From: Tardiphaga sp. 709
GTDB taxonomy: Bacteria; Pseudomonadota; Alphaproteobacteria; Rhizobiales; Xanthobacteraceae
Direction: 5' to 3'
DNA length: 64,000 nt
NCBI RefSeq assembly: GCF_032401055.1
Contig: NZ_CP135529.1
Location: forward strand, 1,674,001-1,738,000
Shown: in pieces, positions 1 through 64,000 of the stretch
Layout: each line of letters starts with the position of its first letter
Numbering within the stretch: the stretch's first letter is position 1
The notes under the pieces: generated by a model
Told to the model about the DNA's origin: nothing
The model's database searches: none
Seen by the model: the letters and a program-made list of their open reading frames with translations, nothing else
Translations under genes and position numbers: made by a program

Positions 1-577
1 GCGGAATATTCCGGATACCGACAGCCGTGTTGATAATGATTGGCCAGATCGAGGTGATGAAAATCACGAAGATTGCCGAAGGCTGACCGTCACGGAAGGC
101 CGCAAGCGCCAGCGGCAGCCAGGCCAGCGGCGGAATGGTGCGCAACACCTGGAAGATCGGATCGAGGCCACGCATCGCCCAGACCGACTGGCCAACCAGC
201 GTGCCAAGCGCGATGCCGACGACGGCAGCGAGCGAGTAGCCATAGGCCACACGCAGGAGACTGGCCGAGATATGCCAGAACAGACCCTTATCCAGACCGC
301 CATTGTCGAAGAACGGATCGAAGATCAGTTCCTTGGTGTCCTTGTAGACCTTAGAGGGCGGCGGGAGCGTTGAGCCGGTGCGCCGACACAAGAGCTCCCA
401 CATCACACCAAGCAGGAGGACGACGATCAGCGGCGGGATGACCCGCGCCGCTGTCTCTTTCGCCATCTTGGCGTATCTTTCAAAACTTACCGGCTGCTTG
501 GGAGACAGTGCGACGCTCGCCACCGGCGGCTTCGCCAGTGCCGTTGCCGGCTCCGTCTTGATAGCTTGCATGTTCAT
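1..577 (-). CDS. Nitrate/sulfonate-type ABC transporter permease (partial)
   Basis: Inner-membrane permease of an NrtB/CmpB/SsuC-type importer, which works with the substrate-binding protein encoded 51 bp upstream. The reading frame runs off the left edge, so only about 192 N-terminal residues are seen. They show a cytoplasmic leader, a hydrophobic segment (PPLIVVLLLGVMWELL), and the family's EAA-loop region beginning around VLRTIPPLAWLPLALAAFR. The ATG at 577 has GGAGA about 8 nt upstream; a second in-frame ATG lies two codons later. Nitrate is the likeliest substrate because of the NrtA-like partner, but bicarbonate, cyanate or taurine cannot be excluded. Confidence 0.85.
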   Translation of the reverse strand, partial: MNMQAIKTEPATALAKPPVASVALSPKQPVSFERYAKMAKETAARVIPPLIVVLLLGVMWELLCRRTGSTLPPPSKVYKDTKELIFDPFFDNGGLDKGLFWHISASLLRVAYGYSLAAVVGIALGTLVGQSVWAMRGLDPIFQVLRTIPPLAWLPLALAAFRDGQPSAIFVIFITSIWPIIINTAVGIRNIP

Positions 578-628
578 CGCACTGTCTCCGTCATTTCAGC
601 TAGTCCGCATCGGTCCTAAACGTGTGTC

Positions 629-1945
629 TCAGGCTTCGACGCGCTTGATGGCGAGCGACTTGAGGTAGGCTGCCGGATTTTCGGGATCGAAGACCTTGCC
701 GTCGAAGAAGGTCTCCTTGCCGCGCGAGGTCGAAGTCGGGATTTCGGCGGCAGCGACGCCCATGGTCTTCGCCGCGTCACGCCAGATATCCTCGCGGTTG
801 ACTTTGGCGATCAGCGCCTTGCTGTCGAAGCCGGGCTCGTATTTGCCCCAGCGGATGTCTTCGGTCATGAACCAGAGGTCGTGGCTCTGAAACGGATAGG
901 ACGCAAAGTCCTTCCAGTACTTCATGATATGCGGCGAGTTCTCGACCACCTTGCCGGTGCCGTAGTCGAACTTGCCACGGGCACGATCGAGGATGTCCTC
1001 GACCGGGCAGTTGATCCACTGCCGCTTGCCCATGATGGTGGCGAGCTCTTCCTTGTTCTCCATCTTGTCGGCCCACTGCTGGGCTTCCATGATGGCCATG
1101 GTGATGGCCTTCGCCGCCTTCGGGTTCTTGTCGACCCAGGCCGCTCGCATGCCGAGCGACTTCTCCGGATGCTTGTTCCAGAGCTCGCCGGTGTTCAGCG
1201 CGGTGTAGCCGATCTTCTGGTTGACGGTCTGGCCGGGCCACGGTTCGCCGACGCAAAACGCGTCCATCGTGCCGACCTTCATATTCGCCACCATCTGCGG
1301 CGGCGGCACGGTGATGGTCTCGACATCCTTGTCGGGATCGATGCCGCCGGCGGCGAGCCAATAGCGGATCCAGAGATCATGCGTCCCGCCCGGGAAGGTC
1401 ATCGCCACCTTCACGGACTTGCCTGCGGCCTTCTTCTTCTCGAACGCGGCCTTCAGCGGTGCAACGTCGAGGCCGACTTTCAGATCGAGATATTCGCTGC
1501 CGACCGAAATGCACTGCGCATCGAGATTAAGACGCGCGAGGATGTACATCGGCGTCGGCTGATTGTTCTGGGTGACCTTGCCCGACGAGATCAGATACGG
1601 CATCGGCGTCAGGATATGCGCGCCATCGATGCCGTTGCCTTCTGAGCCGAGCACCATGTTGTCGCGCAGCGTGCCCCACGAGGCCTGCTTCGACACTTCC
1701 ACATCAGGCATGCCGTATTTGGCGAACATGCCCTTGTCCTTGGCAACGAATAGCGGGCCGGCATCGCTTAATGCGATGAAGCCGAGCTTGGCGCCTTTCA
1801 CTTCGGGCCCGGCATCCTGCGCGAAAGCGCCGCCGGGGAAGTTCAGTCGGGCGGCCGCGAGCAAGGCAGCGGTTCCCGCGCCGGCTTTCAGAAGCTGGCG
1901 GCGGCTGATTTTGCAGCCCGGCTTGTTGGTCTCTGACTTCGTCAT
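629..1945 (-). CDS. NrtA/CmpA-family ABC substrate-binding protein
   Basis: Periplasmic binding protein of the nitrate/bicarbonate (NrtA/CmpA) family. The protein starts MTKSETNK and carries a twin-arginine signal (SRRQLLKAG, then an Ala-rich h-region ending AFAQD), so it is probably exported folded. The body has NrtA-like features such as GIDGAHILTPMPYLI and MTFPGGTHDLWIRYWLAAGG. The chosen ATG at 1945 has AAAGGAC about a dozen bases upstream; an upstream extension to 2068 lacks a signal peptide and is unlikely. It is the first gene of an operon with the permease. The ATPase gene would lie left of the window. Substrate is inferred from family only. Confidence 0.87.
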   Translation of the reverse strand: MTKSETNKPGCKISRRQLLKAGAGTAALLAAARLNFPGGAFAQDAGPEVKGAKLGFIALSDAGPLFVAKDKGMFAKYGMPDVEVSKQASWGTLRDNMVLGSEGNGIDGAHILTPMPYLISSGKVTQNNQPTPMYILARLNLDAQCISVGSEYLDLKVGLDVAPLKAAFEKKKAAGKSVKVAMTFPGGTHDLWIRYWLAAGGIDPDKDVETITVPPPQMVANMKVGTMDAFCVGEPWPGQTVNQKIGYTALNTGELWNKHPEKSLGMRAAWVDKNPKAAKAITMAIMEAQQWADKMENKEELATIMGKRQWINCPVEDILDRARGKFDYGTGKVVENSPHIMKYWKDFASYPFQSHDLWFMTEDIRWGKYEPGFDSKALIAKVNREDIWRDAAKTMGVAAAEIPTSTSRGKETFFDGKVFDPENPAAYLKSLAIKRVEA

Positions 1946-2361
1946 GTTCTGATGTCGTCCTTTCGCGCCTCGGATCGCCTGCACCGTCATTGGCCCCTCG
2001 TCACAGCGCACCTCGGTCGAAGGCGTACGGACATAGCGGCGCGTCTGGGGGAAGCCCCATGATGGCAATGCTGGCTGGTGATTGATTGTGACGGCTACAA
2101 TGGCGTCGCTAAGAACTATTCAAAGTTCGTGCCAATCGCCGCCTGATGGAAATTTCGATAAATTTCAGCCACTTGCCCCGAGGCAGCAGGACCAGCGCGA
2201 AGAGCCACGCGCATCGAAAATTTGCGGGTCGCTTATTTATTGTGCGACGCACGCAGAATAGGCAGTGAATTGCAAGGTACTATTTTGCCGACTTCGTCGG
2301 CGTGCCGGCCCGTGGATCGGTGCTATCAACCAGGTCCAATTTCTAGCAAACGGACCGCTTC
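1946..2361. promoter_or_regulatory. Intergenic control region of the nrt-like operon, with inverted repeats
   Basis: A 416-bp divergent region without a convincing gene. It holds a perfect 7-bp inverted repeat with a 4-nt spacer, GAAATTT-cgat-AAATTTC, at 2149-2166. A second, GAACT-attcaa-AGTTC, lies at 2113-2128, and an imperfect GTCGC/GCGAC pair lies at 2228-2248. These are plausible operator sites for the importer operon to the left or the small gene to the right. No sigma54 or sigma70 promoter could be assigned with confidence. Confidence 0.4.
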
Positions 2362-2877
2362 ATGCTGACCATTCCGGTGATCACCGAACCCGCCCTCTCG
2401 TCGCTTCGGAAGGTAATCAGCACCCTGAAGGCGGCGACCGTGGTGTCCGCGGCGGCGATCCTGTCTCAGGGCAAAAGCGACCTCGAAGCGAATGCGGCGG
2501 CAGCGTTCGGTCATTTCGAGGACGTCTCACGGCAACTTCATATGTTCCGAAAAGCTGTCCTTGAGGACGCGCTGATACCGACCAAAGACAACGCTCTCAC
2601 TGTGGATGTCGATATCGATGCTCTCGATCGTGTCATCGACGATGTCGATCACCAGATCGCACAAACCAAAGGCGCACTCCACGCAGTCGTCGAGAGTTCT
2701 GATCGCAGCGGGCTTGAGGCTTTTGCCGAGCGCATCGGCGCACTCGGCCGCGCGCTATTAGGCATGGTCACCCTCATCGCGCCATCGGCAGCACACAGCG
2801 ACGCCCCGTTCCTGTTCGATCAATTCTTCCTGGAGTCGCTGCAGGAACTCTCGCAACGCGACTGGAGCGCGACCTGA
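2362..2877 (+). CDS. Protein of unknown function (171 aa)
   Basis: Not recognised. The predicted protein is soluble, acidic and mostly helical, with no signal peptide, membrane segment or cysteine motif. It has heptad-like stretches (VDIDALDRVIDDVDHQIAQTK). The start ATG has only a weak purine-rich upstream sequence. It is read divergently from the nrt-like operon and converges on the dioxygenase gene with a 20-bp gap. Codon use resembles the neighbours, which supports a real gene. Confidence 0.6.
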   Translation: MLTIPVITEPALSSLRKVISTLKAATVVSAAAILSQGKSDLEANAAAAFGHFEDVSRQLHMFRKAVLEDALIPTKDNALTVDVDIDALDRVIDDVDHQIAQTKGALHAVVESSDRSGLEAFAERIGALGRALLGMVTLIAPSAAHSDAPFLFDQFFLESLQELSQRDWSAT

Positions 2878-2897
2878 CCGCAGATCGCTGGGATCGC

Positions 2898-3809
2898 TTA
2901 CGCTCCAGCCGTTTCCGGCATCATCGGCTGCGGAACCGCGCCGTCGCCCGGCTTCATCCGGAAATTATAGGTCATCAGATGCCACGGCCCGGTGGCAGGC
3001 TGACCATCCGGCATGAAGGCATCGCTGCGCTTCTCGACTGTGGCGATCAGATCGTCCTTCACGCCGAACACCACATCGGAGTCGAGATATTCGTCGCCTT
3101 CAATGAAGACGTGGGTAATCAGCGGCTCATAGCCGGGCGCCGCGACGAGAAAGTGCACATGCGCCGGACGCATCGGATGACGTCCCGTCTTCAACACCAG
3201 ACCTCCGGCCGGACCATCGGTCGGGATTGGATAGCTGCAGGGCAAAATGGTGCGGAAGAACAGCCGACCATCGCTGTCGGTGATGAAGCGCGCGCGCGAC
3301 GACGGACCCTGCGTGGCATAGCTAGCCTTCTGCGAGTCGTAGAAACCGTCATCATCGGCATGCCAGATATCGACCGGCACGCCCGCCAGCGCGTTGCCAT
3401 CGAGATCGGTGACGCGGCTCTGCACGAACATGCGCTCACCCGTGAGGCCCGGCGAGATATCGGCGCCATGCGCCATCACGGGATGCTCGCCGACATAGAA
3501 CGGTCCGAGCACCGTCGTCTGTGTGGCCCCCTCACGCTCCCTGTGGTTGACGGCGTCGACCAGCATCGAGACGCCCAGCACGTCAGAGAGCAAAATGAAT
3601 TCCTGCCGGATCGGTGTGCATTTCTGGCCCGTGCGGGTCAGGAAGTCGATCGCCACTTCCCATTCACCGAAGGTGAGATCGGTCTTGCGCACATAGTCGT
3701 GCAATGACTTCACGAGTTCTTGCAGCAGGAATTTCGTGCGCGGATCGGACGTCTTGTCGAAGCTCTGGATGACGGCCGCAGTGAGTTCAGTGTCATTGAA
3801 TTGGGTCAT
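2898..3809 (-). CDS. Intradiol ring-cleavage dioxygenase (catechol/hydroxyquinol 1,2-dioxygenase type)
   Basis: Non-haem Fe(III) enzyme that opens catechol-type rings between the two hydroxyls. The N-terminal helical dimerisation domain (about 1-95) is followed by the beta-sandwich. The four expected iron ligands are visible by alignment to the family: Tyr157 (WHADDDGFYD), Tyr193 (PCSYPIP), His217 and His219 (RPAHVHF). The length of 303 aa is normal. The sequence is closer in feel to hydroxyquinol 1,2-dioxygenases than to CatA, but this was judged by eye. There is no maleylacetate reductase or monooxygenase next to it, so the pathway is open. It is divergent from the serine hydrolase gene. 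Confidence 0.88.
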   Translation of the reverse strand: MTQFNDTELTAAVIQSFDKTSDPRTKFLLQELVKSLHDYVRKTDLTFGEWEVAIDFLTRTGQKCTPIRQEFILLSDVLGVSMLVDAVNHREREGATQTTVLGPFYVGEHPVMAHGADISPGLTGERMFVQSRVTDLDGNALAGVPVDIWHADDDGFYDSQKASYATQGPSSRARFITDSDGRLFFRTILPCSYPIPTDGPAGGLVLKTGRHPMRPAHVHFLVAAPGYEPLITHVFIEGDEYLDSDVVFGVKDDLIATVEKRSDAFMPDGQPATGPWHLMTYNFRMKPGDGAVPQPMMPETAGA

Positions 3810-3960
3810 AATTCATCCTGAGCAACGCGACGCTATTGCATCTTTAAGAATACACCAAACAGAGCTTCACGTAAGCTCGCCGCGCTACAAACCCATATGG
3901 ACAACCGCTGATTTTCATCCATAGAAACGAGCCGCGTCCACACATCGGAGTGATGTTGCA

Positions 3961-5217
3961 ATGCCATCGTCCCAAAGCCTGAGCCCTTCCTCTGCATCAC
4001 CCGAACAGGTCGGCATGTCGACCGCCGCACTGGCCCGCGTCGAAGCGCATCTCAAGCAGCGCTACGTCGATGCCGGCCGTTTTTCCGGCACACAGCTTCT
4101 GGTCTATCGCCGCGGCGAGATCGTGCACAGCGCGACGCAGGGCTTTGCCGATCTCGAGCGAAAGATCGCCGTCAAGGACGATACGATTTTCCGCATCTAT
4201 TCGATGACCAAGCCGATCACGTCGGTCGCCTTCATGATGCTGGTGGAGGAAGGGCGTGTCACGCTCGATGAACCCGTGCACAAATATATTCCGGAATGGG
4301 CAAATCTCGGCGTGTTTCAGGCCGGCGTGATGGCACCATTCCTGACGAAGCCACAGGCCCGTCCGATGCAGATCATCGACCTGCTGCGTCACACGTCGGG
4401 ACTCACTTACGGCTTCCAGCAGCGCACCAATGTCGACGCCGCCTATCGTGCACTCAAGATAGGCGAGATCGAAAAATCCGGCACGATGACATCGATGATT
4501 TCGGATCTCGCGAAGGTCCCCCTGGAATTCTCCCCGGGGGATGCATGGAATTATTCGGTCTCGACCGACGTGATCGGCTATCTCGTCGAGAAGATCAGTG
4601 GACAGCCATTCGAACAATTTCTGCAGGAACGTATCTTCGATCCGCTCGGCATGACGGATACCGGCTTCTTTGTGCCCCCCGACAAGGCGCATCGTCTCGC
4701 GGCTTGCTACGCCGCCGACGGCAAGGGCGGCTTCGTTCTTCAGGACGATCCCGCGACGAGTTCGTTCCTGTCTCCGCCCTCGATGATTTCCGGCGGCGGC
4801 GGTCTATGCTCCACCGCCGCGGACTATCTCACCTTCTGCCGCGCCCTCCTCAATGGCGGCGCGCTCGGCGACGTGCGCCTGCTCGCTCCGAAGACGATTG
4901 CGCTGATGACCAGCAATCATTTGCCCGGCGGCGCCTACGTCGCCGACATGTCGACGTCGATGTTCAGCGAAGCGAGCTATGCCGGCGTCGGCTTCGGACT
5001 TGGATTTTCGGTGATGATGAATCCGGTCAAGACCATGATCCCCGGCAGCGCCGGTGAGTATGGATGGGGTGGCGCGGCGAGCACGGTGTTCTGGATAGAC
5101 CCGGCCGAACAGCTGATCGCAATCTTCATGACGCAGTTGTTGCCATCGAGCGCCTATCCGGTTCGGCGCGAGCTGCGTACCATGATCTACTCCGCGATTA
5201 CCGACAGCAATGTTTAG
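3961..5217 (+). CDS. Serine hydrolase of the class C beta-lactamase/esterase family
   Basis: A penicillin-binding-protein-fold hydrolase (EstB/beta-lactamase class C superfamily). The catalytic S-x-x-K tetrad is Ser81-Met-Thr-Lys84 (IYSMTKPITS) and the Tyr motif is Tyr198 (WNYSVS). A typical LLRHTSGLTYGF segment sits near 141-152. There is no signal peptide, so it is probably a cytoplasmic esterase or amidase rather than a true beta-lactamase. The ATG at 3961 follows a purine-rich stretch (GGAGTGATGTTGCA). Its substrate is unknown; the divergent dioxygenase gene could hint at aromatic ester use, but this is a guess. Confidence 0.83.
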   Translation: MPSSQSLSPSSASPEQVGMSTAALARVEAHLKQRYVDAGRFSGTQLLVYRRGEIVHSATQGFADLERKIAVKDDTIFRIYSMTKPITSVAFMMLVEEGRVTLDEPVHKYIPEWANLGVFQAGVMAPFLTKPQARPMQIIDLLRHTSGLTYGFQQRTNVDAAYRALKIGEIEKSGTMTSMISDLAKVPLEFSPGDAWNYSVSTDVIGYLVEKISGQPFEQFLQERIFDPLGMTDTGFFVPPDKAHRLAACYAADGKGGFVLQDDPATSSFLSPPSMISGGGGLCSTAADYLTFCRALLNGGALGDVRLLAPKTIALMTSNHLPGGAYVADMSTSMFSEASYAGVGFGLGFSVMMNPVKTMIPGSAGEYGWGGAASTVFWIDPAEQLIAIFMTQLLPSSAYPVRRELRTMIYSAITDSNV

Positions 5218-5840
5218 TAACGAACGGTATGATCAATATTGCTCAGTCGGTGCGCGCCACTGGACACCGGTCGCGTTCAGCACGAGATCAAATGAAATTC
5301 TCTCCCAGTGAGAATTTGGAATGAAACTTCCGGTGCGCATGGGACGTAGCAACAACCACCCACGGAATTGTGATATTACATCAGCGCTACACAGGAGATC
5401 GTAAAATGCGAAATTGCCGCTGCAAATCGCATGGAATGCTGCATGCCAGAGATTTGCAGCTTACGAATGCGAACGACTCTCAGTTATCTTGCGTGCGTCA
5501 GGCGAGTCACGTGTGTATAGCATGATGACCAACTTGTACTTTCGCTTCCGCTGCTAGGCCCGTGTCGATAGAAATTGAGTTGCGGTTTGCGTTTGAAGTT
5601 TTGCAAGCGATGCGAAGTAGCAACGGAATACCGCAAGATTTTTGCGTACGATAGGATGACCCTCGCGATTAGGTATCGATCAATTCGAGTATCGCGACGA
5701 TTTCAGCCATCCCAATCGTGATGACGATGTGTATAACAGAGATGCCTTTGAAAGTTAGCTTTAAGGGCTCTCGGGCTAAGAAGCTCTAACCAAGAAAATA
5801 AAACCAAACTTTCTTATTCAAACAAGCTGAATGGTGACGA
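5218..5840. other. Intergenic region (623 bp), AT-richer, possible tiny ORF
   Basis: No established gene. The base composition is visibly AT-richer than the flanks. A 39-codon ORF at 5406-5525 (MRNCRCKSHG...) has a good AGGAG eight bases before its ATG and four cysteines, but nothing else supports it. The last 60 bp before 5841 are the leader of the XRE gene. No clear hairpin or repeat was found. Confidence 0.3.
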
Positions 5841-6212
5841 ATGAAGCAACGTAGCGCCGGCAAACCCGACATTGAGATGGGCAAGAGGATCCGTCTGCGT
5901 CGTGTTGAGCAGAAAATTTCGCAGGCGGATTTAGGCGAAAAGCTGGGCGTCAGCTTCCAGCAGGTTCAGAAGTACGAGAAAGGTGTCAATCGCGTTGGCG
6001 CTGCGCGTCTTCAGCAGATTGCGACGGCGCTCGATGTGCCGGTCACCTTCTTCTACGATGGCGATGGCAAGAGCCGCGAAGTGGAAAGCTTGCTGTTCCT
6101 CGATAGCGCTTTCAGCCTCCGCTTGCTTCGTGCTTACAGCCGCATCAAGAGCCAGACGGTCCAGCGCCAGATGGTCGTCCTGATGGAAGCGATCGCCGAC
6201 GAAGAGAAGTAA
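5841..6212 (+). CDS. XRE-family DNA-binding regulator
   Basis: Small cytoplasmic transcription regulator of 123 aa. Residues about 14-70 form a Cro/CI-type helix-turn-helix (ISQADLGEKLGVSFQQVQKYEKG). The tail, about 80-123, is helical (LRLLRAYSRIKSQTVQRQMVVLMEAI), as in the short XRE proteins common in rhizobia and Bradyrhizobium. It is monocistronic: a long intergenic region precedes it and a terminator follows. Target genes cannot be told from the sequence. Confidence 0.85.
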   Translation: MKQRSAGKPDIEMGKRIRLRRVEQKISQADLGEKLGVSFQQVQKYEKGVNRVGAARLQQIATALDVPVTFFYDGDGKSREVESLLFLDSAFSLRLLRAYSRIKSQTVQRQMVVLMEAIADEEK

Positions 6213-6283
6213 TCGTCGCATGGCCGCCGGAGCGACCCGGCCGCTGATCGGCTCGATTTCAATCCCCCTCGACACGAAAAGAA

Positions 6284-6309
6284 CTCGCCGTAACCGCGGC
6301 GAGATTTTT
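6284..6309 (+). terminator. Rho-independent terminator after the XRE gene
   Basis: Stem CTCGCCG (6284-6290), loop TAACCG, stem CGGCGAG (6297-6303), followed at once by ATTTTT. It lies 72 bp after the XRE stop and 68 bp before the dctA start, separating the two transcripts. Confidence 0.75.
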
Positions 6310-6376
6310 GCAGGTCTGCACCTAGCGGTGGCACAGTTGTTGCTGGAATATTCGTGAACCTCAGGGGGAGCGAACC

Positions 6377-7699
6377 ATGTCTACAGCTACGATTACCGCC
6401 ATCGAACCAGTCCGCAAGCCTCTCTATCACTCGCTCTTCGTGCAGGTGCTCGTCGCCCTGCTGCTCGGCATCGTCCTTGGCATCGCCGTGCCGGACTTCG
6501 CCGTCGGCCTGAAGGTCTTCAGCGACGCGTTCCTCAAACTCATCTCCATGATTGTGGCCCCCATCGTGTTCTGTGTGGTGGTGCATGGGATTGCGGGTGC
6601 CGGCGACCTCAAGAAGGTCGGCAGGGTTGGCGTCAAGGCGCTGATCTATTTCGAGGTCATGACGACGCTGGCGCTCGTTGTCGGCCTGGTGCTGGCCTAT
6701 CTGTTCGGTCCGGGCCACGGCATGAACATCAATCCGGCCTCGCTCGACGGCAAGGCACTCACGACGGTCGCAGACAACGCTCACAAGCTGCAGGGCGGTG
6801 GCATCGGCAGCTTCCTGCTCAACATCATTCCGACCACCTCGTTCGACGCGCTGGCGCGCAATGACGTGCTTCAAGTGCTCTTTTTCGCGATCCTGTTCGG
6901 CACCAGCCTGGCGCTGGTCGGCGGCGAGAAAGGCGAGCGCATCTCCAGTTTCATCGAAGCCGTATCGACCGTTCTGTTTCGCGCCATGGGATTGATCGTT
7001 CGCCTCGCCCCGATCGGTGTGCTCGGCGCTGTCGCCTATACGGTCGGACGCTACGGCGTCGGATCGCTGAAGCAACTCGTCTCGCTGGTGGTGCTGTTCT
7101 ATGTCTCGGTCGCGATCTTCGTCTTCGGCGTGCTCGGCGGCGTGATGGCGCTGGCCGGGCTGAACATCATCAAATTCCTAAACTATCTGCGCGAGGAGCT
7201 CACCATTGTGCTCGCCACCGCCTCATCGGATGCGGTGCTGCCCCAGGTCATGCGCAAACTCGAACGGCTTGGCGTCAAGGACAACGTGGTCGGCCTCGTG
7301 ATCCCGACCGGATACTCGTTCAATCTTGACGCCTTCTCGATCTATCTGACGCTGGCCGTCGTGTTCATCGCGCAGGCCACGAATACACCGCTGTCCTTCG
7401 GCGACCTCATGCTGGTGCTCGGCGTCTCACTCGTCACATCGAAAGGCGCCCATGGCGTACCGGGCTCAGCGATCGTGATCCTTGCCGCGACGCTGAATGC
7501 CGTGCCGAGCATTCCCGCCATCGGCCTCGTGCTGGTGCTGTCGGTAGACTGGTTCATCGGCATGGCCCGCGCGCTCGGTAACCTGATCGGCAACTGCGTT
7601 GCCACCGTCGTGGTCGGTGCATGGGAAGGCGACCTCGACCATGCCAAGGCGAAGCGTGTGTTGGATGGCGAAGAGCTCGTGGATGTAACGGCCGGCTAA
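6377..7699 (+). CDS. dctA: C4-dicarboxylate:cation symporter DctA
   Basis: Inner-membrane symporter of the DAACS family that takes up succinate, fumarate and malate. The 440-aa length and several motifs fit DctA: FLKLISMIVAPIVFCVVVHGIAGAG near the N-terminus, the helical hairpin region TASSDAVLPQVMRKLERLGV (serine-rich, substrate and cation binding), the conserved PTGYSFNLDAFSIYLT, and GVPGSAIVILAATL. A GGGGGAG box lies 8 nt before the ATG. In rhizobia dctA is usually driven by the DctBD two-component system with sigma54; no DctBD genes are in this window and no clear -24/-12 site was assigned. Confidence 0.93.
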   Translation: MSTATITAIEPVRKPLYHSLFVQVLVALLLGIVLGIAVPDFAVGLKVFSDAFLKLISMIVAPIVFCVVVHGIAGAGDLKKVGRVGVKALIYFEVMTTLALVVGLVLAYLFGPGHGMNINPASLDGKALTTVADNAHKLQGGGIGSFLLNIIPTTSFDALARNDVLQVLFFAILFGTSLALVGGEKGERISSFIEAVSTVLFRAMGLIVRLAPIGVLGAVAYTVGRYGVGSLKQLVSLVVLFYVSVAIFVFGVLGGVMALAGLNIIKFLNYLREELTIVLATASSDAVLPQVMRKLERLGVKDNVVGLVIPTGYSFNLDAFSIYLTLAVVFIAQATNTPLSFGDLMLVLGVSLVTSKGAHGVPGSAIVILAATLNAVPSIPAIGLVLVLSVDWFIGMARALGNLIGNCVATVVVGAWEGDLDHAKAKRVLDGEELVDVTAG

Positions 7700-7715
7700 T
7701 TGCCTTCGGGACAAA

Positions 7716-7741
7716 GAGAAGCGGCCCGAAGGCCGCTTCTC
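7716..7741. terminator. Hairpin between convergent dctA and adh genes
   Basis: Perfect 11-bp stem GAGAAGCGGCC / GGCCGCTTCTC around a CGAA tetraloop, 16 bp after the dctA stop and 24 bp from the stop of the converging alcohol dehydrogenase gene. It lacks a T-run, so it may be a bidirectional, weak or Rho-assisted terminator, or an mRNA 3' end protector. Confidence 0.6.
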
Positions 7742-7765
7742 GATATCAGAACGAATGCTTCAACC

Positions 7766-8833
7766 TTACGCCGGCGTAAGGATCGCACGGCCGACCAGCT
7801 TGCCGTCTTTCAGGTCGTTCAGCGCCGCATTGGCCTTTGCGAGCGGCATCGGGCTCGTCGGGATTGGCTGAACCTTCTTGGTGCGCACCAGCTCCAGCAA
7901 TTCCTTGGTCTCGCGGAGATTGCCGACATAGCTGCCCTGGATGGTGAGCGCCTTCATGGCGATCAGCGGCAGCGCCCAGGTGGCGCCGCCACCGAACAGG
8001 CCTACCATGATCAGCTTGCCGCCCTTCGACAGCACATCGAAGCCGAGCTGCGTCGTCGACGGAGTGCCGACCAGATCGATCACCGACAGGATCGGCTGAC
8101 CGGCGGCCTTGGCAAGCTGCTCAAGCGCGTCGGGCGCATTGCCATCCACGGCCGCCAGAGCGCCGGCCTTGATCGCCGCTTCGCGCTTTCGCGCATCGAT
8201 ATCGACAACGATGGCGCCCTTGCCGCCCATCGCCTTCAACAATTCAAGCGCCATCAGGCCGAGTCCGCCAGCGCCGAAGATCACGATCGGATTGCCGAGA
8301 TCGCTCTCGATCTTCTTCAGCGCGCTATAGGTGGTGACGCCCGAGCAGGCGTAAGGCGCGGCGATGACCGGATCCATGCCCTTGAGGTCGATCAGGTAGC
8401 GCGGATGCGGCACCATGAGGTGATCGGAGTAACCTCCGTCGCAATGTACGCCGAGGCAGCGCGGCGCGAGGCAGAGATTCTCGTCACCAGCAAGGCAGAC
8501 CGCACATTTGCCGCAGCCGATCCACGGATAGGCCAGCGCGATATCGCCAATCTTGACGCTGCCGGCTTCCTGCTGCGCATCCGGACCGAAGGCGATGACT
8601 TCGCCGACGGTCTCATGGCCCATAGTGCGCGGCAACGTGATGCCGCGGTCCTTCAGCGACAGCTTCTTGCGGCCGTGGCCGAGTTCATAGCCGCCTTCCC
8701 AGATGTGCAGGTCGCTATGGCAGACGCCAGCAGCCTTCACGCGGATCAGCACCTGCGTGCCGGTCGGCTGCGGGGTCTGCTCGTCGACCTCGCCGAGCGG
8801 TTCGTTGAATTCGAGAACCTTGAAGCTCTTCAT
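7766..8833 (-). CDS. Zinc-dependent alcohol dehydrogenase (MDR family)
   Basis: Cytoplasmic NAD(P)-dependent medium-chain dehydrogenase of 355 aa. Catalytic zinc ligands Cys38 (GVCHSD) and His73-Glu74 (MGHETVG) are present, as are the four structural-zinc cysteines Cys107, Cys110, Cys113 and Cys121. The Rossmann motif is FGAGGLG. A GGGAGAG box precedes the ATG. It stands alone, flanked by a terminator hairpin and a palindromic repeat. Substrate range cannot be told; primary or aromatic alcohols are usual for the family. Confidence 0.88.
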   Translation of the reverse strand: MKSFKVLEFNEPLGEVDEQTPQPTGTQVLIRVKAAGVCHSDLHIWEGGYELGHGRKKLSLKDRGITLPRTMGHETVGEVIAFGPDAQQEAGSVKIGDIALAYPWIGCGKCAVCLAGDENLCLAPRCLGVHCDGGYSDHLMVPHPRYLIDLKGMDPVIAAPYACSGVTTYSALKKIESDLGNPIVIFGAGGLGLMALELLKAMGGKGAIVVDIDARKREAAIKAGALAAVDGNAPDALEQLAKAAGQPILSVIDLVGTPSTTQLGFDVLSKGGKLIMVGLFGGGATWALPLIAMKALTIQGSYVGNLRETKELLELVRTKKVQPIPTSPMPLAKANAALNDLKDGKLVGRAILTPA

Positions 8834-8869
8834 TGTGTTTTCTCTCCCGGTTGAAGTTTCTTGTTATCC

Positions 8870-8985
8870 GCAGGATGGGTCGAGCCAACGGGTCGCGCGA
8901 AGCGCGCCCGATGATAAACTCCGCGAACCCCATCGCATAGAACCCGATCATGATGGGTTTCGCGACGACGCTCTACCCATCCTAC
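8870..8985. repeat. Intergenic palindromic repeat
   Basis: Arms AGGATGGGT (8872-8880) and ACCCATCCT (8975-8983) are perfect inverted repeats. Further in, AACCC and GGGTT (8941-8959) form a second hairpin. Elements with these GGATGGGT / ACCCATCC ends are, as I recall, scattered between genes in Bradyrhizobium-group genomes. Here it sits between two genes read in the same direction. Confidence 0.65.
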
Positions 8986-8991
8986 AGGGTC

Positions 8992-11319
8992 TCAGCCATG
9001 CGTTGCGCTTGCGCTCCTGATCGCTTCCCACACCTTGATGGGCGACAGCGGCGTATTGAGCTGCGTGATGCCCAGTGGTTGCAGCGCATCCAGCACGCCA
9101 TTGACGATGCAGGGCGGACCACCGATCGCGCCGGATTCGCCGCAGCCTTTCGAGCCTATCGGATTGGTGACGCAGGGTGCCGAGCCGTCCAATGTCACTG
9201 ACAGGGGTGGCAGGTCACCGGCGCGCGGAATGCAATAGTCCTGATAGCTCGCGGTGATGAGCTGGCCATCCTCGTCGTAATGAACGTTCTCGAACAGCGC
9301 CTGGCCGATGCCTTGCGCCACGCCGCCGTGGATCTGGCCGGTCACCAGCATCGGATTCACCGCCACGCCGACATCGTCGACCGTGGTGTAGCGAACGACA
9401 TTGGTGATGCCGGTCTCCGGATCGATCTCAACCTCGCAGATATGCGTGCCGTTCGGCCAGGTCGGGCCATCCGCCACGCCGGTGGACTCGACGCTGAGCT
9501 GTTCGCCGTCTTCGGCCTTCGCGATTTCGAACAGGCCGACGCGCTTGTCGGTGCCGACGACGGTGAGGAAGCCCGCGGAATACTCGATGTCCTCCACCGA
9601 GGCTTCGAGCATGTTGGCCGCCTTCTCGCGCGCCTTGGCGATCATGTCGGCCGCCGACACCACCGCAGCAGTGCCGCCCACGAACAACGAACGTGAACCG
9701 ACACTGCCCATGCCGACGATCACATCGGTATCGCCCTGGATCACATCGATTTTGTCGATGCCAATGCCGAGCGCTTCAGAGACGAGCTGCGAATAGGCGG
9801 TCTGCAGGCCCTGCCCCATCGCCATGGTGCCGGAATGCAGGATGACGCGACCATTGGCCGTCGCGCGCAGACTGACCTTCTCGGTGGTGCCCGGGCCACC
9901 GGTCCATTCGATGTAGCTGGTCAGCCCGCGGCCGTAGAGAAGACCTTTCTTCTTCGCCGCTTTCTTGCGCGCGGCGAAGCCGTCCCAGTCCGACAATTCA
10001 GTGGCGCGGTCGAGCATGTGCGCGAAGGCGCCGCTGTCATAGGTCTGGCCGACGGCGTTCTTGTAGGGGAACTGCGTCGGCTTGATGTAATTCACCTTGC
10101 GGATCGCCCGCGGATCCATGCCCATCTGCCGTGCGGCGGCGTCCATCAAGCGCTCGATGATGAAAACGGCTTCCGGCCTGCCGGCGCCGCGATAGGCGCC
10201 CACCGGCGCCGTATGCGTGATGACGGCCTTGATGTCGTAATGCACGTTCTGCAGGTCGTAAACGCCGGTCTGCACGAACGGCCCCAGCACCAGCGGAATG
10301 ATAACAGCGGTCGCCGACATATAGGCACCGGTGCCGCCGATCGAACGCACGCGATAGGCCAAAACCCGCCCCTTGGCATCGAGCGCGAGTTCTGCCGTCG
10401 ACGTCAGATCGCGACCATGAGTCCCGCCGACGAATTCATCAGTGCGATCACCGCGCCAGCGGATCGTCTTGTTCAGCTTCACGGCCACATAGGCGACGAC
10501 GCCGTCTTCGGGATACAGGCTCGTCTTCTGGCCGAAACCGCCGCCGATATCGCCCACCACCACGCGGATCGATTCCTTCGGACGCTTGAGCACCGCGTCG
10601 GCAAGGATATCGCGGGTCGATGCCGGGGTCTGCGACTGCACGTACAGGGTCAGCTTGCCGGACTTCTTGTCGACTTCAGCGATGGTCGAGCGCGGCTCCA
10701 TGGCCGATGGCACGAGGCGCTGGCTCACGATGTCCAGCGACACCGTATGCTTGGCAGCGGCAAAAGCAGCCTCCACCTTGGCAGGATCGCCATAGCTGGT
10801 GGCTGCGACAATATTGTCTGGTGCATCCGGCCAGACCACCGCCGCACCGGGCTTCATCGCCTCGACGGGATCGACCACCGCAGGCAGGACATCATAGCTG
10901 ATGTCGATCGCTTCGGCCGCGAGCTGGGCAGCGGCGCGCGACGTGGCGACGATCGCTGCCACTGCTTCGCCAGCGAACCGCACGACCTCATGCGCCAGCA
11001 GCCGGCGCGGCGGAAAGGTCGCCGCGGAGCCGTCAGGACGCTTGAAGATCGGCAGCGTCGGCAGCGTGCCGACATCGTCGGCCACGAGATCCGCGCCGGT
11101 GTAGATCGCCTCGACACCGGGCATCGCCTTGGCGGCGGCCACGTCAATCGCGGTGATCTTCGCATGGGCATGGGGCGAGCGCAGCAGATGCAGCCACAGC
11201 GCGCCGTCTTCTGGCTTGTCGTCGATGAATTTACCCTGCCCGGTGAGAAGTCTTTGATCTTCGAGACGCTTGGGAGAAAGACCCGCGCCGAAGCGCATAT
11301 TGCCGGGCAGAATGTTCAT
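8992..11319 (-). CDS. Orphan CoxL-like molybdopterin-binding subunit (xanthine oxidase family)
   Basis: Large molybdenum-cofactor subunit (775 aa) of the xanthine oxidase/CO dehydrogenase family. Visible motifs are the N-terminal RLEDQRLLTGQGKFIDD, the glycine-rich VVGDIGGGFGQK, GAYRGAGRPEA at the active-site loop, and GSKGCGESGA with the expected catalytic Glu near the C-terminus. The loop AYRGAGRPEA differs from the form I CoxL signature AYRCSFR, so it is not a true CO dehydrogenase; it is a form II or other hydroxylase. The matching FAD (CoxM) and 2Fe-2S (CoxS) genes are not adjacent. AAGGACG lies before the ATG. Confidence 0.88.
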   Translation of the reverse strand: MNILPGNMRFGAGLSPKRLEDQRLLTGQGKFIDDKPEDGALWLHLLRSPHAHAKITAIDVAAAKAMPGVEAIYTGADLVADDVGTLPTLPIFKRPDGSAATFPPRRLLAHEVVRFAGEAVAAIVATSRAAAQLAAEAIDISYDVLPAVVDPVEAMKPGAAVVWPDAPDNIVAATSYGDPAKVEAAFAAAKHTVSLDIVSQRLVPSAMEPRSTIAEVDKKSGKLTLYVQSQTPASTRDILADAVLKRPKESIRVVVGDIGGGFGQKTSLYPEDGVVAYVAVKLNKTIRWRGDRTDEFVGGTHGRDLTSTAELALDAKGRVLAYRVRSIGGTGAYMSATAVIIPLVLGPFVQTGVYDLQNVHYDIKAVITHTAPVGAYRGAGRPEAVFIIERLMDAAARQMGMDPRAIRKVNYIKPTQFPYKNAVGQTYDSGAFAHMLDRATELSDWDGFAARKKAAKKKGLLYGRGLTSYIEWTGGPGTTEKVSLRATANGRVILHSGTMAMGQGLQTAYSQLVSEALGIGIDKIDVIQGDTDVIVGMGSVGSRSLFVGGTAAVVSAADMIAKAREKAANMLEASVEDIEYSAGFLTVVGTDKRVGLFEIAKAEDGEQLSVESTGVADGPTWPNGTHICEVEIDPETGITNVVRYTTVDDVGVAVNPMLVTGQIHGGVAQGIGQALFENVHYDEDGQLITASYQDYCIPRAGDLPPLSVTLDGSAPCVTNPIGSKGCGESGAIGGPPCIVNGVLDALQPLGITQLNTPLSPIKVWEAIRSASATHG

Positions 11320-11462
11320 CAGACGTCCTTCAAGTGCAAACTGGCTGGAGCTGTTCTAACCCAGAAATACCGCGTGAGCCAACAGGCCCGCCGCATAGGG
11401 CCGAACTCCGGATGCGCATGCGGGGACTGCCCTTTTTGCACATCCTGTTGCCGATAAATCGA

Positions 11463-12338
11463 TCAGCCGACATCCCGCAAAACGGCCTCGATCACCTTGC
11501 GCTCGTCCGCGGTCAGAGCCGGCTGCGGCGCCACGGGGTCGCCGACCTCGTAGCCCTGGATCGCAAGGCCGGTCTTGATGCAGGCCGCCAGATTATAGCG
11601 CGCAAAGGCCTCGTTGAGCCGCCACATCCGCCGTTGCAGGACCATGGCCTCGTCCCAGCGGTGCGCCTTGCAGAGATTGTAGAGTTCGACGCTCTGCTTC
11701 GGCACGACACAGGCCGGACCCGCCATCCAACCGACGCCACCGATCAGCATGACGGCTGACGGAATATGCGCCGACGCCGCAAACACTTTCAGTTTGTCGC
11801 CGCAGCGGTTGATGATCGACAACAGCCGGCCGGTATTGGTGGAGGCATCCTTTATATATTGGATGCGCGGATGCTCGGCGAGCCGCGCCACAACATCGAG
11901 CGTCAGATCCGAACGCTGGAATTGCGGATTGGTGTAGATCACCACGGGAATATCGACGGCATCCGCGATGGCGCGGAAATAGGATTCGATCTGCGCATCC
12001 TTGAGCGGAAAGTACGCTTCGAGAATGGCCAGGATGCCGTTGGCGCCGAGCTTCTGATACGACTTCGCCTGCGCCACCGCATCCACCGTCGAGGTCGAGG
12101 CCACGCCTGCCACCACCGGCACGCGCCCGCCTGCCGCATCGATCGTGGTCTGCACCACCGTCCTGCGCTGCTCGCGATTGAGATAGGCGAATTCGCCGGT
12201 CGAGCCGAGCGGCGTCAGGCCATGCACGCCCGCGCCGATGAGATCGCCGCACAGGCGGCCCAGCACATCGGTGCGGATACGCCCCTCGTCGTCGGCCGGC
12301 GAGACGAGATAGGGAAACACGCCGTGAAAATCTGCCAT
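11463..12338 (-). CDS. DapA-family (dihydrodipicolinate synthase-like) lyase/synthase
   Basis: Class I aldolase-type TIM barrel of 291 aa. The pyruvate-binding GSTGEF (45-50), the catalytic Tyr135 (VIYTNP) and the Schiff-base Lys163 (YIKDAS) are all in place. It starts 4 bp after the stop of the AllC-type hydrolase gene and so is in the same operon. That context, rather than lysine genes, suggests a catabolic member acting on a keto-acid from ureide, hydantoin or amino-acid breakdown. The exact reaction is unknown. Confidence 0.82.
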
Positions 12339-12342
12339 CGCA

Positions 12343-13611
12343 TCAAGCCTTCGGCTTGAAATTTTCGATCACGCGCAACAATACGCGCGCGCCGGCCTCG
12401 ACGTCCGCATCGTCCACATGCTCGGCAGGATTGTGGCTGATGCCGCCGCGACAGCGCACGAACAGCATCGCCACATCGGTAATGTCGGTCATCGCCATGC
12501 CGTCATGGCCGGCCCCGCTCGGCAGCTCGAACGCGCGATAACCCTCGGCAGTAATTGCATCGGCGAGCTGCTTCTGCAGCCAAAGCGCACAAGGCACCGT
12601 GCGATTCTCATGGGTGATATTGATCTGCAGATCGAGCTTGCGCTGTTTGGCGATCGACTCGATCTCACGCACCATGTCGGTGATGGCGAGCTTGCGATAG
12701 GAATCCTTCGGTGATCGGATATCCATGGTGAACGATACCAGCCCGGGAATGACATTGGTCGCGCCCGGCATCGCATTGATATAACCGACGGTGCCGACAA
12801 GACCGCCGCGGTCCGATTGGCAGAACTCCTCGATCGCAACGATACATTCGGCAGCGCCCACCAATGCATCGCGCCGCATCGCCATCGGCACCGTGCCGGC
12901 ATGACCGGCCATGCCGTGCAACTCGACAGCAAGCCGCGTGGCACCCGAAATAGCCGTCACGACACCCACCGGAAGCTTCTGTGCTTCAAGCACGGGCCCC
13001 TGCTCGATATGCAGTTCGAGATAGGCCAGCAATTCGCCGGGCGCGCGCGCTGCGGCGCCAACATGATCGGGATCGAGGCCGAAGGTGATCATCGCCTCGC
13101 GCATCGAGATGCCCGCTTTGTCGCGGCCGCCGAGCACACTCTCGACAAAAGTCCCGGCTACCGCGCGGCTGCCGAGCAGCGTCGAGGCAAAGCGCACGCC
13201 CTCCTCGTCAGCAAAGGCCGCGATCTCGATGGCGAATGGCAGACGCACGCCACGGCGATTGAGATCGCCGACGCAGAAAATCGCCGTGATGACCCCGAGC
13301 GGCCCGTCCCAACGGCCGGCATCACGCACGGTGTCGTAATGTGAGCCCAGCATCAGGCACGGCAGACCGGGCCGGTCACCTTCATAGCGTCCGCAGACAT
13401 TGCCGATCGCGTCGATACGCGCCCGCATGCCAGCTGCCTGCATCCAGCCGATGATCAGTTCGGCGGCCGCACGGTGTTCCGGTGTAAGGAATATTCGCGT
13501 GATGTTGTCCGGCGCTTCCGAAATAGCAGCCAGCGCGTTGATGCGTTCGACGATCTCGCCGCCGAGCGATTGGCCGGAAGCTCCGACGACTTTCTCTTCC
13601 ATCGCAATCAT
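12343..13611 (-). CDS. AllC-type M20 amidohydrolase (allantoate amidohydrolase or N-carbamoyl amino acid hydrolase)
   Basis: Binuclear-metal peptidase-like amidohydrolase of 422 aa that removes carbamoyl groups. Metal ligands are seen at His91 (GSHYDTV), Asp102 (RWDG), the Glu136-Glu137 pair (ADEEGVRF), the HIEQGP motif (near 206) and a C-terminal His ([10 protein letters not shown]). Both allantoate amidohydrolase and hydantoin-pathway N-carbamoylases share this layout. The purine genes nearby favour allantoate, giving ureidoglycine or ureidoglycolate with ammonia and CO2. It heads an operon with the DapA-family gene and is divergent from the purine deaminase gene. Confidence 0.82.
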
Positions 13612-13702
13612 GCTTCTTTGTTCAGACCGTAGGCCCGGCCGGGACTTGAATGATCCAGCTCACAAATACTAGTGCGGCCGGCGGCCCAAAGCGAATCCGC
13701 AC

Positions 13703-13722
13703 CTAGCCTCGCGGGAGGCTAG
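13703..13722. promoter_or_regulatory. Perfect inverted repeat in the allC/deaminase divergent promoter
   Basis: CTAGCCTC-gcgg-GAGGCTAG, 8-bp arms, 34 bp before the deaminase ATG and about 90 bp from the hydrolase start. It could be an operator or a leader hairpin; a regulator gene is not nearby. Confidence 0.4.
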
Positions 13723-13755
13723 CAGATTTCGACACCCGGACGACAGGAGCCCCCG

Positions 13756-14253
13756 ATGGCCAAGCAAGACTCGTCGCCTAGAGATGAGGCCTTTCTCAGG
13801 CTTTCTTTCGACGCTGCGCGCAAAGCCATGGAGCGCGGCAACCATCCGTTCGGCGCGATCCTGGTCGATGCAAACGGCAAGGTCCTGATGGAAGCCGGTA
13901 ACGCGTTCATGCCCTCCCATGACGGCACCGCCCATGCGGAGCGGCTGCTGTGTACGGAGGCCTCGATTGCCTATGCCGAGACCGAGCTGAAGACCTTCAC
14001 GCTCTATTCGTCGGCCGAACCCTGCGCCATGTGCGCTGGCGCGATTTATTGGGTCGGCATTGGACGGCTGGTTTATGGGCTCGGCGAAGCCAGGCTCAAG
14101 GCGATCACCGGCGACCATCCGGAAAATCCCACGCTGGATCTGCCTTGCCGCAACGTGTTTGCGGCAGGGCAGAAGAACATCGAGGTCGTCGGACCACTGC
14201 TGGAAGACGAGGCAGCCGCGCAGCACGAAAACTTCTGGGCGCAGCCGCGCTAG
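13756..14253 (+). CDS. Zinc nucleoside/nucleobase deaminase (guanine deaminase-like)
   Basis: Cytidine-deaminase-fold enzyme of 165 aa. The zinc site is His60-Ala-Glu62 (HAER) plus Cys90 and Cys93 (PCAMC). The central part (GNHPFGAILVD, AEPCAMCAGAIYWVGI) resembles Bacillus-type GuaD guanine deaminases and related purine deaminases more than tRNA adenosine deaminase. It would turn guanine into xanthine, feeding the xanthine dehydrogenase in this region. GGAG lies 6 nt before the ATG. Other purine or cytosine bases remain possible substrates. Confidence 0.83.
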   Translation: MAKQDSSPRDEAFLRLSFDAARKAMERGNHPFGAILVDANGKVLMEAGNAFMPSHDGTAHAERLLCTEASIAYAETELKTFTLYSSAEPCAMCAGAIYWVGIGRLVYGLGEARLKAITGDHPENPTLDLPCRNVFAAGQKNIEVVGPLLEDEAAAQHENFWAQPR

Positions 14254-14372
14254 TGGCACGCGCGCAGGATCCTGCGAAAAGATGATGGCGCCGCGAGGAC
14301 ATCGCGACGCCAGCAGCCCGGAGATCAGCCCTGGAGACTTGCTTGGACGACTAGTCCGAAAGTCAGCTCAGA

Positions 14373-15419
14373 TCAGAACTTGACGGTGACGCCGGAATAC
14401 AGCGAGTCCTCGCGGCACGATCCGGGCGCAAACGTGGTGCACGGCAGGCTGGCATTCTCATCCAGGCCGAACTTGTTCCGCCAGAGCCGATAGGCCACCC
14501 ACACGTCGACATTGTGAGTGTATTTCGGTCCCCAGATGGCCTTGCTGGCGTCGAAGGTCAGACGGATCGGTTCGGCGTTGATCTCCATCTTGGTTGCCGT
14601 GCCGATGATCTGGCCGTTCTCCGAACCTTTCGGCCCGTAGAAGCCGGCGCGGCCGCTGATCGCGAAATAGTCCATGCTCGGCGGCAGGAAGCCGAGATCC
14701 ATGTAGTAGTTGAGTTCAACGGCCCAGGTCGGGTTGAACTGGCGGTTGCCATCGATGTTACAGGACACGCCGGGGATCTGGCCGGGCGCACCGGCATAGC
14801 CGCACTGCGTGAACGTGCTGCGATTGGCGAATTCGTAATAGAGCAGCGGGTTGACGTTGAAGAAGCCCTTGTAGGGCAGGTCGAAAGCGAACTGCAGACC
14901 GGTCACGACGTCGCGCTTGGATGCGGAGAAGAACCGGTTTTCTGTGCTGCCGTCCGCGCCGATGACGAACGACACGTTGCGCAGCGGCCCCATCGAGAAG
15001 GCCTTGGTGTTGAAGACCTCGTTGAAGCCGATGGTGCTGCGGATCAGGCCGTAAATTTCCGTCGCGCCTTCGCAACCGGTAATCGGACGCAGCGGATCGC
15101 CGCAGGGATTGGCCGGGCTGCTCTTGCCCGCCTTCTCGAGGCCGATGTTGAAGAAGTTGGTACCGTAGGTCCACACGTCGAAATGCGTGAACGCAAAGAC
15201 CTGCTTGGTGGTCTTGGCGGTGACGCCGGGATCGACCGCCCCCCACTGATAGGCATAGGTGAAGCGGTTATCGATCAGCAGGAAGAACGGCAGGTCCGGG
15301 ATTGGCTTTGCCTTGACCGGCATGGCCGCCATGTCGGCGGCGCCTGCCGAGCCTGTCGGCACCATGGCTGTTAGCGACAGCAACGTCGCGGCTGCGATTG
15401 CTCGGAAACGATTGAACAT
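14373..15419 (-). CDS. Outer-membrane beta-barrel protein, Tsx-like nucleoside channel candidate
   Basis: Exported protein of about 348 aa with a Sec signal peptide (MFNRFRAIAAATLLSLT... to AGAAD) and a C-terminal Phe after alternating residues (SLYSGVTVKF), the usual barrel-assembly signature. Segments such as FTHFDVWTYGTNFFNIGLEK recall the Tsx family of nucleoside channels, and the next genes encode a nucleoside importer; both are by-eye inferences. The ATG at 15419 has GGTGGGGG 8 nt upstream; the GTG five codons earlier overlaps that ribosome site and is unlikely. Confidence 0.72.
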   Translation of the reverse strand: MFNRFRAIAAATLLSLTAMVPTGSAGAADMAAMPVKAKPIPDLPFFLLIDNRFTYAYQWGAVDPGVTAKTTKQVFAFTHFDVWTYGTNFFNIGLEKAGKSSPANPCGDPLRPITGCEGATEIYGLIRSTIGFNEVFNTKAFSMGPLRNVSFVIGADGSTENRFFSASKRDVVTGLQFAFDLPYKGFFNVNPLLYYEFANRSTFTQCGYAGAPGQIPGVSCNIDGNRQFNPTWAVELNYYMDLGFLPPSMDYFAISGRAGFYGPKGSENGQIIGTATKMEINAEPIRLTFDASKAIWGPKYTHNVDVWVAYRLWRNKFGLDENASLPCTTFAPGSCREDSLYSGVTVKF

Positions 15420-15434
15420 TGGAATGACCCCCAC

Positions 15435-16012
15435 CTGTTGACAATGATTGCGTGCGTCTCGCGCGAGAGTTGTTGCAATCAGTCCGGGGGAGAAGCCTCA
15501 ACTTTTTCCAATAGTTGCCATCGATTTCATCAGGGTTGCCTAGCGAAATCAGTATTTTATGCTTGAAGCATCGTGTTTTCAGAGCGGTGAAATGACACCA
15601 TGCCGGCTCATGCGAGACGCGCGCTTAGAGGCTGTAAAGATTGGCGTTTCGCGACGTTCTGTCGCAGGTTTCCGAGCCAAGCTCCGATGGCGAATTCACG
15701 CCGTGATTTGGTGTTTGCAGCGCAAGAAAATCACTGCCCAACTTCTCAACACACGAGAAAATCCGCATCCCGAATTCGTTGCACCTGTGCCAGAACTGCA
15801 ACACTTCAGGCCAAGTATACAATGCGAAAGTCGAATAAACTTCATTCAATCAATGAAAAGCCCGAGCCTCACGCGATTACGCCGGCAGGAATCGCCCAAG
15901 AAAGCGATCCAGTCCAAAAATAAGGCATGTGCTGGCGCTTATTCGAGATTTACGCTGCATTCCAATCCGGCACACACTTGCCGCAAACCTCCTTTTCACG
16001 CGTGAGTAGCGA
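15435..16012. other. Intergenic region between the porin and the nucleoside importer
   Basis: About 580 bp without a convincing gene; an open frame at 15559-16005 has no family-like sequence and poor codon bias. It must hold divergent promoters. A palindromic GTATAC lies at 15815-15820 within AAGTATACAAT, a possible half of a GntR-like operator. No riboswitch was recognised. Confidence 0.35.
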
Positions 16013-17581
16013 ATGCTGGATTCGGGATCGGGACACGCGCGTTCGGGGACGGTGCTTCTGCAGACCATTGGTCTGACCAAGCGCTATGGCAGTTTCCTCG
16101 CCAATGACGCCATCGACATCGCGATCCGTCCGCAGGAAATTCACGCGCTGCTCGGCGAGAACGGCGCCGGCAAATCCACACTCGTCAAAACCATCTACGG
16201 CCTGATCCAGCCGAGCGAAGGCGACATGCTCTGGCAGGGCGAGAAGATGGTGCTCGCCGGCCCGCACGATGCACGCGCCCGCGGCATCGGCATGGTGTTC
16301 CAACACTTCTCGCTATTCGACAATCTGACCGTCGCCGAGAACGTCGCGCTCGGTCTCGACGGCAAGGAATCCTTCAAGGCGATGTCGGCGCGGCTCGAAC
16401 AGGTGTCGCAGCAATATGGCTTGCCGCTCGATCCCAAGCGCGAGGTCTGGCAGCTCTCCGTCGGCGAACGCCAGCGCATCGAGATCGTGCGCGTGCTGAT
16501 GCAGAATCCGAAATTCCTGATCCTCGACGAGCCCACCGCCGTACTGACGCCGCAGGAAGCCGATCAGCTCTTTATTGTGCTGGAACGCCTGAAGTCGGAA
16601 GGCCGCTCGATCCTTTACATCAGCCACAAGCTCGACGAAGTGAAGCGGCTCTGCGACACCGCAACTATCCTGCGCGGCGGCAAGAAGATCTCGACCTGTC
16701 TGCCGCGCGAGGAGACTGCCGCATCATTGGCGCGCATGATGGTCGGCACCGAGATCAAGCAGGTCAAAGCCGCTGCTCATAGGCAAACCACGGTGCCGCG
16801 GCTCGTGGTCAACGATCTCAACCTCGCGCCCGACGAACCACATGGCGTGCATCTGAAGAACATTTCGCTGGAGCTGAAGGGCGGCGAGATTCTCGGCATT
16901 GCAGGCGTCGCCGGCAATGGCCAGGATGAATTCTTCGCAGCGCTCTCTGGCGAGCGACTATCCAGGGATCCCGGCACCATTGTCATCGACGGCCACGCCG
17001 CCGGACATCTGTCGATTACCGCGCGCCGCAAGCTCGGCGCGGCCTTCGTGCCCGAAGAACGCCTCGGCCACGGCACGGCGCCGCGCATGCGACTATCAGA
17101 GAACGCGCTGCTCACCGGCCACGCCGCGTCGGGCATGGTCCACAACGGTTTCATCAATACGGCGGCGACGCTCGCGACCGTCGATCGCGCCACCGAGAGT
17201 TTCGACGTGCGCAAGGCCAAGCGCGATCCGGAAGCCGCCAGCCTTTCCGGTGGCAACCTGCAGAAATTCATCGTCGGCCGCGAGATCCTGCGCAATCCCA
17301 TCATGCTCGTGGTCAGCCAGCCGACATGGGGCGTCGATGCCGGCGCCGCCGCTGTCATTCGCCAGGCGCTGCTCGATCTCGCCGCTGCCGGCGCCGCCAT
17401 TCTCGTCACCAGCCAGGATCTTGACGAACTCGTCGAGATCGCCGACCGCATCGCCGTGATATTCCACGGCCATCTGTCCGAGCCATTGATGACGGCAGAT
17501 GCCGACAGGGAAACGCTGGGCTTGCTGATGGGCGGCAGCGCACTCACGCCAAAGGACGTGCCCGATGCAGTTGGTGCTTGA
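16013..17581 (+). CDS. Nucleoside ABC transporter, double ATP-binding subunit
   Basis: ATPase with two fused nucleotide-binding domains (522 aa), as in NupA/YufO and RbsA-type sugar or nucleoside importers. Domain 1 has Walker A GENGAGKST (48-56), signature LSVGERQR and Walker B LILDEPTAVLTP. Domain 2 has the usual degenerate Walker A GVAGNGQDE (298-306), a good SGGNLQKF signature and VVSQPTWGVD in place of a canonical Walker B. It overlaps the first permease gene by 17 bp and heads the four-gene importer operon. Confidence 0.92.
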   Translation: MLDSGSGHARSGTVLLQTIGLTKRYGSFLANDAIDIAIRPQEIHALLGENGAGKSTLVKTIYGLIQPSEGDMLWQGEKMVLAGPHDARARGIGMVFQHFSLFDNLTVAENVALGLDGKESFKAMSARLEQVSQQYGLPLDPKREVWQLSVGERQRIEIVRVLMQNPKFLILDEPTAVLTPQEADQLFIVLERLKSEGRSILYISHKLDEVKRLCDTATILRGGKKISTCLPREETAASLARMMVGTEIKQVKAAAHRQTTVPRLVVNDLNLAPDEPHGVHLKNISLELKGGEILGIAGVAGNGQDEFFAALSGERLSRDPGTIVIDGHAAGHLSITARRKLGAAFVPEERLGHGTAPRMRLSENALLTGHAASGMVHNGFINTAATLATVDRATESFDVRKAKRDPEAASLSGGNLQKFIVGREILRNPIMLVVSQPTWGVDAGAAAVIRQALLDLAAAGAAILVTSQDLDELVEIADRIAVIFHGHLSEPLMTADADRETLGLLMGGSALTPKDVPDAVGA

Positions 17582-18656
17582 GAAGCGCGCGGAGCGATCG
17601 ACCGTCATCGCACTCATATCGCCGCTGATCGCCATCGGGCTCACCATCGTGACCATGAGCATCCTGTTCATGATCATCGGCAAGAATCCGATCGCCGCGC
17701 TCAACGTCTATTTCATCACGCCGCTCACCGACGCCTATTCGCTGCAGGAGCTCGCGGTGAAAGCCGCTCCGCTGGTGATGATCGCCATCGGCCTCTCGCT
17801 CTGTTATCTCGCCAATGTCTGGAACATCGGCGCAGAGGGACAGTTCCTCGTCGGTGCCGTCGCCGGAAGCTGGCTCGCGGTGAAGACCCACGGCACCGAT
17901 GCCGGCGCCTGGGTCCTGCCCGCGATGATGCTTTTGGGCGCCCTTGCAGGCGCGCTCTATGCGTTGATCCCGGCCTTCTGCAAGGTGCGCTTCGGCGCCA
18001 GCGAAATTCTGGTCAGCCTGATGCTGGTCTATGTGGCTGACCTGCTGCTGGACTATCTCGTCCGCGGCCCATGGCGCGATCCCGCCGGCTTCAACTTCCC
18101 GACCACGGCTGAATTCGATCCGGTCGCCACCGTCCCCCTGCTATTCGAGGGCGGGCGACTGCATCTCGGCGCGCTCATCGCGCTCGTCATCGTGATCGGC
18201 GCAGCCATCCTGCTCGGCCGCACCATCAAGGGCTTTGAAATCCGCGTGGTCGGCGCGGCACCGCGCGCAGCGCGCTTCGGCGGCTTCTCGTCGAACCAAC
18301 TCGTGCTGCTGACTTTCGCAATCTCGGGTGCGCTGGCGGGTCTCGCGGGGATCATCGAGGTCGCCGGCCCCGTCGGTCATCTGCAGCCCGGCATCTCGCC
18401 CGGCTATGGCTTCACCGCGATCATCGTTGCATTTCTCGGACGACTCAACCCGGTTGGAATACTAATTGCAGGGCTTTTCCTGGCGCTGACATTTATCGGC
18501 GGGGAGCAAGCACAGATCGCCATGAAGATCCCACTCGATATCACCAAGGTGTTTCAGGGCATCCTGCTGTTCTATGTGCTCGCCTGTGACAGTCTCATTC
18601 TGTACAGGATCAGGCTCATCATGCCGCAGCGAAAGGCCGCCGATGGAGCTGCTTGA
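17565..18656 (+). CDS. Nucleoside ABC transporter permease 1
   Basis: Polytopic inner-membrane protein of 363 aa in the BPD_transp_2 family (NupB/YufP type). The family sequence around GLSLCYLANVWNIGAEGQFLVGA is clear, followed by many hydrophobic helices and the cytoplasmic GAAPRAARFGGF coupling segment. The ATG at 17565 lies inside the end of the ATPase gene and the stop lies inside the second permease gene, which indicates translational coupling. Confidence 0.91.
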   Translation: MQLVLEKRAERSTVIALISPLIAIGLTIVTMSILFMIIGKNPIAALNVYFITPLTDAYSLQELAVKAAPLVMIAIGLSLCYLANVWNIGAEGQFLVGAVAGSWLAVKTHGTDAGAWVLPAMMLLGALAGALYALIPAFCKVRFGASEILVSLMLVYVADLLLDYLVRGPWRDPAGFNFPTTAEFDPVATVPLLFEGGRLHLGALIALVIVIGAAILLGRTIKGFEIRVVGAAPRAARFGGFSSNQLVLLTFAISGALAGLAGIIEVAGPVGHLQPGISPGYGFTAIIVAFLGRLNPVGILIAGLFLALTFIGGEQAQIAMKIPLDITKVFQGILLFYVLACDSLILYRIRLIMPQRKAADGAA

Positions 18657-19560
18657 AGCCATCATCCTCGCCGTCCTCGCGGCATCGACGCCGCTGCTGC
18701 TCGCCGCCTCCGGCGAGCTGCTGGTGGAACGTGCCGGCGTGCTTAATCTCGGCGTCGAAGGCATGATGATCGTCGGCGCCGCCTGCGGCTTCGCCGGCGC
18801 CTGGGCCACCGGCTCGACGCTCATCGGTGCGCTGTGCGGAATTCTCGCGGGCGTCGCGCTCTCATTGGTCTTTGCACTGATGACGCTTGGCCTCGCCGTC
18901 AATCAGGTCGCCACGGGTCTCGCGCTTACGATCCTCGGCGTCGGCGTGTCTGGCCTGATCGGTGCCGGCTTCGTCGGCGAACGCATCAGCACAGCGCCGC
19001 GACTGTATATTCCCGGCCTGACCACGTTGCCCTTCGTTGGCAAGATCCTGTTCGGCGAAGACGGCTTCGTCTATGTCTCGATCGCCCTGATCCTTGCCAT
19101 CTCCTATTTCCTCTACCGTACCCGCGCCGGACTGGTCCTGCGCGCCATCGGTGACAATCACGTGTCGGCGCATGCGCTCGGCTATCCCGTGCTGAAGATA
19201 CGGACCCTTGCCGTGATGTTCGGCGGCGGCTGCGCGGGTCTGGCCGGCGCCTATCTGCCGCTGGCCTATACGCCGTTCTTCGTGCCCGGCATGACCGCCG
19301 GCCGCGGCTGGATCGCGCTGGCGCTGGTGGTTTTCGCCTCATGGCTGCCGGGCCGGCTGGTGATCGGCGCTTATCTGTTCGGCGCGGTATCGATCTTGCA
19401 ACTGCATGCGCAGGGCTGGGGCGTCGGCGTGCCCTCGCAACTGATGTCCGCCCTGCCCTATCTCGCCACGGTCGTCGTGCTGGTGCTGATCTCGCGCACC
19501 CGCAGCGGCGGCTCCACGGCGCCGGCCGCACTCGGCACCGTGTTCGTACCCGACCGCTAA
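18643..19560 (+). CDS. Nucleoside ABC transporter permease 2
   Basis: Second BPD_transp_2-family permease (305 aa; NupC/YufQ type), the partner of permease 1. It begins MELLEAIILAVLAASTPLL and has the typical LVERAGVLNLGVEGMMIVGA segment. The start at 18643 overlaps the previous stop by 14 bp; an earlier in-frame ATG at 18574 would overlap further and adds a non-membrane leader, so it was not used. It is followed after 50 bp by the binding-protein gene. Confidence 0.9.
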   Translation: MELLEAIILAVLAASTPLLLAASGELLVERAGVLNLGVEGMMIVGAACGFAGAWATGSTLIGALCGILAGVALSLVFALMTLGLAVNQVATGLALTILGVGVSGLIGAGFVGERISTAPRLYIPGLTTLPFVGKILFGEDGFVYVSIALILAISYFLYRTRAGLVLRAIGDNHVSAHALGYPVLKIRTLAVMFGGGCAGLAGAYLPLAYTPFFVPGMTAGRGWIALALVVFASWLPGRLVIGAYLFGAVSILQLHAQGWGVGVPSQLMSALPYLATVVVLVLISRTRSGGSTAPAALGTVFVPDR

Positions 19561-19610
19561 CAATTTCGACGACGCACGACAGAACATCTTTCGACAGACA
19601 GGAGACGCGT

Positions 19611-20690
19611 ATGAACAGGAAAGCACTTGCAGCGGCCGCCATGCTGCTGGCCACCGGCCTCGGATTGGGTGCAGCCGTCGCTGCCGACAAGCTGAAAGTC
19701 GGCTTCGTCTATATCGGCCCGGTCGGAGATTTCGGCTGGACCTATCAGCATGAAGTCGGCCGCCAGATGCTCCTCAAGGAATTCGGCGACAAGATCGAGA
19801 CCACCTATCTCGAAAATGTCAGCGAAGGCCCTGACACCGAGCGCTCCATCGAACAGCTCGCCCGCGCCGGCAACCAGCTCATCTTCACCACATCGTTCGG
19901 CTACATGGACCCAACGCTGAAGGTCGCGAAACGCCATCCCAAGGTGATGTTCGAACACGCCACCGGCTTCAAGCGCGACAAGAACATGTCGAGCTATTCC
20001 GGTCGCTTCTTCGAAGGCCGCTACATCCAGGGCCAGATTGCCGCCAAGATGTCGAAGAAGGGCGTGCTCGGCTACATCGGCTCGTTCCCGATCCCGGAAG
20101 TGATCTCCGGCATCAATGCGACGATGCTCGCCGCGCAGAAGATCAATCCGGATATCAAGATCAAGATCATCTGGGTCAACACCTGGTTCGATCCCGGCAA
20201 GGAAGCCGATGCCGCCAAGGCGCTGCTCGATCAGGGCGCCGACGTGATCATGCAGCACACGGACTCGCCGGCCGCCATGCAGGTCGCCTCCGAACGCGGC
20301 GCGCTCGCCTTCGGCCAGGACTCCGACATGATCAAGTTCGGCCCCAAGACGCAGCTCACGGCCGTCACCAACAACTGGGGTCCGTATTACGTGGAACGCG
20401 TCAAGGCTGCGCTCGACGGCACGTGGAAGTCGGAAGACACCTGGGCCGGCCTGAAAGAGAAGATGGTCGTCATGGCGCCCTATACCAACATGCCGGATGA
20501 CGTGAAGAAGATGGCCATGGACACCGAAGCCGCCATCATCGCCGGCACGCTGAAGCCGTTCAAATGCCCGATCATGGGACAGGACGGCAAGGAAGTGGAA
20601 TGCAAAGGCGGCGACGCGCTGGACCCCGGCCAGGTGCTCGGCATGAACTTCTATGTGAAGGGCATCGACGACAAGATCCCGGGGAAGTAA
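19611..20690 (+). CDS. BmpA/PnrA-family nucleoside-binding protein
   Basis: Periplasmic ligand-binding protein (359 aa) of the BMP family, known for purine nucleoside binding. A Sec signal peptide ends near AAVAADK. Conserved parts are KVGFVYIGPVGDFGWTYQH and the central FFEGRYIQGQIAAKMSKKG. The ATG is preceded by AGGAGA. As last gene of the importer operon it is closed by a strong hairpin. With the deaminases and xanthine dehydrogenase nearby, purine nucleosides or bases are the likely cargo. Confidence 0.91.
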   Translation: MNRKALAAAAMLLATGLGLGAAVAADKLKVGFVYIGPVGDFGWTYQHEVGRQMLLKEFGDKIETTYLENVSEGPDTERSIEQLARAGNQLIFTTSFGYMDPTLKVAKRHPKVMFEHATGFKRDKNMSSYSGRFFEGRYIQGQIAAKMSKKGVLGYIGSFPIPEVISGINATMLAAQKINPDIKIKIIWVNTWFDPGKEADAAKALLDQGADVIMQHTDSPAAMQVASERGALAFGQDSDMIKFGPKTQLTAVTNNWGPYYVERVKAALDGTWKSEDTWAGLKEKMVVMAPYTNMPDDVKKMAMDTEAAIIAGTLKPFKCPIMGQDGKEVECKGGDALDPGQVLGMNFYVKGIDDKIPGK

Positions 20691-20708
20691 CCGGCGCCGG
20701 ACCTCTCG

Positions 20709-20742
20709 CGAGATATCCGGACGACAGCGTCCGGATATCTCG
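20709..20742. terminator. Strong hairpin after the nucleoside importer operon
   Basis: Perfect 14-bp stem CGAGATATCCGGAC / GTCCGGATATCTCG with a GACAGC loop, 18 bp after the binding-protein stop. The next gene converges on it from the right with its stop at 20774, so it may end both transcripts. No long T-run follows. Confidence 0.72.
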
Positions 20743-20773
20743 TTGATGACCGTCGGAGACCCGCTCCGACGCA

Positions 20774-23089
20774 TCACATCTTCTGAACCCAGAACTGATA
20801 CATCGAAATGAATGTATAGGGGTTCTCGGTTTCGAATACATGCCACGACCCAAGATCGGTCATGGCAATGTCTGCAGGACATCGCTGACGATATTTTCGC
20901 TTCGTCGCGGCGTCGATATCGAAGCCGAGAAACCGCAGACCGTTGTCACTCAGGAACCGTTCAATCTGCAGCAGTGTCAGTCGATGTTCCTGCCCGTGAA
21001 ACAGCAGGTCGCGGCAATCGCTCAGGCTGTAGAAATCCGATGTCAATGTCACGTTCTTGAGCGGCGTGCCGTTCTCGCAGGCGAGCAATTCCTGCCGGCA
21101 GGAACGAATGTCTGCTGGTACGGGCCGATAGCCACGCTCCGCGATGAATGCGCGCGCGGCGACGATATCCCGTCTGGCCATCTCGCTATACAGCGCGATC
21201 TGCATCACCCCGCCGGGCTTCAACAGCGACACCAATATGCACCATGCAGCGAATGGATCGGCGAGATGGTGCAGCACACCGCTCGATTCGATCATCTCGA
21301 ACGTGTGGCCGATCGACGACAATTTCATAATGTCGGCATGGGCATGGCGCAGATTGCGGATGCCGAGCGCACGCGCCTGCCGCTGCGCATAACTCAGCGA
21401 TTTCAAACTGAGATCGATGGCGAGGACCTGCGCGTCACGGAATCTCTGTGCCGCGTGGATGGCCGAGCGGCCCGTGCCGCAACCAGCCACCAGGATGTCG
21501 ATCGCCCCCTCCTTGCCACCAGGCATGAAGGACGAGTCAGGAAATTGTTCGGAGAGAAACGCATCCAGCGTCGTTGATGGACCAACCGGCTCCGCAGCGA
21601 GCCACTGCGGATAGGGATGCTCCTCATAGTGGCTGCGGACCTGCAACGACACGTCGTCCTCGACAGGCGTCAAGGCCGGCATGAGGGAGCTGAGCCGCCG
21701 TTCCTCTTGCCAGGCGCGGATCTGCTGATCCAGCACGGCACTCACACTACCCGGCCAACGGCGATCGAGAAGGCGCTCCGGATTGGCGAGAGCATGGAGC
21801 GGCATGTAGCTGGCAATCGCGAGGAGCGACAAAGCTGACACGGCCGCGCCCGACGCCAGTCTGGCAGCGACATCGCTCCGCAACGACTCCACGTGCTCTG
21901 CCTCCGTTGCGGATAGCGCAAAGACATAGCTGTTGATGAAGCACTGCCGCGCGACGGCAGAGAACAGCGTCAGCACAGCGGACGGCACTGCGGCACAGGA
22001 TGCGCCGTGCGCGACACTCAGCAGAACGAAGCGAAGTTCCATCGCGAATTTTTCCAGCGACGGGCTCGACACGGGTGTCGCTTGCAGCACGGCGCGCAGC
22101 AACGAATCCCCGGCAAACGCCTCGATTCCCGACGAAGCCAGTATCGTCTCTGCCGGCTGCGATCGAACATCCGGATCGGCAAGCCGCGCCATGCCCGATC
22201 TCAATGCATCATTGAGCACGAGAAAACTCGCGCAGGCAGGCGCAAGGGTGGACGGCCTCACCCAGGCCTCGGAGATCGCGCGCTCCAGGATCGATCTGAT
22301 ATCGCCGGCATCGGGCTGGAGCAGCGGCGACTGCAGGCAAGCAGCCACCGTTGCTTTCGTCTCAAACGTCTCCTGTACGGCCAGCGCCCGGCACGACAGC
22401 CGCAGCGCCTGTGCGATATCTCCGTTCTGCAGCAACAGCCTTGCCAGGGCGCACAGGGCCTCCGGCCAGTCCGGCTTCAGCGCCAACGCATGACGATAGG
22501 CCTCCTGGGCGTCCCGTTCACGTGCCAGTTCGATGAACGCTCGTCCACGACCGACCCATGCTTCGGCAAGACGCGCATTGATTGCGAGTGCCTGATCGTA
22601 AGTCGCGCGCGCATCACCGTATTGTCGAAGCTCGAGCAAGGCATTTGCCTTGTTGACGATGGCCTCCGCATAATTCGGACGTAGGGCGATGGCCCTGTCG
22701 AAAGCAACGATGGCTTCGGCGTATCGCTTGAGATCGTTGAGAACGGTCCCTCGGCCATTCCAGCTATCGGCAATGGCAGGATTGATCGCCAGCGCTCCGT
22801 CAAAACGCTGCAGGGCCTCTGCCGGACGCTGCAACGCCTTCAGAACGAGACCATAATTATAGAAGGACGCGTCCGATGACGCGTCGAGCTGGAGGGCCGT
22901 CCTGATAAATGGCTCCGCCTCGGCATGGCGTTTCAACTGGCTGAGAACGACGCTCAGGAGGTTGAGCGTGGCAATGTGTCTGGGCTGCTGCCGGAGGACT
23001 TTCCTTAGTCCTCGCTCCGCAGCCTCGAGCCGGCCGGACTGCAACGACGCAATAGCTTCTCGAAAAACGAACTCGATCGGTGCCGACAT
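20774..23089 (-). CDS. TPR-repeat protein with C-terminal SAM-dependent methyltransferase domain
   Basis: Large cytoplasmic protein of 771 aa. About six tetratricopeptide repeats fill residues 8-240 (for example SWNGRGTVLNDLKRYAEAI). A middle helical region follows, then a YEEHPYPQW box (488-496), which is typical just before this methyltransferase type, and a class I SAM-binding motif VAGCGTG (534-540) with IDLS and SSGVLHHL further on. The target is unknown; TPR-methyltransferases often modify proteins or surface glycans. It interrupts the purine region but shares no obvious role with it. Confidence 0.8.
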   Translation of the reverse strand: MSAPIEFVFREAIASLQSGRLEAAERGLRKVLRQQPRHIATLNLLSVVLSQLKRHAEAEPFIRTALQLDASSDASFYNYGLVLKALQRPAEALQRFDGALAINPAIADSWNGRGTVLNDLKRYAEAIVAFDRAIALRPNYAEAIVNKANALLELRQYGDARATYDQALAINARLAEAWVGRGRAFIELARERDAQEAYRHALALKPDWPEALCALARLLLQNGDIAQALRLSCRALAVQETFETKATVAACLQSPLLQPDAGDIRSILERAISEAWVRPSTLAPACASFLVLNDALRSGMARLADPDVRSQPAETILASSGIEAFAGDSLLRAVLQATPVSSPSLEKFAMELRFVLLSVAHGASCAAVPSAVLTLFSAVARQCFINSYVFALSATEAEHVESLRSDVAARLASGAAVSALSLLAIASYMPLHALANPERLLDRRWPGSVSAVLDQQIRAWQEERRLSSLMPALTPVEDDVSLQVRSHYEEHPYPQWLAAEPVGPSTTLDAFLSEQFPDSSFMPGGKEGAIDILVAGCGTGRSAIHAAQRFRDAQVLAIDLSLKSLSYAQRQARALGIRNLRHAHADIMKLSSIGHTFEMIESSGVLHHLADPFAAWCILVSLLKPGGVMQIALYSEMARRDIVAARAFIAERGYRPVPADIRSCRQELLACENGTPLKNVTLTSDFYSLSDCRDLLFHGQEHRLTLLQIERFLSDNGLRFLGFDIDAATKRKYRQRCPADIAMTDLGSWHVFETENPYTFISMYQFWVQKM

Positions 23090-23106
23090 GAATGTGCCGA
23101 TAGGAA

Positions 23107-23135
23107 TTGAGAAAAATTCGCAATATCTTTCTCAA
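23107..23135. promoter_or_regulatory. Inverted repeat upstream of the TPR-methyltransferase gene
   Basis: TTGAGAAA (23107-23114) and TTTCTCAA (23128-23135) are perfect 8-bp arms with a 13-nt spacer, 18-46 bp upstream of the ATG at 23089. The position suits an operator or a 5' leader hairpin. Confidence 0.4.
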
Positions 23136-23200
23136 TTATCAGCACAGCCTGCGACTTTAAAGCGCACTTTTTGTTCACACCCTCCCTTGACATCTAAATT

Positions 23201-24553
23201 TTATTGATGCGCCTGCATCGCCTTCGCCGCAGCGCTATGCCGCCGGATCAGGTCACCAACATCCAGCCCCGGGATCGCGCCGTCGATCACGCGCCACGCG
23301 CCGCCGACCATCACCCGGTCTGCGCGATGCGCGCCGCACAGCACGAGTGCCGCGAGTGGATCGCCATGGCCGGAGAAGCGCAGCTCGTCCAGCTTGAACA
23401 ATGCGAGATCGGCCATTTTGCCGACCGCGATCTCGCCGAGTTCCGGCCGCCCAACGCACGCTGCTGAACCCTTCGTCGCCCAGCGCAGTGCGTCCTTGTG
23501 ACTGACACGCCCGACGCCGTAACGCGCCCGCTGCAGCAGAAATGCAGCGCGCACTTCCTGCATCAAATTCGATCCGTCATTCGATGCCGAACCATCGACA
23601 CCGAGGCCGATGCCGACGCCCGCATCCTCCATTTCGCAGACCGGACAGCAGCCGGAGGCCAGCAACTGGTTGCTGCAGGAGCAATGACTGATGGTGGTCC
23701 CGGCCTTGCCGAGCCGCAGCATCTCCGCCCCATTGAAATGGATGCCATGCGCCAGCCAGGTGCGCTTGTTCAGCCAGCCGGTCTGCTCCAGATAATCCAG
23801 CGGACGGCAGCCATAGATTTCTTCGCAGTAGCGGTTCTCGTCCTCGGTCTCGCCAAGATGCGTATGCAGGCGGACGTCGAGCTTGTCGGCCAGTGCCGCG
23901 GTCGACGCCATCAGGGAGGTCGTCACCGAAAACGGCGAGCACGGCGCCAGCGCGATTTGCACCATGGCGTCCTCGCCGCGCTGATGGAATTTCGCCACTA
24001 CACGTTCGCTATCGGCGAGGATCGTATCCTCGTCCTGCACCACGCTGTCCGGCGGCAATCCGCCGTCCTTCACCGAACGGTTCATCGATCCCCGCGTCAG
24101 CAGCACGCGCATGCCGAGTCGCTGCGCCACTGCCACTTCGATATCGACGGACTGCTCGAGGCCGGCCGGAAACACATAGTGGTGATCGGTGGTCGTCGTG
24201 CAGCCCGACAGCAGCAATTCCGCCATCGCCACGCTGACGCCGAGATGGAGATTCTCGGGCGTCAGCCGCGCCCAGACCGGATACAGCGCCTGCAGCCAGG
24301 GAAACAGCTCGCGATCCAGCGCCGCCGGCAAGGCGCGCGTGAGCGTCTGATAGAAATGGTGATGCGTATTGATCAATCCCGGCAGCACCACATGGGCGCT
24401 GGCATCATAGGTCGCGATATCCGCCGTGGCCGGCTGGCCGCCGGCCGGCACCAGTTCGACAATCCGACCGTCCTTGACGACAATGCCGCGCTCGGCACCC
24501 TCGGCGAAAATGCCGAGGGGGTCCCTGATCCAGGTGGCCTGCGTTTCTGTCAT
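23201..24553 (-). CDS. 8-oxoguanine deaminase (AtzA/TrzN-like amidohydrolase)
   Basis: Amidohydrolase-superfamily enzyme of 450 aa that would deaminate 8-oxoguanine to urate; guanine or a related purine is the alternative. The metal-binding HxH is His64-x-His66 in GLINTHHHFYQTLTRA, and TTTTDHHYVFP, HTHLGET, HGIHF and GVDGSASND complete the site. The HHHFYQ/DHHYVFP pair is what distinguishes the 8-oxoguanine deaminase group from classical GuaD. It is divergent from the xanthine dehydrogenase operon, which makes urate from the other side. Confidence 0.86.
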   Translation of the reverse strand: MTETQATWIRDPLGIFAEGAERGIVVKDGRIVELVPAGGQPATADIATYDASAHVVLPGLINTHHHFYQTLTRALPAALDRELFPWLQALYPVWARLTPENLHLGVSVAMAELLLSGCTTTTDHHYVFPAGLEQSVDIEVAVAQRLGMRVLLTRGSMNRSVKDGGLPPDSVVQDEDTILADSERVVAKFHQRGEDAMVQIALAPCSPFSVTTSLMASTAALADKLDVRLHTHLGETEDENRYCEEIYGCRPLDYLEQTGWLNKRTWLAHGIHFNGAEMLRLGKAGTTISHCSCSNQLLASGCCPVCEMEDAGVGIGLGVDGSASNDGSNLMQEVRAAFLLQRARYGVGRVSHKDALRWATKGSAACVGRPELGEIAVGKMADLALFKLDELRFSGHGDPLAALVLCGAHRADRVMVGGAWRVIDGAIPGLDVGDLIRRHSAAAKAMQAHQ

Positions 24554-24710
24554 GGCTCATCTCCTTCGGTCATGGACCCGACCTTGCAATTCAGGGACCA
24601 GCCACGAATACTTCAATTTGTTTTGCAATTGTCCGCGACTTGGCGTCGGTCTTGCAAGGTTCACAATGATACTTCAAGGGGTCATTGCCGAGTGAAAGCA
24701 TAACCGCCCT
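24554..24710. promoter_or_regulatory. Divergent promoter region of 8-oxoguanine deaminase and xanthine dehydrogenase
   Basis: The 157-bp region carries repeated short sites. TTGCAA occurs at 24584-24589, 24623-24628 and 24652-24657; the outer two lie in an inverted pair CCTTGCAA (24582) / TTGCAAGG (24652). The 9-mer ATACTTCAA occurs directly at 24608-24616 and 24669-24677. Such symmetric and direct repeats between two divergent purine genes are good operator candidates. No regulator is encoded next to it. Confidence 0.55.
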
Positions 24711-25532
24711 ATGGATTTGAATACGGTCACGTCCGTTGCCCGGCCCACGACGCGGGAACAGCTACCGACATGGAGTGCCGGGGATGCATGGCTCGCCGGG
24801 GGCACCTGGCTTTTCTCCGAACCACAGACCCACCTGACGCGGCTGATCGACCTCACCGATCTCAAATGGCCGGCCCTCACCGTCACCGACAACGAATTAC
24901 AGATCGCCGCGACCTGCACAGTGGCGCAGCTCGACGCGCTGCCATGCCCTTCCGACTGGATCGCATCGCCCCTGATCAATCAATGTTGTCGCGCCTTCCT
25001 CGCTTCTTTCAAGATTTGGAAGACCGCAACCGTCGGCGGCAATCTCTGCATGTCGCTGCCGGCTGGTCCGATGATCGCTCTCACCGCCGCGCTCGATGGT
25101 GTCTGCACGATCTGGAAGGCCGATGGCAGCGTAGACACGATCGACGTGGCGGACTTCGTCACCGGCGATCAACGTAACGTACTGATATCGGGCGATCTCC
25201 TGCGCAGCATTGCCATTCCTCTCGCGGCGTTCAAGCGCCGCTCGGCGTTCCGGCAGATCTCGCTGACGCCGGTCGGGCGATCTGCTGCGCTGCTGGTAGG
25301 AAGCCTTGATGAGGATGGCTTGCGGCTGACGATCACGGCATCGACGAAGCGTCCTGTCCGTATAGCGCTTCCGACACTTCCCGATGCCGATACGCTCGAA
25401 GAAGCAATCCTCGACCGGATCCCTGACAATCTCTATCACGACGACGTCCACGGTAAGCCAGCATGGCGCAAGCAGATGACATTGCGGCTCGCGGAAGAAA
25501 TCCGTTCCGAGCTGCAGGGCTTCAGGCCATGA
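24711..25532 (+). CDS. Xanthine dehydrogenase FAD-binding subunit
   Basis: FAD-domain protein (273 aa) of the molybdenum hydroxylase family, carrying electrons from the Fe-S clusters to NAD. The WLAGGTWL segment and the TVGGNLC motif (FAD pyrophosphate region) are visible. It is short for the family but complete. Its stop overlaps the ATG of the fused Fe-S/Mo subunit (ATGA), so the two are made together. Confidence 0.85.
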   Translation: MDLNTVTSVARPTTREQLPTWSAGDAWLAGGTWLFSEPQTHLTRLIDLTDLKWPALTVTDNELQIAATCTVAQLDALPCPSDWIASPLINQCCRAFLASFKIWKTATVGGNLCMSLPAGPMIALTAALDGVCTIWKADGSVDTIDVADFVTGDQRNVLISGDLLRSIAIPLAAFKRRSAFRQISLTPVGRSAALLVGSLDEDGLRLTITASTKRPVRIALPTLPDADTLEEAILDRIPDNLYHDDVHGKPAWRKQMTLRLAEEIRSELQGFRP

Positions 25533-28138
25533 GCTTCGAGATCAACGGCCACAGCTTTTCGCAGCAGCCACAAGCCGGCCAGTGCCTGCGCACCTTCTTG
25601 CGCGAGCTCGGCCATTTCGGCGTCAAGAAGGGCTGCGATGCCGGCGACTGCGGCGCCTGCACCGTGTTGCTCGACGGCGAGCCGGTGCATAGCTGCATCA
25701 TCCCGGCATTCCGCGCCGAAGGTCATGCCGTCACCACCATCGAAGGTCTCGCGTCCGACGGCGGCATCCATCCGATGCAGCAGGCGTTCCTCGACGCGCA
25801 GGGATTCCAGTGCGGCTTCTGCACATCCGGCATGATCGTGACCTGCGCATCGCTCAATCAGGCACAGCGCGCCGATCTCGGAGCGTCGTTGAAGGGCAAT
25901 CTGTGTCGCTGCACAGGCTATCGCACGATCGAGGACGCGCTCGACGGCAAGTCCAATGTGGAAGACGCCGAGCCCGGCACCGCCTTCGGCCGCAGCCTGC
26001 CCGCTCCCGCTGGACCCCACGTCGTAACGGGCAAGGCGCGCTACACATTCGACGTCGCCATGGACGACCTGTTGCATATCAAGATGCTGCGCGCGCTGCA
26101 TCCCCATGCCCGCATCGTGTCGATTGATTCATCGGCGGCACGCGCCATGCCGGGCGTGCATGCGGTGCTGACGCATGCGGATGCACCGGCCACTTTGTTC
26201 TCGACCGCGCGCCACGAGATCGATGCGATGGATCCCGAGGACACACGGATCCTCGACGACACCGTGCGCTTCATCGGCCAGAAGGTCGCGGCCGTGGTCG
26301 CGGACAGCGAAGCCATCGCGGAGGAAGCCTGTCGCCGCATCGATGTCGTCTACGACATCCTGCCCGCGGTATTCGATCCCGCCCCCGCCATCGCGCCCGG
26401 TGCGCCGGTCATTCACCCCGACAAGACGCCGGCGCATCGCGTCAGCAATGCTATCCGCAACATTGTCGCTGAAACGCACGGCGAATTCGGCGATGTCGCA
26501 GCGGCGCTGGCAGCGTCGGCCGTCACCTATGAGGGCACATTCACCACGCAACGCGTGCAGCACGGCCATCTCGAGACCCATGGCGGCATGGCCTGGCTCG
26601 ATGCAGACGGCATCCTCAATATTCGCTCGAGCACGCAGACGCCATTCCTGACCCGCCGTGCGCTGGCTCAATTGTATGACCTTCCCTCCGACAAGGTCCG
26701 CGTGTTCTGCGAACGCGTCGGCGGCGGCTTCGGCGGCAAGCAGGAGATGTTCGTTGAGGACATTCTCGCGCTGGCCGCGCTCAAGACCGGCCGCCCGGTG
26801 AGATGGGAACTGACCCGCGAGGAGCAATTCATCGCCACATCGACGCGGCATCCGATGCGCGTCACGGTCAAGGCCGGCGCCGACAAAGACGGCAAGCTCA
26901 CCGCGCTGCAGCTCGACGTGCTCTCCAACACCGGCGCCTATGGCAATCATGCGGGCCCGGTGCTGTTTCACGCCTGCGGTGAATCGCTCGGCGTCTATAA
27001 CTGCGCTAACAAGAAGGTCGATGCCGTGGTCGCTTATACCAACACGGTGCCGGCAGGTGCGTTTCGCGGCTACGGCCTGCCGCAGACGCTGTTCGCGGTG
27101 GAAGCCGCCATCGACGATCTCGCCACGCAGCTCGGCATCAGCCCGTATGATTTCCGCCGGCACAACGTCATCAAGCCCGGCGACGCCATGCTATCGCCCG
27201 CCGGCACGCATTATGACGACGTGACAATCGGCAGCTACGGCCTCGACCAGTGTCTCGATCTGGTCGAGCAGGCGATGCAGGCGAAGACCAAACATGATCT
27301 CGACGACGACTGGCTGATCGGCGACGGCATCGCGCTCACCATGATCGACACCGTGCCGCCGCTGGGCCATATCGCCGAAGTCGTCATCGCCAAACGTGAC
27401 GACGGCGGTTACGATCTCACGGTCGGCACCGCCGAATTCGGCAATGGCACCGCGACCGTGCATCGGCAGATCGCGGCCACGACACTTGGCTGCAGCGTTG
27501 AGCAGATTCATCTACGCCAGTCCGATACGCGGAACGGCGGCCACGACACCGGCGCCTATGGCAGCGCCGGCACATTCGTCGCCGGCAAAGCCACCCATGA
27601 CGCCGCGCAGAAGCTGGTGGAGGCGATGCAGGCGGACGGCAACGCACGCAGCGCCACCGGAACTTCAGGCGGCACCCCGCGTTCGGTCGCCTTCAACGTC
27701 CAGGGATTTCGCGTGGCGGTGAACAAGGGGACCGGTGCGATCAAGGTTCTCAAGAGCGTGCAGGCCGCGGATGCTGGCGCCGTCGCCAACCCGATGCAGC
27801 TCCGCGGCCAGATCGAAGGCGGCGTCGCGCAATCGCTGGGGGCGACGCTCTATGAGGAAATGGTGATCGACGACCGCGGCCGCGTCGTCAATCCGAAATT
27901 CCGCGACTATCATTTGCCGTCCTTCGCGGACGTGCCGCGCACCGACGTGTATTTCGCCGACACCTATGATGCGATCGGGCCATTGGGTGCGAAGTCGATG
28001 AGCGAAAGCCCCTACAATCCCGTTGCGGCCGCCATGGGCAACGCGCTGTTCGACGCCACCGGCATCCGCTTCACGCAGGTGCCGTTCAAGCCGGATCGGA
28101 TTTTTCCGGAATTGCAGAAGAAGTTTGGGAAGTCGTAG
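25529..28138 (+). CDS. Xanthine dehydrogenase, fused 2Fe-2S and molybdopterin subunit
   Basis: An 869-aa fusion. Residues 1-150 hold the two 2Fe-2S clusters: Cys36, Cys41, Cys44, Cys56 (plant-ferredoxin type) and Cys95, Cys98, Cys126, Cys128. From about 160 on is the Mo-cofactor part: [19 protein letters not shown] and a C-terminal [15 protein letters not shown] that supplies the catalytic Glu in place of the usual GEPP. It oxidises xanthine or hypoxanthine to urate. The start used is the ATG overlapping the FAD-subunit stop; an upstream in-frame start would run through the FAD gene. Most bacteria keep these subunits separate (XdhABC), so the order Fe-S then Mo with a split FAD is notable. 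Confidence 0.88.
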
Positions 28139-28153
28139 TAACGGCGCGCCACT

Positions 28154-28349
28154 CCTAACCTCTCCCCGCCCTTAGCCGGTCGGGTGAGGGGCATGGCACG
28201 ACGCCAGCAACAAACTCACGCTGTCGGATTGGTATCATCCGCAATTGAACGACCCGATAGGATATCGATGCGGTTAGCTCCGTCCACGGCCCCTCACCCG
28301 CCGCGAAGGCGCGGCGACCTCTCCCCGCAAAGGGCGGGGAGAGGTTAGG
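28154..28349. repeat. MITE-like element with 18-bp perfect terminal inverted repeats
   Basis: CCTAACCTCTCCCCGCCC (28154-28171) is the exact inverse of 28332-28349. Inside, a second perfect pair, CGGGTGAGGGGC (28181-28192) and GCCCCTCACCCG (28289-28300), continues the palindrome. No coding capacity. It sits between the convergent xanthine dehydrogenase and urate oxidase genes. The same sequence family recurs at 30822-30976. Confidence 0.8.
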
Positions 28350-28370
28350 AAAGCGCGGCGCTCAATCCAC

Positions 28371-29210
28371 TCAGCCCCGCCCCACCGTGCATTCGATCTG
28401 CCCATGCGGCTCGTCGGTCGGCAGGAACACGTCGTTGTTGTTGTCGAGACCAAACGTCGAGAGATTCATCAGGATGTAGTGGATGTTCGGGCAGGCCATG
28501 CTGATCTCGGAAATTTCCGGCACCGCCGCCAGCAACTTCTCGCCCATGCGATAGAGACTGTTCTGCACGCTGGGGCTATAGGTGGTCGCGAACTCCTTCA
28601 GCAGCGTGTCCAGAATCTTCTTGTTGGTCGCGGGATAGCTGGCGGGCTTACCCGACCACTTCCACGAAGCGACCATCGATGTCGCGCAGATGCGGTCATT
28701 GGTCGGCTGGATCGTCGAATACTTGTCGGTGTAGTAGTTCTCCCAGCCGGACTGGGTCGACTTCATGAAGGTGAAGTTGTCGAGGCCCGAGCTCATGGTC
28801 ATGCCGTCGCGCGTCGCGACAATCTCGACAGTGGGCTTGCCGTTGCTGTCGAGCAGGAACGCATGCGGATGCAACTCGCCATCGACGGCGAGGCGCGCCC
28901 ATTTGGTCTCATGCGCGGTGATGCTGACGGAACTCGCCTGCGGATACAGGTCGAGATAGCGCTTCGCTAGTACCTGGCAGAGCTCCTCGGTCGACAGCGC
29001 GGTATTCTCGCGCGCCACCACATTGACGATGTTCTTGATCGTATCCGTGGAGGTCGAGGTGGAGTTGTCGGCGTCGGTATAGGCACGGCCGAAATCGCCT
29101 TCCAGCATCGCCTTGATGCTGAGCTGGCTGACATCCTGCTTGTCGCCGTCGCGATGGATCCGCATGATGCGGACACGGCCTTTTCCATATCTGTTCTTGA
29201 TGAGCGGCAC
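28371..29210 (-). CDS. Urate oxidase (factor-independent uricase)
   Basis: Cytoplasmic cofactor-free enzyme that turns urate into 5-hydroxyisourate. By alignment to known uricases, the catalytic dyad is Lys10 (NRYGK) and Thr55 (STDTIKN), with a conserved ACPNIHYILMNL segment and QIECTVGRG end. The start chosen is the GTG at 29210 with a near-perfect GGAGG six bases upstream; it gives 279 aa and puts the catalytic Lys at position 10 as in characterised uricases. A TTG at 29273 would add 21 unmatched residues. Divergent from the purine permease. Confidence 0.9.
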   Translation of the reverse strand: MPLIKNRYGKGRVRIMRIHRDGDKQDVSQLSIKAMLEGDFGRAYTDADNSTSTSTDTIKNIVNVVARENTALSTEELCQVLAKRYLDLYPQASSVSITAHETKWARLAVDGELHPHAFLLDSNGKPTVEIVATRDGMTMSSGLDNFTFMKSTQSGWENYYTDKYSTIQPTNDRICATSMVASWKWSGKPASYPATNKKILDTLLKEFATTYSPSVQNSLYRMGEKLLAAVPEISEISMACPNIHYILMNLSTFGLDNNNDVFLPTDEPHGQIECTVGRG

Positions 29211-29266
29211 GCGCGACCTCCAGTCTGTGGTGGCGACCAGGAATCCCCGGTCGCCGGGCAATATAT

Positions 29267-29279
29267 TGAGCAATGCTCA
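29267..29279. promoter_or_regulatory. Palindrome in the uricase/permease divergent promoter
   Basis: TGAGCA-A-TGCTCA, 13 nt, about 57 bp from the uricase GTG and 135 bp from the permease ATG. This is a good position for a shared operator, perhaps of a urate-responsive MarR or LysR-type factor, but no regulator gene lies beside it. Confidence 0.4.
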
Positions 29280-29413
29280 CTTTCGAGCAACCTTCGTGCC
29301 ACCGGTCACCACACCAGCGGGGCGAAATGGCTTTCAGCGGCGTCTGGCACGAGGTTTGTATCTGACGATCATATTGCCACGATATTTCATCACCTAAGCA
29401 AGGGGCTAGATCA

Positions 29414-30808
29414 ATGACAGTGAGCGTCCATCCCGTCGACGAAGTCCTCCCGACCCCGCGCCTCCTCGCGCTGGGTCTGCAGCATGTGCTGGTGATGTAT
29501 GCCGGCGCCGTGGCGGTGCCGCTCATCATTGGCCGCGCCCTGAAGCTGTCGCCGCAGGACGTCGCCTTCCTGATCTCCGCCGACCTGTTCGCCTGCGGTC
29601 TTGCGACCCTGGTCCAGTGTATCGGCTTTCCCGGCGTCGGCATCCGCCTGCCGGTCATGATGGGCGTCACCTTCGCGTCGGTCGGCCCGATGCTGTCGAT
29701 GGCCACCGCCCCCGAAATCGGCCTGCTCGGCATCTATGGATCGGTCATCGCTGCCGGAATCTTCGGCATCATTGTCGCGCCTTTCATCAGCCGGCTGCTG
29801 CCGCTGTTTCCGCCCGTGGTCACCGGCACCATCATCATGGTGATCGGCATCTCGCTGATGCGCGTCGGTATCAACTGGGCGGGCGGCGGAATACCCACCT
29901 TCACCAAGATGATCGACGGCGTTCCGCACACCTTCCCCAATCCGGGTTATGGCCAGCTGCAGGGCCTCGGCATCGCGCTGTTCGTGCTGGTCGTGATCCT
30001 CGCTTTGATCAAATGGGGCACCGGCTTTCTGTCCAATGTCTCGGTGCTGCTCGGGATCATCGCCGGCGCCGTCCTTGCCAGCGTGCTGGGCGTGATGCAT
30101 TTCGACAAGGTCGGCACCGCCGGCTGGGTCGACATCGTGCTGCCATTCCATTTCGGCATGCCGCAATTCCACCTCGTCCCCATCGTCACCATGTGCATCG
30201 TGATGATCGTGGTGATGATCGAGTCACTCGGCATGTTCCTGGCGCTCGGCGAGATGACCGACAGGAAAGTCGACAGGGACGCACTGACCAAGGGCCTGCG
30301 CGCTGACGGCGTCGGCACGTTCCTCGGCGGCATCTTCAACACCTTCCCCTACACCTCGTTCTCGCAGAATGTCGGCCTCGTCGGCGTCACCGGCGTGCGT
30401 TCGCGCTGGGTGACCATTGCCGGCGGCGGCATCATGCTGGTGCTCGGCCTGCTGCCGAAGATGGCAGCCTTGGTGGAGTCGGTGCCGCAGGTGGTGCTCG
30501 GCGGCGCCGGCCTCGTGATGTTCGGCATGGTCGCCGCGACCGGCGCGCGCATTCTCACCGCGGTCGACTTCAAGACCAATCAGCGCAACCTGTTCGTGGT
30601 CGCCATCTCGGTCGGCTTCGGCATGATCCCGCTGGTGTCACCGAACTTCTTCAAGAACCTGCCGCACAACCTGCACCCGCTGCTGGAATCGGGCATCCTG
30701 CTCTGCGCGCTGGTGGCCGTGATCCTCAACGCGTTCTTCAATGGTGTCAGCAGTGCCGAGACCGCGAAGGCCGAAGCGGCGGGCGTGGCTGCGGCTGCGA
30801 CGCATTAG
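29414..30808 (+). CDS. NCS2-family purine (urate/xanthine) permease
   Basis: Inner-membrane nucleobase:cation symporter of 464 aa and about 12-14 helices. The QH motif of helix 1 (LGLQHVLVMYAGAVAVPL) and the helix-10 region NTFPYTSFSQNVGLVGVTGVRSRWV are typical of the xanthine/urate branch (PbuX, UacT, PucJ/K). AAGGGG lies upstream of the ATG. It is divergent from urate oxidase, so urate or xanthine uptake with immediate oxidation is likely. Confidence 0.9.
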   Translation: MTVSVHPVDEVLPTPRLLALGLQHVLVMYAGAVAVPLIIGRALKLSPQDVAFLISADLFACGLATLVQCIGFPGVGIRLPVMMGVTFASVGPMLSMATAPEIGLLGIYGSVIAAGIFGIIVAPFISRLLPLFPPVVTGTIIMVIGISLMRVGINWAGGGIPTFTKMIDGVPHTFPNPGYGQLQGLGIALFVLVVILALIKWGTGFLSNVSVLLGIIAGAVLASVLGVMHFDKVGTAGWVDIVLPFHFGMPQFHLVPIVTMCIVMIVVMIESLGMFLALGEMTDRKVDRDALTKGLRADGVGTFLGGIFNTFPYTSFSQNVGLVGVTGVRSRWVTIAGGGIMLVLGLLPKMAALVESVPQVVLGGAGLVMFGMVAATGARILTAVDFKTNQRNLFVVAISVGFGMIPLVSPNFFKNLPHNLHPLLESGILLCALVAVILNAFFNGVSSAETAKAEAAGVAAAATH

Positions 30809-30821
30809 TTACGACACGCCG

Positions 30822-30976
30822 GCCTCTCGCTCCCTCGCCCCGCAGTTGCGGGGAGAGGGCTGGGGTGAGGGGCGCTTGCGAGCCGCAAGGTCCATCGCCG
30901 TGGTAGCGAGGGCCTCGTCCCTCACCCGCCGCGAAGACGCGGCGACCTCTCCCCGCGCAGAGCGGGGAGAGGTTAA
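30822..30976. repeat. Second copy of the CCTCTCCCCGC / GGTGAGGGG palindromic element
   Basis: Its right part matches the element at 28154-28349 almost base for base (CCCTCACCCGCCGCGAAG, then a GCGGGGAGAGGTTA end). Its left part is a variant with an inserted hairpin (CCCCGCAGTTGCGGGG). The two copies lie downstream of the divergent uricase and permease genes, one on each side. Confidence 0.75.
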
Positions 30977-30994
30977 GTAAGCCGTTTACCTGCC

Positions 30995-31768
30995 CTACTT
31001 CACCTTGGGCTCGAGCCCGCTGGCCACGATCACCGGCGCTGCCTGTTTCGAGGATAGAAACGCGATCAGCGCCTTGCCCGCATCAGGCTGCGGCGCATTG
31101 CTCGCGAGCCCCGCAGAGAACACGGTGATCTTCTGCAACTCCGCTGGCAGCGGGCCGACGATCTCGATACCCTTGACCGGCTTCAATTCGCTGATCTGCT
31201 GGAAGCCGATTTCCGCCTCGCCTTTGGCGACGATCTCGCCCACCGGCGTCGCCGGGATCTTGCGCGCCTTGTCCTTCATGGCGTCGGCAATGCCGAGCTT
31301 CTCGAACATCTCCTTGCTGACATACACACCGCTGGCGCTGTCCGAATAGGCCACGGTTCTGGTCTTGAGCAGCGCCACCTTCAGCGTATCCGCCGAGGAC
31401 AGGTCCGGCTTCGGAGCGCCCTCCTTCACGGCAACGCCAATGGGCGAATCTGCAAGATCGACGCGGCTGTCGGCAACGACCTTGCCCTTGCTCACCAGAT
31501 CGCCCAGCGCATAGCCCACCATGATCAGCACATCGGCCGGCTCACCCCGCGCCAGCCGCATCGGGATCGCCTGCGGCGTCTCGCCCATCGACGGCCCATA
31601 GACCGTGACGACAGTGTTGCCCGTCGCCTTCTCGAATTGCGGCACCAGTTCCTTGTAGGCCGCCGTAAAACCGCCGGAGATCATCACATGGACTTCGGAG
31701 GCGAAGGCGCTGGCCGTGGCGATGGACGTGAATGCCGCGACCAGCAGCAGGCGGTTAATGCCACGCAT
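30995..31768 (-). CDS. ModA-like periplasmic binding protein
   Basis: Type II periplasmic binding protein of 257 aa with a Sec signal peptide (MRGINRLLLVAAFTSIATASAFAS). The layout VMISGGFTAAYKELVPQFEKATG, RLARGEPADVLIM and SDSASGVYV is that of molybdate/tungstate-binding ModA relatives. No ModB or ModC gene is adjacent. Because xanthine dehydrogenase needs molybdenum, a molybdate-scavenging role fits the region, but the ligand is inferred. Confidence 0.8.
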   Translation of the reverse strand: MRGINRLLLVAAFTSIATASAFASEVHVMISGGFTAAYKELVPQFEKATGNTVVTVYGPSMGETPQAIPMRLARGEPADVLIMVGYALGDLVSKGKVVADSRVDLADSPIGVAVKEGAPKPDLSSADTLKVALLKTRTVAYSDSASGVYVSKEMFEKLGIADAMKDKARKIPATPVGEIVAKGEAEIGFQQISELKPVKGIEIVGPLPAELQKITVFSAGLASNAPQPDAGKALIAFLSSKQAAPVIVASGLEPKVK

Positions 31769-31852
31769 GACGTTCTCCCTGATTTTGTATTGTTGTCGAA
31801 CGACTGATTTGGATTACTGGCGGGATGCTATCATCATTGACCTCTCCACGTC

Positions 31853-31995
31853 ATGGCCGGGCTTGACCCGGCCATCCACGCCTGAACTCCGTCCTCATCC
31901 TGAGGAGCGCGTTCTTCACGCGCGTCTCGAAGGATGTCCGTAATACTCTTCATGGTTCGAGACGCGCGCCAAGTGGCGCGCTCCTCACCATGAGG
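31853..31995. repeat. Two adjacent intergenic palindromes
   Basis: First ATGGCCGGG-cttga-CCCGGCCAT (31853-31875). Then a longer imperfect palindrome from CCTCATCC at 31893 to CACCATGAGG at 31995, with CGCGTCTCGAAGGATG facing CATGGTTCGAGACGCG. As I recall, both types are abundant between genes in Bradyrhizobium-like genomes. They fill the gap between the ModA-like gene and the uraD-uraH gene. Confidence 0.7.
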
Positions 31996-32008
31996 CATCG
32001 CGCCCCGC

Positions 32009-32896
32009 TCAGCTCCCGCGATACGTCCCATAACTCCACGGCGTCACCAGCAGCGGCACGTGGAGATGGCCTTCGGGTTCATAGACCGAAAAGCGCAACG
32101 GGATCTCGTCGAGGAACGGCGGATCGGACATCGGCACATTCCGTTCGGCAAAGTAGCTGCCGACCTTGAAACTCAGTTCATAGCGTCCGATCGGCACCGG
32201 GCGACCGCCGATCAGCGGCACATCGGTGCGGCCGTCGTGATTGGTCTGCGTACGCGCAATCACGCGGCTGACGCCGAGCTTCGATAGTTCGACAAGCTCG
32301 ACTGAAATCCCGGCTGCAGGTCTGCCGCTATGGGTATCCAGCACATGGGTCGAGAGCCGGCCATGGACCTGCAGGCGTTCCGGCCCGTCGACCAAAAGAT
32401 CGGTCCGCAGTGCCGCGATCTTGCAGATTTCGGCGACCGATGCGGTGACCTCGGCGGCCGGGTCGTTGGGCAACCGCTTCTCAAAATCCGTGAGGATGGA
32501 ATCCTTGGTGTGACGACGGACACAGACGATATAGGGGAAGCCGAACTTGGCACGATAGGCATTGTTGACGCGATCGAAGGCGGCATATTCGGCCTCCGAC
32601 AGCCGGTCGAGCCCGACGCTGTTCTGCTCGGCATTGGATTCCGCCGTCAGCAGATCACCGCGCTGCGTTTTATCGGCGAGATCCGGATGCGCCTTGATCA
32701 GCGCCAGCCGCTGGCCCGATGCTGCCTCCTCGACTACCTTGCGCATCGCGGCGAACAACTGCTTGACGCCCGCGAAGGGCCGGCTGTCCGCCGCCTTCTC
32801 CGCGATCCACGGCGAATATTCGAAGATATTCGCCAGCGCTGCGACGAAATCCGCTTTGCTGCAGGCGTTGAGTTCGTCGAGCGTCTTCTCTGTCAT
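32009..32896 (-). CDS. OHCU decarboxylase/HIU hydrolase fusion (UraD-UraH)
   Basis: Bifunctional enzyme of 295 aa that turns 5-hydroxyisourate into OHCU and then into S-allantoin. Residues 1-165 are the decarboxylase, with His70 in KAHPDLA and FPYIVCVRRHTK. Residues about 175-295 are the transthyretin-like hydrolase, with LSTHVLDTHSGRPA (His184), the RTDV stretch and the family-defining YRGS C-terminus. The fusion ensures that unstable urate products give only the S enantiomer. It is last in the DUF3830-puuE-uraDH operon, 24 bp after puuE. Confidence 0.92.
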   Translation of the reverse strand: MTEKTLDELNACSKADFVAALANIFEYSPWIAEKAADSRPFAGVKQLFAAMRKVVEEAASGQRLALIKAHPDLADKTQRGDLLTAESNAEQNSVGLDRLSEAEYAAFDRVNNAYRAKFGFPYIVCVRRHTKDSILTDFEKRLPNDPAAEVTASVAEICKIAALRTDLLVDGPERLQVHGRLSTHVLDTHSGRPAAGISVELVELSKLGVSRVIARTQTNHDGRTDVPLIGGRPVPIGRYELSFKVGSYFAERNVPMSDPPFLDEIPLRFSVYEPEGHLHVPLLVTPWSYGTYRGS

Positions 32897-32920
32897 GACA
32901 GGGTCTATCCCAATCCTGGT

Positions 32921-33856
32921 CTATCCGATGGCACGGGCGTCGGCGGCGAGATGTTTCAGATTGGCGTGCCAGTGCTCGGCGATATCAAGGCGCGTCGGCA
33001 CCCAGACGCGCTCGAAGCTGCCGATATAGTCGAGAAACCGCATCAACGACGCCGCACGTCCGGGCCGCCCGACGACGCGGCAATGCAGGCCCACGGTCAT
33101 CATCTTCGGCGACGTCGCGCCTTCGGCGTAGAGCACGTCGAACGAATCCTTCAGGTAAGTGAAGAACTCGTCGCCGCCGCCAAAGCCCTGCGGGTTGACG
33201 AAACGCATGTCATTGGCGTCGAGCGTATAGGGAATGATGAGCTACGGCTCCGCCGGCCCCTTGATCCAGTAAGGCAGATCGTCGGCATAGCTATCGCACA
33301 GATACTTGAAGCCGCCGGCTTCCATCAGCAGGCGAATGGTGTTGATGGAACTGCGGCCGGTGTACCAGCCGGTCGGGCGCGCGCCGGTGGCCTCGGTATG
33401 CACGCGGATCGCCTCATTGATCTCGAAGCGCTCCTCGGGCTCCGACATATCCTTGTGCTCGATCCACTTCAGACTGTGGCTGGCGATATCCCACTTCGCC
33501 TCCTGCATCGCTGCGACGATTTCGGGATTGCGCTGCAGGGCTGTGGCCACGCCGAACACCGTGGTCGGCATGTTGCGTTCGGTGAACATCCGCCACAGCC
33601 GCCAGAAACCGGCGCGCGAGCCATATTCGAACATGGATTCGATATTGGCATGGCGCTGGCCCGGCCAGGGCTGCGCACCCAGTACGTCCGAGAGGAACGC
33701 TTCCGAGGCGCGGTCACCATGCAGAATGTTGTTCTCGCCGCCTTCTTCGAAATTGACGACGAACTGCACCGCCACGCGCGCGCCATCCGGCCATTTCGGA
33801 TCGGGCGGATTGCGGCCGTAGCCGCGGAGATCGCGGGGATAATCGCCTGATGTCAT
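32921..33856 (-). pseudogene. puuE: PuuE-type allantoinase interrupted by an in-frame TAG
   Basis: Metal-independent allantoinase of the polysaccharide deacetylase superfamily, opening allantoin to allantoate. The first part (204 codons) reads from DLRGYGRNPPDPKWPDGARVA through IASHSLKWIEH and RPTGWYTGRSSINT to DLPYWIKGPAEP. A TAG at 33242-33244 follows, and the SAME frame continues as LIIPYTLDANDMRF... to a natural stop at 32921, giving the family's full length of about 311 codons. So this is a single nonsense codon, not a frameshift; CAG, AAG or TGG ancestors are one base away. The upstream gene's stop overlaps its ATG (TGATG). Either the gene is dead, the stop is read through, or there is a sequencing error. 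Confidence 0.88.
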
Positions 33857-34269
33857 CAGACCATCTCGAAACGAACGGGTTGCGCACCTTTCCAGAGCAC
33901 GGTCTTGCCCATCTCTTTCAGATTTTCGAGGTTCGAGGTCAGCGTAATGAAATGGTTGCCGGCGAGCTGGCCCATCTTGCTGGCGAAATGCACGCCGCTA
34001 TAGGCCAGCAGGATCTCGGTCTCGCTGATGCCACCCGGATACAGGATGATGTGGCCCGGCGCCGGAAAGCTGGTGTGGTTCTCATAGGGCACGCCGAAAT
34101 CGAGATCGCCAAGCGGCATCCAGACGCCCTCGCCGCTCCAGCGCACATGGATCGCCTGGCTGACAAACGGCATCGCCTTCTTGAAGGCGGCGACGGTCTT
34201 GGGGGCATCCTTCTCCTCGAACTTCGCGTCGAAGGTGAAGTCGCCGACATGGACTTTGAGCTGGCTCAT
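33856..34269 (-). CDS. DUF3830-family protein
   Basis: Small cytoplasmic protein of 137 aa (MSQLKVHVGDFTFDAKFEEKDAPKTVAAF...), related to the DUF3830/cyclophilin-like fold group often found next to ureide and hydantoin genes. No catalytic motif is evident; FGVPYENHTSFPAPGHIILYPGGISE is the conserved core. The ATG at 34269 was chosen because homologous-looking sequence starts there; upstream codons to 34341 look non-coding. Its stop overlaps the puuE start, implying translational coupling. Confidence 0.75.
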   Translation of the reverse strand: MSQLKVHVGDFTFDAKFEEKDAPKTVAAFKKAMPFVSQAIHVRWSGEGVWMPLGDLDFGVPYENHTSFPAPGHIILYPGGISETEILLAYSGVHFASKMGQLAGNHFITLTSNLENLKEMGKTVLWKGAQPVRFEMV

Positions 34270-34394
34270 CCGTGGAATCTCGTAATTGGGGTGACTGAAA
34301 AAACGATCTATCCAGATTGCAGCAGAGGGCGAAAGAAGCAAGCCGCAGTTTTTGGCGGTCCAACACCGTCATTCCAGGGCCCTTGTCCTTGCTC

Positions 34395-34534
34395 GTCATT
34401 CCGGGGCGCAAAGGGCCGCGAAGCGGGCCGGCGCGAACCCGGAATCCCGGAGTGTTTGGCTCTACGGAGACTCCGACGTTGAGATTCCGGGTTCAGTCCC
34501 GTCGCCTTCGGCGCCGGTCCCGCCCCGAAATGAC
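34395..34534. repeat. Palindromic intergenic repeat (GTCATTCCGGGGC family), copy 1
   Basis: Outer arms GTCATTCCGGGGCG (34395) and CGCCCCGAAATGAC (34521-34534); inner arms GAACCCGGAAT and ATTCCGGGTTC. The same family occurs at 61726-61864. Each copy lies just upstream of one copy of the 500-bp promoter-bearing element. Confidence 0.8.
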
Positions 34535-34554
34535 AGTGGGGCGAGGAAACGTCA

Positions 34555-35061
34555 TTAAATATTTTTTCCTACTATCGATTGACAACATCCCTATCAGGTT
34601 TATATTCCCCTCTGTCCGGCCCCGATGAGAGGGGCGAGCGCGATCGTCACGTTCGCGGGGCTGGATGCGGTGGACGCCGGAGATGCGGCGTTACGCGGTT
34701 CATGGGTGACGTCTGTCTTCGGGCAGGACGGATCTGCGCCAGCACTGCCACTGGCAAGGAGACGGCCGACCTTGAGATCGAAAGACCCCTGGACAGTGTG
34801 ACGAACGACCACAGTCAAAACGTGTCCGGCCTATTCGCTTGAGGCTCCCTTCCCATCGCCTTGGGACTTTAATTCGGTGATCGGATCGTTCGCTGAGGCA
34901 AAGTGCAAGCAACCGAAAAAACACCGCAGGCGGAACGCTGGGTAATCGCTCGTGCTTCCGAAAGTCCTGATGCATTACCCCTTGCGGACGACCGCATCGG
35001 CATCAGGCCCAAGGGTGCATCGGGCACCCGGCGTTCCGCACGCCCTCTTTTCGGAGAGGGT
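34555..35061 (+). repeat. About 500-bp dispersed element, copy A (candidate structured RNA)
   Basis: High similarity over its whole length, in inverted orientation, to 61204-61714. A block of about 120 bp (34641-34763) is almost identical. The 3' end holds three hairpins: CCTGATGC (34966) pairing with GCATCAGG (35000) around an inner TGCGG-acga-CCGCA; GGGTGC-atcgg-GCACCC (35013-35029); and CCCTCT-tttcgg-AGAGGG (35043-35060). The stems are kept in copy B while loops differ. A 58-codon ORF from an ATG at 34626 exists here, but copy B lacks that ATG. This argues for an RNA or a mobile non-coding element rather than a protein gene. Confidence 0.75.
34579..34606 (+). promoter_or_regulatory. Sigma70-like promoter of element copy A
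   Basis: TTGACA (34579-34584), 16-bp spacer, TATATT (34601-34606). Both hexamers and the spacer length are the same in copy B (61662-61689), although spacer bases differ. Confidence 0.6.
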
Positions 35062-35167
35062 CGAAGGAATGCTCATAGCTCGGACGCGCAAGCGCCGCGA
35101 GATCGCGAACGCTTGTGTTCAGAGCAGTGGCTGTTTGATATTTGAATCCTGCAATGATGCGCTGCCG

Positions 35168-35437
35168 CTATCGTTCATCGCTCAGCGTTGGCTTGAACGT
35201 CAGCGGTGCTTCCATCGCACGCTGCCTCGCGCGATCAACGGCCTGTGCAAAATCCTGCGCATCGAACCACGGTTCATCGCGCATCAACGCATCCAGATCC
35301 CCGTTCCAGATCTGGGACACTTCGATATCGAACTTCATATTGTGTTTCTGGCTGACAGCCTGAATTCCGTAGCCGGTGACGGCCCATTGTTTGCCGAGCC
35401 AAAAAACATCCCGATGCAGCACCACGTCTACGCCCAA
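35168..35437 (-). CDS. Small protein of unknown function (up to 89 aa)
   Basis: Not assigned to a family. The sequence (VVLHRDVFWLGKQWAVTGYGIQ...) ends in a regular, hydrophilic helix (FDAQDFAQAVDRARQRAMEAP) and has a natural amino-acid balance, so it looks coding. The start is unclear: a TTG at 35437 with a weak GGAC box gives 89 aa, and an internal ATG gives about 55. It lies alone between copy A of the dispersed element and the next small gene. Confidence 0.45.
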   Translation of the reverse strand: MGVDVVLHRDVFWLGKQWAVTGYGIQAVSQKHNMKFDIEVSQIWNGDLDALMRDEPWFDAQDFAQAVDRARQRAMEAPLTFKPTLSDER

Positions 35438-35557
35438 TCTCGTCCGGTATCGTACAGAGACGAAAAGAACCCCAACCCGATGAGGGTGAGGCTCTACTGA
35501 ACCGGTCTAGTCCATCAAATTTTAGCAACATCGTCCAGCGTTGAGAACAACGCCGAT

Positions 35558-35803
35558 CTAGATGCGACCATTCTCGTTCGGCGGCTGTGGATGCTGTGCC
35601 TTCTGCGCCCGTTCCGCATCGGCCTTGTTAGCCTCGTGGCGTCCGATCACGCACCCCGCAACGACGCCGACCTTGCCATGTCCTGCATAGTGGCCAGCGA
35701 TTCCGCCAATGATCGCGCCCTTGATACAGCCTTTCGCCTCGGCCGCAACCGATGAAAACGCGAGACCCGCAATCGCAGTGCACAGCAGCAATTTCTTCAT
35801 CAT
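35558..35803 (-). CDS. Small exported glycine-rich protein (81 aa)
   Basis: Signal peptide MMKKLLLCTAIAGLAFSSVAAEA, then a mature part of about 58 residues with a glycine-zipper-like stretch (GAIIGGIAGHYAGHGKVGVVAG) and a polar tail. Such glycine-zipper proteins sit in or at the envelope; a function cannot be assigned. GGGAGAG directly precedes two adjacent ATGs (35803 and 35800). It is divergent from the PLP-enzyme gene. Confidence 0.65.
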   Translation of the reverse strand: MMKKLLLCTAIAGLAFSSVAAEAKGCIKGAIIGGIAGHYAGHGKVGVVAGCVIGRHEANKADAERAQKAQHPQPPNENGRI

Positions 35804-35937
35804 AACTCTCCCGCGTGATCGACCTCGTATAAGTCGCAACTGCGCATTTCGTTCCGCGCGTTGAAATATCGCCGACTCACACTCGCATCCGATTCGTGCC
35901 ATAGATGTCGAAAATCGTGCCCAGGGACAAAACGACC

Positions 35938-37233
35938 ATGCCAGCACCCAAACCGCCTGCTTTCGAAACGTTGAGTCTGCATGCCGGCCAGCATCCGGAC
36001 GCGATCACCGGCGCGCGGGCCGTGCCGATCTATCAGACCACGTCCTATGTGTTCCAGGACTCAGACCACGCTGCTGCGCTGTTCAATCTCGAACGCGCTG
36101 GCCACATCTATACGCGCATCTCCAATCCGACGACGGCGGTGCTGGAAGAGCGACTCGCCGCACTTGAGAACGGCGTCGGCGCGGTGTGCACCGCATCAGG
36201 CATGGCTGCGCTGCATCTCGCCATTGCCACACTGCTCAATGCCGGCGATCACATCGTGGCGTCGTCCTCGCTCTATGGCGGCACCATCAATCTTCTGGCG
36301 CACACGCTGCCGCGTTTCGGCATCACCACGACCTTCGTCAAGCCGCGCGACCTTGACGCCTTCAAGTCAGCGATCAAGCCGAACACGAAACTGGTGATCG
36401 GCGAAACCATCGGCAATCCCGGCCTCGAAGTGCTCGACATTCCCGCCGTCGCCGACATCGCCCATGCCGCGAAGATTCCGCTGCTGATCGACAACACCTT
36501 CGCGACGCCATTCCTGTCGCGACCGATCGAGCTCGGCGCCGACATCGTGATGAATTCCGCCACCAAATGGATCGGCGGCCACGGCATCGCTATCGGCGGC
36601 GTCATCGTCGATGGCGGCCGCTTCGACTGGCACGCCTCCGGCAAGTTCCCGCAACTCACCGAGCCCTATGCCGGCTATCACGGCATCGTCTTCGACGAGC
36701 AGTTCGGCACTGCCGCTTTCATCATGCGTGCGCGCACCGAAGGCCTGCGCGATTTCGGCGCCTGTCTCTCGCCGACCAATGCATTCCAGCTCCTCCAAGG
36801 CGTCGAGACGCTGGGCATTCGCATGGAGCGCCACATGGCCAATACCCATGCAGTGCTGGCGGCGCTCACGGCAAACAAGGCGGTCGACTGGGTGCTGCAT
36901 CCGTCGCTGGAGACTCATCCGGACTATGCGCTGGCGAAACGCCTGCTGCCGCGCGGCGCCGGCTCCATCGTCTCCTTCGGCATCAAGGGCGGCCGCAATG
37001 CCGGTCGCAAATTCATCGAGGCGCTGAAGCTGACCAGCCATCTTGCCAATGTCGGCGACGCCAAGACACTGGTCATTCATCCCGGAAGCACCACGCACCA
37101 GCAGATGGACGCCGAGCAACTCAAGGCCGCCGGTATCGGCGAGGAGCTGATCCGCCTCTCCATCGGCATCGAAGCTGCCGATGACATCATCGATGACCTC
37201 GCGCAGGCGCTGCGCATCTCGCAGAAGGGCTGA
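35938..37233 (+). CDS. O-acetylhomoserine sulfhydrylase-like PLP enzyme (Cys/Met metabolism family)
   Basis: Fold-type I PLP enzyme of about 431 aa. Visible motifs are LHAGQHPD at the start, YTRISNPTTAVLEERLAALE, the SGMAA phosphate-binding loop, and the Schiff-base Lys210 in SATKWIGGHG. Length and the IGGVIVDGGRFDW segment favour MetY-type O-acetylhomoserine aminocarboxypropyltransferase over cystathionine lyases. The ATG at 35938 has AGGGAC about 9 bases upstream; an ATG at 35905 is the alternative. It is followed after 3 bp by a hydrolase gene in the same operon. Confidence 0.87.
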   Translation: MPAPKPPAFETLSLHAGQHPDAITGARAVPIYQTTSYVFQDSDHAAALFNLERAGHIYTRISNPTTAVLEERLAALENGVGAVCTASGMAALHLAIATLLNAGDHIVASSSLYGGTINLLAHTLPRFGITTTFVKPRDLDAFKSAIKPNTKLVIGETIGNPGLEVLDIPAVADIAHAAKIPLLIDNTFATPFLSRPIELGADIVMNSATKWIGGHGIAIGGVIVDGGRFDWHASGKFPQLTEPYAGYHGIVFDEQFGTAAFIMRARTEGLRDFGACLSPTNAFQLLQGVETLGIRMERHMANTHAVLAALTANKAVDWVLHPSLETHPDYALAKRLLPRGAGSIVSFGIKGGRNAGRKFIEALKLTSHLANVGDAKTLVIHPGSTTHQQMDAEQLKAAGIGEELIRLSIGIEAADDIIDDLAQALRISQKG

Positions 37234-37236
37234 GCG

Positions 37237-38025
37237 ATGCAACTCACCGTCAACGGTCACGAGACCTATATCGCGAATGGCGGCCGCACATTTGATGCAT
37301 CGCTCCCGGTCGTCGTGATGATCCACGGCGCCGGCTTCGATCACTCGACCTGGGCGCTGCATACGCGCTGGTTCGCGCATCACGGCTTCGCGGTGCTCGC
37401 GCCGGATCTGCCCGGCCACGGACGCTCAGAGGGTGAAGCGCTCACGACCATCGCCGATCTCGCCGACTGGACCGCAGCATTGATCGAGGCAGCGGGCGCA
37501 AAGACCGCGCGGCTGATCGGCCATTCCATGGGCTCGCTGATCGCGCTGGAGGCCGCCGCACGGCATCCCGGTAAAGTCACGCGCCTCGATCTGATGGGCA
37601 CGGCAGGAACGATGACCGTCGGCCCGGATCTGTTGAAGGATGCCGAAGCCAATCAGCATTCCGCCATCGACATGGTATCGATCTGGGGGCTCGGCTTTCG
37701 CGCCGAACTCGGCGGCAGCCTCGCGCCGGGGCTGTGGATGCATAGCGGCGCGCAGCGCGTGCTCGAAGCCACAAAGCCGGGCGTGCTGTTCGCCGATCTC
37801 AACGCCTGCAATACATACCAGAATGCGCTGACTGCTGCGGGCCAGCTCGATATCCCTGTCACGCTCATCCTCGGCGAACGGGACATGATGACTCCTGCCA
37901 AGGCCGGCAAGACCCTGGCTGCCGCATTGAAAAACGCCCGCACGGTGATTCTGCCCGGCACCGGCCACATGATGATGGTCGAACGCCCCGACGACGTGCT
38001 CGCCGCGCTACAGCACGAGCAATAG
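37237..38025 (+). CDS. Alpha/beta-fold hydrolase
   Basis: Cytoplasmic hydrolase of 262 aa. Oxyanion region HGAGFDHSTW, nucleophile Ser97 in GHSMG, acidic residue in LGERDMMTP and the C-terminal His in GTGHMMMVE make a complete triad. It is likely co-transcribed with the PLP enzyme (3-bp gap); a joint role, for example hydrolysing an acyl-homoserine ester, is only a guess. The B12 riboswitch follows downstream. Confidence 0.83.
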   Translation: MQLTVNGHETYIANGGRTFDASLPVVVMIHGAGFDHSTWALHTRWFAHHGFAVLAPDLPGHGRSEGEALTTIADLADWTAALIEAAGAKTARLIGHSMGSLIALEAAARHPGKVTRLDLMGTAGTMTVGPDLLKDAEANQHSAIDMVSIWGLGFRAELGGSLAPGLWMHSGAQRVLEATKPGVLFADLNACNTYQNALTAAGQLDIPVTLILGERDMMTPAKAGKTLAAALKNARTVILPGTGHMMMVERPDDVLAALQHEQ

Positions 38026-38080
38026 AGTCCACAACGCGGCGATGGCTGTTGCACCGCGCGGCGTGCTGTGCTTCCTGTCT

Positions 38081-38262
38081 GTCGTTATCGGTGCCTCCGC
38101 AAGGAGGTGAAACGGGAATGCGGTGCGGGGAAATATCCCCTATGCCGCGGCTGCCCCCGCAACTGTAAGCGGCCATTCCGGGTCCACAAAGCCACTGAAT
38201 TTGCATCGCAGATTCGGGAAGGCGGACCGGGAGACGACCGCGAGCCAGGAGACCGGCCGGTA
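38081..38262 (+). promoter_or_regulatory. Cobalamin riboswitch upstream of btuB
   Basis: All hallmark boxes are present in order: GGTGCC with GAAACGGGAA, the B12-box core CCCCGCAACTGTAAG, GCCACTG, GGGAAGGC and the closing GAGCCAGGAGACC. It ends 45 bp before the btuB ATG, so B12 binding probably hides the ribosome site (GGAAGGGG). High adenosylcobalamin would shut off uptake. Confidence 0.95.
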
Positions 38263-38307
38263 ACGAGTTTCACACTCGTTCGACGGTGGGTCGACGGAAG
38301 GGGTTAT

Positions 38308-40263
38308 ATGACTATCCGGAATTTGGCCGCAGGCACTGCGGCCGTTGTTGTTCTGTCCTGCTCTCACAGTGCTGCGCATGCGCAGTCTAGTGCCGAGCAA
38401 CTCTCCGAAATCGTGGTGACGGCGGACAGAGCGCCCGAGCAACTCAATCGCACTGGCAGTTCGATCAGCGTGGTGTCAGGCGAGACCATAGCGACCAGCA
38501 ATCCCGGCTCGCTGGTCGATGCGCTGCGCACCGTGCCTGGTCTCGACATCACGGAAAACGGCGGCCCCGGCGGCACCGCGAATGTGCGCTTGCGCGGCGG
38601 CAATACCGGCCAGACGCTGGTGATGATCGACGGCATCCGCGTCAACGATCCCACGGCCGCATCAGGCGACTTCGAATTCGCCATGTTCACGCCCTCCGCC
38701 ATCGAGCGCATTGAAGTCCTGAAGGGACCGCAGAGCGCGCTTTATGGATCCGATGCCATGAGCGGTGTGGTCAACATCATCACCAAGAAGGGCTCCGGCC
38801 CCGCGCAGGTCAATGTGCGCACGGAAGCCGGCAGCTATGGCACCGTCGTCACGCAGGGATCGCTGACCGGCTCCAACGGCCCATGGTCCTATGCCTTCAC
38901 CGGTGGCGGCCAGCACAGCAACGGCTTCTCGCGTTACGGCTACCGCATCCCTGCCCTCGAAGCGAAGTTTCCGAATCTCGAAAACGACAGTTTCGATCGC
39001 GTCGGCGGCTCCGCGCGCATCGGCTACGATGCGGGCGAAGGCATTCGGCTTGAGTCAGGCATCGTCCACTCGTTCACGCGTTCGGCCTACGATTACGCAA
39101 CAGGCGCCTTCCCCGATACACCTTCCGCGGCCACGCGACTCCTCCAAACTGTTTATGGCCGCGTGGGTATCGATTCATTTGGTGGTATTCTCACGCATAA
39201 CGTCACAATCTCGAACACCCATACCGAGCGAATGTTCAATGAGGTGACGTACAAGACCAACATGCTGCCGCAGAACACCACTTCGAAGATCTCGGATTAT
39301 GTCGGCAACAGTCTCGGTGCCGAATATCAGGCGACCCTGAAGCTCGGCGCATTCGGCTCCCTCGTCTATGGTGCCAAGACACAGACAGAGACCGCACAGA
39401 CTTACAGCACGAACATCTCGCCTGCGGCTGGCCCGTTGACGCCGCTGCTAGCCAAACAGCAGGACACCAACTCGATCTTCGCTTTGTGGTCTGTGCCGAT
39501 CGGCGAACGGCTCAACGTCACGCTCGGTGGCCGGGTCGATGACGTCGTCGACGTTGCCCGTTTCGAGACATGGCGCGCTACCGCTGCCTACAACATTACA
39601 GAAACCGGCACCAAGTTCCGTGCCAGCGCCGGCACCGGCGCGAAAGCGCCGACGCTGTTTCAGCTTTACGACTCGACCTATGGCAGCAGAAACCTCACGC
39701 CGGAAACCAATTTCGGCTATGACGCCGGCATTGACCAGAGCCTCTTCAACGGCCGCGTCGTACTATCGGTCACAGGCTTTTCCACGGACTACAGCAATCT
39801 GATCAACTTTGTCTCCGATGCGTCCCGTCCGCTCGGCTATTACGTCAACGTCGCCCGCGCCGAGACCAGCGGTCTCGAAGTCGGCGGTAATGTCGATGTC
39901 ATTCCGGGCCTGATGAAGTTCAACGCGGCCTACACCTATCTGCACGCGCAAGATCTCGGCAATTATACAGTGCTGGCACGTCGTCCCAAGAACTTCGCCC
40001 GCTTCGCACTCACGATCACGCCCACCGACAAGTGGATGATCGAGCCGCGCGTCACGACCGTGTCGAAGCGCTTCAGCAGCGCCAATCAAGTCGGTCAGGT
40101 CGATGCTTATACCCGCGTCGATCTCTATACCGAGTACAAGATCGACGCTAACTGGAAGGTCTTCGCCCGCGGCGAGAACATCCTGAATGAGCATTACCAG
40201 GAAGTGCTGAACTTCGGCACGACGGGACCTGCGGCTTACGCAGGCTTCAACGCCACATGGTGA
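38308..40263 (+). CDS. btuB: TonB-dependent vitamin B12 receptor BtuB
   Basis: Outer-membrane receptor of 651 aa that takes up cobalamin with TonB energy. It has a signal peptide (to AAHAQSS), a TonB box-like EIVVTADR, a plug domain (about 45-160; VRLRGGNTGQTLVMIDGIRVND, ALYGSDAMSGVVNIITKKG) and a 22-strand barrel ending in ATW, an aromatic terminus. The riboswitch in its leader fixes the substrate. Its last bases overlap the permease ATG. Confidence 0.93.
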   Translation: MTIRNLAAGTAAVVVLSCSHSAAHAQSSAEQLSEIVVTADRAPEQLNRTGSSISVVSGETIATSNPGSLVDALRTVPGLDITENGGPGGTANVRLRGGNTGQTLVMIDGIRVNDPTAASGDFEFAMFTPSAIERIEVLKGPQSALYGSDAMSGVVNIITKKGSGPAQVNVRTEAGSYGTVVTQGSLTGSNGPWSYAFTGGGQHSNGFSRYGYRIPALEAKFPNLENDSFDRVGGSARIGYDAGEGIRLESGIVHSFTRSAYDYATGAFPDTPSAATRLLQTVYGRVGIDSFGGILTHNVTISNTHTERMFNEVTYKTNMLPQNTTSKISDYVGNSLGAEYQATLKLGAFGSLVYGAKTQTETAQTYSTNISPAAGPLTPLLAKQQDTNSIFALWSVPIGERLNVTLGGRVDDVVDVARFETWRATAAYNITETGTKFRASAGTGAKAPTLFQLYDSTYGSRNLTPETNFGYDAGIDQSLFNGRVVLSVTGFSTDYSNLINFVSDASRPLGYYVNVARAETSGLEVGGNVDVIPGLMKFNAAYTYLHAQDLGNYTVLARRPKNFARFALTITPTDKWMIEPRVTTVSKRFSSANQVGQVDAYTRVDLYTEYKIDANWKVFARGENILNEHYQEVLNFGTTGPAAYAGFNATW

Positions 40264-41282
40264 GCATAGCGCCAGCAGCACGACGCCGGACGATCGCGAC
40301 CATCGCGCTCGTCGGTCTCGTGACGCTGCTGGCACTGGGCTCGCTCGGCACGGGACCTGTCAAACTCTCGCCGCTGACGGTGCTCGATGCATTGTTCGGC
40401 GGCGGCAGCGACGTGCAGCAGATCATCGTGCGCGAAATCCGCCTGCCACGCGCGATCCTCGCGCTGGCCATCGGCGCGATTCTCGGCCTGTCCGGTGCCG
40501 CACTGCAGGGCCTGCTGCGCAATCCCCTCGCCTCGCCTTCGCTGTTCGGCGCGCCGCAATCGGCAGCCTTCGGTGCGGTGCTGATGATCTCGCTCGGTTT
40601 GGCCGATGTCCGCTCATGGGCGCTGCCTGTCGCCGGCATCACGATGGCGTTTTTGTCGGTCTTCGTGCTGCTCGGCATCGCCGGCCGCAATGCCGGTCTG
40701 CTGCTGCTGATCCTCGCCGGTCTCGCGATCTCCAGTCTCGCCGGGGCCGCAACGGCGCTGGTGATGAACCTGTCGCCCAATCCTTTCGCCGCACTCGAGA
40801 TCGCGTTCTGGCTGCTCGGCTCGCTGGAAGATCGCAGCTTCCGTCACGTCACGCTGGCGCTGCCGTTCATTGTCGCCGGCACAATCATTTTGATGAGCCA
40901 GCGCTCGGCCTTCCGCGCACTCAGCCTCGGCGAAGAGACTGCGCAAAGCCTCGGCGTCCATGTGAGCCGGCTGCGCCTGCTGGTGATTCTTGGTGTCGCA
41001 CTCGGCGTTGGCGGCGCTGTCGCTGTCACCGGCACGATCGGCTTCATCGGTCTCATCGCACCGCATCTGATGCGCCCGATCATCGGCCATGATCCCGCCC
41101 GGCTGCTGATCCCGAGCGCGCTCACCGGCTCGGCGCTGCTGCTCGCCGCCGATATCGCCGTGCGCCTTATTCCGTCGACCACCGACATCAAGGTCGGCGT
41201 GCTGACCTCGATCATCGGCGTGCCGTTCTTCCTCTATCTCATCATGCGCGAGCGTCGCGCTCTGGGCGGAGGCGTCGCATGA
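40257..41282 (+). CDS. btuC: FecCD-family permease, vitamin B12 importer
   Basis: Inner-membrane permease (341 aa, about 10 helices) of the BtuC/FecCD family. VREIRLPRAILALAIGAILGLSGAALQGLLRNPLASPSLFG and GTIGFIGLIAPHLMRPIIGHDP are family signatures. It overlaps btuB by 7 bp and the ATPase gene by 4 bp. Specificity for B12 comes from context (riboswitch, BtuB, BtuF-like protein); an iron-siderophore role is the usual alternative for the family. Confidence 0.9.
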   Translation: MVSIAPAARRRTIATIALVGLVTLLALGSLGTGPVKLSPLTVLDALFGGGSDVQQIIVREIRLPRAILALAIGAILGLSGAALQGLLRNPLASPSLFGAPQSAAFGAVLMISLGLADVRSWALPVAGITMAFLSVFVLLGIAGRNAGLLLLILAGLAISSLAGAATALVMNLSPNPFAALEIAFWLLGSLEDRSFRHVTLALPFIVAGTIILMSQRSAFRALSLGEETAQSLGVHVSRLRLLVILGVALGVGGAVAVTGTIGFIGLIAPHLMRPIIGHDPARLLIPSALTGSALLLAADIAVRLIPSTTDIKVGVLTSIIGVPFFLYLIMRERRALGGGVA

Positions 41283-42061
41283 GCGATCAGGCGCTGCTGA
41301 CCGCGAGCAATCTGAGCGTCACGCTCTCCGGGCGCCCGGTCCTGCACGATGTCTCCCTCTCGCTGCACCGACAGCACCTCGTCGCCCTGGTTGGCCCGAA
41401 CGGCGCCGGCAAGACAACGCTGCTGCGCGCATTGGCAGGATTGCAATCGTCCACCGGCTTGATCCATGTCGCCGGCGATGCATTGGCGTCCTTGTCGCTA
41501 CGCGAACGCGCCAAGCGCTTCGGCTATCTGCCGCAAGGCCATGTCGTGCACTGGCCGCTCGACGTAAAGGACGTCGTCGCCCTTGGCCGCTATCCGCATG
41601 GCGCGACCGATCCGGCACGGCTGACATCGTCGGACAAGGCTGCGGTCGAGCGCGCAATGCTGGCAACGGACATCGTTGCCTTTGCCGATCGGCGTGTGAC
41701 CGAGCTCTCCGGCGGCGAACGCAGCCGCGTAGCGCTCGCACGCGTCCTCGCTGTCGAGGCACCGATCGTGCTGGCGGATGAGCCGACCGCATCGCTTGAT
41801 CCCCGCTACCAGATCGATGTCATGAAAAACCTCCGCGATGTCGCCGACAGCGGCGTGCTGGTGATCGTGGTGACGCACGATCTCGGCCTCGCGGCGCGCT
41901 TTGCCGATACGGTGCTGGTGATGTCCGACGGACGTCTCGCAGCACAGGGCGCGCCCCAACAGGCGCTGTCCGATGACATCGTGGCCAATGTCTTTCGCAT
42001 CAGCGCCTATCGCGCCGAACACCGGAACGAAACGATTATCCTGCCCTGGGCGGGAGTCTGA
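41279..42061 (+). CDS. btuD: ABC transporter ATP-binding protein of the B12 importer
   Basis: ATPase of 260 aa. Walker A GPNGAGKTT (39-47), signature LSGGERSRVALARVL, Walker B PIVLADEPTASLD and the H-loop TVVTHD-like VVTHDLG. It is coupled to the permease gene and ends the btuBCD run; the converging cobC gene ends 13 bp further on. Confidence 0.9.
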   Translation: MSDQALLTASNLSVTLSGRPVLHDVSLSLHRQHLVALVGPNGAGKTTLLRALAGLQSSTGLIHVAGDALASLSLRERAKRFGYLPQGHVVHWPLDVKDVVALGRYPHGATDPARLTSSDKAAVERAMLATDIVAFADRRVTELSGGERSRVALARVLAVEAPIVLADEPTASLDPRYQIDVMKNLRDVADSGVLVIVVTHDLGLAARFADTVLVMSDGRLAAQGAPQQALSDDIVANVFRISAYRAEHRNETIILPWAGV

Positions 42062-42073
42062 GCGATGTGGCGG

Positions 42074-43060
42074 CTATTTCGCCAGCGCAGCAGCAAGCCG
42101 GCTCAGAGCAGCCGCATGGGGCGGCAGACCGAACCGCAGCAGCTCATGGCTCCAGTCGAAGTGGCGACACCAGATCTGCTGCCGGGCCAATGCGGCATGC
42201 CATTTCAAGGCGTCGACATGTCGCGCCAGCCTGTACAGCGACGTGCCGCCGACAATCTCGAAACCGGCATCGGCCAACACGGTGTCGAGCTTGATACCCT
42301 GGGCGACCAGCGCGACGCGGGTCTGTGTGGCCCAGCGCTCGTCACGCAAGGCGGCCGCGCCGATGACTTGCGCCGGTCCGGAACAGGCCCATGGGCCGAT
42401 GGCGGTCGCGATACGCTGCGCGATCAGCGGCGCCGCGAGCGCGAAGCCGAGACGCAGGCCGGCCAGGCCGTAGAATTTTCCGAACGAGCGCAGGATCGCC
42501 ACCGGCAGTGTCGCACACAGGCCAGCCGCGCTGATCGCGGGATCGACATCGGCGAAGGCCTCGTCAATCACCAGCCAGCCGCCGCGTCGCTGCAGGATCG
42601 CCGCAACATCGGCGAGTTCATCGCGCGTGGCGACACGCCCGTCGGGATTGTTGGGATTGACGATCACCACATGCTTGGCATGATCCGGCAGCGCGCTGAG
42701 GCTGCCGATCACGCCAACCTCATGTCCGCCGGCACGCCAAGCCGCGACATGCTCGTTATAGGTCGGCCCGACGATGGCAACAGCGCCAGGCTCGGCGAGA
42801 TGCGGCAACCACTGGATCAGCGCCTGCGTACCGGCAGCAGCAACGGCATCCACGCCACCAGGCACGTGATAAGCGCTACGCGCGGCGGACAGCAGCGACT
42901 GTTCGTCAGCGCGCGTCGGCAGGCGTTCCCAAAGATGGCTCGGCAGGGTGGCAGGAATCGGCCACGGCCATGGATTGATCCCGGTCGAGAGATCGAGCCA
43001 TTGGTCCGGCGCGCCGCCGAATTCAGCCATCGCCTGGGTGAGATCGCCACCATGTTTCAT
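42074..43060 (-). CDS. cobC: Threonine-phosphate decarboxylase (CobC/CobD type)
   Basis: PLP aminotransferase-fold enzyme of 328 aa that makes (R)-1-amino-2-propanol phosphate, the arm that links the corrin to the lower ligand. KHGGD at the N-terminus, VNPNNPDGR, VIDEAFADVD and Schiff-base Lys195 (RSFGKFYGLAGLRLGF) are typical. It is read against its neighbours: it converges on btuD and its start overlaps that of the divergent btuF-like gene by about 9 bp. It feeds CbiB, encoded just to the right. Confidence 0.9.
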   Translation of the reverse strand: MKHGGDLTQAMAEFGGAPDQWLDLSTGINPWPWPIPATLPSHLWERLPTRADEQSLLSAARSAYHVPGGVDAVAAAGTQALIQWLPHLAEPGAVAIVGPTYNEHVAAWRAGGHEVGVIGSLSALPDHAKHVVIVNPNNPDGRVATRDELADVAAILQRRGGWLVIDEAFADVDPAISAAGLCATLPVAILRSFGKFYGLAGLRLGFALAAPLIAQRIATAIGPWACSGPAQVIGAAALRDERWATQTRVALVAQGIKLDTVLADAGFEIVGGTSLYRLARHVDALKWHAALARQQIWCRHFDWSHELLRFGLPPHAAALSRLAAALAK

Positions 43061-43933
43061 GCCTGTGTCATGCCATCATATCGGGCAAAGCGCGAGAGGC
43101 TTTGGCCACTCGCGGCTACGGCACTCGCGCTGCTCGCATACGCGCCGCTGCAGGCCAGTGCAGCCGATCTGCCGCGTATCGCCTCGATCAATCTCTGCAC
43201 CGATCAACTGCTCGTCACCCTCGCCGATCCCGAGCAGATTTTGGGCCTCAGCCCCTATGCGCGCGATCCGTTCCGCTCATGGGATAATGACAAGGCGAAG
43301 GCGTTCCAGCTGCTGTCCGGCGAGGCCGAGGACGTGCTGGCGCTGAAGCCGGATGTCGTTGTCGCCGGCCGCTTCACCAAGCGCGCGACCCGCGAACTCC
43401 TGAAGGACAAGGGGCTGAAGGTCACCGAATTCGATCCCGCCCGCTCGCTCGACGACGTCAAGAAACAGCTCCGCCAGATGGGCGCGCTGGTCAAGCATCC
43501 GGAGCGCGCTGAAGCCGAAATAGCGAAACTCGATAGTGCTATCGCGCAGGCCCATGCCGCCGTACAGCGCAAGCCGTTGCGGGTACTGGCGGTGTCGCGG
43601 CGCGGCTGGGTGTCCGGCGGCGAGAATCTCACGACGTCGCTGCTCTCGGCCGTCGGCCTGCGCAATGCCGGCGGCGAACTCGGCCTCAAGGCTGGCGGCT
43701 TCGCCTCCTTGGAGACGATTGTCACGCTGAGGCCCGATCTGCTGCTGGTCACCGACAATACCGACTTCGCCGAAGACGAAGGCCGCGCTTTCCTGCTGCA
43801 TCCCGCGCTGGAGAAATTCTATCCGGCGTCGAAGCGACTGGTGCTGCCCGAGCGCCTCACCGCCTGCGGCGGTCCGACCATGGTGGAAGCACTCGACCGC
43901 CTGGCTGCCGAAATCAGCCGCGTGGCGCCCTGA
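43052..43933 (+). CDS. btuF: BtuF-like periplasmic cobalamin-binding protein
   Basis: Binding protein of about 293 aa (PF01497 type) with an N-terminal signal (LWPLAATALALLAYAPLQASAAD) and RIASINLCTDQLLVTLADPEQILGLS at the start of the mature protein. GGTGAG nine bases before the ATG at 43052 supports that start; an ATG at 43070 is the alternative, and longer upstream frames run antisense to cobC. It completes the btuCD importer from which it is separated by cobC. Its stop overlaps the cbiB ATG (TGATG). Confidence 0.85.
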   Translation: MFHACVMPSYRAKRERLWPLAATALALLAYAPLQASAADLPRIASINLCTDQLLVTLADPEQILGLSPYARDPFRSWDNDKAKAFQLLSGEAEDVLALKPDVVVAGRFTKRATRELLKDKGLKVTEFDPARSLDDVKKQLRQMGALVKHPERAEAEIAKLDSAIAQAHAAVQRKPLRVLAVSRRGWVSGGENLTTSLLSAVGLRNAGGELGLKAGGFASLETIVTLRPDLLLVTDNTDFAEDEGRAFLLHPALEKFYPASKRLVLPERLTACGGPTMVEALDRLAAEISRVAP

Positions 43934-44916
43934 TGCTGCCGCATGGGATGCTGGCGCATGGCGACGCGCTCCTGCTGGTGGTCGCCGCGCTGCTGCTCGA
44001 CGCCGTGATCGGCGATCCCGACTGGCTGTGGCGACGCGCACCGCATCCCGTGGTCTGGATCGGCAACGGCATCGGCTGGCTGGAACGCCGGCTCAATCGA
44101 GAAAGCCGGCCGGGACGGCAGCGCAAGCTGGCCGGTGTGATCACCGTCATCGTGCTGGTCAGTGTCGCAATACTTGTCGGCGGACTGCTTACCGATCTCC
44201 TCAACGACAACTGGATCGGCTTTGCGATCGAGGCTTTGATCGCCTCATTGCTGATCGCTCAGCGCAGCCTGTATCAGCATGTGGCCCGCGTGCGTCGCGC
44301 TTTCACTGAGGCTGGATTGCCGGCGGCGCGACAGGCCGTTGCGATGATCGTTGGGCGCGATCCTGAACAACTCGACGAAGCCGGTGTGGCGCGCGCGACG
44401 ATCGAGTCCACCGCGGAAAATTTTTCCGATGGCATCGTCGCGCCGGTGTTCTGGCTGGCATTGCTCGGATTGCCCGGCTTAATTGCCTATAAGGCTATCA
44501 ACACGGCCGACTCCATGATCGGTCATCGCAGCGTGCGATATCAGGATTTCGGCTGGGCGGCCGCGCGTCTCGACGATCTCGTCAATCTGATCCCAGCACG
44601 GCTAGCGGGAATATTGGTCGCGCTCGCTGCGCCGGCCGCAGGCGGATCAATCATCTCGTCATTGAAGATCATGATGCACGACGCCGGAAAGCATCGCTCG
44701 CCCAATGCTGGCTGGCCGGAAAGCGCCATGGCTGGCGCGCTCGGGATCGCAATAGCGGGACCGCGCGTTTATGCCGAGGGCGCGGTCAACGATCCCTATC
44801 TCAATGCGGAAGGACGAACCGCAGCGCCTGACGACATCGGCCGGGCACTTCGCGTATTCGTCGCAGCCTGCGTCTTGCAGGCGGCGATCTATGCGGCGCT
44901 GGCGCTGCTGCTCTGA
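43933..44916 (+). CDS. cbiB: Adenosylcobinamide-phosphate synthase CbiB/CobD
   Basis: Membrane protein of 327 aa that attaches aminopropanol (phosphate) to adenosylcobyric acid. [15 protein letters not shown] at the start, [27 protein letters not shown] and [12 protein letters not shown] are conserved motifs; several hydrophobic helices are evident. Coupled to btuF; converges on cobQ with a 28-bp tail overlap. Confidence 0.92.
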
Positions 44917-46376
44917 CGGCTGCGGGCGATCTCGATCAGCCGATCGATATCTAAGTGTTTCTCGCAATGATCGGCCAGCGCATCGAGTGCAACTTCGATC
45001 TGCGCATCATAGGCCAGCGACGAGGCAATGCCGAGATTGGCCAGCCAGGCCTTGCGGAATGCGTCGCCGGTGAACAATCCGTGGACGTAGGTCCCCTGCA
45101 CGCGCCCATCGACAGAAGCGGCACCATCAGGTCGTCCATCGATCATCAGTAGCGGCCGCGCACAGTCGTCCCCTTCGCTGCGGCCGAGATGGATCTCGTA
45201 ACCTTCGATCGCCGCCCCCGTCGCGCAATGCGTACCGGTGACCAGCGTCGTGGATTTATCCGCGCTCATCAGCGTCACGATATCGAGCAGGCCGAGGCCA
45301 TCGACCGACCCGGGCGAACCATCGACACCTTCGGGGTCGGCAATCGTCTTACCCAGCATCTGGTAGCCTCCGCACAGACCGAGCACGTGGCCGCCGCGGC
45401 GCACATGCGCCTTGATGTCGACGTCCCAGCCCTGCGCACGCAGGAAGGCCAGATCGCCGATGGTGGACTTGCTGCCGGGAATGATGATGACATCGGCGTT
45501 GCCCGGAATGGCTTCGCCCGGCCTGATGAAGACAAGCTTCACGCCCGGCTCCATGCCTAGCGGATCGAGATCGTCGAAATTGGCGATGCGTGCCAGCACC
45601 GGCACCGCGATGATCCGCGTCGATGACGAGGCATGGGTGCGATCGAGATCGACGGCATCTTCGGCCGGCAGGAAGGCAGCCTGCGGCAACCATGGCAACA
45701 CGCCGATGGACGGCCAGCCTGTCAGCCGCGTGATCGCCGTGAGGCCATTCTCGAACAGGCTGGGATCACCGCGAAACTTGTTGACGATGAAGCCGTGGAT
45801 GCGCGCACGTTCTTCCGGCTCCAGTACCAGATGCGTGCCGGCCAGGCTCGCAATGACGCCGCCGCGATCAATATCGCCGGCGAGCACGACGGGAATATTG
45901 GCCGCGGCAGCAAAACCCATATTGGCGATATCGCCGGCGCGCAGATTGATCTCCGCCGGACTGCCCGCGCCTTCGACGAGAACAATGTCAGCCTCGGCGG
46001 CAAGCAGCGAGAAGCTTTCCAACACAGCGGGCAGCAATGCGGCCTTCTTCTCCAGATAGTTCTTCGCCCGCAGCGTGCCCCAGCGCTTGCCCTGCACAAT
46101 CACTTGGGCGCCGGTATCGGTCTCCGGCTTCAATAGCACCGGGTTCATGTGAACACTCGGGGGCAGCTTCGCCGCCCGCGCCTGTACCGCCTGCGCGCGC
46201 CCGATCTCGCCGCCATCGACCGCGACAGCCGCATTGTTCGACATGTTCTGCGGCTTGAACGGTGCCACCTTCAAGCCACGCCGCACCAGTGCCCGCGCGA
46301 GGCCAGCGACAATCGTCGACTTGCCGGCATTGGAGCCGGTTGCCTGGATCATCAGCGCGGGCGTGGTGAGGTTCAT
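44889..46376 (-). CDS. cobQ: Adenosylcobyric acid synthase CobQ
   Basis: Glutamine amidotransferase of 495 aa that amidates corrin side chains b, d, e and g. The N-terminal ATP-binding domain begins [20 protein letters not shown]; the C-terminal GATase domain has the nucleophile Cys335 in [12 protein letters not shown]. The ATG overlaps the cobO stop (TGATG). It is last in the left-going, riboswitch-controlled operon. Confidence 0.94.
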
Positions 46377-47002
46377 CAGAATTCGATACCCTTCTGGCCC
46401 TTGATGCCGGCGCGGAACGGGTGCTTGATCAGTGTCATCTCGGTGACCAGATCGGCCATCTCGATCAGCTCGGGCTTGGCGTTGCGGCCAGTGATGACCA
46501 CGTGCTTGTCCGCGGGCTTCTCGTCGCGCAGGAAAGTCAGAACCTCGTTGAGATCGAGATAGTCGTAACGCAGCACGATATTGAGCTCATCGAGCAGCAC
46601 CAGGCGATGGCGGTCATCGCGGATCATTTCCTTGGCGCGCTCCCATCCCGCGGTCGCGGCAGCAATGTCGCGCTCGCGGTCCTGGGTGATCCAGGTGAAG
46701 CCCTCGCCCATGATGTGCAGCGTGACGAGATCCGGGAAGGTCGTCAGCAGACGCGCTTCGCCGGTGTCCCATTCCGGCGACTTGGTGAATTGCACGATGC
46801 CGACCGGATAGCCGTGACCGATATGGCGGAACACCATGCCCAGCGCAGCCGAGGTCTTGCCCTTGCCGGTACCGGTGTGAACGATCAAGAGGCCCTTCTC
46901 GCCGACCTTGGTCGCCATGATTTTGTCCTTGGCGGCCTTGTGCTTGGCCGCCTTGATCTTGTGGCGGGCATTTTCTTCATCGTCGTGGGCGAGTTCGGTC
47001 AT
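46376..47002 (-). CDS. cobO: Cob(I)yrinic acid a,c-diamide adenosyltransferase CobO
   Basis: CobA/CobO/BtuR-type adenosyltransferase of 208 aa that adds the upper adenosyl ligand. P-loop GTGKGKT (44-50) after a lysine-rich N-terminus, then [25 protein letters not shown] and [22 protein letters not shown]. The ATG at 47002 overlaps the cobN stop (ATGA) and has AAAGGAAA upstream; a longer frame to 47086 lies inside cobN. Confidence 0.94.
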
Positions 47003-50000
47003 GCGATTTCCTTTGCGATCTCTTTGTGCGCCTGCGGCAGAAGTTCGGCGATCAGATCGGCCGCGCGATTGGAACGCGGCGTCCACAGATCCCGGCGGAT
47101 GGCTTCAGCAAAACGCGCAGCCGTCTCGCGCAACGCCGCGGGATTGGCAGATGCCATGAAGCTGCGAACCTCGTCATTTTCCAGATAGGAGGCGAACAGC
47201 TGGTCGAAATGGTGATTGGCAACCGCATTGGTGGAGGCTGCGAAACCGAACAGATAATCAACCGTGGCCGCGATCTCGAACGCACCTTTATAGCCGTGGC
47301 GCATCACGCCGGCGATCCATTTCGGATTGGCGCCGCGGCCGCGCACCACGCGCGAGATCTCATGCGCAAGCGGCCGGGCAATCGGCGCTTCCGGTCGCGA
47401 CGTATCGATATGGGCGATGCGCGGTGCCGAGCCACGCAATGTCTGCACCGTCGCTGCGAGCCCTCCGATGAACTGGTAGTAGTCGTCGGAATCCAGAATG
47501 TCGTGTTCACGATTGTCCTGCGCCTGCGCGACGAGATCGACGCCCTTCAGCCGCTCGGCGAATTCCCCGCGCGCATCCTCGCCATCGATACCGCTGCCAT
47601 AGGCGTAGCCGCCCCAAGCAAGATAGACGTCGGAAATGTCGTCACGATTGCTCCAGCCGCCTTCATCCATCAGCGCCTGCAGTCCTGCACCATAAGCGCC
47701 GGGCTTCGAGCCAAACACACGACGCGTCGCCTGTCGCCGTGCAATCTCGCAGGTCATGCCGCCGGCTTCGAGCGTGCGGGCACGCGCGCGGACATTGGCT
47801 GCGATGGGGTTGGCGTCATCGGGTTCGTCGAGTTCGGCCACGGCGCTCACGGCGGAGCCTATAATGTCCATCTGGGTCGGAAACGCATCGCGGAACAGGC
47901 CGGAGACGCGGAAGGTCACATCTACGCGTGGGCGCTTCAGTTCCGACAATGGCGTGATCGCAAAGCCGGTGACACGGCCCGAAGTTTCCTCCCATAGCGG
48001 ACGCACGCCGATCAATGCCAGCGCCTGCGCGACGTCGTCACCGCCGGTGCGCATATTCGCGGTGCCCCAGGCCGACAGCGCGATCGCGCGCGGCCATTCG
48101 CCGGCTTCCTGCCAGTAGGATTCCACGAGACGTTCGGCGGCGAGCTGCCCGATGCGCCAGGCGGATGGCGTTGGCACGGCACGGACATCGACCGCGAAAA
48201 AATTGCGCCCGGTCGGCAGCACATCGGGGCGCCCACGCGTTGGCGCGCCGGACGGGCCAGGCCGCACGAACTGACCGTCGAGGCCTTTAAGGAACGCGGC
48301 CATCTCTGCGTCGCCGCAGGCATCAATAGCTGGCCGCAATTTCGCGGCGATCCAATCGAGCACCTCGGCGGTGCGCGTCCAAGCGCGATCGCACGATAGC
48401 CTACCTGACACGAGTTGCAGCGCCAGCCCTTCGATTCGTTCGACGGTATCACCTGTAGTGCGCCACACAGCATCTCTGATATCGGTAAGAACGCCGGGGC
48501 GCGGGCCGAGATAGTCATCGGCCATATCACGGGTCAGAGGATCGAACGCACCAAGCCCGAGATCGGCCGCCAGCGCGCGATGCAAAGACGCATCCTGCGG
48601 TTTGATATCCGAGCGCGGCAGGCGCGCGATGGACACAAGGAGATCATTGCGCTGCGCGTCCTCGGGCACGCGGCCGAAGATGTGCAGTCCGTCACGGATC
48701 TGCATTTCCTTGAGATCGCAGAGATGGGCGTCGAGCGCGCGCAGCGCGTCGCTCGTCGGTGTGTCGCGGGTGACATTGACATCGGCATCGATCTGCTGCG
48801 CGCGGGCGAGCGACAGAATGTCCTCGGCGATCACCGCGGCGCGCTTGGGATCGAGATCGGTCGCCATGGCATATTCGTCGACCAGGTTCTCCAGCCGCGC
48901 CAGATCGTCGTGCAATTCGGCCCGCGTCATCGGCGGTGTCAGGTGATCGATAATCACGGCGGAGGTGCGGCGCTTTGCCTGAATGCCCTCGCCGGGATCG
49001 TTGACGATGAACGGATAGAGATGCGGCAGCGGACCGAGTACGGCATCGGGCAGACAATCGGCCGACAGGCCTGCGCTTTTTCCCGGCAGCCATTCGAGAT
49101 TGCCGTGCTTGCCGAGATGCACCACCGCATGGGTATCAAAGTCGCGGCGCAGCCAGAGATAAAAGGCGAGATAGTGATGCGGGGGCACCAGATCGGGATC
49201 GTGATAGGTGCTCTTGGGATCGATATTGTAACCGCGTGCCGGCTGCACGCCGACGGTGATATTGCCGAAACGATGCAGGCCAAGGCGGAAGGCGCCATCG
49301 ACGACATGCGGATCGCTCGCAGCTTTGCCCCAGCGAGCTTCAATAGCGGCCTGCACATTGGTCGGCAGCGTCGCAAAGGCCGCATGATACTCAGCCAGCG
49401 GCCAAGTCACGCCACTGCTTCGCTCCGCACGACCGGCAAGCGCATTGGTTGGCCCCTGCTGCAACAACTGCATCATGGCCGCGACCGTGTCCGGCGCGTC
49501 ACCCGCGACGTATCCGACCTCAGCCATAGCGGCGATCACATCAATCAGGCTCTGCGGCGTATCGAGGCCGACGCCATTGGCAAGGCGTCCATCGCGATTG
49601 GGATAATTGGCCAGGATCAGCGCGACGCGACGTTCGTTCGCTGACGAACGACGCAAGCGCACCCAGGCACGCGCCAGATCAGCGGTCGCATCGATGCGAT
49701 CCTGAACTGGCTGCAGCGTGGTCGGCGCAAACCCGCCGTCGCTGGTGCCGCGCTCCTTGAAGGCGATGGCATTGGCGAAGATGCGCCCATCGACTTCCGG
49801 CAGCACTACATGCATCGCCAGATCGCGCGGCGTGAGACCCCGGGTCGACGCTTCCCAGCTGGCACGCGAGATGCCGGCCTGTGCGACCTGCAGAATCGGA
49901 CAACCAGACGCCGACAGCACGCCGGCATCGTCATGCGCGGTCGCGGTAGCGAAGGCCGTGGCATTGATGATGATATCGGGCGGATAGGCTGCCAGCGCAG

Positions 50001-50721
50001 CACGAAGAAAGGCGGCGGAGCGCTCATCCTTCAGGCTGGTAACATAGAGGCAAACCGCATTGAGACCGCGCGCACTCAACGACAGGCGTAACGCATCGAT
50101 CGCAGCGGTGTCGCCACCGGCGACCAGCGCGCGGTAGAAGATCACGATGGCATTTGGCAGATCGCTCGTCGCGGGCTCGCTCGGCCAGAACCCGGCTGAG
50201 GGCATCGGCCGCGCGGCCGGAGGTTGCTCGCCATGGCCGATTAGATGCGCAGCATAGCGCAGTGCCAGCTGTGCGTTGTCGACGCCACCCTCGCTGCAAT
50301 AGCGCCACAACGCATGGGTTTCGTCGCTGCCGACCGTGCCGCGGGCGGCTAGTTCGGCATTCCAGTCCATCTCGCCGGGCAGGCAGGCAAACTTGCTGCC
50401 GCGACTCAGCGCGTCGCTGCGCAGGCTCTCGACGCCATGGGGCCAATAGCTGATACCGCCGAGCATGCGCAGCACCACGATCTTTGCCTTGGCCAGCGTG
50501 CGCTCGACATAGAGATCGACCGACGCAGGATGGCCGAGCGCCAGCATGTTGGTGAACCGCACGCTGGGGAAATCGCCCGGCAGTGTCGCATGCGCCGCAT
50601 TGAACGCCGCCAGATCGCTGTCAGCCGCCGACAGCACGACGATATCGGCAGTGTCCTGCCCGAGATCGCGGGCGACGTCGCCGTCGTCAATACTGCCGGA
50701 GGTGTCGAGCTTCAGATGCAT
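46999..50721 (-). CDS. cobN: Cobaltochelatase large subunit CobN
   Basis: A 1240-aa subunit of the aerobic-type ATP-dependent cobaltochelatase, which inserts cobalt into hydrogenobyrinic acid a,c-diamide. Segments such as VVLRMLGGISYWPHGVESLR, GNLEWLPGKSAGLS and AWGTANMRTGGDDVAQALALIGV are typical. Partner chelatase subunits (AAA+ CobS and CobT-type) are not in the window. The presence of CobN shows the late-cobalt (aerobic) route. It starts 15 bp after the cobW stop. Confidence 0.94.
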   Translation of the reverse strand: MHLKLDTSGSIDDGDVARDLGQDTADIVVLSAADSDLAAFNAAHATLPGDFPSVRFTNMLALGHPASVDLYVERTLAKAKIVVLRMLGGISYWPHGVESLRSDALSRGSKFACLPGEMDWNAELAARGTVGSDETHALWRYCSEGGVDNAQLALRYAAHLIGHGEQPPAARPMPSAGFWPSEPATSDLPNAIVIFYRALVAGGDTAAIDALRLSLSARGLNAVCLYVTSLKDERSAAFLRAALAAYPPDIIINATAFATATAHDDAGVLSASGCPILQVAQAGISRASWEASTRGLTPRDLAMHVVLPEVDGRIFANAIAFKERGTSDGGFAPTTLQPVQDRIDATADLARAWVRLRRSSANERRVALILANYPNRDGRLANGVGLDTPQSLIDVIAAMAEVGYVAGDAPDTVAAMMQLLQQGPTNALAGRAERSSGVTWPLAEYHAAFATLPTNVQAAIEARWGKAASDPHVVDGAFRLGLHRFGNITVGVQPARGYNIDPKSTYHDPDLVPPHHYLAFYLWLRRDFDTHAVVHLGKHGNLEWLPGKSAGLSADCLPDAVLGPLPHLYPFIVNDPGEGIQAKRRTSAVIIDHLTPPMTRAELHDDLARLENLVDEYAMATDLDPKRAAVIAEDILSLARAQQIDADVNVTRDTPTSDALRALDAHLCDLKEMQIRDGLHIFGRVPEDAQRNDLLVSIARLPRSDIKPQDASLHRALAADLGLGAFDPLTRDMADDYLGPRPGVLTDIRDAVWRTTGDTVERIEGLALQLVSGRLSCDRAWTRTAEVLDWIAAKLRPAIDACGDAEMAAFLKGLDGQFVRPGPSGAPTRGRPDVLPTGRNFFAVDVRAVPTPSAWRIGQLAAERLVESYWQEAGEWPRAIALSAWGTANMRTGGDDVAQALALIGVRPLWEETSGRVTGFAITPLSELKRPRVDVTFRVSGLFRDAFPTQMDIIGSAVSAVAELDEPDDANPIAANVRARARTLEAGGMTCEIARRQATRRVFGSKPGAYGAGLQALMDEGGWSNRDDISDVYLAWGGYAYGSGIDGEDARGEFAERLKGVDLVAQAQDNREHDILDSDDYYQFIGGLAATVQTLRGSAPRIAHIDTSRPEAPIARPLAHEISRVVRGRGANPKWIAGVMRHGYKGAFEIAATVDYLFGFAASTNAVANHHFDQLFASYLENDEVRSFMASANPAALRETAARFAEAIRRDLWTPRSNRAADLIAELLPQAHKEIAKEIA

Positions 50722-50736
50722 GCGGGTGAACCTGCG

Positions 50737-51750
<1,014 letters not shown>

Positions 51751-52281
51751 TCAATTCTCCTGGGAGCGCTTGAGCCAGAGCGGAAGCCCGGCTGCAATGA
51801 AAGCAACATTCGGCACGGCGGCCGCGATGATCTGGTTGAGCCGGCCTTGCGCATCGCGAAAGGCACGGCCGAGCGGCATCTCCGGCACGAGGCCGAGGCC
51901 GACTTCGTTGGACACGAACACGATCGGATAGCGCGAGACATCGAGAAAACGCACAAGGCGCTTGGCTTCAATCTCTGGATCGCGCTCGGCCAACATCAGA
52001 TTCGACAGCCACAGTGTCAGGCAATCCACCAGCACAACGCGCCCGACCGTGGCCTCACGCGTCAGGGCATCGACCAGCGCGAGCGGCTCTTCCACGGTGA
52101 TCCAGCCTTCACCGCGCTGCCTGCGATGCTGCGCGATGCGGGCGTGCATCTCTTTATCGCCGGCCGTCGCAGTGGCCAGATAGATTTTCGTCAGGCCGAT
52201 GCCATCGACCAGCTTTTCGGCGAAGGACGACTTGCCCGAGCGCGCACCACCCAGCACCAACGTGGTGGAGGCCGCGGTCAT
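51751..52281 (-). CDS. cobP: Adenosylcobinamide kinase/guanylyltransferase CobP (CobU)
   Basis: Bifunctional enzyme of 176 aa that phosphorylates adenosylcobinamide and then guanylylates it. P-loop LGGARSGKSSFAE (10-22), ATATAGDKEM, the HRRQRGEGW box (His52 near the guanylylated His) and VDCLTLWLSNLM. It abuts cobW with no gap and overlaps the upstream DUF1636 gene by 4 bp. Confidence 0.93.
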   Translation of the reverse strand: MTAASTTLVLGGARSGKSSFAEKLVDGIGLTKIYLATATAGDKEMHARIAQHRRQRGEGWITVEEPLALVDALTREATVGRVVLVDCLTLWLSNLMLAERDPEIEAKRLVRFLDVSRYPIVFVSNEVGLGLVPEMPLGRAFRDAQGRLNQIIAAAVPNVAFIAAGLPLWLKRSQEN

Positions 52282-52727
52282 TTTGGCGCACGCCCGTCTT
52301 CAGGCGACCAACGCAACGGCGGCACGCGCGCCACCATGCCCTTGCGCAGCACCTCGGCGCGTTCCCGCCAAGGCACCAGACCGTAGTCGGATTTCTGATA
52401 AGACTCCACGAAGGACACCAGCGCCGCGCTGCCGCTGTCGGTCTGCAGATCACCGAACAGGAATGTGTAGCCGTCGGGGCTTGTCACCGCGACCGTCGCC
52501 GGTCGCTTGCAGACGCTGAGGCATTGCACCGGACGCACCATCACGGCGGCATCGCCATCGCCGAGCGCGGCCTTCACGGCATCGAACATGTCCGGCCCGA
52601 CGATCGTGCCGGTTTCGGCGGCCTTGCAGCTGATGCAAACGCTCACGACCACGGGACCAGCCGGCACGGGGCGCGGCGGTTCGACCGAAATTTGTTCGCC
52701 AGAGATATCGGCGCTGTCGTGATCCAT
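52278..52727 (-). CDS. DUF1636 metal-binding (ferredoxin-like) protein
   Basis: Small cytoplasmic protein of 149 aa with four spaced cysteines, Cys31-x2-Cys34 and Cys69-x3-Cys73, the pattern of thioredoxin-like 2Fe-2S ferredoxins. DUF1636 genes are regularly placed in B12 operons, where an electron-transfer or metal role (for example in cobalt reduction) has been suggested but, to my knowledge, not shown. It is first in the riboswitch-controlled operon. Confidence 0.85.
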   Translation of the reverse strand: MDHDSADISGEQISVEPPRPVPAGPVVVSVCISCKAAETGTIVGPDMFDAVKAALGDGDAAVMVRPVQCLSVCKRPATVAVTSPDGYTFLFGDLQTDSGSAALVSFVESYQKSDYGLVPWRERAEVLRKGMVARVPPLRWSPEDGRAPK

Positions 52728-52851
52728 TACATGCTCAGTTCACGCCCTCACGGGCTTACGAGCTTTGTTGGATCGCGCCGACAGCATTGCCGTCGGTTCG
52801 CTCCCGTCCGGTGCACCCCGCCCCGACGACGCCTCCAAAGCACAGTTCGTG

Positions 52852-53012
52852 ATGGCAGGTCTCCTGGCTTGCGAGTCAAAGCCTGTTGCCGCCTTCCCAA
52901 GAATTCTGAAGAATTCCCAGTGGCACCGGCGCGGGCTCGTCGCTTACAGTTGCGGGGGCAGCGCCGGCCTCAAACCGGCTTCCCTATTCACCTTCCACGC
53001 GGAAGGACCATC
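52852..53012 (-). promoter_or_regulatory. Cobalamin riboswitch of the left-going cob operon
   Basis: On the minus strand the boxes read GGAAGGTGAATAGGGAA, CTGCCCCCGCAACTGTAAG, GTGCCACTGG, GGGAAGGCGG and AAGCCAGGAGACCTGCC. It ends about 124 bp before the DUF1636 ATG. It would lower DUF1636-cobP-cobW-cobN-cobO-cobQ expression when adenosylcobalamin is plentiful. cobT on the other strand starts 115 bp away and is not under it. Confidence 0.95.
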
Positions 53013-53126
53013 GCAAAAGACGCTATCTGCCGGGTGCGCCGGGGTCAACCGCGCCGACGGACTGTCGCCCGGACCTGTTGACCTTGCAGGTCGTCTTGCG
53101 TCAGTTAGGCCGCGAAAAGGAACCTC

Positions 53127-54182
53127 ATGTCCGCCCATTCCCAGCCCTTGTGGCAGCCGCCCGCCATTACGCCTGTTGACCCGCAGATCGCGGCAGGCAT
53201 CCGTGCCGTCATCGACGGCAAGGCCAAGCCGCCGGGATCGCTGGGGAGAATCGAGGACCTGGCGCTGCAGCTCGGCATGATCCGGCATCCCGGCGAACCG
53301 CGCGGCGACAATGCCGTGCTGCTGGTATTTGCGGGGGATCACGGACTCGTGGCCGAAGGCGTGTCGCAATATCCGTCGGCGGTCACGGTTGCGATGGTGA
53401 TGACCTATCTGGCCGGCCGCGCCACGGCCAATGCATTTGCCACGGCCAACAATATCGACGTCCGCGTGATCGACATCGGCGTCGCTGCGGAACTGCCTGT
53501 CCATCCGAAGTTAATCGACGCCAAGGTCCGCATGGGCACCGCCAACGCGGCGCGCGAACCTGCGATGACAGCAGAGCAAGCGGCGGATGCACTATCGCGC
53601 GGCTACCGGATCGCCGTCGGTGAGATCAAGGCCGGCGTCGACATCATCGCGCTCGGCGAGATGGGAATTGGCAATACGGCGTCCTCGGCATTGGTGGTTC
53701 ATCGGCTCGCGCCGGCCCCCCTGGATGATTGTATCGGCATTGGTGCCGGGCAGGACGACGCGGGTATGGCGCGCAAGCGCGAGGCGATCACGAAGGCGGC
53801 TGCACGCAGCAACGCAACTGCGCCGCTGGATGTGCTTGCCGAATTCGGCGGACTGGAAATCGCAGGCATGGCCGGAGCGATCCTCGGCGCGGCCTCGCAA
53901 CGGCGGCCGGTGATCATCGACGGCTTCATCTCCAGCGCCGCGGCATTACTTGCCGTTCGCCTGTCCCCGGCTGCACGCGACTACTGCGTCTTCGCACACC
54001 GCTCGGCCGAACGCGGCCATGACATCGTGCTGAACGCACTCGATGCGACGCCGCTACTCGATCTCGGCTTGCGGCTCGGTGAAGGCACCGGCGCGCTGCT
54101 TGCGGTGCCGCTGGTCCGTGCCGCCGCGCGCATGCTGACCGACGTTGCGAGCCTCGACGACGTGCTGGCCGGAAAGATCTAG
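53127..54182 (+). CDS. cobT: Nicotinate-nucleotide:DMB phosphoribosyltransferase CobT
   Basis: Enzyme of 351 aa that activates the lower ligand base to alpha-ribazole phosphate. PPGSLGRIEDLALQLG, FAGDHGLVAEGVSQYP, GEMGIGNT and the C-terminal GEGTGA with catalytic Glu319 are all present. AAGGAA precedes the ATG. Coupled head-to-tail with cobS with no intergenic base. Confidence 0.95.
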   Translation: MSAHSQPLWQPPAITPVDPQIAAGIRAVIDGKAKPPGSLGRIEDLALQLGMIRHPGEPRGDNAVLLVFAGDHGLVAEGVSQYPSAVTVAMVMTYLAGRATANAFATANNIDVRVIDIGVAAELPVHPKLIDAKVRMGTANAAREPAMTAEQAADALSRGYRIAVGEIKAGVDIIALGEMGIGNTASSALVVHRLAPAPLDDCIGIGAGQDDAGMARKREAITKAAARSNATAPLDVLAEFGGLEIAGMAGAILGAASQRRPVIIDGFISSAAALLAVRLSPAARDYCVFAHRSAERGHDIVLNALDATPLLDLGLRLGEGTGALLAVPLVRAAARMLTDVASLDDVLAGKI

Positions 54183-54947
54183 ATGAGACTGGATCCGCAT
54201 CTCTTGAATGCGATCCGTTTCCTGACGGTGCTGCCGGTACCGGCAACTGGCGACGCGCAAGAGGCTGACTGGCTTGCGCGTGCAATGAAGTATTTTCCGA
54301 TCGTCGGTGCCGGCATTGGCGCCGCATCCGCAATCGTGTTTCTCGTTGCCAGCGAATTCTGGTCACCGCTGATCGCGGCTTTGCTGGCGATTACAACAAG
54401 CATCGTCATCACCAGCGCCCTGCACGAAGATGGCCTGGCCGACACGGCCGACAGTTTCGGCGGCGGCTGGACCATCGAGAAGCGTCTTGCGATCATGAAG
54501 GACAGCCGCATCGGTACTTACGGCGCTCTGGCACTCGGCCTCGGCACGGCGCTGCGCATTGCGGCGCTCGCCATATTGCCGATGTGGGCAGGTGCGACAG
54601 CGCTGATCGCCGTCCACGCCGCAGCCCGCGCCATGCCGGCCCTTGTGATGAACCGCCTGCCCTACGGCGGCGATACCAGTGCGATGAAGGTCACTTACGC
54701 CGAAGCGCCCGTGCGGTTTGAGGAATCGTTGTTTGCACTTGTTGTGATCGTGCTTGCGGCGATCCCGCTGGCGCTCGTCTCGCTCGCCTCACTCGCTGCG
54801 GGTCTTCTGCTCGGCGCAGCGCTCGCCGCGTTGCTCGCACTCTGGTCGCGCCGTCTAATCGGTGGCTACACCGGCGACGTGCTCGGTGCCGTCGAGCAAC
54901 TATTCGAGATCGGCTTTCTGCTTGGCGTCGCAGCCCTGATCAAATAG
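54183..54947 (+). CDS. cobS: Adenosylcobinamide-GDP ribazoletransferase CobS (CobV)
   Basis: Polytopic membrane enzyme of 254 aa that joins adenosylcobinamide-GDP and alpha-ribazole, the last assembly step. The conserved catalytic ALHEDGLADTADSFGGG lies at 79-95, followed by KRLAIMKDSRIGTYG. It directly follows cobT. Its 3' end overlaps the converging phosphatase gene by 8 bp. Confidence 0.94.
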   Translation: MRLDPHLLNAIRFLTVLPVPATGDAQEADWLARAMKYFPIVGAGIGAASAIVFLVASEFWSPLIAALLAITTSIVITSALHEDGLADTADSFGGGWTIEKRLAIMKDSRIGTYGALALGLGTALRIAALAILPMWAGATALIAVHAAARAMPALVMNRLPYGGDTSAMKVTYAEAPVRFEESLFALVVIVLAAIPLALVSLASLAAGLLLGAALAALLALWSRRLIGGYTGDVLGAVEQLFEIGFLLGVAALIK

Positions 54948-55452
54948 GCCAGCTCAACGGCAATCGATAGGGCTCACCTTCGAAGGCGTCAGCGCCGCGG
55001 CCGATGCACGCGATGGCTTCGACCATGCGGCCTTTGCGGCCAAGCTGTTCGTCGGCCAATTGCACCATCAATTTGTTCGGAGTCACATAGGGCGAACGTT
55101 TGCGTAGTTCATCTGCAATTGCCGCCTCATAGCCAGGATTGCGATCGCAGGCGATGGCGTAAGCCGCAGCGCTGGAACGGCTGATGCCGGCCCAGCAATG
55201 AATGAGCATCGGGCGATCAGCGATGCTGCCGCGGCCAAATTGAAGAATGGCATCCACGACGTCGGCATCGGGCGCGATCAGGTCCGGCGTCACTTCAACG
55301 ATATCGTGAAAGGTCAGCTCCACATGACGCTCACGCGCCAACCCGCTCCAGTCGCGCTCGCTCGTTGTGGGCGACAGAAGGGTCAGCAGATCGAAGGACG
55401 GCAGCAAATCTGCCACAGCAGCAAGGCCCCCGAGCGAGCTCACATAGATCAT
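54940..55452 (-). CDS. PTP-type (dual-specificity-like) protein phosphatase
   Basis: Cysteine phosphatase of 170 aa. The active-site loop is HCWAGISRS with Cys86 and Arg92, and an Asp-rich segment (IAPDADVVDAIL) precedes it. Similar small phosphatases occur next to cobS in related bacteria, where a link to alpha-ribazole phosphate or to signalling has not been settled. The ATG overlaps the stop of a 47-codon ORF (ATGA). Confidence 0.8.
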   Translation of the reverse strand: MIYVSSLGGLAAVADLLPSFDLLTLLSPTTSERDWSGLARERHVELTFHDIVEVTPDLIAPDADVVDAILQFGRGSIADRPMLIHCWAGISRSSAAAYAIACDRNPGYEAAIADELRKRSPYVTPNKLMVQLADEQLGRKGRMVEAIACIGRGADAFEGEPYRLPLSWPI

Positions 55453-55592
55453 TCGAACACCCTGCTCGCTGTTGTCATGTCCTTCCTCTCACCCACGGCG
55501 AATGGACCATCTTCAACCTCATGCCGCTGCGATGTCGATGATGCAAGGTCGGTTTCATAATACCACCCCCGACCTTTTCGCACTTGCACCAT
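55449..55592 (-). CDS. Possible small gene coupled to the phosphatase (47 aa)
   Basis: A 47-codon ORF (MVQVRKGRGWYYETDLASS...) ending in an ATGA overlap with the phosphatase start. The residue composition looks protein-like (balanced charges, several aromatics) and the coupling is typical of real genes. The ribosome site is weak and no family was recognised. Longer in-frame extensions to 55808 enter the GGDEF-EAL promoter and are unlikely. Confidence 0.4.
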   Translation of the reverse strand: MVQVRKGRGWYYETDLASSTSQRHEVEDGPFAVGERKDMTTASRVFE

Positions 55593-55723
55593 CGCAATCC
55601 GAGGAAAATACACCAATCGGAACAATCGGTTACTATCTCGAACTTTCAGCAGCCGAGGCAGGCCAATCTTAAAGAAGTTGCGATAGGTATCTAACTCACG
55701 AGTGCAGAGTCCAGGACGGTACG

Positions 55724-57712
55724 ATGCTGAACTACTTCGAAATGGCGGCATCACAAATCGGAACGATCTTCCGGGTGCCGCGCGAAAACCCCGAACTGGT
55801 GGAAGCAAAACTCGCTGCCTTCACCCGTCAGGTGCCGATGATGTATGCACTGGTGGTCGTCAACACGACGGCACTTGCGATCACCTTTTATGGTACGGCG
55901 CCACATCTGCTTACCGTCTATCTCCCCGCTGCATTCGATGCAATTTGTGTGATCCGGATACTGAGCTGGCTGAGAGCGCGGCACACCACGCTGTCACTCA
56001 ACAAGGCCGTAGAAAAGCTCACCGGCTCCATCATCTTTGCAGGCATTCTCGGCGTCGCGTTCACTGCCTGGAGCCTCAGCCTGTTTCCCTATGGCGACGC
56101 CTATAGCAAAAGCCACGTTGCGTTCTTTATGGCCGTGACATCGATCGGCTGCGGCTTCTGCCTCATGCATCTGCGCGCGGCAGCGCTGATCGTGATGGCG
56201 CTGGTTGTCGTGCCCTTCGCGTTCTTTTTCGGCTCCAGCGACAATGTGGTCTTCGTCTCCATCGCCTTCAACTTCGTCGTGGTTATCGGGGCCGTTCTCT
56301 TCATGCTGCTCGGCAATTACTCCGACTTCGAGAAGCGGGTGAATTCGGAGAAGGCGCTGCGTATCAAGCAGGCTGAACTGCAGGTGCTGAGCGACAAGAA
56401 TTTCCGGAATTCAAATATCGACAGCCTCACCGGTCTCCCCAATCGCCGGAACTTCTTTGCCGAGCTCGAGCGCGGCATTGTCAACACTGAGCACAGTAGC
56501 GGCGGCCTGCTGCTCGGTATCCTGGATCTTGACGGCTTCAAGCCTATCAACGACATCCATGGGCACCACACGGGTGATCGCTTGCTCGTCGAAGTCGCAG
56601 ACAGACTGCGCGCACATCTCGCCCCTCACGTGTTTCTGGGCAGACTGGGCGGCGACGAATTCGTCATGTTCAGCGACCAATTGCTCGACCCGGATGCAAT
56701 TGTTGAGGCGGAAGAGAGCATCGAGAACCTATTCGACATCCCGTTCGAGATTGATGACATTACAGTAAGCATCAGCTGCTCGATCGGATATGCGGAATTT
56801 CCGGACACAGCCAAGACCGCGCAGGATTTGTTCGAGCGCGCCGATTACGCGCTGTTCTTTGCCAAGCAGCACAAGCGTGGGAAGGCCGTCCGGTTTTCTG
56901 CAGAACACGAAGCCGATATCCGCGAGGCCTCCTCTGTGAGTCGGGCCCTGGCTAGTGCCGACCTCGAACAGGAATTGTGGATCGCCTACCAGCCGATTAT
57001 CGACGCAGAAACACAACAGCCTGCGAGCTTCGAAGCCCTGGCGCGCTGGAAGAGCCCGGAGCTCGGCAATGTTCCGCCAATGAGCTTCATTGTTGCCGCC
57101 GAGCGTTCCGGCATGATCGGCCAGTTGACCCCGTTGCTGCTTCGCAAGGCTCTGGAAGGCGCAGCCACATGGCCGGAGCACGTCCGGATTTCGTTCAACC
57201 TCTCTGCGGTTGACGTCGCCTCTCCCCTGTCGATCCTCAAGATCATTGCTGTTGTCCAGCAAAGCAGGGTGAAGGCCAGCCGCATCGACTTCGAGATTAC
57301 CGAGACGGCCGTGATGGGCAATCTCGCGCAAGCGACTGAAGCGCTGAATGCCCTGAAGACTCTGGGAGCCCGCATCTCGCTGGACGATTTCGGAACCGGC
57401 TATTCGAGCCTGAGCTGTATTCGCGAATTGCCACTCGACAAGGTCAAGATCGACCGCAGCTTCATCAGCAATATCGAAACCGACGATGCCTCGCGCTTGA
57501 TCCTGCGCACCATGCTAGGCCTCTGCGCCGGCCTCGGCCATGACTGCATCGTCGAAGGTGTCGAGAACAGCGAACAGGTCGACTTCCTGCAAAAGGAGAA
57601 CTGCCGTCTCATGCAGGGCTATTTCTTCGCCAAGCCCATGAGCATCGAGCAGGTTGGGGATTACCTCGCCTCCGCTCAACGCAGCATGCTGGCCGAACGC
57701 ACCGCCGGCTAG
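55724..57712 (+). CDS. Membrane GGDEF-EAL cyclic-di-GMP enzyme
   Basis: Signalling protein of 662 aa. About six membrane helices fill residues 38-198. The diguanylate cyclase domain has an intact GGDEF (309-313; RLGGDEF) but no RxxD inhibitory site five residues before it. The phosphodiesterase domain has an intact EAL (437-439), the FNLSA Mg site, DDFGTGYSSL and a late EGVEN. Both activities are therefore possible, with no product inhibition at the usual I-site. It converges on the M20 gene with a 4-bp overlap. Confidence 0.92.
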   Translation: MLNYFEMAASQIGTIFRVPRENPELVEAKLAAFTRQVPMMYALVVVNTTALAITFYGTAPHLLTVYLPAAFDAICVIRILSWLRARHTTLSLNKAVEKLTGSIIFAGILGVAFTAWSLSLFPYGDAYSKSHVAFFMAVTSIGCGFCLMHLRAAALIVMALVVVPFAFFFGSSDNVVFVSIAFNFVVVIGAVLFMLLGNYSDFEKRVNSEKALRIKQAELQVLSDKNFRNSNIDSLTGLPNRRNFFAELERGIVNTEHSSGGLLLGILDLDGFKPINDIHGHHTGDRLLVEVADRLRAHLAPHVFLGRLGGDEFVMFSDQLLDPDAIVEAEESIENLFDIPFEIDDITVSISCSIGYAEFPDTAKTAQDLFERADYALFFAKQHKRGKAVRFSAEHEADIREASSVSRALASADLEQELWIAYQPIIDAETQQPASFEALARWKSPELGNVPPMSFIVAAERSGMIGQLTPLLLRKALEGAATWPEHVRISFNLSAVDVASPLSILKIIAVVQQSRVKASRIDFEITETAVMGNLAQATEALNALKTLGARISLDDFGTGYSSLSCIRELPLDKVKIDRSFISNIETDDASRLILRTMLGLCAGLGHDCIVEGVENSEQVDFLQKENCRLMQGYFFAKPMSIEQVGDYLASAQRSMLAERTAG

Positions 57713-58989
57713 TCGTTCTGTCCGTCGAGCAGCCGCACCGCCTCGAACAGCGTTGCCGCCCCGACGGCCAGTTGCTCCGGCTCCGACCATTCCTCCGGGC
57801 AATGGCTCTTGCCGTCCTTTGACGGAATGAACAGCATCGCGCTGCGGCCGACATGCGACATGAAAGCGGCATCGTGACCGGCCCCCGACGCCAGCCGCGT
57901 CGTGGAGTAGCCGAGCTTGGCAGCGCTACGCCCGAGAACGTCGAGCAGATGATCGTCGCAAGGCGCGGGAGGATTTTGCGAGATCAGTGCGAAGTGTTCG
58001 CGCTCGACCTTGGCTCGCCCTGCAATGGCGAGGCTCTCGCGATCGAGCAGCGCCACGAATTCATCGACCAGCGCAGCTTTCTCGGCGCGGATATCGAGGA
58101 TCATGCGCGCGCCGCCGGGCACGACATTGGCAGCGTTCGGGCTGATCTCGAGGATCCCCGTGGTGGCGACGAAATGGCCCTGTTTGCGCGCGGCAAAGGC
58201 GCTGGCCTGCTGGGCGACCAGCAGCACGAGTTCGGCAGCGGGCAGGCTCGCATCCCTGCGATATTCCATCAACGTCGAGCCCGCGTGATCGGCGGCACCC
58301 TGCAGCACGATCTCGACGCGGGTGATGCCGGCGATCCCGGTGACGAGACCGAGATCGAGCTTCTTGCTTTCCAGGACGACGCCCTGCTCGATATGCAATT
58401 CGAGGTAGCCGACGAATTCCGGCTTCGGCATCGCGGCAATGGCCGCGGGGTCGCCGCCGACGCGCTTGATGGCATCGGCCAGCGTCTCACCGGCCGCATT
58501 GGTGTAGGTCAGCATTTTCGCATCGAGTTCGCCGACCATCGCGCGGCTGCCGACGCAGGACAGACCATATTCGCTGGGCTCCTCGGCGAGGAAATCCACG
58601 ATCTCGATCGGATGTCGCGATTTGTAGCCGGACGCCTGCAGCGCACGCACCGCTTCCAGCGCCGTGAGGATGCCCGAAATGCCATCAAAGCGGCCGCCGG
58701 AAGGCACCGTGTCGGAGTGCGACCCGAGCATGATCGGCGGCAGGCCCGGAACGCTGCCCTCAAGCCGGGCGATCATGTTGGCGCCGGCATCCATGCGCAC
58801 CGTCATGCCCGCAGCGATGAATTGCTCGCGCAGCCAGGCGCGTCCCTCGAGAAAGCGCTGCGAGAACGATCGCCGCGTCCACGGTTTGTCGGGATCAGTG
58901 ATGGCGGCCAGCGCCATATGGTCGTCCCAGAGGCGGTTCTGATCGATGGGCGGTTTTGTCTCGGTCGGCATGATCGGCATGAGGCTCAT
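57709..58989 (-). CDS. M20-family Zn-dependent amidohydrolase (N-carbamoyl amino acid hydrolase type)
   Basis: Second AllC/hydantoinase-like enzyme in the window (up to 426 aa). Metal motifs are GSHSDTVPSGGRFDG, the AEEPSEYG pair, [13 protein letters not shown] and a C-terminal KSHCPEEW. It differs from the first copy in having CPEEW in place of HNPAEH, so the substrate pocket differs. N-carbamoyl or ureido compounds are likely substrates. The start is uncertain among three nearby ATGs (58989, 58977, 58968). It is divergent from the SDR gene. Confidence 0.82.
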   Translation of the reverse strand: MSLMPIMPTETKPPIDQNRLWDDHMALAAITDPDKPWTRRSFSQRFLEGRAWLREQFIAAGMTVRMDAGANMIARLEGSVPGLPPIMLGSHSDTVPSGGRFDGISGILTALEAVRALQASGYKSRHPIEIVDFLAEEPSEYGLSCVGSRAMVGELDAKMLTYTNAAGETLADAIKRVGGDPAAIAAMPKPEFVGYLELHIEQGVVLESKKLDLGLVTGIAGITRVEIVLQGAADHAGSTLMEYRRDASLPAAELVLLVAQQASAFAARKQGHFVATTGILEISPNAANVVPGGARMILDIRAEKAALVDEFVALLDRESLAIAGRAKVEREHFALISQNPPAPCDDHLLDVLGRSAAKLGYSTTRLASGAGHDAAFMSHVGRSAMLFIPSKDGKSHCPEEWSEPEQLAVGAATLFEAVRLLDGQND

Positions 58990-59092
58990 GAGTTGGCGGC
59001 ACTGGCGCCGGCACGATTATTGTTGAACACTTTGGCCTTCGTGAAGCAAGACGATGGACATCGTGAAGCAAGAAACGATCAGGGAGAAAATC

Positions 59093-59836
59093 GTGAGCAG
59101 CAAGACCAGGATCGCATGGGTGACCGGCGGCGGCACCGGAATCGGCAGAGCGGGCGCAGAGGCGCTGTTGGCTGATAGCTGGACGGTGGTCATTTCCGGC
59201 CGCCGCGCCGATGTCCTGAAGGGCGTCGCCGATGAACTCGGCGCCGGCGGCAAGCCGGTCGAGGTAATGGCGCTGGACGTCAGCAATGCCGACGACGTCA
59301 ACAAAGTCGCTCAGGCCATTCTCGCCAAACATGGCCGTATCGATCTTCTGGTGAACAGCGCCGGCGTCAACCTGCCGAAGCGGAGCTGGGAAGACGTCAC
59401 GCAGGATGGCTGGGACCAGATCGTCGACATCAATCTCAATGGCGTGATGTATTGCATGCGCGCAGTGCTGCCTGCGATGCGGGCACAGAAGGACGGTTGC
59501 ATCATCAATGTCGCCTCGTGGGCCGGGCGCATCGTATCGAAAATGACGGGGCCGGCCTATACGGCCACCAAACATGCGGTTCTGGCGCTGACCCATTCCT
59601 TCAACATGGACGAATGCGTCAACGGCTTGCGCGCCTGCTGTCTCTCCCCCGGTGAGGTCGCCACTGACATCATGAAGAACCGTCCGGTGCCGCCGAGCGA
59701 CGAGGTGATGGCGCGGATGCTGCAGCCGGACGATCTCGGCAAGACCATCGCCTTCATTGCCAGCATGCCGCCGCATGTCTGTATCAATGAGGTGTTGATC
59801 AGCCCGACCTGGAATCGCTCGTTCCTGGCCATGTGA
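59093..59836 (+). CDS. Short-chain dehydrogenase/reductase
   Basis: Classical SDR of 247 aa: cofactor motif TGGGTGIG (11-18), LVNSAGVN, and the catalytic Ser142, Tyr156, Lys160 (NVASWAGR, YTATK). The GTG at 59093 has GGGAG six bases upstream and is preferred; an ATG at 59054 adds 13 residues. The product is unknown. The next gene, an alcohol dehydrogenase, converges on it. Confidence 0.85.
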   Translation: MSSKTRIAWVTGGGTGIGRAGAEALLADSWTVVISGRRADVLKGVADELGAGGKPVEVMALDVSNADDVNKVAQAILAKHGRIDLLVNSAGVNLPKRSWEDVTQDGWDQIVDINLNGVMYCMRAVLPAMRAQKDGCIINVASWAGRIVSKMTGPAYTATKHAVLALTHSFNMDECVNGLRACCLSPGEVATDIMKNRPVPPSDEVMARMLQPDDLGKTIAFIASMPPHVCINEVLISPTWNRSFLAM

Positions 59837-59885
59837 GCGTGTCAAAGGCAGCCAGCGCAGCCCTTCGCGCTGGCAGCCTTTAGTC

Positions 59886-60959
59886 TCACGGCGTAATTGC
59901 GACCTTCAGCACGCCATCGCGCTGGTGCGAGAACAGATCGTAGGCTTTTTCGATATCGTCCAGCCTGTAGTGATGCGTGACCAGCGACGTCAGGTCGACA
60001 CGGCCGGAGGCGACGACGTTCATCAGCCGTCGCATCCGCTCCTTGCCGCCGGGGCACAGGCTGGTGACAATCGTGTTATCGCCGAGCCCCGCCGAAAAGG
60101 CACTCAGGGGAATCTGTAGATCCGTCGAATAGACGCCAAGGCTGCTCAGCGTGCCGCCCGGCCGCAGCGCGCGCAGTGCCGATTCGAAGGTGCCTTGCGT
60201 GCCGAGCGCTTCGATGGCCACATCGACGCCGCGGCCGTCAGTCAGGTCCATGATCTGCTTGACCGGATCCCCCTTCTTGAAGTCGACCACGATATCGGCC
60301 CCGAGCCGTTTGGCGACCTCGATGCGCGCGGGCACCGTATCGACACCGATGATCGTGGTCGCGCCCATCAGCTTGGCACCGGCGATAGCGCAGAGTCCGA
60401 TCGGCCCCAGCGCGAACACCACCACCGTGTCGCCGATCCTGGTGCCGCCGCGCTCGGCGCCCGCAAATCCCGTTGACATGATGTCCGGACACATCAGTAC
60501 CTGCTCATCGGTCAACGCGTCGGGCACCGGACTGAGATTGACCATGGCATCGGGGACCAGCACATACTCGGCCTGCGCTCCGTCGATCGTATTGCCGAAC
60601 CGCCAGCCGCCGCTGGCCTTGAAGCCATGCTTCGTTCCAGCGCCATCCTGCGATGAGCAGCCGCAGAGACATGCATAACTGTGGCCGCTCGGCGTGATGG
60701 CGCCGGCAATGACGCGCTGGCCCTCGCGATAGCCGGTGACGGCACTGCCGAGCTTCTCGATGATACCAACCGGCTCGTGTCCGACGGTCAACCCTTTCTC
60801 GACCGGATATTCACCCTTGAGGATATGCACATCGGTACCGCAGATCGTGGTGGTCGTGATGCGCATCAGCGCATCGAGCGGACCGACAGCGGGGATCGGC
60901 TTATCCTCCAGAACGATACGACCCGGCTCCACGAATATCGCAGCCTTCATTTTCGGCAT
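59886..60959 (-). CDS. Zinc alcohol dehydrogenase without the usual structural zinc site
   Basis: MDR enzyme of 357 aa. Catalytic zinc ligands Cys40 (TICGTD) and His61-Glu62 (VGHEPVG) are present, but the four-Cys structural lobe is replaced by SYACLCGCSSQDG, as in tetrameric secondary-alcohol dehydrogenases of the Clostridium beijerinckii type. The VTSLCPGGKERMRRL segment also fits them. The ATG at 60959 has AGGAG upstream. Secondary alcohols or ketones are likely substrates. Confidence 0.86.
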   Translation of the reverse strand: MPKMKAAIFVEPGRIVLEDKPIPAVGPLDALMRITTTTICGTDVHILKGEYPVEKGLTVGHEPVGIIEKLGSAVTGYREGQRVIAGAITPSGHSYACLCGCSSQDGAGTKHGFKASGGWRFGNTIDGAQAEYVLVPDAMVNLSPVPDALTDEQVLMCPDIMSTGFAGAERGGTRIGDTVVVFALGPIGLCAIAGAKLMGATTIIGVDTVPARIEVAKRLGADIVVDFKKGDPVKQIMDLTDGRGVDVAIEALGTQGTFESALRALRPGGTLSSLGVYSTDLQIPLSAFSAGLGDNTIVTSLCPGGKERMRRLMNVVASGRVDLTSLVTHHYRLDDIEKAYDLFSHQRDGVLKVAITP

Positions 60960-61203
60960 GATCCTGCTCCTGCTTGCGATGGTGCGTCGATCGACGCCAT
61001 GAGCCAATCATCTGCGCATTTTGCCGTGACCGGATTGAGGTGGATCAAGTGGCGATGTCTTTTGAATCTCTCTGAAGATGGCGCACACAGCCGCGCTTCT
61101 GCATCGCTCTTGATTCAATTTGTCAAACAGCCACGGCTCTGCAGACATGCGTCATCACCCCCATTATTTGCGGCGCGGGGGCGCCGTCGTGTCTCGCATT
61201 CCC
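60960..61203. other. Intergenic sequence before element copy B
   Basis: About 240 bp between the alcohol dehydrogenase start and copy B of the dispersed element. It must contain the adh promoter; no clear hexamers, repeat or ORF were identified. Confidence 0.3.
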
Positions 61204-61714
61204 ACCCTCTGTTGAGAGGGCGTGCGGAACGCCGGGTGCCCGTTGCACCCTTGGGCCTGATGCCAAATGCGGTCTTCCGCAATTGTGAGTGCATCAGGAC
61301 TTTCGGAGGCGCCGAGCAAAGTGCCCGACGTTCCGCATACGGTGTTTTTTCAGCCTGCTTGCACTTTGCCTTGGCGAACGGTCCGATCACCAAAATGATG
61401 GTCCCACGGCGGAGGGACAGGGAGCCTCAAGCGAGTAAGCCGGACGCGTTTTGACTTGGTCGTCCGTCACACTGTCCAGAGGGTCTTTCCATCCCAAGGC
61501 CGGTCGTCTCCTTGCCAGTGGCAGTGCTGGCGCAGATCCGTCCTGCCCGAAGACAGACGTCACCCATGAACCGCGTAACGCCGCATCTCCGGCGTCCACC
61601 GCATCCTGCCCCGCGAACGTGACGATCGCGATCGCCCCTCTCGGTGGGCAGGACAGAGGAGAATATAAACCTTGAAGGGATGTTGTCAATGAAGGATAGG
61701 AAAAAATGTTTGGG
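61204..61714 (-). repeat. About 500-bp dispersed element, copy B (inverted relative to copy A)
   Basis: Minus-strand copy of 34555-35061. The three terminal hairpins are all present: CCCTCT-gttg-AGAGGG (61205-61220), GGGTGC-ccgtt-GCACCC (61234-61250), and CCTGATGC (61256) with GCATCAGG (61291) around TGCGG-tctt-CCGCA. In copy A the loops are different in sequence and, for the first, in length. The block 61505-61630 is nearly identical to copy A. The ATG used by the 58-codon ORF of copy A is absent here. Confidence 0.75.
61662..61689 (-). promoter_or_regulatory. Sigma70-like promoter of element copy B
   Basis: On the minus strand TTGACA (61689-61684), 16-bp spacer, TATATT (61667-61662). Same hexamers and spacing as copy A; the spacer has changed at a few bases, which suggests that the promoter itself is kept. 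Confidence 0.6.
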
Positions 61715-61725
61715 GGCCCCGAACT

Positions 61726-61864
61726 GTCATTCCGGGGCGCGGGCGCGCCTTCGCGCACGCGAACCCGGAATCCCAGCATGGGAGTCTCTAGTCAGCGCCA
61801 AACACTCTGGGATTCCGGGTTCGCACTTCAGCGGCTTCGCCGCTTTCGTGCGCCCCGGAATGAC
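61726..61864. repeat. Palindromic intergenic repeat (GTCATTCCGGGGC family), copy 2
   Basis: Outer arms GTCATTCCGGGGCGC (61726) and GCGCCCCGGAATGAC (ending 61864); inner arms GCGAACCCGGAATCCCA and TGGGATTCCGGGTTCGC. It lies about 36 bp upstream of the copy B promoter, in the same relative position as copy 1 to copy A. Confidence 0.82.
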
Positions 61865-61931
61865 GAACCCAGGCGGACGCCCCGAAATGACAATGGAGAG
61901 GTCAGCGCTCCAGATACAGGGGATCTCCCCT

Positions 61932-63104
61932 TCACCCGTTCTTCGCGAACAGCTCCCGCCCGATCAGCATCCGCCTGATCTCGCTGGTGCCGGCGCCGAT
62001 CTCATAGAGTTTGGCGTCACGCAGCAGGCGGCCGGTGGGATAGTCGTTGATATAGCCATTGCCGCCGAGCAGCTGGATCGCGTCGAGCGCGCATTGTGTG
62101 GCGCGCTCCGACGCGTAGAGGATGGCGCCGGCGGCATCCTCGCGGGTGGTCTCGCCGCGATCGCATGCTTTCGCCACCGCATAGACGTAAGCGCGCGCCG
62201 AACTCAGCGCGACATACATGTCAGCGATCTTGCCCTGCACCAACTGGAAATTGCCGATCGGCTCGCCGAACTGTTTGCGCTCGTGCACATAAGGCTGCGC
62301 GACGTCGAGACAGGCCTGCATGATGCCGAGCGGGCCTGCCGCGAGCACCGCGCGCTCGTAATCGAGGCCGGACATCAGGACATTGACGCCGCGACCGACC
62401 TCGGCGAGCACGTTCTCCTCGGGCACCTCGCAATCCTCGAACACGAGTTCGCAGGTATCCGAGCCGCGCATACCCAGCTTGTCGAGCTTCTGCGCCGTCG
62501 AAAAACCCTTCATCCCCTTTTCGATGATGAAGGCGGTGATACCGCGCGGTCCGGCAGCCGGATCGGTCTTGGCATAGACCACCAGCGTCTGCGCCACCGG
62601 GCCGTTGGTGATCCACATCTTGTTGCCGTTGAGAACGTAGCGGTCGCCCTTCTTGTCGGCGCGGGTCTTCATCGACACCACGTCCGAACCCGAACCTGGC
62701 TCGGACATCGCGAGGGATCCGACATGTTCACCCGAGATCAGCTTCGGCAGATATTTGCGCTTCTGCGCCTCGTTGCCATTGCGACGCAACTGATTGACGC
62801 AAAGGTTCGAATGCGCGCCATAGGACAGCCCCACCGACGCCGAGGCGCGCGAAATCTCCTCTACCGCAATGACGTGTTCGAGATAGCCGAGCCCGGCGCC
62901 GCCGAACTCTTCCTCCACCGTGATACCGTGCAGGCCTAGCGCGCCAATCTTGGGCCAGAGATCGAGCGGAAACTGGTTGGTCTTGTCGATGGCTTCGGCG
63001 CGCGGCGCGATCTCGTTCTGGGAGAAATCACGCACGGTCTCGCGAATCGCATCCGCGGTCTCGCCGAGATCAAAATTGAACATCCGTTGAGCGTTCGAAA
63101 TCAC
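61932..63104 (-). CDS. Isovaleryl-CoA dehydrogenase
   Basis: FAD-dependent acyl-CoA dehydrogenase of 390 aa in leucine degradation. The catalytic Glu250 lies in [14 protein letters not shown], the position specific to isovaleryl-CoA dehydrogenases rather than the C-terminal Glu of straight-chain enzymes. [25 protein letters not shown] and [20 protein letters not shown] are further signatures. The GTG at 63104 has GGAGG seven bases upstream; an ATG at 63083 is the alternative. The usual partner genes (methylcrotonyl-CoA carboxylase) would lie elsewhere. Confidence 0.9.
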
Positions 63105-63292
63105 AGGGTCGCCTCCGGTCAGAACGGCGCGCAAGCGCACCGGTTTTGTTGATTGAAATCACCATGTCACGGGCCGAACGGGCTGAGAAGAGGCATAAAG
63201 TGGTCCTTGCTCTTGGCCCCGCAACGGGTTGTAATTCATCCAAATAAGCCCTCCGGGACCAACCACGGAAGGCATGCCAGGGGAGAGAACCG

Positions 63293-64000
63293 ATGCTCGA
63301 TCGCGTCCAGGATTCCGACAGCAGCAAATCCGCCCAAGCCGCCGCTCACGCCCAGGCTTACGGAATGCCGCTCGATGAGTTCGATCCCGGCAATCCCGAG
63401 CTGTTCCGCACCGATACGTTCTGGCCCTATTTCGAACGGCTGCGCCACGAGGATCCCGTCCATTACTGCAAGGACAGCATGTTCGGACCGTATTGGTCGG
63501 TGACCAAATACAACGACATCATGCAGGTCGAGACCAATCACGCCACCTACTCCTCCGCCGCGGCATTCGGCGGCATCACCATCCGCGACGCCGGTGTGCA
63601 GTTTCGCCGGCCGATGTTCATTGCCACAGATCCGCCGCATCACAGCGCCCAGCGCAAGACGGTGGCGCCGATGTTCGCGCCTCACCACATGGACGAACTC
63701 TCCAGCCTGATCCGCAGTCGCACTGCCGAGGTGCTGGACTCCCTGCCCCGCAACGAGACTTTCGACTGGGTCGATCGCGTCTCGATCGAACTCACGACGC
63801 AGATGCTGGCGACGCTGTTCGACTTCCCCTGGGAGGAGCGCCGCAAGCTTACCCACTGGTCGGATGTCGCCACAATGTTGCCGCCCACGCCGGAGGCCGA
63901 GCTGGAGCGGCAGAGAGAACTGCGCGAATGCGGCGAGTATTTCGGGCGACTGTTTCAGGAGCGACTCAATGCGCCGCCGAAGAGCGACCTGATATCGATG
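63293..64000 (+). CDS. Cytochrome P450 (partial, N-terminal 236 codons)
   Basis: Soluble bacterial P450 cut by the right edge. Visible parts are the N-terminal FWPYFERLRHEDPVHY, the C-helix region FIATDPPHHSAQRKTVAPMFAP and DWVDRVSIELTTQMLATLFDFPWEERRKLTHWSDV. That last part recalls the CYP153/CYP203-like group of fatty acid or alkane hydroxylases; the assignment was made by eye. The haem Cys loop lies outside the window. GGGGAGAG precedes the ATG. Divergent from the isovaleryl-CoA dehydrogenase gene. Confidence 0.88.
   Translation, partial: MLDRVQDSDSSKSAQAAAHAQAYGMPLDEFDPGNPELFRTDTFWPYFERLRHEDPVHYCKDSMFGPYWSVTKYNDIMQVETNHATYSSAAAFGGITIRDAGVQFRRPMFIATDPPHHSAQRKTVAPMFAPHHMDELSSLIRSRTAEVLDSLPRNETFDWVDRVSIELTTQMLATLFDFPWEERRKLTHWSDVATMLPPTPEAELERQRELRECGEYFGRLFQERLNAPPKSDLISM

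Follow-up and report, generated by a model that had tools for sequence, protein, structure and literature searches.

What is the 500-base element that occurs at two places, in opposite orientations, in a stretch of the Tardiphaga sp. 709 chromosome, and does it encode a protein, an RNA or a mobile element? The stretch analyzed here (hereafter the window) comprises 64,000 nucleotides, positions 1,674,001 to 1,738,000 of contig NZ_CP135529.1 (assembly GCF_032401055.1). A first-pass annotation, made from the sequence alone, described two copies that share a TTGACA-16-TATATT promoter, a nearly identical block of about 120 bp and three 3' hairpins, without a clear protein product, and proposed either a transcribed non-coding RNA family or a non-autonomous mobile element. 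We find that this observation holds, although it is understated, since the element belongs to a large, structured, apparently non-coding RNA gene family which is dispersed through the genomes of Tardiphaga, Bradyrhizobium and their relatives. The proposed interpretation is supported in part: the evidence for a structured non-coding RNA family is strong, whereas mobility is neither shown nor excluded.

Copy A (34555-35061, + strand) and copy B, comprising the element body with its promoter (61215-61711, - strand), align over 499 columns at 87.6% identity. A BLAST search of the whole genome with copy A returned 28 full-length or nearly full-length copies rather than two, located on both strands of the 6.26-Mb chromosome and, apart from copy A itself, 86-92% identical to it. 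A search with a 31-mer from the core, allowing up to 3 mismatches, recovered the same 28 copies. In the alignment of these copies, a conserved block begins just upstream of the promoter (AAACATTTTTTCCTA) and is followed by the sigma-70-type promoter (34579-34606, + strand, in copy A), which takes the form TTGAC[AG]-16-TAT[AT][AT][TC] in 27 of 28 copies. Downstream of it lie the core of about 120 nt, which is invariant or nearly so in the 28 copies, a more variable middle, a conserved 3' domain and a tail that ends with GGCTGTTTGACAnTTGAATC. Thus, the element does not end at 35061, as first annotated, but extends about 90 bp further to a conserved, boxA-like tail at 35129-35148 (+ strand; GGCTGTTTGATATTTGAATC), with the corresponding tail of copy B at 61132-61112 (- strand; GGCTGTTTGACAAATTGAATC). 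The whole unit is therefore about 590 bp long (roughly 34560-35148 in copy A).

The copies are dispersed and intergenic. According to a simple codon-usage gene caller, the adjacent downstream gene runs towards the element in 21 of 28 cases, which speaks against a leader for a downstream gene. A palindrome of the published Br-REP type (Hahn et al., 2016; PMC5082802) lies just upstream of about 21 of 28 copies, and the motif GGAATGAY occurs within 75 bp upstream in 21 of 28. Next to copy A this Br-REP1/Br-REP2-like repeat occupies 34361-34535 (CGTCATTCC...CCCCGAAATGACAG), and next to copy B it lies at about 61720-61890. Such palindromes, which resemble the published consensus CCGGAATCTCGAGATTCCGG or CGAGATTCCGGGTTC...GCCCCGGAATGA, were found upstream of the element and not inside it, and are thus neighbors rather than parts of it.

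A small protein gene can be rejected. The start codon of the 58-codon open reading frame of copy A, which the first-pass annotation had already considered unlikely to be the common function because copy B lacks the start, is present in only 4 of 28 copies, and frame-breaking indels give the distance from the core to the 3' domain values in all three frames. The 58-residue product has no relatives in the viral contigs searched, and a plasmid-borne element was likewise rejected, with no match in the plasmid collection searched. A match to a known Rfam family had been named beforehand as grounds for abandoning the idea of a new family, but none was found at gathering score in Rfam 15. Covariance-model searches of the window returned only two cobalamin riboswitches elsewhere (RF00174; 38072-38275, + strand, 129.1 bits, and 52837-53027, - strand, 126.1 bits), a low-threshold scan gave only matches far below gathering scores, and 7 loci holding type-1 copies (the family of copies A and B) or copies of a second type (see below) gave none. 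A known riboswitch or other known non-coding RNA is therefore rejected as well.

Several lines of evidence show that the element specifies a structured RNA, with compensatory base changes supporting at least three helices. The predicted RNA body of copy A spans 34614-35071 (+ strand), with the start inferred about 7-8 nt after the -10 box. The segment 34614-35061 folds to -214.2 kcal/mol (z -4.54; 0 of 100 shuffles as low), and a related copy from a metagenome bin folds with z -2.04. The 5' hairpin P1 of copy A (34615-34665, + strand) pairs 34615-34623 with 34657-34665. Over 38 sequences, P1 and its inner helix are 99.3% paired with 4 pairs changed on both sides, none of 500 shuffles reached the covariation score, and slid versions fall to 41-61% paired. 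The 3' domain (34923-35071, + strand) comprises a long helix (GCGGAACG.../...CGTTCCGC) enclosing two hairpins, then a CGCCCTC hairpin. Among 40 representatives of this domain from several genera, compensatory changes were observed at 5 pairs, including C-G to U-A in 10 sequences and C-G to G-C in 8 within the long helix, and G-C to A-U in 14 and U-A to C-G in 11 within an enclosed hairpin. A second hairpin, P5, occurs with 24 distinct pairs of arms in 41 sequences, for example CCTGATGC/GCATCAGG, CTCGTGTGC/GCACACGAG and CCGCCTGC/GCAGGCGG, although these were found by a best-stem search and two or three entries may represent a different stem.

The two ends of the RNA may also be joined. The P1 loop of copy A carries GAGAGGGGCG, a candidate partner of the 3' CGCCCTC. 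GAGGG in the P1 loop is conserved in 38 of 41 representatives and the complementary CCCTC after the 3' domain in 41 of 41, the latter count not being independent because CCCTC was part of the selection pattern. By contrast, a perfect local partner GAGGG follows CCCTC within 20 nt in only 26 of 41. This suggests, but does not prove, a long-range pairing, and since the two partners are nearly invariant, covariation cannot be used to judge it.

An exact-pattern scan of named genomes found it in Tardiphaga, Bradyrhizobium, Afipia, Rhodopseudomonas and Nitrobacter. A covariance model of the 3' domain only, termed R1, found it in 51 of 120 genomes and 18 of 41 genera sampled in the family, many genomes thus having no match, and in 238 of 243 species genomes of a sister genus, probably Bradyrhizobium. 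Of 199 genomes sampled across the order, only one outside the family matched, and its sequence shows both domains. With fuller scoring, 91, 41 and 20 copies were counted in three 9.1-Mb genomes and 68 in Bradyrhizobium sp. BTAi1.

Many copies sit between the same genes in other Tardiphaga species, yet copies at orthologous loci are no more alike than paralogues. Mean identity of orthologues was 0.815, 0.900 and 0.890 in three compared genomes (G002, G001 and G005, respectively), and the best same-genome paralogue was higher in 23 of 25 pairs; one locus, L012/L099, entered this comparison twice, which inflates one paralogue value, and G002 holds more than one subfamily. This is concerted evolution, as in rRNA genes. 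Loss or replacement also occurs. The locus of copy L024 of the present genome is empty in two sister species, G002 and G010, and holds a different RNA type in G001. The empty sites (G010:C7:85200-85950 and G002:C12:721700-722450) contain another short inverted repeat (GTAGGGTGGGTTAGC...CGTAACCCAC), as if whole intergenic spacers were exchanged. At about position 206360 of the present genome a scar remains, in which a REP is followed directly by the boxA tail with the RNA body missing, whereas G002 has a full element there.

At loci that hold type 1 in this genome, sister species can hold a second structured RNA type with the same promoter box and the same boxA tail but a different body, including a long helix GGUGGCGCGCC.../...GGCGCGCCGCC. 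It was seen in relatives (L274 and L276-L278), and the present genome has about 11 such type-2 or type-2-like loci (L288-L298). Most of these have a promoter and five a boxA, and those read through share the GAGGGGCG loop and a long 3' helix followed by a CCCTC motif.

The tail resembles the boxA of the rRNA leader. The 16S rRNA leader of this genome reads GGCTGTTTGACAAGTTAAAT, and the element tails read GGCTGTTTGACAGTTGAATC or close to it. The 12-mer GGCTGTTTGACA, which equals the boxA core of the leader, is present exactly in 16 of 28 copies and a boxA-like, relaxed form in 25. All 10 exact matches of the 17-mer CTGTTTGACAGTTGAAT in the genome lie in element tails or in the one scar. In E. 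coli, boxA recruits NusB/NusE, and the complex promotes rRNA folding and regulates suhB (PMC5725501). The tail is not universal, however, as it is missing in 3 of the 28 copies and in many copies of other genera, including Bradyrhizobium and Rhodopseudomonas, that keep the body.

Taken together, we consider it more likely than not, with moderate confidence, that the element is a gene for a long (about 450-550 nt), stable, structured non-coding RNA which works in trans and is kept in dozens of dispersed, interchangeable copies with rRNA-like transcription units. In this view, each copy would be transcribed from its own strong sigma-70-type promoter and fold into P1, a variable middle and a 3' domain closed by a long helix, with GAGGGGCG in the P1 loop able to pair with CGCCCTC after the 3' domain. 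In Tardiphaga and several related genera the unit ends in a boxA like that of the rRNA leader, and NusB/S10/SuhB would therefore be expected to bind the transcript as on rRNA, while gene conversion would keep the copies alike within a genome. The copy number, the structure as judged by covariation, the lack of coding capacity, the concerted evolution and the resemblance of the tail to the boxA of the rRNA leader rest directly on the sequence analysis. By contrast, transcription of the element, binding of Nus factors and any antitermination, action of the RNA in trans, gene conversion as the homogenizing process, and a role of the many copies in dosage are inferences, and the mode of spread and the cellular function remain undemonstrated. 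Some observations fit this reading poorly. The boxA lies at the 3' end, where it cannot protect the upstream RNA from Rho, and the wide variation in copy number, the many genomes of the family without a match and the at least one locus that is empty in two sister species are odd for an essential RNA.

The main rival, which we regard as unlikely but not excluded, is a non-autonomous mobile element whose RNA or DNA structure is needed for its spreading in trans by an enzyme encoded elsewhere, with the promoter and boxA aiding its own transcription. The dozens of dispersed intergenic copies, numbering 0 to 91 per genome, the empty or replaced locus of L024 and the scar at 206360 are in line with this possibility. 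However, the copies contain no transposase, and their conserved ends (AAACATTTTTTCC and GTTTGACAGTTGAATC) are, by inspection, not inverted repeats of one another. Moreover, many loci are shared between species, nearly every genome of a sister genus keeps the element, and spacers seem to be exchanged as blocks. No target duplication was seen at the one pair of filled and empty sites compared, but there the whole spacer differs, so that this pair weighs neither way. A transcript would not carry its own promoter, which argues against simple retroposition.

A cis-acting element between convergent genes, such as a transcription barrier, terminator or RNA-stability module for neighboring mRNAs resembling REP elements, is improbable: the convergent downstream neighbors and the frequently adjacent Br-REPs would fit, but a terminator needs neither a strong promoter of its own in nearly every copy, nor about 450 nt of conserved structure, nor concerted evolution. 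Least likely is a boxA decoy that titrates NusB/S10/SuhB and so tunes rRNA transcription or antitermination, much as 6S RNA titrates RNA polymerase, since the boxA core shared with the 16S leader, the boxA-like tail in 25 of 28 copies and the confinement of the exact 17-mer matches to tails and scar favor it, but the many related copies in other genera that lack boxA while keeping the body mean that it cannot be the general function.

Among described systems, the large structured bacterial RNAs OLE, GOLLD, ROOL and HEARO, whose functions are unknown or partly known, are likewise several hundred nucleotides long, with complex conserved secondary structure and no coding role. The present family differs in matching no Rfam 15 family, in its 20 to 91 chromosomal copies per genome with no associated protein, and in the homogenization of copies within each genome. 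Br-REP1 and Br-REP2 are dispersed intergenic repeats of the same bacterial group, but they are short palindromes, whereas this element has a promoter, a multi-domain RNA fold and a boxA (PMC5082802). The Bradyrhizobium sRNAs BjsR1-BjsR10 are intergenic RNAs of the same group, some in 2 to 4 imperfect copies, and thus of much lower copy number (PMC5082802). None of their published TSS coordinates fell on the R1 hits listed in the three 9.1-Mb single-contig genomes, but these lists are incomplete and it is not established which of the genomes is that of USDA 110, so that identity with the BjsR sRNAs is not supported but not fully excluded. Identity with BjrC1505, reportedly described in 2012 and named in only one paper found, cannot be ruled out either. 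rRNA-type transcription units with boxA share a strong promoter, the boxA core of the 16S leader of this genome and concerted evolution, but here the boxA is at the 3' end, no rRNA is present and the product is unknown.

A literature search of open papers, which left out most subscription papers, found no description of the family. If transcribed, it would be one of the most numerous non-coding RNA gene families in a bacterial genome, in a group that includes the soybean symbionts and Rhodopseudomonas. It would open to direct test what dozens of interchangeable RNA genes do, why they carry an rRNA-type boxA, and how dispersed copies stay alike. Such stretches are often annotated as spurious hypothetical proteins. 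A wider reading, which is possible but held only tentatively, is that of a previously unrecognized superfamily of large stable RNAs, with at least two structural types sharing one promoter-and-boxA cassette, encoded by tens of concertedly evolving genes per genome throughout Bradyrhizobium and its relatives. In this reading it would rival tRNA genes in gene number, be made by rRNA-like transcription units and have an undiscovered cellular role.

The orientation of the copies relative to replication was also considered as a possible sign of strong transcription. Copies were co-oriented with replication in 61 of 87 listed cases in one genome, G366 (p = 0.0002), and a weak bias was seen in another, G460 (22 of 31, from a partial list). 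The bias was absent in BTAi1, again from a partial list, and in the present genome, and it was therefore not used as evidence.
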